The notes under the pieces are model-generated. The model had not been told where the DNA came from. It saw only the letters and a list, made by a program, of their open reading frames with translations, and made no database searches. Source: a virus. From it: a stretch of DNA of 32,189 nt. The DNA is taken from IMG/VR virus record IMGVR_UViG_3300031227_000242, positions 1 to 32,189 of that record; one strand, written 5' to 3'. The position numbers and the translations under genes are program-made. Shown here piece by piece: positions 1 through 32,189 of this stretch; the stretch's first letter is position 1; each line of letters opens with the position of its first letter.

Positions 1-65
1 ATAAGTATATAGGGTTATTGAAAGCAGAAACTACCCTATCACACAATCTAAAGGGCGATTTAACG

Positions 66-611
66 ATGTCACAGGACAAACAGGCATTACTTGAAGAAGA
101 TATTAAAGAGATACAAACAACGCTTACAGACCTTAAAAATGAGTATAAGCAGAGTGGTAACGTTGCTATGGATTTATACAAAGATGGAGAACATATTTTA
201 AAATGGGTAAATAGCAAAACTTATATTACTCCTCATTTTCAAGTATGGGAAATGCAACAAGGAGATGAATTAGAATATCTTAAAGTAGATTATAATTTGT
301 TTCTAGCAGCAGAAAAGATAAAAACCCATTTTAAAGGGGCGAAAGTTAGTATTAAAATAAGTAAAGATATTAATAGAGGGTTTAGAAGTTACTTCTGTAA
401 TTTAAAAGCAGGAGGGGTTGAAGATTCTCAACACGTTCCAGGTAAAGCAATGGATATAAGTGTTGAAGGGTATACACCTTTGACTGTATATAAATGGGTG
501 AAAGCAAATCATAAAGACTTAGGTATAGGTGGACTAGGTGTTTATCGTACCTTTGTTCATATTGATACTAGAAATAATGGCAAAACTTTAGTATCATGGG
601 ATAAACGATGA
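66..611 (+). CDS. Peptidase M15-type cell-wall peptidase (probable endolysin)
   Basis: A 181-residue protein whose C-terminal half carries the M15 (D-Ala-D-Ala carboxypeptidase/endolysin) zinc signature. SQHVPGKAMDI gives His123 and Asp130, and FVHID gives His165 and Asp167. Family knowledge says such enzymes cut peptide bonds in peptidoglycan, and in phages they serve in lysis. The N-terminal ~35 residues are charged and probably coiled-coil; no signal peptide is seen, so a holin outside the window would be needed. An upstream in-frame TTG at 18 exists, but the ATG at 66 is preceded by AAAGGGCG at good spacing and is preferred. Its stop overlaps the next small ORF and a terminator follows, which suits the last gene of a late operon. 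A tail-associated wall hydrolase is an alternative. Confidence 0.8.
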   Translation: MSQDKQALLEEDIKEIQTTLTDLKNEYKQSGNVAMDLYKDGEHILKWVNSKTYITPHFQVWEMQQGDELEYLKVDYNLFLAAEKIKTHFKGAKVSIKISKDINRGFRSYFCNLKAGGVEDSQHVPGKAMDISVEGYTPLTVYKWVKANHKDLGIGGLGVYRTFVHIDTRNNGKTLVSWDKR

Positions 612-727
612 TAAAACTGTTCTTCTACCGTATACATCTAGCAAGACTACAAGGTTTTGATTTAAGAGAAAGTTTTAATCACGCTAAAAGAGAATATAAA
701 AGAGATAAGATATTTAACAGCAAGTAA
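608..727 (+). CDS. Hypothetical 39-residue protein, translationally coupled
   Basis: A short ORF whose ATG overlaps the peptidase stop in an ATGA arrangement, implying coupled translation. The product is basic, starts with a mildly hydrophobic segment (MIKLFFYRIHLARL) and continues with a Lys/Arg-rich helix-like tail. It has no convincing transmembrane helix and I recognise no family. Its stop codon lies in the A-run that forms the base of the terminator hairpin. It could be a real lysis-module accessory protein or a chance ORF; the coupled start is the main support. Confidence 0.4.
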   Translation: MIKLFFYRIHLARLQGFDLRESFNHAKREYKRDKIFNSK

Positions 728-973
728 AAAAAGACCTATTATGGTCTTTTCTTTTTGAGTAGACAAGGATTTGTTATTCGCTACTGGGAAGATACCTGCG
801 GATGCTAGTCTTTCTAACTGCGATGACCTTAAGCATATTTGTTACTTCCAGTCATACTATCCTCTGTTTGCGATTAATGAAATATGCACATCTCCGCTCT
901 AACAGTTATATCCACCCAGTAAGGAATAACATCCTTACTAATATCAAAAGGGGTGTGAGGTTTTGTTAACCTC
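726..973 (-). ncRNA. Predicted structured phage ncRNA (~248 nt), no recognised family
   Basis: A free-standing transcription unit. A perfect consensus promoter at 980-1008 predicts a start near 973, and the hairpin at 729-756 ends it. No ORF with a ribosome binding site fits. Complementary segments account for much of the length. H1 is 957-962/968-973, right at the 5' end. H2 is 918-925/932-939, enclosed by 913-917/951-955. H3 is 833-840/880-887 (8 bp). H4 is 804-808/814-818. H5 is 798-804/889-897, with a bulge, enclosing H3 and H4. H6 pairs 845-852, in the H3 loop, with 783-791 near the 3' end, with one bulged base, which would make a pseudoknot. I compared it by memory with tmRNA, 6S, RNase P, phi29 pRNA and T-box cores and saw none of their hallmark words. 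The function is unknown. Confidence 0.7.
729..756. terminator. Bidirectional rho-independent terminator
   Basis: The 8-bp stem AAAAGACC/GGTCTTTT has a six-base loop (TATTAT). On the plus strand it is followed by C and five Ts. On the minus strand the A-run at 726-732 gives a U-tract. It therefore can end both the plus-strand lysis transcript and minus-strand transcription (early operon and the structured RNA). Confidence 0.85.
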
Positions 974-979
974 GAGATT

Positions 980-1008
980 ATTATATCAGATTATTGCCCT
1001 TTTGTCAA
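980..1008 (-). promoter_or_regulatory. Perfect sigma-70/SigA consensus promoter for the ncRNA
   Basis: Read on the minus strand: TTGACA at 1008-1003, a 17-bp spacer, and TATAAT at 985-980. Both hexamers match consensus exactly. The promoter overlaps the 3' end of the phosphoesterase gene, and no protein gene follows before the terminator. It is the closest match to consensus that I found in the window. Confidence 0.88.
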
Positions 1009-2343
1009 TACTTTATTTTCTTTCTTTGGTACAAAGTTTATATTAAACTCACTCATTGGTCCTTTTTTCTTATCATATATATATCCTGTCCATCTTGGTA
1101 TAGCACCAAAGAACCTTTGACTATAATGATAATAATCCATATACGACGGACTACTGTCTAGATGAACATTCATTCCGCCTTGTTCTGCTATCATTTTACC
1201 TTTATGGTGTAAGTGGTTTAAATGAGTATCGTGGAACATTGTAGTACCATATAAATCTCTGAATTCAGATCCAATAGACTCTAACGTTCTTTTGAGGTTA
1301 ACATCTCCGTGATGTACCCATATACCACATTGCCCGTGTTTAATATCTTGCATTTCTCTAGTATGTTTACCAAATGTAAGTTTCTTACGGTCTTCATATC
1401 TAGCTTCTAATAGTGCATACAGATAGTATGATGTTATTCTATCATGATTACCTGGAATACATCTAATTTCAATTTCATTAAAGTGTTTCTCGAGCTCCTC
1501 GATATGTTCTTTATACAAATCAACGCCTAAACGAAACATCTTCTTCCAACGAACATCATTTTGCTGTGGTGTTCCTTTTGTAGTTGTGTTATCAGGAGTA
1601 TCACTATTAAAGAAGTCACTCCCTATACACATTACAAGTTTATGACACTTTTGTAACTGTTGCTTATCAATAATTCCTTGTGTAATTGCTCTAAAGTTAG
1701 CACTAGCTATCTTACTATCATAATTGACTCCTGTGTCACCTTCCCAAGATAATTTACCCAGATGCAACTCAATAGGCACTTCTAATAACATTTTATCTTT
1801 ATCTAGCCCATTCAGTACTTTTGGTTTTGTATCAAAGGTAAATCCTTTTGGTGCGGTTTTCAGTAAGTCTTTTACTTCTAATAAGAAGTCTTTTGCATTA
1901 AACTCTGGCACTACTAATGGTTCTACTCTGTGCTTGACTGCCGTTAACGGCAACACTCCACCACCTTTAGCCTGCATTTCATAATCACTACATTGATACC
2001 AAGCAAGTTTAAAGAAGTTAGCATCGTATCCTAACGCTTTTAATAGCCATCTTGGATTGCTAGTTTCCTTTTCAGATAACTTCAATACCTTCGTATCTTC
2101 AATATTACCTTCTCCGTCAACCTTTTTAGTATGCTTAAAAGTCTTAACATCCCCTGTGATAATTCTTGGCATAACAAACTTCTTATATCTACCACGCCAC
2201 GTTTCCCAAGAGATATTTTCCTCAAACTCTTTATTAGCCTCTTCTGCTGTGCGTTTCCAGTAACCATACTCTTTTGTAGTTTTCTCTGTTTCGATTATTT
2301 GGTTTAGACGGTTAAGATGTTGCTCGTTAGTTTTGTCAAACAT
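991..2343 (-). CDS. Calcineurin-like phosphoesterase (Mre11/SbcD-like)
   Basis: 450 residues. The C-terminal half has metallophosphoesterase motifs in order: a variant first motif ELHLGK (His194), GSDFFNSD (about 241-248, the GD motif), GNHD (298-301), HHGD (344-347) and a His-rich HDTHLNHLHH (371-380). These bind two metal ions in the family. Many phage relatives are annotated as DNA repair exonucleases or metallophosphatases; the exact substrate is unknown. The first ~130 residues form a separate charged region, perhaps DNA-binding. Translation starts at an ATG after AAAAGGAG, four bases after the primase-helicase stop. It is the last gene of the minus operon, and its 3' end contains the ncRNA promoter. 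The first-motif Asp is replaced by Glu, which may affect activity. Confidence 0.78.
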   Translation of the reverse strand: MFDKTNEQHLNRLNQIIETEKTTKEYGYWKRTAEEANKEFEENISWETWRGRYKKFVMPRIITGDVKTFKHTKKVDGEGNIEDTKVLKLSEKETSNPRWLLKALGYDANFFKLAWYQCSDYEMQAKGGGVLPLTAVKHRVEPLVVPEFNAKDFLLEVKDLLKTAPKGFTFDTKPKVLNGLDKDKMLLEVPIELHLGKLSWEGDTGVNYDSKIASANFRAITQGIIDKQQLQKCHKLVMCIGSDFFNSDTPDNTTTKGTPQQNDVRWKKMFRLGVDLYKEHIEELEKHFNEIEIRCIPGNHDRITSYYLYALLEARYEDRKKLTFGKHTREMQDIKHGQCGIWVHHGDVNLKRTLESIGSEFRDLYGTTMFHDTHLNHLHHKGKMIAEQGGMNVHLDSSPSYMDYYHYSQRFFGAIPRWTGYIYDKKKGPMSEFNINFVPKKENKVLTKGQ

Positions 2344-2346
2344 TGT

Positions 2347-4179
2347 CTAGTCTCCTTTTGTGAGTTTCGCAAATACACGATTGGATCTCTTATTAACTTT
2401 CTTAATAATAACTTCAAGTTCTTTCTCTTCCATAATACGTTTCTTAAATGAGTTTGGAGGCATAGGTTTAAATCCTTCCTCTTCGCACCATTCTTCATAA
2501 CGACTGTATACTGCTTTTGGTTTAACATCATCATAATCTCCATCTTCAAGCATATCAAGATATATCTGGATATTATCATTTTCTTGATGGTATCTTTCAA
2601 CAAAGTCATCTACGATTTGGCATGAGTGAAACTCATAGTTATCGTATAACTCTCCCATACTCTCTACCATTAACTTAAACAAGTATTCTCTAGCCTCTTT
2701 AGTCTTAGTTAAAGCACCAAAGTTCTTGATAAGTGTTTCTGGTCGTTTATACATAGGAAGCCACACTACTCTACGTTTATATGAGAATCCTTTTTCAAAT
2801 GAAGTTAGTATATGATTACTTGAGAATATCATTGTTGCAAATAGTGTAGTATTATTCTCAGTCTTACCATACATTTCACGTGTCGCCATACCATCTGCTG
2901 TTGAGATGTTTTTTAATGTAGCAACGAGATTGTCTTTTAAGGGCATATTCTCGATGTCATCTCCAACGTTTATGATCTTGTTTTTAAGACTTACTATCTT
3001 TGTTCTATCAATTAATTCATGAACCTTTATCGAGCTGGTGTTTTCATCCCCATAAATGGCTCTTAGTAGTTTTAAAACTGTTCCCTTACCATTCTTACCA
3101 TTACCTACAAAGAAGAAGAACTTACCTAACTCTGTTTTGAAGTCAGAGTCTAGTATCAAAGGATATGCAAATATCTGTAGTAGTAGTTTTTTATAATCCT
3201 TGTCACCTTCCGTGATTGTCTCTATTAGTATGTCTATATATTTATTAGGTTCAGCAGCTTCGTTATACTTTATGTCCATATAAAATGGAGTGAATCCATC
3301 ATATATATAAGGATGATACTGACCTTTGTCAATGTACCCACCGTTTATCTGTATTGGAAACTCCATACCAGAGTGTTGTTCACTTCTTATCAATAGTTGT
3401 CTATATATCTCATCTATCTCAAACATTTTGAGTAGTGGAAAGTGTAATAAAAATTGTTTCTTTGCTATAAACTCATCAGTCATATACTTACCGTTTATTT
3501 TCATATATAACATAGCATCAAATCTAACAGTTTGATATTTCTTTAAAAGAAAATCTATTTGGTCAAAGATGTTAGTTATATTAGTGCCTGTCTCATCTTT
3601 ACAAACATTTGTTATTTCTTCATCAGATAGTGGTGATTCAAATATATTGTTGTTAATAAACTTGATAATCTGATTTTTATTTTCTATATGTCCTAAATGT
3701 TTATGATGCTTAAACAATGCTGTGTTTCTGCCATCTCCCTCATCCATAGCAAGTAAGTCATATTCATTAACTTTCTTGAGTGGTTTAAGTTCTAAAGGCA
3801 GCTCACAATATATGTTTTCGTTAAAATGTTCTCTCAGGATACCATCTGATTTCAAGTTAATCCCATTAGGTGTGTTCTTAGCATCTTTATATTCAACACT
3901 AATTCCAAATGCTGTTACACCTTTGGATTGTGTTCTAAAAAACTTTGGCTTTTTGAAATAAATATGAACTCCCCTTGTTGTTTTAACAATCTGAGTGTTG
4001 ATGTCCAAGAAGTCCAATATCTTTTGTGTTTGTGCAACTGTAATACCATTATCAATATCTAATATAAGCTCATCATGCTCTATCAACCTTGTACAGTCTT
4101 TGAAAGCAGTATGAGTATCAGAAATATCAGCGGTACTCTTGGCATACTTAGTGCCTGGTTGCTTTTCTTTATATGTCAT
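2347..4179 (-). CDS. Primase-helicase: AEP-like N-terminus and D5-like SF3 helicase
   Basis: 610 residues, two domains. The N-terminus resembles a bifunctional primase-polymerase, with a DxD-like LDIDNG (Asp41, Asp43) and RGVHIYF (His72). The centre to C-terminus is an SF3/D5-type helicase: Walker A GNGKNGKGT (359-367), Walker B VGDDIE (about 405-410) and sensor-like IFSSNH (451-456). Such proteins unwind phage DNA at the fork and may make primers. It sits directly between the DNA polymerase (15 bp upstream) and the phosphoesterase (3 bp downstream), forming a replication block. The ATG follows AAAAGGAG at normal spacing. The helicase assignment is firm; primase activity is inferred from the motifs. 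Confidence 0.88.
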   Translation of the reverse strand: MTYKEKQPGTKYAKSTADISDTHTAFKDCTRLIEHDELILDIDNGITVAQTQKILDFLDINTQIVKTTRGVHIYFKKPKFFRTQSKGVTAFGISVEYKDAKNTPNGINLKSDGILREHFNENIYCELPLELKPLKKVNEYDLLAMDEGDGRNTALFKHHKHLGHIENKNQIIKFINNNIFESPLSDEEITNVCKDETGTNITNIFDQIDFLLKKYQTVRFDAMLYMKINGKYMTDEFIAKKQFLLHFPLLKMFEIDEIYRQLLIRSEQHSGMEFPIQINGGYIDKGQYHPYIYDGFTPFYMDIKYNEAAEPNKYIDILIETITEGDKDYKKLLLQIFAYPLILDSDFKTELGKFFFFVGNGKNGKGTVLKLLRAIYGDENTSSIKVHELIDRTKIVSLKNKIINVGDDIENMPLKDNLVATLKNISTADGMATREMYGKTENNTTLFATMIFSSNHILTSFEKGFSYKRRVVWLPMYKRPETLIKNFGALTKTKEAREYLFKLMVESMGELYDNYEFHSCQIVDDFVERYHQENDNIQIYLDMLEDGDYDDVKPKAVYSRYEEWCEEEGFKPMPPNSFKKRIMEEKELEVIIKKVNKRSNRVFAKLTKGD

Positions 4180-4194
4180 ACACGGACTCCTTTT

Positions 4195-5892
4195 CTACAC
4201 CATAAATGCTTCATATTTACGTTGTGCTAGTTTTATATAATGATTATAGTCAATTTTGATGTCAAACTTATCATCTAACTCATCATTATAAATCTTGAAA
4301 TGTTCAGGTAAGTCTGGGAAAGTGATATATCTCTTCTCTCCATCGACTATTTTTACCTTCTTCAATTCAGTCAGTCCGTCTACTGTGGCGAATACACGAT
4401 TTTGATTTCCGTGTTCTACCCCTTCACTATCTATTGTACCCACAAACTTGTGAGTAAGTGAACAAACTTGTTGAAAAAGGATAATGTTATCTTTGTTTTT
4501 TTCTACTGTTTCATGAAATGGTATTCCGTACACTACTTTGTCTACCACCATCTTATCAATGATAGCACACGAGTTGACATTAAAGTATGCATTAGCATAA
4601 TAATTGTTAACAAAACTTCCTTTTAATTTAAGTTTCCCATTGTCAAACTCCCCTATGTAATTATTAACATCTTTTTGGATCAAAAACTTATAATCATCAT
4701 AGTCAAGTACTAATCCTATATCTTCTTCCCATATTGTTTTAGCTTCTTGGCTCTTACCATTTTCGATAAAGAATATACCATCTGTGTTTATTTGTACAAT
4801 CTCAATTCCCCTATCATCAAATAGCTGAGCAAGGTATAAAATATATTGTTGTCCTATAAAACATACAGAAAGTTGTTTATTTATGTCATATATAGCAGAA
4901 TACTCATTACCTAAGAGTCCATATACTGTATTTAGTATTAATTTATAAGGTAACTGCTCTGCTGTCTGTCCTGCCGATTTAAGTTTTAATCTTTTATCAA
5001 GTATTTCTTTATATTTACTTGTTTTACTCCCTAAAAAGTTATGTTTTATCATAATATTAGGATACATTGAAGCTACATCAAGACATCTTATATTATTTAA
5101 TGGTTTATGTAAGAACTTATTATTTGTCGAGTGCGTACCACCTGCTCCTATGACGATATTATTGTCATAGTAATTAAAATCAAACGATTTAGTCTTACCT
5201 TTTTCATTCAATATATACCTTTGGTAACTATTATCTGATACATTGTTAAAATGTAGTTGTAAATCATGATTAAGTAATTTATTAATATCCTCATCAATAA
5301 TAGGTAAAAACAACTTATTGTTTGATTGAAAATAATTACCAGTTATGGTGGTAGTGTTCCAACGTATATTGCCACCTAACATGTTTTGAATTGCTTTCTT
5401 GGGTGTAAAATAATCAATAATCCTCATTTTATAAACATCAATAGTGGTATCTACGTCATAAGAACAATATTTAATTGTATCTTCTAGCTCATCAGGGGTT
5501 AATTTTCTATCAATGTTAAAGTCTATACTAGATTCTATAATAGATTGACCTAAATTATTCTCAACTTTCTTTAAACTTGGCTTAGATACAGATATTTGTT
5601 GAAAACAATCTAATGAATCAATCTTTGGACTAACTTTGACCTTATATCCATCATGGATAATTAAGTCATTGAAGTCTTTTATTTTTAAATAACCATATCC
5701 ATCCATAATTAAAGTAATAATCTTGTCATCATAGTAATAGTTATTATACCCTACTAGGGTGAAGGAAGTGACTATTTCATCAAGTCCTTCAAAGTCATTG
5801 TGCATTATCTTATATGTTGATTTATCTTCATTTTTAAATACAATTATCACATCTTCCTTGAATACTTCAATATCGTAGAAGAGTAAGGACAT
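4195..5892 (-). CDS. Compact family B DNA polymerase with 3'-5' exonuclease
   Basis: 565 residues. Exonuclease motifs: YDIE (6-9), GYNN (48-51) with downstream DD, and YCSYDVD (142-148). Polymerase motifs: A DVASMYPNIM (272-281), B KLILNTVYGLLGN (about 317-329) and C NTDG (369-372). Only about 35-45 residues separate motifs A and B, so the TPR1-like insertion of phi29-type protein-primed polymerases appears absent. This favours an RNA/DNA-primed enzyme working with the adjacent primase-helicase. The first Asp of motif C is Asn while the second, metal-binding Asp is kept. The start ATG follows AAGGGCG and is one base from the upstream gene's stop. It is the phage replicase; confidence in the family is high. 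Confidence 0.92.
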   Translation of the reverse strand: MSLLFYDIEVFKEDVIIVFKNEDKSTYKIMHNDFEGLDEIVTSFTLVGYNNYYYDDKIITLIMDGYGYLKIKDFNDLIIHDGYKVKVSPKIDSLDCFQQISVSKPSLKKVENNLGQSIIESSIDFNIDRKLTPDELEDTIKYCSYDVDTTIDVYKMRIIDYFTPKKAIQNMLGGNIRWNTTTITGNYFQSNNKLFLPIIDEDINKLLNHDLQLHFNNVSDNSYQRYILNEKGKTKSFDFNYYDNNIVIGAGGTHSTNNKFLHKPLNNIRCLDVASMYPNIMIKHNFLGSKTSKYKEILDKRLKLKSAGQTAEQLPYKLILNTVYGLLGNEYSAIYDINKQLSVCFIGQQYILYLAQLFDDRGIEIVQINTDGIFFIENGKSQEAKTIWEEDIGLVLDYDDYKFLIQKDVNNYIGEFDNGKLKLKGSFVNNYYANAYFNVNSCAIIDKMVVDKVVYGIPFHETVEKNKDNIILFQQVCSLTHKFVGTIDSEGVEHGNQNRVFATVDGLTELKKVKIVDGEKRYITFPDLPEHFKIYNDELDDKFDIKIDYNHYIKLAQRKYEAFMV

Positions 5893-5893
5893 A

Positions 5894-6556
5894 CTATTCG
5901 CCCTTAATTTCTATACCTTGTTTCTTTCCACCAAAGTAATTTTTGGCTTCAAACATGATCTCTTTTCCTATTAGTTTTGGTGCATTTTCCATAGTAACGC
6001 CAAATGTTCCCACAAACTTTGCAGCTTTCTTAGGTTTTTGTGTTGGAATTATAAACCAAGTGCTTGTATCCATGTCATATTTAGCCCATATAAAGTTTTG
6101 TTTGAACTTCATACCTTCATATTCTATATAAACAATGGTTCCTTTATCATCTTGTAATATGTCCGTAATAATACCTTTTTTAATTTTTCCAACTAAATCT
6201 GTTGGAATTACATCTGTTTTAGGATAACTTTTCATTGGATAGAAAGATGATTTATCATCATATACATAAACATCTACTTTTTCTCCAATTTTACTTGCTA
6301 AATCTTCAAACGCACAACCAAATACTTCTTGGCATATCTTTTCTGTAAACTCAGCCATACCTGCATCTGGTTTATATGTTCCTGATGCTTCATCATATTT
6401 AGTTTTAGATAATCTAGGTTCAAACATATTGTTTGCTTCTCTGTCTACACATAATATAACTGCATCTGTTTTAGCTTCATTCATTTCTACTTTAAATACT
6501 TCTAACTTTCTTACGTTTGTTTCTTCTACCTTTACTTCTACTTTCTTATTTTCCAT
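5894..6556 (-). CDS. Unknown replication-operon protein (possible ssDNA-binding role)
   Basis: 220 residues that I cannot place in a family. It is beta-rich by eye, with no Cys cluster or transmembrane segment, and has many aromatic and Lys residues in the middle (for example KFKQNFIWAKYDMDTSTWF near 150-170). It starts 11 bases inside the end of the DUF1351 gene and ends one base before the DNA polymerase start, so all three are surely co-translated. In many Bacillota phages this position (after a DUF1351 or recombination gene, before the polymerase) holds a single-strand DNA-binding or annealing protein. That is inference from context only. Confidence 0.7.
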   Translation of the reverse strand: MENKKVEVKVEETNVRKLEVFKVEMNEAKTDAVILCVDREANNMFEPRLSKTKYDEASGTYKPDAGMAEFTEKICQEVFGCAFEDLASKIGEKVDVYVYDDKSSFYPMKSYPKTDVIPTDLVGKIKKGIITDILQDDKGTIVYIEYEGMKFKQNFIWAKYDMDTSTWFIIPTQKPKKAAKFVGTFGVTMENAPKLIGKEIMFEAKNYFGGKKQGIEIKGE

Positions 6557-7283
6557 ATGTCATTTCTCCTTCTATTTCATATTTTATTTTCATTTCGTCT
6601 AATATCTTTAAATCACTTTTTTGAATCTTAACCAAAGCATACTCAACACTACCTGCAGTTATCTCAACAGCACTTGATTCCGCTTTCATTTCTTCTAACT
6701 TTGCGTTAATTTTGTCACGGTCACTCTTTTCTGTCAATGCTCTTGATAAATCAAGGTGTGACAAGTAGTGAACACGTATTTCATCGTCAAGATTTTCATA
6801 ATTACGCTTAATCTCGATGAGTACATTCTCTAATTCTTGTTCAATCTTATTAATTGTGTAAGTTTTATTATAATATTCCTTTTTTATTAACAATTCAGGA
6901 TCAAACTTGAACTCGATTGCTAACATTTCTATATTCTCATAGATTTTTGCGAGGATGTCATTCTTTTTAGCTGTTGCTTCGTCTATTTCAAGTGCTAATT
7001 GCACTGCCGATAGTCTACCTATCTCTGATGTTAGTGGTTCGAGTGTGTCTTTAAGTGACAAGGCTAGTGCATCGTAATCAGCCATGATTTGTTTCTTCAC
7101 ATCTATTCTCTTTGTATCTAATTCTTTGGTAAACTTCCTCATATCAACTAAAACTTTCTTAATATTATCATAATTCGTTAAGTCTGTTTCCTCTGACCTA
7201 ATGACCAATTCGTTTATTTTGACCACGAGATTATCATTTATTGTTATGTCGTTGTTGATGAGGGTTAACTCGTTTTCTTTCAT
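6546..7283 (-). CDS. DUF1351-like phage protein
   Basis: 245 residues, mostly alpha-helical and coiled-coil by eye. The N-terminus resembles DUF1351, with a conserved helical stretch around 40-70 (RKFTKELDTKRIDVKKQI). Members of this family occur in phage recombination and replication modules, but their biochemical job is not established. The ATG follows AAGGAGGAC, a strong site. The ~60 bp between it and the MBL-fold gene upstream contain no gene. The 3' end overlaps the next gene by 11 bases. Confidence 0.7.
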   Translation of the reverse strand: MKENELTLINNDITINDNLVVKINELVIRSEETDLTNYDNIKKVLVDMRKFTKELDTKRIDVKKQIMADYDALALSLKDTLEPLTSEIGRLSAVQLALEIDEATAKKNDILAKIYENIEMLAIEFKFDPELLIKKEYYNKTYTINKIEQELENVLIEIKRNYENLDDEIRVHYLSHLDLSRALTEKSDRDKINAKLEEMKAESSAVEITAGSVEYALVKIQKSDLKILDEMKIKYEIEGEMTYGK

Positions 7284-7341
7284 TTAGTCCTCCTTTTTTA
7301 TTTTTATTAACTATTATTTTGAGTGACTCTCACCTCCTCTT

Positions 7342-7971
7342 CTAATAAAAGTTCTCACTCTTATGTAATTCTATAAACTCAGCACCTTCTGCAGAGTTTT
7401 CTAAATAGAACTGTAAAGCCTTCCGTTTTTCCAAATGCCTCAAGTTCCTTTTAGCTCTTAAATAACTCTTGTTATTCCCCATTGCTTTATTAACCTTCTT
7501 ACCATCATAGTTACTCTCAATAAAGACTTGATTATACTTATCCTTTATGAAGTCTATTGTCGAACTAGTATCAGTTGCATATATAAACTTCTCACCTGTC
7601 TTAATAACCTCAACTTTAAATCCGATACATACCACATCGTGGTAACAACGGAAAGCAGTTATTTTATACTTACCTAATTCTACCACATCTTCATGCCCCA
7701 TAGCAACAACTTTCTTGAAAAATTGACCTTTATCTTGAAAGTATTCATGTATAGTCTTAGCAACAAGGGGATTCGTTAGTATATCCTTCTTTCTAAGATG
7801 TTTTAAGTTTCCCTTTCTGAAGTGATCCATATGGCTATGTGTGATTAAAACGTGTTTGATCTTGTCCTTGTACGGCTCAATCAGTTTCCAAGAAACACCC
7901 ATATCAACAAGTATATCACCTATCAACACAGCGTTGCCTTTTGAGCCTGATGCTATTATTGTGTATTTCAT
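7342..7971 (-). CDS. MBL-fold metallo-hydrolase
   Basis: 209 residues. The core motif THSHMDH (44-50) is the beta-lactamase-fold HxHxDH zinc site, and a later HD (in CYHDV) and ATDTS supply the usual extra ligands. The N-terminal SGSKGNAVLI matches the nucleotidase-like MBL group (YycJ/WalJ type). Substrates of phage members are unknown; nuclease or phosphodiesterase activity is plausible. The ATG at 7971 overlaps the sigma-factor stop (TGATG) and follows GAGGGGGAAG, so I prefer it to the GTG one codon upstream. Confidence 0.8.
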   Translation of the reverse strand: MKYTIIASGSKGNAVLIGDILVDMGVSWKLIEPYKDKIKHVLITHSHMDHFRKGNLKHLRKKDILTNPLVAKTIHEYFQDKGQFFKKVVAMGHEDVVELGKYKITAFRCYHDVVCIGFKVEVIKTGEKFIYATDTSSTIDFIKDKYNQVFIESNYDGKKVNKAMGNNKSYLRAKRNLRHLEKRKALQFYLENSAEGAEFIELHKSENFY

Positions 7972-8462
7972 CACTTCCCCCTCAATTGTTGCAAAATCTG
8001 TTTAATCCTCCAAGACACAGCAGATCTTGATACTCCATATTTCCGTCCTATATCCTCATGTGTCTGATGATGTATATATGAATCAATTACATACTCCCCT
8101 CCAGGAATATTATATAATCTCTCAATCACTTCTTCAAGTGTGACCTTTGTAAGTACAGTCTCATCTGCTCTTTCTCCACTATCTGCTATCTTATCCATAA
8201 GTGCTATTCCGTCATATTCATACTCGAGTGACAAAGGCTTACGTTTCTCAGGCTTGCGTAGTATCTCGTTCTTGATGCAGTTCGCTGCATATGTCGAGAA
8301 CTTTACGCCACGAGATGCTTGAAAGGTATTGATAGCTTTAGTTAACCCTAGACAACCTATCTGAAACATATCCTCTGTCCAGTGGTTAGTACATTGATTG
8401 ACCATATATGATACTAACTTTTGATATTCTAGATATAATGCGTTCTTATCATCTTCTGGCAT
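7971..8462 (-). CDS. Phage sigma-70-family factor (region 2 and region 4)
   Basis: 163 residues. Region 2 (about 10-70) includes DMFQIGCLGLTKAINTF, followed by GVKFSTYAANCIKNEI, the classic core-binding and -10 recognition helix pattern. The C-terminus (about 130-163) is a region 4-like helix-turn-helix (GRKYGVSRSAVSWRIKQIL). It resembles small SigK/SigF-like or phage sigma factors and would direct host RNA polymerase to phage promoters, probably late ones (inference). It starts with ATG after AAAAGGAT, just behind the previous stop. Confidence 0.83.
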   Translation of the reverse strand: MPEDDKNALYLEYQKLVSYMVNQCTNHWTEDMFQIGCLGLTKAINTFQASRGVKFSTYAANCIKNEILRKPEKRKPLSLEYEYDGIALMDKIADSGERADETVLTKVTLEEVIERLYNIPGGEYVIDSYIHHQTHEDIGRKYGVSRSAVSWRIKQILQQLRGK

Positions 8463-8467
8463 AGTGG

Positions 8468-8992
8468 TTAATCCTTTTTATCTGTCAAAAGTTCTTTATT
8501 TATCTTTTTGTAATTTTCTAATACATATCTATACAATGCATCTTTGTTATCAAACTCAGGTGTTAATTCTTTTGTTTCTTTTTTTACTTCTCCCATATAA
8601 AATGCACTTAACCATCCAGTGTTTCCGTTTCTTTTAACAAAGTATATATCTGTGCCATCTCTATCAAACTCTACTATTTCTACTGTATCATTGATTAAGT
8701 TTAGTGGCGTCCATAACTTTGATGCTTCTGTTGTTACAACATTGTTTAAATTGGCTTTAAGTGCGTCTATTTCTCGTCCCATCTGTTCGTTTGCTCTTTT
8801 TTTCTTAGTCATTTTGTTCCTCCTTTTTAGTAATTCAATATCATATTTTGTTAGTGGTGCACATTGGTTTTTGAAATATTGTTCTATCATTGATGAATAA
8901 CGTTGTGCCAGCGTCTTGTTCTTTTGAGATTGAGATGAACCTGATATTATATACTCTCCACCTAATACAGGAGAGGTGTATACTGTGTTCAT
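8468..8992 (-). CDS. Hypothetical protein with a second internal start
   Basis: 174 residues, no family recognised. The full-length ATG overlaps the upstream stop (ATGA) and follows AAGGAG. A second in-frame ATG at 8812 (residue 61, MTKKKRANEQ) is preceded by AAAGGAGGAAC, which is even closer to consensus. The locus may therefore make a long form of 174 and a short form of 114 residues. The shared part has a helix (61-85) and a beta-rich segment (about 105-135, with WLSAFYMGEV). The 60-residue extension is polar. Either only the short form is real, with a small fused ORF upstream, or both are made. Confidence 0.65.
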   Translation of the reverse strand: MNTVYTSPVLGGEYIISGSSQSQKNKTLAQRYSSMIEQYFKNQCAPLTKYDIELLKRRNKMTKKKRANEQMGREIDALKANLNNVVTTEASKLWTPLNLINDTVEIVEFDRDGTDIYFVKRNGNTGWLSAFYMGEVKKETKELTPEFDNKDALYRYVLENYKKINKELLTDKKD

Positions 8993-9525
8993 TCGTGTTT
9001 CTCCTTAACTATCTTCACATCATATCCTAGCTTTTCACTTATTTCTGCTACTGTTAATTCTTTTGCTTCATCCTTTAAACTTGGTTTATAATCTTTAATT
9101 AACAATATGCTATCTTCGTTTTCTAATTCAGTAACTTTCCAGTCTTTTTGTTTTCTTCCAAAACACCAACCAAACTCTAACTTTATTTTACCAGATACAC
9201 TAGCAGTACCAGATACCCTAGCATTACCATATACCACAGCATCACCATATACAAAAGCATCACCATATACCCTAGCATCACCATATACACAAGCATTACC
9301 AGATACACAAGCATCACCATATACACAAGCATTACCAGATACACAAGCATCACCATATACACAAGCATTATCATATACCCAAGCATTACCAGATACACTT
9401 AAATTGCTTTCCTTTTCTATAAATCCGCCCATATCTCCTTTTTCTATATTTCCAAAGTCTTTAAGTGCTTTAATCATATACTTTCCTTCGCGTTCTTTAA
9501 TCATTTCATATTTATCGTTTTTCAT
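8989..9525 (-). CDS. Left-handed beta-helix protein with hexapeptide repeats
   Basis: 178 residues. Positions ~43-112 hold about a dozen six-residue units of the type V-[YS]-G-[DN]-A-x, as in VYGDACVSGNAC, typical of left-handed parallel beta-helices (hexapeptide/trimer proteins). The N-terminus (about 1-40, with KEREGKYMIKALKDFG) is a separate small domain. The C-terminus is charged, with a short helix. No acyltransferase catalytic His is evident, so a structural or binding role is likelier. At DNA level a 36-bp alternating unit is nearly repeated at ~9280-9370, which allows in-frame expansion or contraction. It is coupled to its neighbours by 4-base overlaps. Similar proteins are common in phage accessory regions without known function. 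Confidence 0.75.
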   Translation of the reverse strand: MKNDKYEMIKEREGKYMIKALKDFGNIEKGDMGGFIEKESNLSVSGNAWVYDNACVYGDACVSGNACVYGDACVSGNACVYGDARVYGDAFVYGDAVVYGNARVSGTASVSGKIKLEFGWCFGRKQKDWKVTELENEDSILLIKDYKPSLKDEAKELTVAEISEKLGYDVKIVKEKHE

Positions 9526-9878
9526 TCTTGTTCCTCCTTCTCTTTCAAATTATCTAATATAACTTTCAACAAGTAAGCGTTAGCATTGAATATCAAACCA
9601 CATAACGCTTCAACAATACCATCCCTACTTGGGAAACCCCTATGTACCATCCACCAATCCATAAAGTGTCTAAACCCTGACTTCATACACACGTCTTTAT
9701 GTTCTTTACCAAACAGCTTCCACCAATTATCACTATCTCGTAAGTTACCATCCGGCTGTACTCTATGCTTGTGCATATACTTGGCAAAAGTTTCCATTAC
9801 TAATGGATGATAAAATCCATCATAGTCTAGTTTATCATCATCATCATCTCTTGTTGCTCCTTTATCAAACTCTCTCAT
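9522..9878 (-). CDS. dATP/dGTP diphosphohydrolase N-terminal domain-like protein
   Basis: 118 residues resembling the short phage proteins annotated with the dATP/dGTP diphosphohydrolase N-terminal (DUF5664-type) domain. GATRDDDDDKLDYDGFYHPL at the N-terminus, then YMHKHR, SDNWWKLFGKEH and RHFMDWWMVHRGF, carry the conserved acidic, His and Trp positions. The suggested role is nucleotide pool hydrolysis or base modification support; activity for this short form is unproven. It starts with ATG in TAAATG, directly after the upstream stop, with AAGGGTGATGAG as ribosome binding site, and ends overlapping the beta-helix gene. Confidence 0.68.
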   Translation of the reverse strand: MREFDKGATRDDDDDKLDYDGFYHPLVMETFAKYMHKHRVQPDGNLRDSDNWWKLFGKEHKDVCMKSGFRHFMDWWMVHRGFPSRDGIVEALCGLIFNANAYLLKVILDNLKEKEEQE

Positions 9879-10067
9879 TTACTCATCACCCTTCCTATAC
9901 GGCGTTCCCTTTTGCACCACTCTACCATACTTATTCCAAGTCTTACCAGTGCTATAAAATACCCTAAACCTATTGCATCCTTCTCGTGCTAGGCGTTGTA
10001 TCTTACGATATGGGAATGTGATTTCGTTCTTAATTTGTTGACGCTTACTTTCTGATATTTTCTCCAT
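9879..10067 (-). CDS. Small basic hypothetical protein
   Basis: 62 residues, strongly basic (many Lys/Arg), no Cys, no membrane segment, and no family that I recognise. Start is an ATG after GGAGGACAACA, a strong site. It sits 14 bp after the HNH-like gene and directly before the diphosphohydrolase-like gene. The charge suggests nucleic-acid binding, but that is only inference. Confidence 0.6.
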   Translation of the reverse strand: MEKISESKRQQIKNEITFPYRKIQRLAREGCNRFRVFYSTGKTWNKYGRVVQKGTPYRKGDE

Positions 10068-10081
10068 TGTTGTCCTCCTCC

Positions 10082-10456
10082 CTAAAAGTCACCATTATAG
10101 TCTCTCCTCACTTGTAAACTTTTAGCTCTACGTGTCTTTAAATAATGTTTTGCTCTTGGATAATACTTATCAATGTCCTGTCTTATATCTGCTATTATCA
10201 AATCATCCTTAACCATTTTATATTCTTCTATCATTTCATTTAATACTTCTGTTATCAACGGGAATGCTATTTCAATCATGTTAAACTTCTTATGTCTATC
10301 ATCATATACTGATGCACCATTCTTATAGCTCTTTTCTCCACCTTCATGTTTTGATAATATATGATGATATGTCCATTTATTCTTTTGTGTTGATACTCCA
10401 CCCATCATACAAGTGTTATTATAGTTTACTACTAATCTCTTTAATGACTTCTTCAT
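10082..10456 (-). CDS. HNH-like (possibly degenerate) nuclease-fold protein
   Basis: 124 residues. The segment TYHHILSKHEGGEKSYKNG followed by DRHKKFN matches the H-H-I ... N ... H layout of HNH nucleases. Only one Cys precedes it (NNTCMMGG), so the zinc-binding CxxC pairs of many HNH proteins are missing and activity is uncertain. The C-terminus is a long basic helix. The ATG at 10456 follows AGAAAGGAC at good spacing and is preferred to an in-frame ATG at 10483, which lies within the previous coding region. It may be a phage accessory endonuclease or a domesticated relative. Confidence 0.55.
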   Translation of the reverse strand: MKKSLKRLVVNYNNTCMMGGVSTQKNKWTYHHILSKHEGGEKSYKNGASVYDDRHKKFNMIEIAFPLITEVLNEMIEEYKMVKDDLIIADIRQDIDKYYPRAKHYLKTRRAKSLQVRRDYNGDF

Positions 10457-10472
10457 ATGTAGTCCTTTCTTG

Positions 10473-10874
10473 TTAATTGACATTTGAAAACCATTCTTTT
10501 TTAAGATTGTATTTGGCTCTTAATAAACTTCTAGCCATAAATTCTAACTTTTGATGTCGATTTTCTTCATATAAAACATCTACTATCCCTTTATTAGCTT
10601 CCTCAATTTCTATTCTACAATGTAACAATTCATGTATAAGTATTTTTTCAGCACACGGAGTTATGTATTCGTCTTTAGGAATTGAGGGTATAATTTTGAT
10701 TAATGCAGTTTTGTGCATATAAACATTCTTATTTTTACCTAGAACGTCATCTTCTATATCATCAGTAATTACATAATTGATAATCCAATCATCTAAATAT
10801 AATATGTCTTGCCAATATTTGCCATATTCCTTAAGCTGCGTTTCGCTCACAAAGTTAATTACAGGTTTTTTCAT
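10473..10874 (-). CDS. HExxH-type putative metalloprotease
   Basis: 133 residues. ILIHELLHCRIEIEE contains the zinc-metalloprotease signature HELLH, preceded by an alpha/beta N-terminus. A possible third ligand, Glu, occurs in the following helix (YEENRHQ or KLEFM). It resembles small phage proteins of SprT-like or IrrE-like type, but I cannot assign the subfamily. The ATG at 10874 follows GATAGGAGGAG and overlaps the stop of the 29-residue membrane ORF (ATGA), so it is preferred to an upstream in-frame start at 10925. Confidence 0.6.
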   Translation of the reverse strand: MKKPVINFVSETQLKEYGKYWQDILYLDDWIINYVITDDIEDDVLGKNKNVYMHKTALIKIIPSIPKDEYITPCAEKILIHELLHCRIEIEEANKGIVDVLYEENRHQKLEFMARSLLRAKYNLKKEWFSNVN

Positions 10875-10960
10875 TCTACTCCTCCTATCGCAATACTTAC
10901 TAACCATAACACCGCTAATATACAACTAACTAAGCTAAACCATAATGTCCTCTTACCCAT
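10871..10960 (-). CDS. 29-residue single-span membrane micro-protein
   Basis: An ORF encoding MGKRTLWFSL then a hydrophobic stretch (VSCILAVLWLVSIAIGG), one predicted transmembrane helix with a positive N-terminus. Its TGA overlaps the downstream ATG by ATGA, and its start lies inside the end of another micro-ORF, a chain typical of phage early operons. The ribosome binding site is weak (GGTGAG), so coupling is probably needed. No family is recognised. Confidence 0.5.
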   Translation of the reverse strand: MGKRTLWFSLVSCILAVLWLVSIAIGGVE

Positions 10961-11087
10961 TACAACTCACCCATATTACAATTAATACAACTACTACCAC
11001 CATAGCGACAAATCCTATTCTGAGAACGTTTATATCAGCTTGTAACTTCTCTATAACTTCATAATCTATTTCATTACTTTTTTTCAT
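10953..11087 (-). CDS. 44-residue single-span membrane micro-protein
   Basis: Starts at an ATG inside the 3' end of the 85-residue gene, preceded by GGGGAG at 7-base spacing. The first half is charged (MKKSNEIDYEVIEKLQ). The second half is a Val/Ile-rich transmembrane helix ending near a Cys. Its end overlaps the next micro-ORF. The layout (charged N-terminus, one helix, short tail) resembles phage inner-membrane modulators, but the function is unknown. Confidence 0.55.
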   Translation of the reverse strand: MKKSNEIDYEVIEKLQADINVLRIGFVAMVVVVVLIVIWVSCNG

Positions 11088-11331
11088 AACATATCTCCCC
11101 TATCTTATGTAACTCCAACCTATCCAACTCATCAACAAGCTCTCTATGGTTAATCAAACTAACCTCATCTGTCATAATATTAGTCAGTAATATAAATGGA
11201 TCTGCTTGGACACGCTCTTCTATTAAGAACACATCTCCTACGTTTAGATTATTGAAAAATAATTGATCCGTTGATTCTAGTTTTGATTCCACTTGGTAAC
11301 CTGTCGATGATAACATTATTATATGTTTCAT
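11074..11331 (-). CDS. Hypothetical protein (85 residues)
   Basis: A small, acidic, probably alpha/beta protein with no Cys cluster and no membrane span. It includes a short VGDVFLIEERV strand pair of a kind seen in many small phage proteins. The ATG follows AAGGAGGATAT, a strong site. Its 3' end overlaps the start of the 44-residue membrane ORF. I do not recognise a family. Confidence 0.65.
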   Translation of the reverse strand: MKHIIMLSSTGYQVESKLESTDQLFFNNLNVGDVFLIEERVQADPFILLTNIMTDEVSLINHRELVDELDRLELHKIGEICYEKK

Positions 11332-11367
11332 ATATCCTCCTTATTCTCCTGATACTCTTGTAATGTG

Positions 11368-11709
11368 TTACTCATCATCATCATCTCCTTTTAGTATTTG
11401 TAAAATATTATCTATAACATCATCTTTACCTGCATCATAAGTATCTTGCCATTCATCATAAGTAGTTATAGTTGGGTCTGTTTTTTCGCTTTCACAATAC
11501 TCTCTAACCCTATCTTCACGTTGTTTAGCTTTGGCTAGGGATTCTAGGGTGTCTTTATTAGCTGTTCTTTGTCTGGAGTTGCGTGTGTCTTTATTTACAT
11601 CCCATTCTCTACATTCTTTGAGTGATTTTTCCAACATAACATACTCGACAGCTAATTGTTTATGAGACCAATACTCTAATAAGTAATCAATTCTTTTTTT
11701 ATCTTCCAT
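11368..11709 (-). CDS. Hypothetical acidic helical protein (113 residues)
   Basis: A highly charged, probably all-helical protein with an Asp-rich C-terminus (KGDDDDE). The middle (about 40-75) is rich in Lys, Arg and Glu and may form a coiled coil. The ATG is preceded by AGAGAG-type purines. It lies 5 bp downstream of the YopX gene. No family or motif is recognised. Confidence 0.6.
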   Translation of the reverse strand: MEDKKRIDYLLEYWSHKQLAVEYVMLEKSLKECREWDVNKDTRNSRQRTANKDTLESLAKAKQREDRVREYCESEKTDPTITTYDEWQDTYDAGKDDVIDNILQILKGDDDDE

Positions 11710-11714
11710 TCTCT

Positions 11715-12137
11715 CTACTCCTCCTCGCCTAACAGTTCAGGATTGTCGTGTGCTTCAAAATCACGACATACATTTTCTAATGGTAATCCAGTATTATCAG
11801 TAACATAAGCGCCAATGCTTATCTCAATATAATATCCTGTTCTAGAACAACTATACTCATCACAAGCACTGAAATTAAATTCACCATACTTAACTGGACA
11901 ATATTCACCATTAAAGTTTATACACATACCCTCATATATCTCTACACCGTTCTTATCGTGTAGTCCTGTGTATTGTCCTACTGTTGATAGTATGACTTCA
12001 AAAGTTATAACTTCGTCAATAATTATAAATACATCAACCCACTGTCCATTTTCTAATTCCTCATATTTAGCATAATACCCATACACCCATTCTCCATTAT
12101 CTACTCTTTTACCTCTAAACTTATATCTATCGTTCAT
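11715..12137 (-). CDS. YopX-family phage protein
   Basis: 140 residues. The N-terminal KFRGKRVDNGEWVYGYY and the later VGQYTGLHDKNGVEIYEG are hallmark stretches of the YopX family, common in Bacillota phages and prophages. It is predicted to be a small beta-rich protein; its biochemical role is unknown. The ATG at 12137 follows TTGGAGGACAACA and lies within the end of the macro-domain gene. An in-frame start at 12179 would need a longer, poorly supported N-terminus. Confidence 0.85.
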   Translation of the reverse strand: MNDRYKFRGKRVDNGEWVYGYYAKYEELENGQWVDVFIIIDEVITFEVILSTVGQYTGLHDKNGVEIYEGMCINFNGEYCPVKYGEFNFSACDEYSCSRTGYYIEISIGAYVTDNTGLPLENVCRDFEAHDNPELLGEEE

Positions 12138-12582
12138 TGTTGTCCTCCAATCTATAAACTGATATATCATAATCGTCAAATATATCTAACAATATACTCT
12201 CCACTTGTTCCCATTCCCCATTAGCAATACCACAACCATATTTATAAGGGATACAAATTGATAAGTCTCTTTGTTTACAATATAACTTTATTTGCTTAAA
12301 CACTTTCTTAACTAAATCATACCTCGTAATAAAGTGTTGTTGTGTAAAACAGTTAAAAATAAATTGCTCCCCTTTTGCCTGGCATATTTGCCATTCTCCA
12401 TACACATCTTTATTTTTTTCATTAAAACTATCGCAATACTTTATATATTCTTCTTCTACTTTAGGGTAAAGTCTTGCTATTTGTAAGGCAAGACCTCCTC
12501 CCATTATTTTATGTTCGTTTACTTGGTGGCAAATTATATTTTCTGTTGCCTCTAATACATTACCCTGTTTAATTATTAGCAT
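12127..12582 (-). CDS. Macro-domain protein (ADP-ribose binding/hydrolase-like)
   Basis: 151 residues. The N-terminus GNVLEATENIICHQVNEHKI followed by MGGGLALQIARLYP matches the ADP-ribose pocket of macro domains (Poa1p/TARG1-like), and IPYKYGCGIANGEWEQV matches the second phosphate-binding loop. Macro domains bind ADP-ribose or remove it from proteins or DNA; the DarG antitoxin uses one to reverse DNA ADP-ribosylation by DarT. In a phage early operon it could counter host ADP-ribosylation defence (inference). It starts 14 bases inside the end of the NTG-repeat gene, with AGGTGAT before the ATG. Confidence 0.83.
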   Translation of the reverse strand: MLIIKQGNVLEATENIICHQVNEHKIMGGGLALQIARLYPKVEEEYIKYCDSFNEKNKDVYGEWQICQAKGEQFIFNCFTQQHFITRYDLVKKVFKQIKLYCKQRDLSICIPYKYGCGIANGEWEQVESILLDIFDDYDISVYRLEDNNER

Positions 12583-13717
12583 TTTTAATCACCTGATTGT
12601 ATTCTTTTCTTGTTATCTTTAATTCCATAATATCGTTAAATACAACTAAACTAAAGTTAGGTAAGTTAAATATTTCTTGTTTATCATTGTCTGATATATC
12701 ATTCCACCACGTTTTACTACTCTCTGCTGTAGGTATGATTTTTAAATATCCTCCGCAAGTTTCTGCACTTTCGTTATTTGTTTTTTCTTCGCTTGACATA
12801 TCTTCAAAATATATCCATTTATTAACTTCTACTCTACATAATATGCTATATGCACGAGTATTTCTCCACTCATCAAAAGTCATACTTGTTTTTTTATTGA
12901 ATAAAATTAAGTTAAGTTGCTTATTACAAAATACACCCGCAGACCTGTCTGTTTTATTCCAATCTCCTGTGTTCCAATCTCCTGTGTTCCTATCTCCTGT
13001 GTTCCTATATCCTGTGTTACTATCTCCTGTGTTCCTATCTCCTGTGTTCCTATATCCTGTGTTCCAATCTCCTGTGTTCCTATCTCCTGTGTTCCTATAT
13101 CCTGTGTTACTATCTCCTGTGTTACTATTTCCTGTGTTCCTATCTCCTGTGTTCCTATTTCCTGTGTTACTATCTCCTGTGTTACTATTTCCTGTGTTCC
13201 TATCTCCTGTGTTCCTATATCCTGTGTTCCTATATCCTGTGTTACTATATCCTGTGTTACTATTTCCTGTGTTACTATCTCCTGTGTTCCTATCTCCTGT
13301 GTTCCTATTTCCTGTGTTCCAATCTCCTGTGTTACTATCTCCTGTGTTACTATTTCCTGTGTTACTATCTCCTGTGTTACTATTTCCTGTGTTAAAGAAC
13401 CCAGTATTATTTTTTCCTTCGTTCAAAGTTTCATACATTTCTTGCCTTGCAATTTCTCTACCTATCACGAGTTTATTAGTTACTGTTTTACCTTCTTCTG
13501 ATAATGTTTTACCTGTTGCCTTCACTTCACAAAATCTAGTATTGTCCAAGTTAAAATTATAAAAATCATTTACATCTTTGAAATCTTGGCAAAAATGAAA
13601 TCCGCTACTACATAACGCTATTTCTTCTTTAGTAGTGTAAGTCTTTCCTATTTCATATTGAAAACCTTTACACTTCAAATCTTTATCGAAACCTTTATAT
13701 CCTTTAATTACTTTCAT
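12569..13717 (-). CDS. DUF7666-like protein with 30 tandem NTGxx pentapeptide repeats
   Basis: 382 residues in three parts. The N-terminus (about 1-100) begins with KVIKGYKGFDKDLKC and contains LCSSGFHFCQD, a layout typical of phage DUF7666 proteins. From ~105 to ~257 there are 30 consecutive five-residue units NTGxx (xx mostly DS, NS, DR, DW, YR, NR), expected to form a repeat beta-solenoid. The C-terminus (about 265-382) is a mixed domain with EWRNTRAYSILCRV and a Trp-rich end. The ATG follows GGTGGTGGAG and overlaps the upstream gene's stop. The DNA repeat (15-bp units) is prone to length change. Pentapeptide proteins can mimic DNA (gyrase inhibitors), but nothing here proves that. Confidence 0.8.
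   Translation of the reverse strand: MKVIKGYKGFDKDLKCKGFQYEIGKTYTTKEEIALCSSGFHFCQDFKDVNDFYNFNLDNTRFCEVKATGKTLSEEGKTVTNKLVIGREIARQEMYETLNEGKNNTGFFNTGNSNTGDSNTGNSNTGDSNTGDWNTGNRNTGDRNTGDSNTGNSNTGYSNTGYRNTGYRNTGDRNTGNSNTGDSNTGNRNTGDRNTGNSNTGDSNTGYRNTGDRNTGDWNTGYRNTGDRNTGDSNTGYRNTGDRNTGDWNTGDWNKTDRSAGVFCNKQLNLILFNKKTSMTFDEWRNTRAYSILCRVEVNKWIYFEDMSSEEKTNNESAETCGGYLKIIPTAESSKTWWNDISDNDKQEIFNLPNFSLVVFNDIMELKITRKEYNQVIKNANN
12958..13396 (-). repeat. Tandem 15-bp repeat array encoding NTGxx units
   Basis: About 30 nearly identical 15-bp units; on the plus strand they read as CTCCTGTGTTCCTAT with variants at two codons. The array is wholly in frame within the DUF7666-like gene, so unit gain or loss keeps the frame. 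Two codon positions vary, at the x residues, while NTG is fixed, which shows selection on the protein. Confidence 0.9.
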
Positions 13718-14058
13718 TCTCCACCACCAACCTTATACTCACTTTGGGCAAACTGCTCGTGGGTTACTATTGATTTAATTTCTTTAGCAATGCTAACTAA
13801 TACAGACAACGCTCCTGTATGTTCACTATCCCAGTATATAATTCCATTTTCAACTAATGCTACTCTATACCCATTCACATAGTCGCCTACTTCTATTAAG
13901 TCTATTATGTTGTGTGAGGCTTTGGTAATTAACATTTGTCCATAAACATCAATAACACTATTGCACAATCCTGCTACATAACTTTTTCCTAACACTTCTT
14001 CTATTTGAAAAAAAATTCCGTGTTCGTTTCTTGCTAACATTCCTACTTCTAATTTCAT
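13714..14058 (-). CDS. Hypothetical phage protein (114 residues)
   Basis: A small beta-rich protein. The middle VGDYVNGYRV and the C-terminal THEQFAQSEYKV resemble short phage proteins seen in Clostridia and Bacilli phages, whose function is unknown. It has no membrane span or metal motif. It is separated by 2 bases from the upstream exported-protein gene and overlaps the NTG-repeat gene start by 4 bases. The ribosome binding site is AGAGGTAGA-like. Confidence 0.65.
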   Translation of the reverse strand: MKLEVGMLARNEHGIFFQIEEVLGKSYVAGLCNSVIDVYGQMLITKASHNIIDLIEVGDYVNGYRVALVENGIIYWDSEHTGALSVLVSIAKEIKSIVTHEQFAQSEYKVGGGE

Positions 14059-14060
14059 CT

Positions 14061-14690
14061 CTATTCTACCTCTACTTTCATATCAACTATACTTGCCTTA
14101 TCTTTTACAAACAAGTCTATAATATATTTCTTCATACTTTCACCACAACTATCCAATATAATCCCGTCATAATCCACGCCATCAATAGTGATGACTACTT
14201 CATCATAGTAATTAAAGTACGTTATATCATCTTTTCTAACATTATACTTACTACAACCTTTACCATTACCATTATTAGCTCTTAAACATTCATTGGTTGC
14301 CCCTGCTAAAACTAATTTACCTTTATACAAATACCAACCCTTACTATTAACTGTAAAATCATCAATACACTTACCACTTCCTGTACAAGTTCCACTTCCT
14401 GTCTTATCGTTTGGATGGTATGACGTTAATCTCAACTTTAACCCACTTTTAACGCTCTCTATGGTACTTTGTTCCGCTATCGGAACAACTAACTCTGTTT
14501 GTTCGATTATGTCGTACAGTGTGCTTGTATGTGCTTGTGTATTATCTAGCTCTTGTTGTAATTGTTCTAGAAGTTCGGCTTGATCTTCATACTCTGCTAA
14601 TTTACGGTTATTGTATGTAGCTAGCATAGATATTATGAAAAATGTGATTATTATAAATATTATTCTTCTTCGTATTTGATTAAATGTCAT
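14061..14690 (-). CDS. Membrane-anchored double-psi beta-barrel (RlpA/3D-like) protein
   Basis: 209 residues. An N-terminal transmembrane anchor (about 9-27, IIFIIITFFIISML) is followed by a coiled-coil stretch (about 30-65), then a domain from ~80 on. The C-terminal ILDSCGESM followed by IIDLFV matches double-psi beta-barrel proteins (RlpA/3D-domain lytic transglycosylase relatives) with the conserved Asp. The role is probably at the cell wall, for example transglycosylase-like or wall-binding; its presence in the early operon rather than the lysis module is notable. The ATG at 14690 overlaps the upstream stop (TGATG) after GGGGGAT. Confidence 0.68.
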   Translation of the reverse strand: MTFNQIRRRIIFIIITFFIISMLATYNNRKLAEYEDQAELLEQLQQELDNTQAHTSTLYDIIEQTELVVPIAEQSTIESVKSGLKLRLTSYHPNDKTGSGTCTGSGKCIDDFTVNSKGWYLYKGKLVLAGATNECLRANNGNGKGCSKYNVRKDDITYFNYYDEVVITIDGVDYDGIILDSCGESMKKYIIDLFVKDKASIVDMKVEVE

Positions 14691-14878
14691 CACATATCCC
14701 CCTTACAACTCTCACAAACTCGCCCTATTCCACCGTCTGCCATTCCCTCTGTATCCATTAAATCTACTTCTCTATTCCATTGATCGCATATGCTACACTT
14801 CTCTAGGTTATACTTATTTGCTATTTCTTCGTTTGTATAATCTCCATTTAGTAATGATATTATTAAGTCTGTTTCCAT
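14690..14878 (-). CDS. Small zinc-ribbon protein
   Basis: 62 residues. CSIC and CESC form two CxxC knuckles (about 33-36 and 56-59), typical of a zinc ribbon. The first 30 residues look like a helix-turn-helix-like segment (SLLNGDYTNEEIANKY), so a DNA-binding regulator is possible. The ATG follows AAGGGAGTAGAG. It is followed directly by the DPBB-like gene. Family is not assigned. Confidence 0.62.
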   Translation of the reverse strand: METDLIISLLNGDYTNEEIANKYNLEKCSICDQWNREVDLMDTEGMADGGIGRVCESCKGDM

Positions 14879-14979
14879 TATACTCTACTCCCTTTCATCA
14901 TCTTTCGTATCATATATAAATCGTGTTCCTTTTTTGTCCTACCATATATTAAGTAATACTTTGGTGTGAAACATAACTC

Positions 14980-15093
14980 TTACTTTTCAAAACATTGACC
15001 TACTATCTCTGCAAATAAACACACTGATAATCCAAGCAATGCAGGAAATATATAAAGCCACGCCTTTTCCATAAACTCATCTAGTTTTTTCAC
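14980..15093 (-). CDS. 37-residue membrane micro-protein (GTG start)
   Basis: A GTG start overlaps the upstream stop (TAGTG), with GGATG before it. The product has a short charged start, then a hydrophobic helix (WLYIFPALLGLSVCLFAEIV), so one transmembrane segment. An in-frame ATG at 15072 gives a 30-residue version. No family is recognised. The ~100 bp downstream (14881-14979) hold no ORF with a usual start and ribosome binding site. Confidence 0.45.
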   Translation of the reverse strand: MKKLDEFMEKAWLYIFPALLGLSVCLFAEIVGQCFEK

Positions 15094-15275
15094 TATCTTA
15101 CATCCATTTCACAATACTCGTGATACCCATTATGATTACTCTCCGTAACATAAACTCCACCGTTATCAATACACTCTTGCTCATGATTCTTAATTGTAGA
15201 TATACTACATCCTACTATAACAGCTAAGATCCCCACAACTACCAACATTGTTACTATTCCTTTTAATTCTTTCAT
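15093..15275 (-). CDS. Small lipoprotein-like or membrane protein
   Basis: 60 residues from the ATG at 15275 (preceded by AAGGGATGAG). A hydrophobic N-terminal segment ends in LAVIVGC, which fits a lipobox, so it may be a lipid-anchored outer-leaflet protein. The tail contains two more Cys and CIDNGGVYV, which recur in small phage proteins. An in-frame ATG at 15329 adds 18 charged residues but overlaps the upstream region without a good site. Surface display suggests superinfection exclusion, but this is inference. Confidence 0.58.
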   Translation of the reverse strand: MKELKGIVTMLVVVGILAVIVGCSISTIKNHEQECIDNGGVYVTESNHNGYHEYCEMDVR

Positions 15276-15331
15276 AATCTCATCCCTTCTTATATCCTTA
15301 TATGTTCTCATGCTCTCAATCTCTCTCATAT

Positions 15332-15475
15332 CTAATATATCCCTTTTATAATACCTAACACTTTAACTTTATTACCTCTCTTAGCCTTATTCACGAACAA
15401 ATCTCTTCTATATGGACTAGTAAACTCTTTTTCAAACCTTTTACCATCCTTATTTAGCAATATAACTTTATCCAT
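15332..15475 (-). CDS. Hypothetical basic 47-residue protein
   Basis: ATG at 15475 after AAGGGGAGACAAC, a strong site. The stop of the first operon gene and this start share one base (TAATG). The product is basic and soluble (MDKVILLNKDGKRFEKEF ... KGIY), with no motif that I recognise. It is the second gene of the minus operon. Confidence 0.58.
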   Translation of the reverse strand: MDKVILLNKDGKRFEKEFTSPYRRDLFVNKAKRGNKVKVLGIIKGIY

Positions 15476-15561
15476 TAGTTGTCTCCCCTTACTATATCAA
15501 CCAATATATCCCACGCTATCATACCAATCCCTACTACCACTGTTAACACTACATAACTCAT
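15475..15561 (-). CDS. 28-residue membrane micro-protein, first gene of the minus operon
   Basis: Starts at ATG 15561 after AGAAAGGGAG. A Val/Ile-rich stretch (about 4-22) forms one transmembrane helix, followed by a short charged tail. It lies about 60 bp downstream of the minus promoter and ends in TAATG with the next gene. It is too short for family recognition; it could be a leader peptide or a genuine membrane modulator. Confidence 0.5.
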   Translation of the reverse strand: MSYVVLTVVVGIGMIAWDILVDIVRGDN

Positions 15562-15627
15562 ATTACTCGCTCCCTTTCTGAAACTGTTTTTAGATCTCAT
15601 CCAGTGCATACTCTCTTGTATGATCTA

Positions 15628-15656
15628 ATACTACACCCACTAATCTCAAAAGTCAA
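15628..15656 (-). promoter_or_regulatory. Promoter of the minus-strand early operon
   Basis: On the minus strand TTGACT (15656-15651) is followed after 17 bp by TAGTAT (15633-15628). That is five of six and four of six matches to the SigA-type hexamers with ideal spacing, about 65 bp before the first ATG of the operon. Confidence 0.68.
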
Positions 15657-15733
15657 TAGTATTTTGATAAGTTTTGCGATTAATTGTAAATGGTGTAATC
15701 CCCTATAATAAGGAAAGTGAATAATTGCACCAT

Positions 15734-15786
15734 ATCAAAATAACTTTCCAAAACTAACACTAATTATGATACATCAAAATAACTTT
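15734..15786. repeat. Pair of 14-bp direct repeats (ATCAAAATAACTTT)
   Basis: Identical 14-mers at 15734-15747 and 15773-15786, start to start 39 bp. They lie upstream of the minus promoter and are candidate binding sites for an activator or repressor. Confidence 0.65.
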
Positions 15787-15830
15787 ACCCCCCTTTCAAC
15801 AGCTAAATCACACTTTACACTCTCATCCCC

Positions 15831-16191
15831 AAAAACGTAACCAGAGCCATTATTAACTAAATGCTAACCGAACAGTTGTTCGCTTTACACTCAAATCGCC
15901 TCCAAAAACGTAACTTTGTAACCTAAACGTAACCAAAAACGTAACCACAAACATCCCATTTTTAAAGGCTATAATCGTTTCATAACCCTATGGTTACGTT
16001 TTTGAGAGTAAATATTAAAAGTATTTCTAGAGATTAACATTAATGGTTGTTTAACAAATAATCTCTTGAGAGAAAGTTTGCTGATTTTGCTTGAAAAACG
16101 TAACCACGAGGATAAAAGCCTGTGGATGTATATGTTATAAGGGTTAAGTGGTTACATTTCTTGTTACAAAAAGTTACAAAGTTACGTTTTT
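15831..16191. repeat. Iteron-like AAACGTAAC repeat cluster (candidate origin or operator)
   Basis: Seven exact copies of AAACGTAAC. Five are on the plus strand, within 15831-15842, 15904-15914, 15925-15934, 15935-15946 and 16094-16105. Two are inverted, within 15992-16003 and 16181-16191. Most extend to AAAAACGTAACC. The first two also share the preceding words CTTTACACTC and ATC-N-CC. An AT-rich stretch with an 8-bp inverted repeat (16029-16036/16069-16076) lies between copies. This layout suits an origin with iterons or a multi-operator control region. Confidence 0.75.
15869..15882. promoter_or_regulatory. LexA (SOS)-box-like site 1
   Basis: CGAACAGTTGTTCG fits the Gram-positive LexA pattern CGAAC-N4-GTTCG with both half-sites intact. 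It is within the repeat cluster, about 210 bp upstream of the minus promoter. Confidence 0.5.
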
Positions 16192-16298
16192 GCTCCAAAA
16201 CGCTAACATTCAATTTTCAAACCATTGAAACCAAAACATTAGTGTAAACCAAAATATCGATGGAGAACGGTATAGAATAAGGAAATAAACCATTGGAA

Positions 16299-16312
16299 CG
16301 AACAAATGTTCA
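16299..16312. promoter_or_regulatory. LexA (SOS)-box-like site 2
   Basis: CGAACAAATGTTCA matches CGAAC-N4-GTTC with only the last base off. It lies 17 bp upstream of the -35 element of the plus-strand promoter, a position from which a bound protein could influence late transcription. Confidence 0.45.
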
Positions 16313-16328
16313 TCTTTTGTTAAGTTCT

Positions 16329-16358
16329 TTCACATTAAATAGTGTGTATAGGTATAAT
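16329..16358 (+). promoter_or_regulatory. Promoter of the plus-strand late operon
   Basis: TTCACA (16329-16334), 18-bp spacer, TATAAT (16353-16358). The -10 is perfect and the -35 is five of six. The predicted start near 16365 precedes the tRNA-like element and the glycan cassette. Whether the phage sigma-like factor or host SigA uses it is not visible. Confidence 0.68.
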
Positions 16359-16384
16359 ATAAATGAAAGACAAAGTTACTAAAT

Positions 16385-16465
16385 GTTGGTATGGTGTAAT
16401 CGTAGCATTTATCATTCAAATCATACAAAAATGGATAAGGATTGGGTTCAATTCCCAATATCAAC
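16385..16465 (+). pseudogene. Degenerate tRNA-like element at the start of the late operon
   Basis: Acceptor strands GTTGGTA (16385-16391) and TATCAAC (16459-16465) pair over 7 bp with one G-U. The T arm is canonical: TTGGG, loop TTCAATT, CCCAA (16442-16458). A D-arm-like GTGT/GCAT pairing with a 7-base loop is present. The anticodon stem TTATC/GATAA (16409-16413/16434-16438) encloses 20 bases instead of 7, and no CCA is encoded, so it is unlikely to decode. It may be a decayed tRNA or a processing signal. Confidence 0.55.
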
Positions 16466-16523
16466 TAATATAAGAGAAGTAATTAATGTTTTAACACATC
16501 AATATAATATCGAGGTGTTTTTT

Positions 16524-16916
16524 ATGTATAAAAGAGCAATATCATTTGGATCGTTTGAATATGTACATATAGGGCACATTACATTGTTTCAAAGAATAAA
16601 AGAGCAGTGTGAAGAATTAGTTGTATGTGTATCTGATGATGAATATATAGAAAAAACAAAAGGTCACAAACCAGTGTTTACTTTATATGAAAGAATAAAA
16701 GGATTATCTAGTATTAAAGAAATCGATTATATAACTGTTCAAAGTGTACTTTTAAATAAAGAAAGAAACATAAAGTTAATGAATCCCAATGTAATATTTG
16801 TTGGTGATGACTGGAATCCAAAAAATTATAACGGCGAAGGGTTAGGAATACCTGTTATATATTTACCTAGAACTAAAGGCGTATCGTCTACGGAGTTAAG
16901 GGAGAAGGATTTATAA
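16524..16916 (+). CDS. Glycerol-3-phosphate cytidylyltransferase-like protein (TagD family)
   Basis: 130 residues, the length of TagD/GCT. SFGSFEYVHIGH carries the HxGH nucleotidyltransferase motif (15-18), GDDW occurs near 94-97, and YLPRTKGVSSTELR is the RTEGISTT-like motif. TagD makes CDP-glycerol from CTP and glycerol-3-phosphate for teichoic acid synthesis. Here it would supply an activated alditol for the two genes that follow. The ATG at 16524 has GAGGTG upstream and matches the family's N-terminus. An in-frame start at 16383 would add 47 residues that are the translated tRNA-like element, so it is rejected. Substrate (glycerol, ribitol or another alcohol) is not fixed by the sequence. 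Confidence 0.86.
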   Translation: MYKRAISFGSFEYVHIGHITLFQRIKEQCEELVVCVSDDEYIEKTKGHKPVFTLYERIKGLSSIKEIDYITVQSVLLNKERNIKLMNPNVIFVGDDWNPKNYNGEGLGIPVIYLPRTKGVSSTELREKDL

Positions 16917-17542
16917 TGTATGGGAATCAAACAGAAGCTTTTAAAATAAAAGAATTAGAAATGGTAAAAGAGATAGAGAAAATATTACCTATGTGGGATC
17001 TATGTTTACAGTTTGGAACGTTACTTGGAGTTGTAAGAGAACAAGGATTAATTGATAGCGATACAGATATAGATATATGTTATATGAGCAAGTTTAATAC
17101 TGCTAAAGATGTAGAAGCAGAAATGAAGGTAATATATAGATTACTAATAGATAAAGGAGTAATGTATAATTATTTTACAACAGATATAGATGAAACAAAA
17201 GGTTACTGGAAAGAGATATTAGGAGAAGAATTAAAACAACCAATAATCAATCCGTTCGGACAAGCACACGTTCGTATAGGAGGTAGAGATGTAGACTTCT
17301 TTACTTCATGGATAGATCAACAAGGTAATTACTGCACTTGTCAATGGGGTTGTTTAGGTAAAGCTGAGGATATATTACCGTTTAAATCTGTAATGTTATA
17401 TAATATGGAGTTTAAAGTACCATCAAACTCTGAAAATATATTAACGTCATTATATGGAGAATGGAAGATACCAAAAGGCGAAAAATGTAAATTAATGAGA
17501 AAACCATATCTAAAGGAGTGGTTAGGTGGAAAGCAAATATAA
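16916..17542 (+). CDS. LicD-family-like nucleotidyltransferase-fold protein
   Basis: 208 residues. FGTLLGVVREQG followed by DSDTDIDICY (Asp47, 49, 51, 53) is the LicD/fukutin-like signature. LicD proteins transfer phosphocholine or similar phospho-alcohols from CDP-linked donors to teichoic acids or glycans. Coming directly after a TagD-like enzyme (TAATG overlap), it may use the CDP-alcohol made by that enzyme (inference). No membrane span. It overlaps the glycosyltransferase start by 17 bases. Confidence 0.78.
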   Translation: MYGNQTEAFKIKELEMVKEIEKILPMWDLCLQFGTLLGVVREQGLIDSDTDIDICYMSKFNTAKDVEAEMKVIYRLLIDKGVMYNYFTTDIDETKGYWKEILGEELKQPIINPFGQAHVRIGGRDVDFFTSWIDQQGNYCTCQWGCLGKAEDILPFKSVMLYNMEFKVPSNSENILTSLYGEWKIPKGEKCKLMRKPYLKEWLGGKQI

Positions 17543-19379
17543 ATATTCATTTGTAATACCTTGTTACAATGCTACTGAATCAGACTTTAGAAGATGTTTA
17601 GATTATATAAAAAACCAAACAATAGAGTCGTATGAAGTTATATGTGTGGATGATGCTAGTTTAGTAGACACACCACAGATAGCTAAAGAGTACGGGTTTA
17701 AATATATAAGACATGACGTAAATAAACATAATGGTGGTGCTAGAAATACAGGTATCAGAGCAGCCATAGGTGATTATATAATATTTTGTAATAGTGATGA
17801 TTACTTTGAGTATGACACAGTTGAACAAATCGATAAAGTCAATAATGGTGAGGATATGATTATAGTGGGTTTCTCAACCTTTGGTGAAGATAAGAGATAT
17901 GAGAAGAAAAATAGGTTTGTTCCTACAGAGGAAACAACTCCAAATATATCTAAATATAATTGGAATGGAGAGGCTATGCACGTTGTTAAGCGTCAATTCC
18001 TATTAGACAATAGCTTATTTGAATTGGAAAACGTACCAGTAGCAGATAGAGATTGGACTTTAAGATTAGAGGCGTTAAAGCCTACATATGCGTTCGTACC
18101 TGATAAAGCATTATATAATTATCAATTTGGGCATGAAGGGGCTATTATGACAGACATTATGAATGGAAATATAGTGAGCAACTTAACGAACCCCGAACAT
18201 TATGAAAAGGTAGATAAAAATATAGATTTACTTATATATGAACATTCAATCCCTCAGATAGGTGGTAATACTACCTCATTAACCAACTTTGTAAAACATA
18301 TGTATAAGAAGTTTAACATCACAGTACTATATAAAAGTTGCGATTTAAATAGATTGCAAATATTACATAAGTATGCCCGATGTATTATGTATAAAGGGCA
18401 AGACCTAGAAACAGATTTACTTATATGGAATAGTAGTTGGGGATTCTACCCTCGTACGATTAAATCCAAGAAAAAGCCAATACAAATGTTACATGCTAAT
18501 TATCAAGAAGTATATGATATGTGTGGATTTAGATATAATGAGTTTACACCTAATACAAAACACGTTGCAGTTAGTCAACATGTATCTGATGTGTTTAAAG
18601 GTATGTATAATATAGATAGTGAAGTTATGTATAATATGTTAGACCCCGATGTTAAAGTAGATAAGGTATTAAGACTAATCACTGCTACTAGGTTAACACC
18701 TAAAAAGGGTTTAGATAGAATCATAAGATTTGCAGAAGAGTTAAAAAAGAGAAATAAAAAGTATTTGTGGTTTATATATGGAAAAGGACACGATCAAGAA
18801 ACTATTAATCGTATCAGTACCATAGAAAATATAATTTTAATGCCAGTAAGTTATGATTTATCACACTATATGGCGGATGCTCATTACTTAATTCATTTGT
18901 CAGATACTGAAGGAGATCCATATTGCACAAAAGAAGCATTACAAGTAAATACACCATGTCTTACTACATCGTATCCAGCTACTTATGAGCAGATAACAGA
19001 TGGTGAGAATGGTTATATATTAGATTTTGATTTATTTGAGAACGGTACAGAGAAGCAATGGGATGCAGCCATTAAGAAGATATATACAAAGATACCAGTG
19101 TTTAAATATAAATCTAAAGATAAAGCATTAGAAAAGAAATGGGTTACTGATATATTAGGAGAACCAGTAGGAGATATAAGAGATATTGTAAATGAACCTA
19201 TAGATATGACAGAATATAAACCAATAAAGCAACCACGAAATACAAATACTAACCCTAATGTAACGTTAGTAGTACCATTAAAAACGTTTACTAAAGATGG
19301 TAGGTCTTTCCTTAAAGGTAAGCCATCATTTCTTAATAACAATGAAGTGGAGTATTTAAAAGGATTAAAATATATTTAA
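17526..19379 (+). CDS. Two-domain glycosyltransferase (GT2-like plus GT4-like)
   Basis: 617 residues. The N-terminal ~230 residues are a GT-A, family 2-type domain: YSFVIPCYNA, VDDAS (41-45), HNGGARNTG, and NSDD (89-92), which fits the metal-binding DxD position. The C-terminal part (about 240-560) is GT-B, family 4-like, with TATRLTPKKGLDRI, FIYGKGHD and HLSDTEGDPYCTKEAL (the E-x7-E-like nucleotide-binding region). It starts with GTG at 17526, preceded by AAAGGAG at good spacing. Two transferases in one chain suggest addition of two sugars in turn. Target could be host wall glycan, virion protein or DNA; the neighbours favour wall-type glycan. Confidence 0.85.
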   Translation: MESKYKYSFVIPCYNATESDFRRCLDYIKNQTIESYEVICVDDASLVDTPQIAKEYGFKYIRHDVNKHNGGARNTGIRAAIGDYIIFCNSDDYFEYDTVEQIDKVNNGEDMIIVGFSTFGEDKRYEKKNRFVPTEETTPNISKYNWNGEAMHVVKRQFLLDNSLFELENVPVADRDWTLRLEALKPTYAFVPDKALYNYQFGHEGAIMTDIMNGNIVSNLTNPEHYEKVDKNIDLLIYEHSIPQIGGNTTSLTNFVKHMYKKFNITVLYKSCDLNRLQILHKYARCIMYKGQDLETDLLIWNSSWGFYPRTIKSKKKPIQMLHANYQEVYDMCGFRYNEFTPNTKHVAVSQHVSDVFKGMYNIDSEVMYNMLDPDVKVDKVLRLITATRLTPKKGLDRIIRFAEELKKRNKKYLWFIYGKGHDQETINRISTIENIILMPVSYDLSHYMADAHYLIHLSDTEGDPYCTKEALQVNTPCLTTSYPATYEQITDGENGYILDFDLFENGTEKQWDAAIKKIYTKIPVFKYKSKDKALEKKWVTDILGEPVGDIRDIVNEPIDMTEYKPIKQPRNTNTNPNVTLVVPLKTFTKDGRSFLKGKPSFLNNNEVEYLKGLKYI

Positions 19380-19395
19380 CACATAGGAGGAGTAT

Positions 19396-19716
19396 ATGAA
19401 CGCACAGGAAATGTTAGAGAAAGCATATCAAATATTATTAGGAAGATTTGATATAGAAGTAAATGAATTAAATGATGTAGAAGCTAAGAGAATAGAAACT
19501 GTTCTTGGTGATAAAGGATTGATGTTACATTTAATGCAAAGAGAGTTAGATAATAAAGGTGTCACAATGATAGGGATGTATGAAGGAAAGAAGTTAATTG
19601 ATTTTGAATTAGTACATTATTTAGCACTAGAATATAAGAATACATTTAGTAAGAAATTACTTGAGTTAATTAAAGAAGACATTAAGAATGAGGGCAAAGT
19701 AGAAGAAGGTGAATAG
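19396..19716 (+). CDS. Hypothetical protein before terminase (106 residues)
   Basis: A mostly helical, acidic protein; start ATG after ATAGGAGGAGTAT. It has no recognised motif. It sits between the glycan cassette and the small terminase and is separated from the latter by 2 bases, so it probably belongs to the packaging transcript. It could be a regulator or an accessory packaging protein, without evidence for either. Confidence 0.62.
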   Translation: MNAQEMLEKAYQILLGRFDIEVNELNDVEAKRIETVLGDKGLMLHLMQRELDNKGVTMIGMYEGKKLIDFELVHYLALEYKNTFSKKLLELIKEDIKNEGKVEEGE

Positions 19717-19718
19717 GT

Positions 19719-20126
19719 ATGCCAACAAAGCCAACAGGGAATCCAGTAGGATGTCCTACTAAAATGACACCGGAAACAGTCCAAAAACTAGAAGAGGGTT
19801 TTCTAATAGGTTTAACGGACAGAGAGTGTTGTCTATTTGGAGGGATTGTTCCACAAACATTATATAATTACATTAAAGAACACCCAGATTTTTCGACCAG
19901 AAAAGAACTATTGAAAGATCAACCACGAATTAAAGCTAAACAGAATATTGTGGGTTCGATAAACGATGGTAATGTTCTTGACAGTAAATGGTATGCAGAG
20001 CGTAAGAGTAAGAAAGAGTTTAGTGTTAGAACTGAAGTAGAGACATCTGAGGTGGATGAGCTTAAAGAGTATGAAGATTTAACATCTGAAGAACTTAGAA
20101 AGTTAATACCAAATGATACCAAATGA
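19719..20126 (+). CDS. Terminase small subunit
   Basis: 135 residues. The N-terminus GNPVGCPTKMTPETVQKLEE leads into a helix-turn-helix-like segment (about 28-55, GLTDRECCLFGGIVPQTLYNYI). A charged C-terminal tail follows (ELKEYEDLTSEELRKLI). This domain order and its position overlapping the large subunit by 14 bases identify the DNA-recognising small terminase. It selects the packaging site and regulates the large subunit. Confidence 0.82.
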   Translation: MPTKPTGNPVGCPTKMTPETVQKLEEGFLIGLTDRECCLFGGIVPQTLYNYIKEHPDFSTRKELLKDQPRIKAKQNIVGSINDGNVLDSKWYAERKSKKEFSVRTEVETSEVDELKEYEDLTSEELRKLIPNDTK

Positions 20127-21501
20127 GGTTCAATATAACGCTCGTAAAGTATTAGCACGTCGACATTTCTGGGAGTATGCTAAATTGATGTCTAGCCAAT
20201 TTTATAACGAAGAGAAGGAATATGTAAAAGACTTCTGTAATCAATTACAAGAATTTTATGAAAGTCCAACTGAGCGTATTATGGTAGTTAATATGCCACC
20301 AAGACATGCTAAGTCATACACCGCGACTAATTTTTGTCAATGGGTATTGGGTAAACAACCAAGGACAAGAGTTATGACAGCATCATATAATGAAAAAGTG
20401 TCTAGTAGATTTGCTAAGCAAGTAAGAAACAAGATACTAGAGATTAAAGCAAGTAAGAGGATTGTATATAACGACATCTTTCCAAAGACGAAAATAAAAC
20501 ACGGTGAGGCAAGTGCTCAGATGTGGAGTCTGGAAGGTATGGAAGAAACGAGTTACTTAGCTACCTCAAGAACAGGTACAGCAACATCATTCGGGGCTGA
20601 TATACTGATCATCGATGATATGATCAAGTCAGCAGAAGAAGCATATAATGAGGTGCTATTAGAAGAACATTGGGAGTGGTTTAATAACACCATGTTATCA
20701 CGCTTAGAAGGTGATTATAAGATAATAATTATAATGACTAGATGGAGTACAAAGGATCTAGCAGGAAAGATATTAGAAGCATATCATGTTGACAGACATA
20801 TCAATTATAAAGCACAACAGGACGACGGAACCATGTTATGTGATAGCGTGTTAACTAAAGAAGCATTTGAATTCAAAACACAGAACATGAATAAGGATAT
20901 AATACTCGCCAATTACCAACAAGAACCAATAGATATTAAAGGTAGGTTATATACAGGGTTTAAGACATACACAGAACACCCTAAGTTTAGAGGTATTTAT
21001 AATTACACAGATACGGCTGATACAGGTGATGACTATTTGTGTTCAATAACATATGGGTTATATGAGAAACAAGCATATGTGTTAGACATTATATATACAA
21101 AGGATAAAATGGAACTAACTGAACCAATGGTAGCAAAAGCCTTATATGATTGTAAGGTTAATATAGCAAGAGTAGAGTCGAATAACGGTGGTAGAGGGTT
21201 CGCTAGGAATGTAGATAGATTGACTAAACAAATGGGCAATCGTACATCTAATGTTGAATGGTTTCATCAATCACATAACAAAGTAGCAAGAATAATGAGT
21301 GCGTCAACAGGCGTAGTTAACAACATCATAATGCCTAGTAATTGGGCTGATAGGTGGGCAGACTTCTATAAGGATACGCTGTCATATCAAAAAGAAGGAA
21401 AGAATAAGCATGATGATAATGCAGATACTCTTTCAGGGATATGGGAGACAATAGATCGTGGGCAAGTGACAATATTAGATAGAAACCAATTCGGGTTTTA
21501 A
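20113..21501 (+). CDS. Terminase large subunit (ATPase-nuclease)
   Basis: 462 residues. ATPase: Walker A variant PPRHAKSYT (62-70, with Ala where PPRHGKS has Gly) and Walker B LIIDD (165-169). The nuclease domain (about 280-440) includes YTDTADTGDD and LDIIYTKD, an RNase H-like pattern with catalytic Asp, and EGKNKHDDNADT near the C-terminus. It drives DNA translocation into the prohead and cuts the concatemer. The start ATG overlaps the small subunit; the site is weak, so coupling is likely. Packaging type (cos or headful) cannot be read here. Confidence 0.93.
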   Translation: MIPNEVQYNARKVLARRHFWEYAKLMSSQFYNEEKEYVKDFCNQLQEFYESPTERIMVVNMPPRHAKSYTATNFCQWVLGKQPRTRVMTASYNEKVSSRFAKQVRNKILEIKASKRIVYNDIFPKTKIKHGEASAQMWSLEGMEETSYLATSRTGTATSFGADILIIDDMIKSAEEAYNEVLLEEHWEWFNNTMLSRLEGDYKIIIIMTRWSTKDLAGKILEAYHVDRHINYKAQQDDGTMLCDSVLTKEAFEFKTQNMNKDIILANYQQEPIDIKGRLYTGFKTYTEHPKFRGIYNYTDTADTGDDYLCSITYGLYEKQAYVLDIIYTKDKMELTEPMVAKALYDCKVNIARVESNNGGRGFARNVDRLTKQMGNRTSNVEWFHQSHNKVARIMSASTGVVNNIIMPSNWADRWADFYKDTLSYQKEGKNKHDDNADTLSGIWETIDRGQVTILDRNQFGF

Positions 21502-21515
21502 AAGGGAGTGACGCA

Positions 21516-22916
21516 ATGATAAGTATAAATCCAACATTAGTGCCAGGGTTAAAAGAGGGGAAGATACCAGCAAGTGTACTCAACGGTATATTAACACAAC
21601 ATATATCAATGGCTGCAGACTGGCTAACTCAATACAACTATTACTTGGGTACAATGGATATAGACGATAAGACAAGGACGATTAGTTCAGCACCAAATAA
21701 CATATTAGTTAATGCTTTTCCTAAGTACATAACAGATATAAACGTTGGATACTTTTTAGGTAATCCAATAACATATAAAGCAACAGAGGATAAAGATGCA
21801 GACACGTTACAATCTATTGTGGATAAATATAAGATGCAAACTATTAGCTTAGAAGATATGAAGAACGCATTGTATGCTTCTCAAATGGGATTATCAAATG
21901 AGATAACATATTTAAACGAATCCGGAGACGTTGTTAGTAGAGCAGTTAATCCAATGCAAGGTACATTAGTCGTAGATGATACATTGGAGGCTAATAAGTT
22001 ATTCGGACTGTATTATATACCAGTATATGATGAAAACGGAACTGCCACACATTATACATATACTATCGTAACCGATACACATATGCTTAAAGGTGATAGC
22101 ACCGACATGAATCATATTGAGTTTACTAGTTCAGAGCCAGTAGCACACTTCTTTGGAGCAGTACCATACATAGAAATCAGGAACAATGAATCGTATATAG
22201 GTGACTATGAGTTAGTTAAGAGCTTGATAGATGCTTATAATACACTTACATCAAACAATGTAGATGATATAGAACAGTTTGTAGATGCTATCCTTGTATT
22301 AAAGGGTGCAGAACTTACAGATGAGCAGCTTAAATTGCTTAGAGAAATGAAAGCTATGAAGTTACCAATAGATGGTGAGGCTGAATATTTAACTAAACAA
22401 CTAGAAGCAACAGGGCTTGATTTAGGTTTAACTAGACTACAAAAAGATATACATAAGTTTAGTATGACACCAGATATGACAGATGAGAACTTTGCTGGTA
22501 ATTCAAGTGGTGTAGCACTAGAGTTCAAGTTACTACCTTTTGAAATGAATACTAAGAACAAACAAAAGTATTTTGAAAAAGCTTTACGTGAAAGATTATC
22601 ACTATATGCTAATCTTGGAGTAGTTAAAGGAGATAGCAACACAATAGAACCATATAATATACAAATACAATTCAAACGTGGACTACCTAACAACTTGGTA
22701 GAATTGGCTACAATAGTATCACAATTAGCAAACATCGCACCACAAGAGGATCTATTAGGGTTGTTACCGTTTATAGAGAATCCAAAGGAAGCAGTAGATA
22801 GCATTAAAGCAGAGAACAAAGAGAAACAAGACCAAATGTCGGAATCATTCACTAATGTAGGTAATACGGAGGCAGAAGATGGCAAATCTAAACCAAAGCG
22901 AGAAGATACACAATAA
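21516..22916 (+). CDS. Portal protein (SPP1 gp6-like)
   Basis: 466 residues, an SPP1-type portal. Landmarks include the N-terminal region with YNYYLGTMD, VNAFPKYITDINVGYFLGNP, and a long helical C-terminus with NFAGNSSGVALEFKL. Portals form the dodecameric ring at the capsid vertex for DNA entry and exit. It starts with ATG after AAAGGGAGTGACGCA. Its 3' end overlaps the MuF gene by 38 bases, as in related phages. Confidence 0.9.
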   Translation: MISINPTLVPGLKEGKIPASVLNGILTQHISMAADWLTQYNYYLGTMDIDDKTRTISSAPNNILVNAFPKYITDINVGYFLGNPITYKATEDKDADTLQSIVDKYKMQTISLEDMKNALYASQMGLSNEITYLNESGDVVSRAVNPMQGTLVVDDTLEANKLFGLYYIPVYDENGTATHYTYTIVTDTHMLKGDSTDMNHIEFTSSEPVAHFFGAVPYIEIRNNESYIGDYELVKSLIDAYNTLTSNNVDDIEQFVDAILVLKGAELTDEQLKLLREMKAMKLPIDGEAEYLTKQLEATGLDLGLTRLQKDIHKFSMTPDMTDENFAGNSSGVALEFKLLPFEMNTKNKQKYFEKALRERLSLYANLGVVKGDSNTIEPYNIQIQFKRGLPNNLVELATIVSQLANIAPQEDLLGLLPFIENPKEAVDSIKAENKEKQDQMSESFTNVGNTEAEDGKSKPKREDTQ

Positions 22917-24018
22917 TTTACCATTTGATGAGTTAGTAAGACTATCAAATAGAGGAATTAGTAATGCTGTTAAAGAAACTACAACATACGCAGATAAACG
23001 ACTAGGGATTATGCCAATAGGTATATGGTTGCTAATATCAGTACCATTCTTAGTAAGGTTAGATCTACTGAATCGTATCAAACGACTGCAAGATAACAAC
23101 TATAAGGCGTATATGCTCAAGAAAGCAACAGGTCCTATGAATAACCGAGAGTATATCAAATACCTTAATAAGGTAAATATATTCGAAGGTGCGGATAGGG
23201 AAATCGATATTATTGAGAAGAGTTTAACAAAGAGTCTTAAATTAAGTATGAGGGAAAATGTAGACGCTGTGACTGTTAAATCACCAGATATCAACACCGA
23301 CCCGACAACCCCCATTCTAGGAGAAATTAAAGCACGTTTAGATCGTAGTAATGAGGAACTAGATCTATATAAAAAAGAAATAGGTTATGATGATTTAAGT
23401 TTTAATGAGAAGTTAGAGTTTAATTTACTAGGTCAAGACAAGAAATTTAGTGAGTTAAATGATACCTTCTTCAATATACAACAGGAATACATCAGAAAGT
23501 TTAATGACCCAACGTTAGCCCTCCCACTCACTAAAGTTGAACTTAATAAACTTATCAACACACCATGGGGTAGAGGGAAATGGCAATATAAGGAGTCTAT
23601 TTGGTCGGACAATGCAAACATATCACGATTATTAGATAAATCAATTAATAAAGTCATCACTGGGCAAAACATAAGCACAGTGGCTCATGAAATAACTGAT
23701 ATTAAAAATGTAAGCACTTATCAATCGCTTAGATTACTCAGAACAGAAACAACTAGAGTTATTAATCAAGCAAACATAGTCTCGTTTGAGGTATTAGGCT
23801 TCAAAAAAGTGAGATATATAGCCACACTAGATGATAGAACATCTTATATTTGCACTGATCTACATGATAGTAAGTTCAAGGTACATGGAAAGAATAAAGT
23901 TAAATATAGAGAAACAGCGACTAAGAAACGATCATATACAGTTGATGGATTGAAGATAGGGTTTAATGTACCACCTATGCATCCGAACTGTAGGAGTATC
24001 ATAGTACCAGTGAAGTAA
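22879..24018 (+). CDS. Minor head protein, MuF/SPP1 gp7-like
   Basis: 379 residues. The C-terminal ~130 residues have the MuF head-morphogenesis pattern: RLLRTETTRVINQA, LDDRTSYIC and PPMHPNCRSI. The N-terminal portion is helical with a hydrophobic stretch (about 50-65, WLLISVPFLVRL). It helps assemble the head and may be ejected with DNA. It starts with ATG after CGGAGGCAGAAG inside the portal gene. No extra toxin domain, as in some MuF fusions, is present. Confidence 0.88.
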   Translation: MANLNQSEKIHNNLPFDELVRLSNRGISNAVKETTTYADKRLGIMPIGIWLLISVPFLVRLDLLNRIKRLQDNNYKAYMLKKATGPMNNREYIKYLNKVNIFEGADREIDIIEKSLTKSLKLSMRENVDAVTVKSPDINTDPTTPILGEIKARLDRSNEELDLYKKEIGYDDLSFNEKLEFNLLGQDKKFSELNDTFFNIQQEYIRKFNDPTLALPLTKVELNKLINTPWGRGKWQYKESIWSDNANISRLLDKSINKVITGQNISTVAHEITDIKNVSTYQSLRLLRTETTRVINQANIVSFEVLGFKKVRYIATLDDRTSYICTDLHDSKFKVHGKNKVKYRETATKKRSYTVDGLKIGFNVPPMHPNCRSIIVPVK

Positions 24019-24099
24019 AACGACACCCCTGTCATAAGGTTTACATAGATTGTACAGTAAAGTTTGTGTATAACCATATAACATAAGGGTTTCTATCCC

Positions 24100-24129
24100 T
24101 CCCCTATCGTGAAATATTGAGTAGGGGAG
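24100..24129 (+). other. Hairpin between the MuF gene and a 33-residue ORF
   Basis: CTCCCCTA (24100-24107) and TAGGGGAG (24122-24129) pair perfectly over 8 bp around a 14-base loop. No T-run follows, so it is not a standard terminator. It lies ~18 bases before the ribosome binding site of the next ORF and may affect mRNA processing or translation. Confidence 0.55.
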
Positions 24130-24163
24130 TGGTAAGGGAGTCATATAGGAGGAGATGAGAAGA

Positions 24164-24265
24164 ATGGCAAGATTAAATGGAAAAGGACCAAGAGAAAAAG
24201 GACCTAGGACAGGTAGAGGACTAGGTAAGTGTAAACCTGTAAAGAAGAGTAATAAGAAAAAATAA
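24164..24265 (+). CDS. 33-residue basic DUF5320-like micro-protein
   Basis: ATG at 24164, 9 bases after AGGAGGAG. The product begins MARLNGKGPREKGPRTGRG, echoing the Gly-Pro-rich GTGPxGxGPxTGRGxG core of DUF5320 proteins, and ends in a Lys-rich tail. A second in-frame ATG at 24155 is too close to the ribosome binding site. It lies within the head-gene cluster, so it could be a small structural or nucleic-acid-binding protein. The function of the family is unknown. Confidence 0.6.
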   Translation: MARLNGKGPREKGPRTGRGLGKCKPVKKSNKKK

Positions 24266-24282
24266 TACAAAATATGAACTAA

Positions 24283-24358
24283 GCCGAGTTAGTTCAGTTG
24301 GTAGAATAACTGTTTTGTAATCAGTAGGTCGGGAGTTCAAATCTCTCACTCGGCACCA
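24283..24358 (+). tRNA. tRNA-Thr (anticodon TGT), CCA encoded
   Basis: The full cloverleaf folds by hand. Acceptor GCCGAGT/ACTCGGC, D arm GTTC/GAAT with loop AGTTGGTA, anticodon stem with loop TTTGTAA (T33, anticodon TGT), T arm GGGAG-TTCAAAT-CTCTC with one G-U, discriminator A, and CCA at 24356-24358. One T-T mismatch closes the anticodon stem. It would decode ACA, frequent in this AT-rich genome. Confidence 0.93.
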
Positions 24359-24359
24359 T

Positions 24360-24429
24360 GGGATTGACGGGTAAGACATAGTCAGAAAAAGGCTAATGAA
24401 CGTGGGTTCGACTCCCACCAATTCCACCA
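24360..24429 (+). pseudogene. D-arm-deficient tRNA-like element with encoded CCA
   Basis: Directly after the tRNA-Thr. Acceptor GGGATTG/CAATTCC pairs over 7 bp (one G-U). The T arm GTGGG-TTCGACT-CCCAC is perfect, discriminator A, and CCA at 24427-24429. The anticodon stem TAGTC/GGCTA (one G-U) carries the loop AGAAAAA, which lacks the invariant U33. Only 12 bases separate acceptor and anticodon stems, too few for a D arm. It is unlikely to work as a normal tRNA; it may be a decayed copy or an RNA-processing mark. Confidence 0.68.
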
Positions 24430-24471
24430 ATAAGTCCGCAATGACATTAATCTACGAGAAGGAGAAACAAA

Positions 24472-25044
24472 ATGGAAACTGGAACTGGGGTAGGAACTGA
24501 AACGACTAGTAACACTGTTGAAAGTATGAACACTGATACAGTAGGTACAGAAGTTGGGGCACAAACTAAAACGGCTGAAGAAAAACCAAAAACCTTCGAT
24601 GATATTCTTGCAAATCCTGAATATCAATCTGAGTTTGACAGACGAATTAATAGTGCCGTTATTAAAAATGGAGAGGCTATTAAGAAAACACACGATGAAG
24701 AAATGAGACTTAGTACGCTGTCACAAACAGAAAAAGACAAAGCACTTGAAAAGAAGAGAATCACAGACCTTGAAGCTCGTGAAACTGAAGTAAGAGTAGG
24801 TAACTTGAAACTAGATGCTATTAAGATACTTGATGAGAAAGACATTAGTGCTAAAGCACTGGAAATGGTTCTAGGAAAAGACGCTGAGTCTACTAAGGTT
24901 AACATCGATAACTTTACATCACTACTATCTGAAGAAGTAGAACGTAAGGTAAACGATAGACTTAAAGGAACTTCAATTAAAGCCGCAGAAGTCAATACAA
25001 AGACTGGGGATACATCGCCAGCATTCAAAAGAAACTTCAGATAA
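24472..25044 (+). CDS. Capsid scaffolding protein (DUF4355/GP20-like)
   Basis: 190 residues. A Thr/Gly/Glu-rich N-terminus (about 1-40) is followed by a long charged coiled coil (about 45-120), then a short C-terminal domain with the basic end SPAFKRNFR. This matches phage scaffold proteins placed just before the major capsid gene. It guides capsid assembly and leaves the mature head. It starts with ATG after GAGAAGGAGAAAC, behind the tRNA-like element. Confidence 0.85.
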   Translation: METGTGVGTETTSNTVESMNTDTVGTEVGAQTKTAEEKPKTFDDILANPEYQSEFDRRINSAVIKNGEAIKKTHDEEMRLSTLSQTEKDKALEKKRITDLEARETEVRVGNLKLDAIKILDEKDISAKALEMVLGKDAESTKVNIDNFTSLLSEEVERKVNDRLKGTSIKAAEVNTKTGDTSPAFKRNFR

Positions 25045-25069
25045 ATAATAAAAAGGAGGAACACATTTT

Positions 25070-25999
25070 ATGGCAACATACGTAAACGTAATAAACTATG
25101 CTCAAGAATGGAAAAGAGAATTAATTGATTTCATCATGCAAGACACTATTTCAGCTGAACATATAACATCAAATGTAAATTGGTTGACTGCAGAAACATT
25201 CAACTTCACAATACTTTCAACATCTGGATACCAAGACCACGTAAGAACTGGTGGATGGAATGCAGGGAAAATAAATCAAACTAATGTACCTTATACTGTA
25301 TCACATGATAGAGATATAGAGTTCTTAGTTGACAAAGCAGACGTTGATGAAAGTAATTTAACTGCATCTGCAAAGAATGTAACTAATGTATTCATGATTG
25401 AAAATCAAAATCCTGAAACAGACGCTTATTTCTTTTCAACAGTAGCAAGTACATCAGGAGCAGTAACAACTACTGAAACTGATACTGCAGTAGGTACAAT
25501 ACTAGCAAGACTAAAAAGAGACATACTTCCTATAAGGAAATATGGAGCTAGAAACATCAGAGGGTATTTATCAAGTGCTGAAATGGATTTACTTGAACAA
25601 TCAAGTGACTTCACTAGAAATATTGAAATTGACAAAGTAATGAGTGGTGAAGGAGACAAATTAGAAACTAGAGTTACATACTTAGATGGTGTAAAACTTA
25701 TTGAAGTATATGATGCTGATAGATTCTATACTGCATTCACTTATGATGACGCAGCAGGTGGATTTCAAGCAACAGTTGGTGGAAAAGTAATAAACCATTT
25801 ATTCTGTACATTATCACACACAGTTACTGTACCTAAAATTGCAAGTATATATTTCTTCGCACCTGGAGGACACACTAAAGGTGATGGATTCTTATATCAA
25901 AATAGATCTTACTGGGATACTTTTTCATTCCCGAATGCAAAAACAGCAACAGTTGATAGCATCACAGTATCAGTTGGAGCAGCAGTACCAAGTGTATAA
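25070..25999 (+). CDS. Major capsid protein
   Basis: 309 residues directly after the scaffold, with a strong AAAAAGGAGGAAC ribosome binding site, in line with high expression. The pattern fits HK97-fold capsid proteins of Bacillota siphoviruses: EFLVDKADVDESN, TDAYFFSTVAS, a central region with LSSAEMDLLEQSSDF, and IYFFAPGGHTKGDGF near the C-terminus. It should form the icosahedral shell. No Ig-like C-terminal extension, as in some relatives, is obvious. Confidence 0.9.
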   Translation: MATYVNVINYAQEWKRELIDFIMQDTISAEHITSNVNWLTAETFNFTILSTSGYQDHVRTGGWNAGKINQTNVPYTVSHDRDIEFLVDKADVDESNLTASAKNVTNVFMIENQNPETDAYFFSTVASTSGAVTTTETDTAVGTILARLKRDILPIRKYGARNIRGYLSSAEMDLLEQSSDFTRNIEIDKVMSGEGDKLETRVTYLDGVKLIEVYDADRFYTAFTYDDAAGGFQATVGGKVINHLFCTLSHTVTVPKIASIYFFAPGGHTKGDGFLYQNRSYWDTFSFPNAKTATVDSITVSVGAAVPSV

Positions 26000-26030
26000 A
26001 AAACAATATTAGAGAAAGAGAGTGATATAA

Positions 26031-26339
26031 ATGCTTGATGACTTAAAAACACTGTTAGGAATTACTAATGCCCAACAAGATTCGTTATTAACGTTGCTTT
26101 TGAGCAAATCGTCTACCTATATCTTAAATAGATGTAATATAGATGCAGTACCTACTGGTTTAGAGAGTGCTCAGGTTGATATTGCTGTTGTAATCTTTAA
26201 TAGACTTGGAACAGAAGGCGAAACATCTCGAAGCGAGGGTGGTCTATCGACTGCTTTCGCCAAGGGTATGCCTAAAACTATAACTGATGAACTATCAATG
26301 TTTGCCAAGATATATGTTATAGGTGAAGATGATGCCTAG
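26031..26339 (+). CDS. Head-tail connector (gp6-like)
   Basis: 102 residues, an all-helical small protein of the gp6/gp15-like connector type. It opens with LDDLKTLLGITNAQQDSLL, continues with SKSSTYILNRCN, and has a conserved Asn-Arg-Leu-Gly (FNRLGTEGETSRSEGG). It binds below the portal to extend the channel. Start ATG after AAAGAGAGTGAT. It overlaps the next gene by 8 bases. Confidence 0.85.
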   Translation: MLDDLKTLLGITNAQQDSLLTLLLSKSSTYILNRCNIDAVPTGLESAQVDIAVVIFNRLGTEGETSRSEGGLSTAFAKGMPKTITDELSMFAKIYVIGEDDA

Positions 26340-26661
26340 ACCTAGAAGAAGATATACTAAATCGATATATCTACGAAAGGCTACCAAAACTAAAGACAGC
26401 AACTTTGATGTGATTAATACATGGGGTACACCTCGTGAATTAAATGTAATAGTACAATCAATAATCGATGATGGTTCTATAGAAGCATACGGAGAAGATG
26501 TGTTTCAAAAACTAAGATTTAACTTATACGATGAAAAGATAACAATTAGTAATTTTGATGGTATATCAATGAATAAAAAAGATGATCCTGTGTATAAAGT
26601 AATTAACGTTTTAGAAATGTCAAATTATAGGAGAATAGACATTGAGCCAACAAAGAATTAG
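26332..26661 (+). CDS. Head closure / head-tail adaptor protein
   Basis: 109 residues from the ATG at 26332 (AGGTGA upstream); a GTG at 26323 is possible but worse spaced. It has a basic start (MPRPRRRYTKSIYLRKATK) and a beta-rich body with YEVINV-like strand order (PVYKVINVLEM). Position after the gp6-like connector and before the gp10-like protein identifies the head closure step, as in SPP1/HK97 gene order. Function is mainly by synteny. Confidence 0.7.
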   Translation: MPRPRRRYTKSIYLRKATKTKDSNFDVINTWGTPRELNVIVQSIIDDGSIEAYGEDVFQKLRFNLYDEKITISNFDGISMNKKDDPVYKVINVLEMSNYRRIDIEPTKN

Positions 26662-27127
26662 TTCAAGACTTAACATGTATATGATAAACTTTGCTAAGAA
26701 AGTCCAAGAAAAACAACTTAAAGTTGGAGAGAAAACGGTAGGAACTGCTAAAATGTTAGCACCCACAGATACAGCATTATATAAAAACTCACTTAAAGTA
26801 TTAGAGAGTGGTGTTAAAAACAATGTTGTTACAACAGAAGTGGGAACTAGATATAAAGTTGCTAACGAAGAATGGTCTAATGTAGCATTAGGAATCTTTT
26901 TAGAGTTTGGAACAGGACCAAAAGGTCAACAACATACAACCGCAAAAGCTACTGAATTAGGAGCTGTATACACTACTACAGGTTGGACATACTTTAGTGA
27001 GAGATTAGATCGCTATGTGTATACCGAAGGTATGATACCAAGACCACATCTCGAGCCAGCGGCTAGACAGCACCGAGAAACTTATTTAAAAGAAATGCGT
27101 TCAATTAAAGGAGTGAGGACTACATGA
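26642..27127 (+). CDS. HK97 gp10-like tail-completion/connector protein
   Basis: 161 residues. FLEFGTGPKG followed by IPRPHLEPAARQHRETYLKE is the characteristic HK97 gp10-like pattern. Start is TTG at 26642, with TAGGAGA seven bases upstream, giving MSQQRISSRLN; the next ATG at residue 12 has no good site. It joins head and tail or completes the tail. It overlaps both neighbours. Confidence 0.84.
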   Translation: MSQQRISSRLNMYMINFAKKVQEKQLKVGEKTVGTAKMLAPTDTALYKNSLKVLESGVKNNVVTTEVGTRYKVANEEWSNVALGIFLEFGTGPKGQQHTTAKATELGAVYTTTGWTYFSERLDRYVYTEGMIPRPHLEPAARQHRETYLKEMRSIKGVRTT

Positions 27128-27504
27128 ATGATTTAAGTCAACTGATACCGTTCATCGGTACAAGATTAGACACTATAACAGGAATCGAAGTATATTCAGC
27201 ATTCCCAAGAGACGCAATAACTTTTAGTACAGGGATTGATGCCATTGTTAGTTACACTGTCGCTACAAGTCAGTTAGAGAAAGACGATCGCAATTATACA
27301 GTAGATACTGTAAATGTAGATATTGATATATGGGCAAAAACAGTAGGAAAACTAGCAAGTTACACAGAACTAATCAGGAGAGAGTTCCTGACGTATAATT
27401 TTAACGTTAATGTTTTACCATTGCCTATCGAAGACAATGATTTAAAAAGAAATAGAATAACCCTTACAGCAAATGTTTGGGAAGATATAATTTATGCAAA
27501 TTAA
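27124..27504 (+). CDS. Tail terminator/completion protein
   Basis: 126 residues, mixed alpha/beta, with SQLIPFIGTRL, VYSAFPRDA and a C-terminal strand rich in basic and hydrophobic residues (RNRITLTANVWEDI). This fits small tail terminators (DUF3168/gpU-like) that cap the tail tube. It starts within ATGA overlap of the gp10-like gene. Assignment rests on order (gp10-like, terminator, tail tube) more than on motifs. Confidence 0.7.
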   Translation: MNDLSQLIPFIGTRLDTITGIEVYSAFPRDAITFSTGIDAIVSYTVATSQLEKDDRNYTVDTVNVDIDIWAKTVGKLASYTELIRREFLTYNFNVNVLPLPIEDNDLKRNRITLTANVWEDIIYAN

Positions 27505-27521
27505 AAAAGGAGGAAACAATA

Positions 27522-27953
27522 ATGGCAACATACAGTACATTTCAAGGTAGTACACTTGAATATTCAACAACTGATGGCGGAGTAAAAGTAGCTATTGCTG
27601 GGGTTAAGGCTTCAAGTGATAAAGGTTCTACACCTGCAACAGTTGATGCAACTACTCTTGATGAAACAGAACAAAGAATAGCTGTAAAAGGATTACAAGA
27701 TGTTCAACAAATCACTTATGATTTTAATATGGATACACCAGACGCTGATTCAAACATTCAAGTAGCATATACTGCTGCTGGATTAGACCAAATACTTTGG
27801 TTCTATGAAACATATGCAAATGGATTAGTATTATCATATAGTGGAGAACCATCAATAATTTATACTGCTGGAGCAGTAGATGAAATAACTGCATTCCAAA
27901 TGGTAGTAACAGTATCAAGTGAAATAGCAACAACATTCCCACCAAGCGTATAA
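27522..27953 (+). CDS. Major tail tube protein
   Basis: 143 residues starting at ATG 27522, after AAAAAGGAGGAAAC, a strong site. It is Thr/Ser/Ala-rich and beta-strand rich (TYSTFQGSTLEYS, VDATTLDETEQR, VKGLQDVQQITYDF), as in lambda gpV/SPP1 gp17-like tube proteins. It polymerises along the tape measure protein. The in-frame start at 27477 adds 15 residues without a better site. Confidence 0.85.
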   Translation: MATYSTFQGSTLEYSTTDGGVKVAIAGVKASSDKGSTPATVDATTLDETEQRIAVKGLQDVQQITYDFNMDTPDADSNIQVAYTAAGLDQILWFYETYANGLVLSYSGEPSIIYTAGAVDEITAFQMVVTVSSEIATTFPPSV

Positions 27954-27975
27954 CGGAAAGGAAAGGTAATTTTAA

Positions 27976-28305
27976 ATGTTTGCAATTTTAAAAGTGAAAG
28001 ATAAAGAATATAAATTAAGAATGAGTTCAAAGACATCTGTAGAATGTGAAAAATCAGCAGGTAAAGCAATTATTGAATTAGCTGTAGATGCTTCTATAGA
28101 AAGTCAAATAATTTTACTCCATTATCTATTAAAAGATATGAATAATGGGTTTGACCGTGAAAAAGTGTATCAACTTAGAGATGAACTAATCGAAAATGGG
28201 ATGTGCCATGAAGACATAGCAATGATACTTGCGGAGGGATTGGCAGAGTCGGGTTTTATCAAGAAGGAAGCACTGAAGATCGTACAGGAACAAGACGAAA
28301 AATAA
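27976..28305 (+). CDS. Tail assembly chaperone (gpG-like)
   Basis: 109 residues between tail tube and tape measure genes, the classical position for the G chaperone. It is acidic and helical (MFAILKVKDKEYKLRMSS start; ESQIILLHYLLKD). Its end overlaps an alternative frame that stays open to 28616, reached by -1 slippage (see the frameshift entry). The chaperone protects the tape measure during tail assembly. Start ATG after GGAAAGGAAAGG. Confidence 0.84.
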   Translation: MFAILKVKDKEYKLRMSSKTSVECEKSAGKAIIELAVDASIESQIILLHYLLKDMNNGFDREKVYQLRDELIENGMCHEDIAMILAEGLAESGFIKKEALKIVQEQDEK

Positions 28306-28616
28306 CAAGTGTTTCCGAAATCGTAAAAGAAGTTTATAAAATTGCCTTTTCTTTTGGTTTTTCACCACAAGAATTATGGGATTTAACATATGGAGAGATT
28401 GTTGACATGTTAGAAGGTAAAAATGAGCAAATTAAAGCAGAATATAGAAGAGACGCTGCATTAGTATATGCTTCGGCAAACTTAAATGCCTTCGCTTTCA
28501 GTAGTCCTAAGACTATGCCTAAAATATACGAGGCATTTCCAGGAATAATAGAGAGACCTGTAGGGATTAAAAGACCCGAATGGTTAAAAGATAGTAAAAA
28601 GGTGGTGAAGGTATGA
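27976..28616 (+). CDS. Frameshifted tail chaperone (gpGT-like), -1 at 28251-28257
   Basis: A second product from the same start: 94 residues in the first frame, then a -1 shift at G-GGT-TTT (28251-28257, 0-frame GGT TTT) and 119 residues in the new frame, 213 in all. The new frame is open from about 28212 to the stop at 28614-28616 and contains SFGFSPQELWDLTYGEIVDML, typical of T-domains that bind the tape measure. Part of it also has an ATG at 28407, but no good ribosome binding site. The heptamer fits X-XXY-YYZ exactly. Slippage frequency is unknown. Confidence 0.8.
28251..28257 (+). other. -1 ribosomal frameshift slippery heptamer GGGTTTT
   Basis: In the chaperone frame the bases read G GGT TTT, so both tRNAs can re-pair on GGG TTT after a -1 shift. 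The shifted frame stays open to 28616. No strong downstream stimulatory hairpin is obvious by eye. Confidence 0.78.
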
Positions 28617-30328
28617 CATTAGATGAACTCAAAGTAGTATTTACAGCGGATTTGAACCCTTTACAAAAAGCAGTAGAGAAAGTTAAAAGAACTATTAAAA
28701 GTGTTGACACTAAAAAGACAGTTGATTTTGGTGGTAATAGACAATTAGACACGTTAATTCGTAAATTAAGTGCTGTTAATATGAAAATAGCAGCATATAA
28801 AACACAATTAACACAATTACGTGATCAAGAATCACTAATGAGTTATGGGGGGGTCAGCGAGAGAAACGCCGAAGCCTATGCAAAATTACAAGTGAAGATA
28901 GCAAATGTTAATGGTACTATGCAAAATCTAATAACAACTTCAAATACAACAGCAAGTGAAATAAATAAGGTAGAAACCGCACTAAATGACGCTAATGGGA
29001 GTACATTGAGTCGTATTAGAACACAATTACAACAAATAGGTGAACAATCACAAAAGTCATTTACAAAATTAGGAAAAACGTTTAAAGGTATAACACGGAA
29101 ATTAGGGCGATATGCTATTGCTCTTTTGGGCGTGGGTAGTATATTTAGCGTTATTACAAGAAGTATAACTAATTACTTAAATAGTAATGAAAAGTTAAAA
29201 ACAAGTATGGACTTCTTATATTTTAGTATAGGGCAAGCGTTTGCTCCATTATTAGAAAAGTTAGTACAGTTTGGACTACAGGCTGTAAATGTCATTAATC
29301 AATTAGCGATGGCGTTCTTTGGAGTTAATTTACTTGCAGGAGCGACAGATAAATATATAGATTCAATTAACGGAGGATTAAAAGAAACTTCTAAGTTCTT
29401 AGCACCTTTTGATGAAATAGTTAATATTTCACAGACAGGCAGTGGCGGAGGATTGAGCAGTGGTTTAATACCAGAGTTTGAGTTTGATGACACTGTATCT
29501 ACAGAAGTTCAAAGAGTCGTAGATAAAGTTAAAAACTTGTACGATTGGTTTATGAAGAATAAAGAAGTCATTATAGCGGTAGGAACAACACTCGCTGGAG
29601 TGTTCGTGGTATCAAAATTAGCAAGCTTCTTAGGAATTATGGGAGGAGCAGGAGCAGCAGCAGCGATGGGTACTGGATTACTTGGTATATTGGGTGTCTT
29701 ATTAGCTATAGCAGCACTAGGGACTATTGTAGTAACTATTGCAAGTATATATAAGACAATTAAGTCAGGTAATGAAGTAACTAAAGCAGTGTTAGGTACT
29801 TCAACAAATCTAGCAAATGACCAATCTATAGCAACAAAAAATGCGACTACTGTGTCAGAAAAAGCAAAACTGTTATCTTTATATAGGAAACAGTTATCAG
29901 ACGCTAGAACGCAGGTACAAAAAGCCACTTCAAATTATAATGCGTTATCATTTTTTGGAAAATTATCAGGCGGTACAGCGTATAAAAACTTGATACAAAC
30001 ATGGCAAGTTCAAGTAGACAGTTTGACATCACAAATTAGTGCGTTAGGTGGTGGTACAAATAAAGGTTATTATAACGGAGGGCGTCCAAAACAAAAGGAC
30101 ATATCTCTTGTAGGAGAACGAGGACCAGAGTTATTTGTGCCAGATAGTCCTGGGCGTATTATGAGCAATACTAACTTTCAAAAGTTAGGACAATCACAAT
30201 CAAATGGACAACAAGAATTAAACGTACCAGACATTATACTTGATGGAGTATTATTAAGTAGAGGTTTAAGCAAATATAATCAAAACGAAAGTTCAAGAAT
30301 GGGAACAAGTGTAGTTACAGTAAGTTAG
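28613..30328 (+). CDS. Tail tape measure protein
   Basis: 571 residues, short for this family. An N-terminal LDELKVVFTADLNPLQKAV start and long coiled coils (about 50-150) are followed by hydrophobic stretches (about 160-175, 320-385, with many Gly/Ala). The C-terminal GERGPELFVPDSPGRI is a common tape-measure ending. Length sets tail length; at about 1.5 A per residue this gives roughly 85 nm. It overlaps the chaperone stop by ATGA after AAGGTGGTGAAGG. Confidence 0.88.
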   Translation: MTLDELKVVFTADLNPLQKAVEKVKRTIKSVDTKKTVDFGGNRQLDTLIRKLSAVNMKIAAYKTQLTQLRDQESLMSYGGVSERNAEAYAKLQVKIANVNGTMQNLITTSNTTASEINKVETALNDANGSTLSRIRTQLQQIGEQSQKSFTKLGKTFKGITRKLGRYAIALLGVGSIFSVITRSITNYLNSNEKLKTSMDFLYFSIGQAFAPLLEKLVQFGLQAVNVINQLAMAFFGVNLLAGATDKYIDSINGGLKETSKFLAPFDEIVNISQTGSGGGLSSGLIPEFEFDDTVSTEVQRVVDKVKNLYDWFMKNKEVIIAVGTTLAGVFVVSKLASFLGIMGGAGAAAAMGTGLLGILGVLLAIAALGTIVVTIASIYKTIKSGNEVTKAVLGTSTNLANDQSIATKNATTVSEKAKLLSLYRKQLSDARTQVQKATSNYNALSFFGKLSGGTAYKNLIQTWQVQVDSLTSQISALGGGTNKGYYNGGRPKQKDISLVGERGPELFVPDSPGRIMSNTNFQKLGQSQSNGQQELNVPDIILDGVLLSRGLSKYNQNESSRMGTSVVTVS

Positions 30329-30338
30329 GAGAGATAAT

Positions 30339-30698
30339 ATGGCATTAATTACAGTCAATGGAACTTCAATACCAACACCGAGCGAATATAACCCTTATCC
30401 TACTCAAATTGAAAACTCAGAACGTAATGCTAATGGTGGTCTGATTAGGGATATTATTACGGTTAAGAAAAAGTTAGAAATGAGTTGGAATTATTTAACG
30501 AGAGCACAATATACTCAATTAATGGCGATAAAACTATTGTCGTCTTTCACATGTATATTTGATGATCCAACTGGAACAGGGTTTACAACAACTATCATGT
30601 ATGCAGGAGATATAACTGCTCAAGCATTCAAAAAGGATTCGACTACAGATAAAATTACAGCATATGTTGATGTTAGCTGTAACTTTATAGAATTATGA
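30339..30698 (+). CDS. Phage tail protein, DUF6711-like
   Basis: 119 residues. TVNGTSIPTPSEYNPYPTQI followed by MSWNYLTRAQYTQLMAI resembles small tail proteins found directly after the tape measure in Bacillota phages (DUF6711-like, distal tail region). Start ATG after GGAGAGATAAT. It ends in ATGA overlap with the next gene. Probably part of the tail tip. Confidence 0.7.
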   Translation: MALITVNGTSIPTPSEYNPYPTQIENSERNANGGLIRDIITVKKKLEMSWNYLTRAQYTQLMAIKLLSSFTCIFDDPTGTGFTTTIMYAGDITAQAFKKDSTTDKITAYVDVSCNFIEL

Positions 30699-32189
30699 TA
30701 GCAGTAAGTGGAGAATATAGTAAAGCCGCTCTCGAGTCAGAAAGATATGTTAGTGCGTTAGCAGAAGTGGTATTATACGATACATCAATGAAATCAACAG
30801 TAACGCCCACTGCAAACACTACAGAAGGAATATCAGACGTAACACAGCTTGTTAACGATGCTAGGTATAATAAAAAGTTTGCATCGTTTGAACCAACTTA
30901 CTTTAAATTAGATGGGACTTTCGATATAGCACCAACAGCATCAGATGAAATAGGATGGTGGAGTGATACACTTTGCGATAGTGCAGGAGAGTGGACAACT
31001 AATCCATTAGTCACACTAACACTGAGTAGCACAGATTCTACTAAGACAATATCTGTATTGTTTGATAGTTTACAGAATCAATATGCAACAGACTTTGAAG
31101 TCAAAATGTATAATGGTGCAACGCTATTGAATACGTATAATGTTACAGATAATGATAAAAATAGCGTGGTAATTACAGTGGATGATGATGATTATACCAT
31201 TGTCACAATAGAAATAGAAAAATGGGTAACAGGAGAACGAAGAGCGAGAATAGTCGAAGTTGACTTTGGATTTGCTAAAGTATACAACGACGATGGCATT
31301 GTTAATATTAATGTGCTAGAAGAAATAAGTGCGACAGGTATTGATTTTCCAGCAAATGAGTTACAATTAGAAGTTATTAATGAAGATAACCTATTTAATC
31401 CATTGAATGACAATGGTATATATGATTCACTAAAAGCAGGATTTCCAATTAACTGTAGGATAGGGTTAATAACAGACGCAGGGCTAGAATATTGTACAAT
31501 GGGAGAATACTTTTTAAAGACATGGGATGTACAGAAGTCTGACTTGACAATAGAGTTTACAGCTAGGAATATAATTGATACTTTAGATTCTAAATTAGTG
31601 CATGGAAATGATGCCTGGTTCAACAATCCTCAATATACCATAGATAATGTTATGGGAGAAGCAGGTATTACTGAATATTCAGTAAGTAGTATATTAAATA
31701 GTGTAGATCGAAATGTATTTTTTCATATTTATTTAAAGGAAATTAAACTGAGAAAATTATTACAACAAATGTTCATAATGTATTTTGGAGTTGTATATGC
31801 TGATAGAGATAACTTTCTGTACTTTTCAGACAAAAAAGAAGAGGAAACAAATTTAAAGATATTATTAAGTAATATTATTAAAAAACCCAAAATTATAACA
31901 CAAAACAATATTTCAAAAGTAATTTTGAATGGTAAGAGGTCAGCACCCACAGGGGATCCAACAGATGTGAATTTTCATAATTTAAATGTATTGTTATCAG
32001 AAAGAACTGTATTTTGGCTAAACAAAACACAATCAGGATATGGCGCAACTTATAATATTACTAATGGTACTTTGAATGATAATACCGAATATGCTTGGAA
32101 CTCGCTATTGGATATTACACCTGACTCTGCAACTACTGCTGTTGGTATTTTATTGCCAGGTATAGTAGGACCAGTAATTGGTGGTGTAA
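30695..32189 (+). CDS. Large tail/baseplate protein, 3' end outside window (partial)
   Basis: At least 498 residues; I read the frame through to the window's last base without a stop. The N-terminus (about 1-165) contains beta-rich, acidic, Thr/Asp-rich sequence that may bind carbohydrate (discoidin-like). About 165-350 resembles phage tail-tip proteins, with FGFAKVYNDDGIVNINVLEE, then FTARNIIDTLD. It probably belongs to the baseplate hub or receptor-binding apparatus. It starts by ATGA overlap. The complete domain set cannot be judged here. Confidence 0.72.
   Translation, partial: MIAVSGEYSKAALESERYVSALAEVVLYDTSMKSTVTPTANTTEGISDVTQLVNDARYNKKFASFEPTYFKLDGTFDIAPTASDEIGWWSDTLCDSAGEWTTNPLVTLTLSSTDSTKTISVLFDSLQNQYATDFEVKMYNGATLLNTYNVTDNDKNSVVITVDDDDYTIVTIEIEKWVTGERRARIVEVDFGFAKVYNDDGIVNINVLEEISATGIDFPANELQLEVINEDNLFNPLNDNGIYDSLKAGFPINCRIGLITDAGLEYCTMGEYFLKTWDVQKSDLTIEFTARNIIDTLDSKLVHGNDAWFNNPQYTIDNVMGEAGITEYSVSSILNSVDRNVFFHIYLKEIKLRKLLQQMFIMYFGVVYADRDNFLYFSDKKEEETNLKILLSNIIKKPKIITQNNISKVILNGKRSAPTGDPTDVNFHNLNVLLSERTVFWLNKTQSGYGATYNITNGTLNDNTEYAWNSLLDITPDSATTAVGILLPGIVGPVIGGV

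Follow-up and report, generated by a model that had tools for sequence, protein, structure and literature searches.

If a tract between two convergent phage operons encodes a structured RNA rather than a protein, then it must be asked whether that RNA recurs in other phages and what it might do. The tract considered here lies in an uncultivated tailed phage from IMG/VR (32,189 bases, 33% G+C), which was analysed over its whole length and is referred to as the window. A first-pass annotation had placed a free-standing structured RNA at the end of the early operon, convergent with the lysis genes, and the gene layout agrees: the minus-strand early operon ends with genes for DNA polymerase, primase and exonuclease, and on the plus strand an M15 endolysin gene is among the late genes, with a 39-aa ORF after it (Table 1). 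By eye, a similar small ORF follows the endolysin in L085.

The perfect consensus promoter described in that annotation is present on the minus strand at 1008-980. TTGACA-17-TATAAT is a 12/12 match with an extended -10 and the sole 12/12 site in the window; dinucleotide-shuffled windows hold a mean of 0.107 such sites, or 0.003 if TGN must precede the -10. Its placement needs one correction, in that the -35 hexamer falls within the 3' end of the exonuclease coding sequence. Transcription is predicted to start at 973, and a 6-bp hairpin (GAGGUU-AACAA-AACCUC) begins exactly there, as had been noted. The bidirectional terminator was likewise recovered as terminator-like hairpins on both strands. 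No terminator-like site was found between the exonuclease and the RNA, so early-operon read-through should also produce the RNA.

The predicted 248-nt transcript has a minimum free energy (MFE) of -83.1 kcal/mol (z -7.8), and none of 200 shuffles was as stable. Folding is strand-biased, the antisense strand giving z -3.8. The predicted shape is a hairpin at +1, then a long rod, then the terminator hairpin with its U-run. When MFE was set against GC content in 250-nt windows on both strands, this was one of the two most structured regions; the other (15770-16049) is iteron-rich, intergenic and a separate feature. The iteron-rich tract there extends over 15770-16200 (AAAAACGTAACCA and inverted copies) and is probably the replication origin, and L006 has a similar GGTAAC-rich gap after its primase (9811-10216).

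No protein is a credible alternative for the RNA interval. The earlier statement to this effect is borne out, since no ORF exceeds 55 aa and the longest, on the plus strand at 802-969, has no homologue among the compared phages; in the L189 copy of the element described below, stops break two of the three frames of the 3' arm on the strand of that ORF. The first-pass annotation had also recognised no known RNA family and proposed an Rfam search. Against Rfam 15, positions 726-973 gave no match at the gathering cut-off and, at E values up to 10, chance-level matches alone.

The 3' end of a tRNA-Leu-like RNA of L022 shares an identical 17-nt stretch with the window RNA (positions 772-756; E 0.15). 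Membership of the window RNA in that group was rejected, as it lacks the 5' strand of both the T-arm and the acceptor stem. The tRNA-Leu-like RNAs themselves occur on the plus strand of L015 (2480-2590), L004 (6582-6711) and L022 (3849-3960), in the form GAGTAG(A/T)GGCGGAA..GTAGACGC ... GTGYAAATC..CTACTCA with the anticodon arm replaced. They are missed by ARAGORN and have no Rfam gathering-level match in the same phages (L089, L093, L100). The one in L015 lies behind TTGACA-18-TATAAT, just before the exonuclease.

Table 1. Features of the RNA locus and its flanks, in window coordinates.
Feature	Position	Strand	Remarks
M15 peptidase endolysin	18..611	plus	Convergent with the RNA
39-aa ORF	608..727	plus	Between endolysin and shared terminator
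Intrinsic terminator	726..753	both	Minus hairpin 753-726, 11 pairs, U-run; plus hairpin 729-750; predicted to work both ways
248-nt RNA	726..973	minus	Predicted +1 to end of U-run; fold, no ORF, no Rfam match
Window-specific lower stem, 3' strand	754..770	minus	From the fold
Basal helix, 3' arm CAGGUAUCUUCCCAGUAGCGAAUAAC	773..798	minus	Six copies in five phages; covariation
Variable apical domain	799..904	minus	106 nt in the window; 56-142 nt in relatives
Basal helix, 5' arm GUUAUUCCUUACUGGGUGGAUAUAAC	905..930	minus	Six copies in five phages; covariation
Local hairpin AGUAAGGA-UGUUAU-UCCUUACU	918..939	minus	Competes with the basal helix
6-bp hairpin at +1	957..973	minus	None seen in relatives' copies
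Promoter elements	-35 TTGACA 1008-1003; -10 TATAAT 985-980	minus	Extended -10 (TGA precedes the -10)
Exonuclease gene (phrog_704)	991..2343	minus	Last of the early operon
A-rich stretch above the -35	1009..1045	minus	37 nt, 57% A; possible UP element

Conventional similarity searches did not recover relatives of the RNA. A BLASTN query with the region had no match in 50,697 phage records, and neither had queries with the elements later found in relatives; BLASTN and nhmmer searches in related phages returned nothing convincing, and no copy lies near the exonuclease or the endolysin in G001 (L002, L085). Exonuclease identity to the nearest relatives that came to light is 37-49%, and polymerase identity, taken over the length of the protein, reaches about 45% at most. 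A single-sequence covariance model pointed weakly (E 0.35) to L015, a phage with an exonuclease of 43% identity and two copies of the element, A at 5734-5890 and B at 5956-6064. In copy B, TTACTGGGTGGATAT and TATCTTACCAGTAG lie 78 nt apart, start to start; the same pair is 128 nt apart in the window. Arm-pattern scans of 2.9 million viral contigs added L189, L191 (to which L192 is nearly the same phage) and L232. The last was fetched by a 5' 15-mer alone, and its 3' arm is therefore an unbiased confirmation.

In total, six copies were found in five phages: the window, L015 (A and B), L189, L191 and L232, the others all being IMG/VR records as well. In a two-arm scan of 3.29 Mb, from which reverse-complement matches of the copies themselves were left out, the six copies scored at least 58, other sites at most 22.6 and reversed DNA at most 17.6. 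Three further pattern matches (L186, L187 and L190) were set aside as looking like chance on reading the sequence, and four genome_contigs matches (L193-L196) as having no paired arms. At the stringency of the pattern scans, 84,980 prokaryote genomes yielded no copy.

Only a basal helix of about 26 bp is common to all copies (GUURUUC-C-UUACUGG-GUG-GAUAU / AUAUC-UUN-CCAGURG-Y-GAAUAAC). It is laid out as GUURUUC, a C.Y mismatch, UUACUGG, a GUG/UUN internal loop, GAUAU and up to three more pairs. The arms GUURUUC..UUACUGGGUGGAUAU and UAUCUUNCCAGURG..AAUAAC are paired, with covariation. Over the six copies, 93.1% of cells are paired, against 42-56% in slid controls, and eight of the 24 pairs are changed on both sides (eleven cells), a value reached by none of 500 shuffles; this count (n=6) leaves out one inserted outer-arm base in each of L191 and L015B. 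A good part of the covariation is owed to L015A, which shares its upstream flank and outer arms with L189 and differs from it in the inner stem and apical part, all pairs being kept. The apparent invariance of the arms is inflated, because parts of them served as search patterns. Additionally, six of six copies keep the same two wobble pairs (U.G in column 9, G.U in column 18), which favours RNA over DNA, and on this strand.

Judged by sequence comparison, therefore, the phage RNA family is real and has no match to known families. The free-standing structured RNA proposed for the window, with its own strong promoter and terminator, has thus gained homologues and covariation. The six helices (H1-H6) drawn by the first-pass annotation fared unevenly: the basal helix is backed by comparison, and the apical helices are not, as no common or alignable apical sequence exists among the six copies and five of the six domains fold at z above -2 (window, z -2.2). 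Between L015A and L189 the apical sequence is swapped wholesale.

The basal helix has a competitor. Upstream of it lies AGUAAGGA, the partner of UCCUUACU within the 5' arm (-9.6 kcal/mol). Minimum-energy folds of the growing chain show this local hairpin from about nucleotide 55 to nucleotide 190; between 190 and 205, as the 3' arm appears, it is displaced. GUARGG precedes CCUUAC at a variable distance in the window, L189/L015A, L191 and L232 (the last by eye) and is absent as a partner from L015B. The partner thus occurs in four independent contexts, and a full partner is expected in 0.9% of random window 25-mers. On both grounds, the RNA likely folds by strand exchange between the local hairpin and the basal helix.

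In each of the relatives, the element reads in the same direction as the genes that flank it. The terminase genes come directly after it, or after one small ORF, in L191, L232 and L015; in L189 three genes akin to window 16383-19379 (61-74% identity) and one small ORF intervene. In the window, those three genes (nucleotidyltransferase-like, hypothetical and two-domain glycosyltransferase) separate the origin-like region from the terminase genes. In L189, L191 and L232 the 3' arm is followed, within about 25 nt, by an RBS-like sequence and a start codon. Scans next to the copies in L015, L232 and L191 revealed no strong promoter or terminator; of the phages found, the window phage is thus the only one with the free-standing form. 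At the early/late boundary of L015, the element is predicted as a long helix with few interruptions.

Other structured tracts were seen in the compared phages. In L015, further structured and apparently noncoding domains (5617-5720 and 5893-5960) adjoin both family copies, together making an RNA-rich tract of about 500 nt before the terminase genes. L004 has about 900 nt of noncoding sequence (6280-7180) before its presumed small terminase gene, with z -3.4 for 6280-6720. L090 encodes a stand-alone structured RNA on the minus strand (6975-7170; z -8.3 for 6962-7217), directly after an endolysin-like gene; it has an extended -10-like promoter and a terminator, and its tail ACTCAAAAGAAAAG resembles that of the window RNA.

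The reading that we lean towards, while regarding it as a close call, is that of a new phage RNA family with a constant stem of about 26 bp and an exchangeable apex, represented in the window phage by an early trans-acting RNA whose stem is predicted to be bound by a protein. The RNA would be an abundant early product, a 248-nt molecule in its own right. During synthesis, the local hairpin GUARGG:CCUUAC would form first, and the 3' arm would then displace it and close the basal helix. In the least certain steps, the binding site for one protein of host or phage would be the constant helix, C.Y and U.U/G.N mismatches included, and the RNA would work in trans as a regulator or decoy, while the apical part would either set specificity or be at liberty to vary. 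In the relatives, the RNA may be excised from the transcript that enters the terminase genes, or do its work inside it. Action in trans is favoured for the window RNA, since a consensus promoter and a terminator of its own mark it as a product and not a leader; a protein site is favoured because a constant helix with fixed mismatches looks like one. It is a more speculative and rather improbable extension that the family is an RNA platform, in which the protein-recognised stem would show heads swapped like cassettes, the free-standing forms would be decoys or specificity RNAs directed against host factors, and strand exchange would time the closing of the stem.

A point against action in trans is that in the relatives the element precedes genes and is not free-standing, which suits a role in cis. 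Such an element could modify the RNA polymerase from which it emerges and allow read-through of the long terminase/late operon by processive antitermination; we consider this unlikely, but it is an explanation of some weight. It fits the relatives better than the trans model does, as the element lies on the transcribed strand before the terminase block in all four, three of them with an RBS and an ORF directly behind it. Conserved mismatched stems would also suit binding to RNA polymerase. Structured RNA antiterminators (HK022 put, EAR, conAn2, canT) serve phage HK022 and Gram-positive mobile elements, with examples in the B. subtilis eps operon, pLS20 and Tn916 (PMC11658703; PMC8955417), and the relatives' element resembles them in lying in phage transcripts, before a long operon. 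In contrast, the window copy meets a strong terminator at once and then convergent genes, with nothing to read in cis, and the sequence comparison, which covered the Rfam families, gave no match. Trans action and cis antitermination could both be true of one family. As an RNase III processing or mRNA-end element, which is improbable, the RNA would split early from terminase transcripts or guard the 3' end of the early operon, and the excised piece would have no job. A long helix at the early/late boundary of L015 and at the early-operon end in the window would be expected of such an element, as would an apical domain unconstrained in sequence, but the dedicated consensus promoter, the conserved letters and mismatches and the conserved competing hairpin are left unexplained.

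The remaining explanations carry still less weight. The phi29 pRNA is a small phage RNA encoded beyond the early operon under a strong promoter, as is the window RNA, and the element is upstream of the terminase gene block in four relatives; by this analogy it might be a packaging-related RNA or packaging site. However, the window phage has an ordinary large terminase (phrog_30251/phrog_38) and not the phi29 ATPase, and no match was found to the pRNA covariance model in Rfam, making such a role very unlikely. There is a similarly small chance that the arms are read as DNA, in a palindromic mobile or recombination site of attC-like or MITE-like kind. Inverted arms do flank interiors that vary in length and sequence, with the interior swap between L189 and L015A as an example. 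Nevertheless, the arms are consistently asymmetric and the wobble pairs invariant on one strand; the ends (GTTRTTC...GAATAAC) have the reverse of the polarity of integron attC sites (RYYYAAC...GTTRRRY), and MITE interiors are conserved as a rule. Least probable of all is the first-pass suggestion that the RNA is an antisense regulator of the lysis transcript. The convergent position invites it, but the two transcripts overlap at the shared terminator only, exact complementarity elsewhere in the phage runs to 12 nt at most (mean of shuffles, 12.4), and the relatives carry the element sense to its neighbours.

Among known RNAs, 6S RNA is rod-like and similar in length; the window RNA differs in having no Rfam match and no large central bubble of the kind that mimics an open promoter. 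The known kind to which it belongs is that of phage structured RNAs of undefined function, such as ROOL and GOLLD, and what is new is a compact form with a constant stem and an exchangeable head. ROOL and GOLLD are likewise found in phages and prophages but are far larger and more elaborate: the studied ROOL RNA has 659 nt, many GOLLD RNAs exceed 800 nt, and ROOL may match 16S rRNA in abundance (PMC12286853). In the 248-nt window RNA the basal helix alone is conserved, and the ROOL and GOLLD covariance models in Rfam did not match it.

Outside tRNAs, phage RNA families with covariation support are few, and most are without an assigned function. The family described here offers a compact RNA, one phage that gives it an exact promoter and terminator, and a split between constant stem and swapped head that is unusual and testable. 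As the stem is near-invariant and can be synthesised as bait, its partner can be sought directly.
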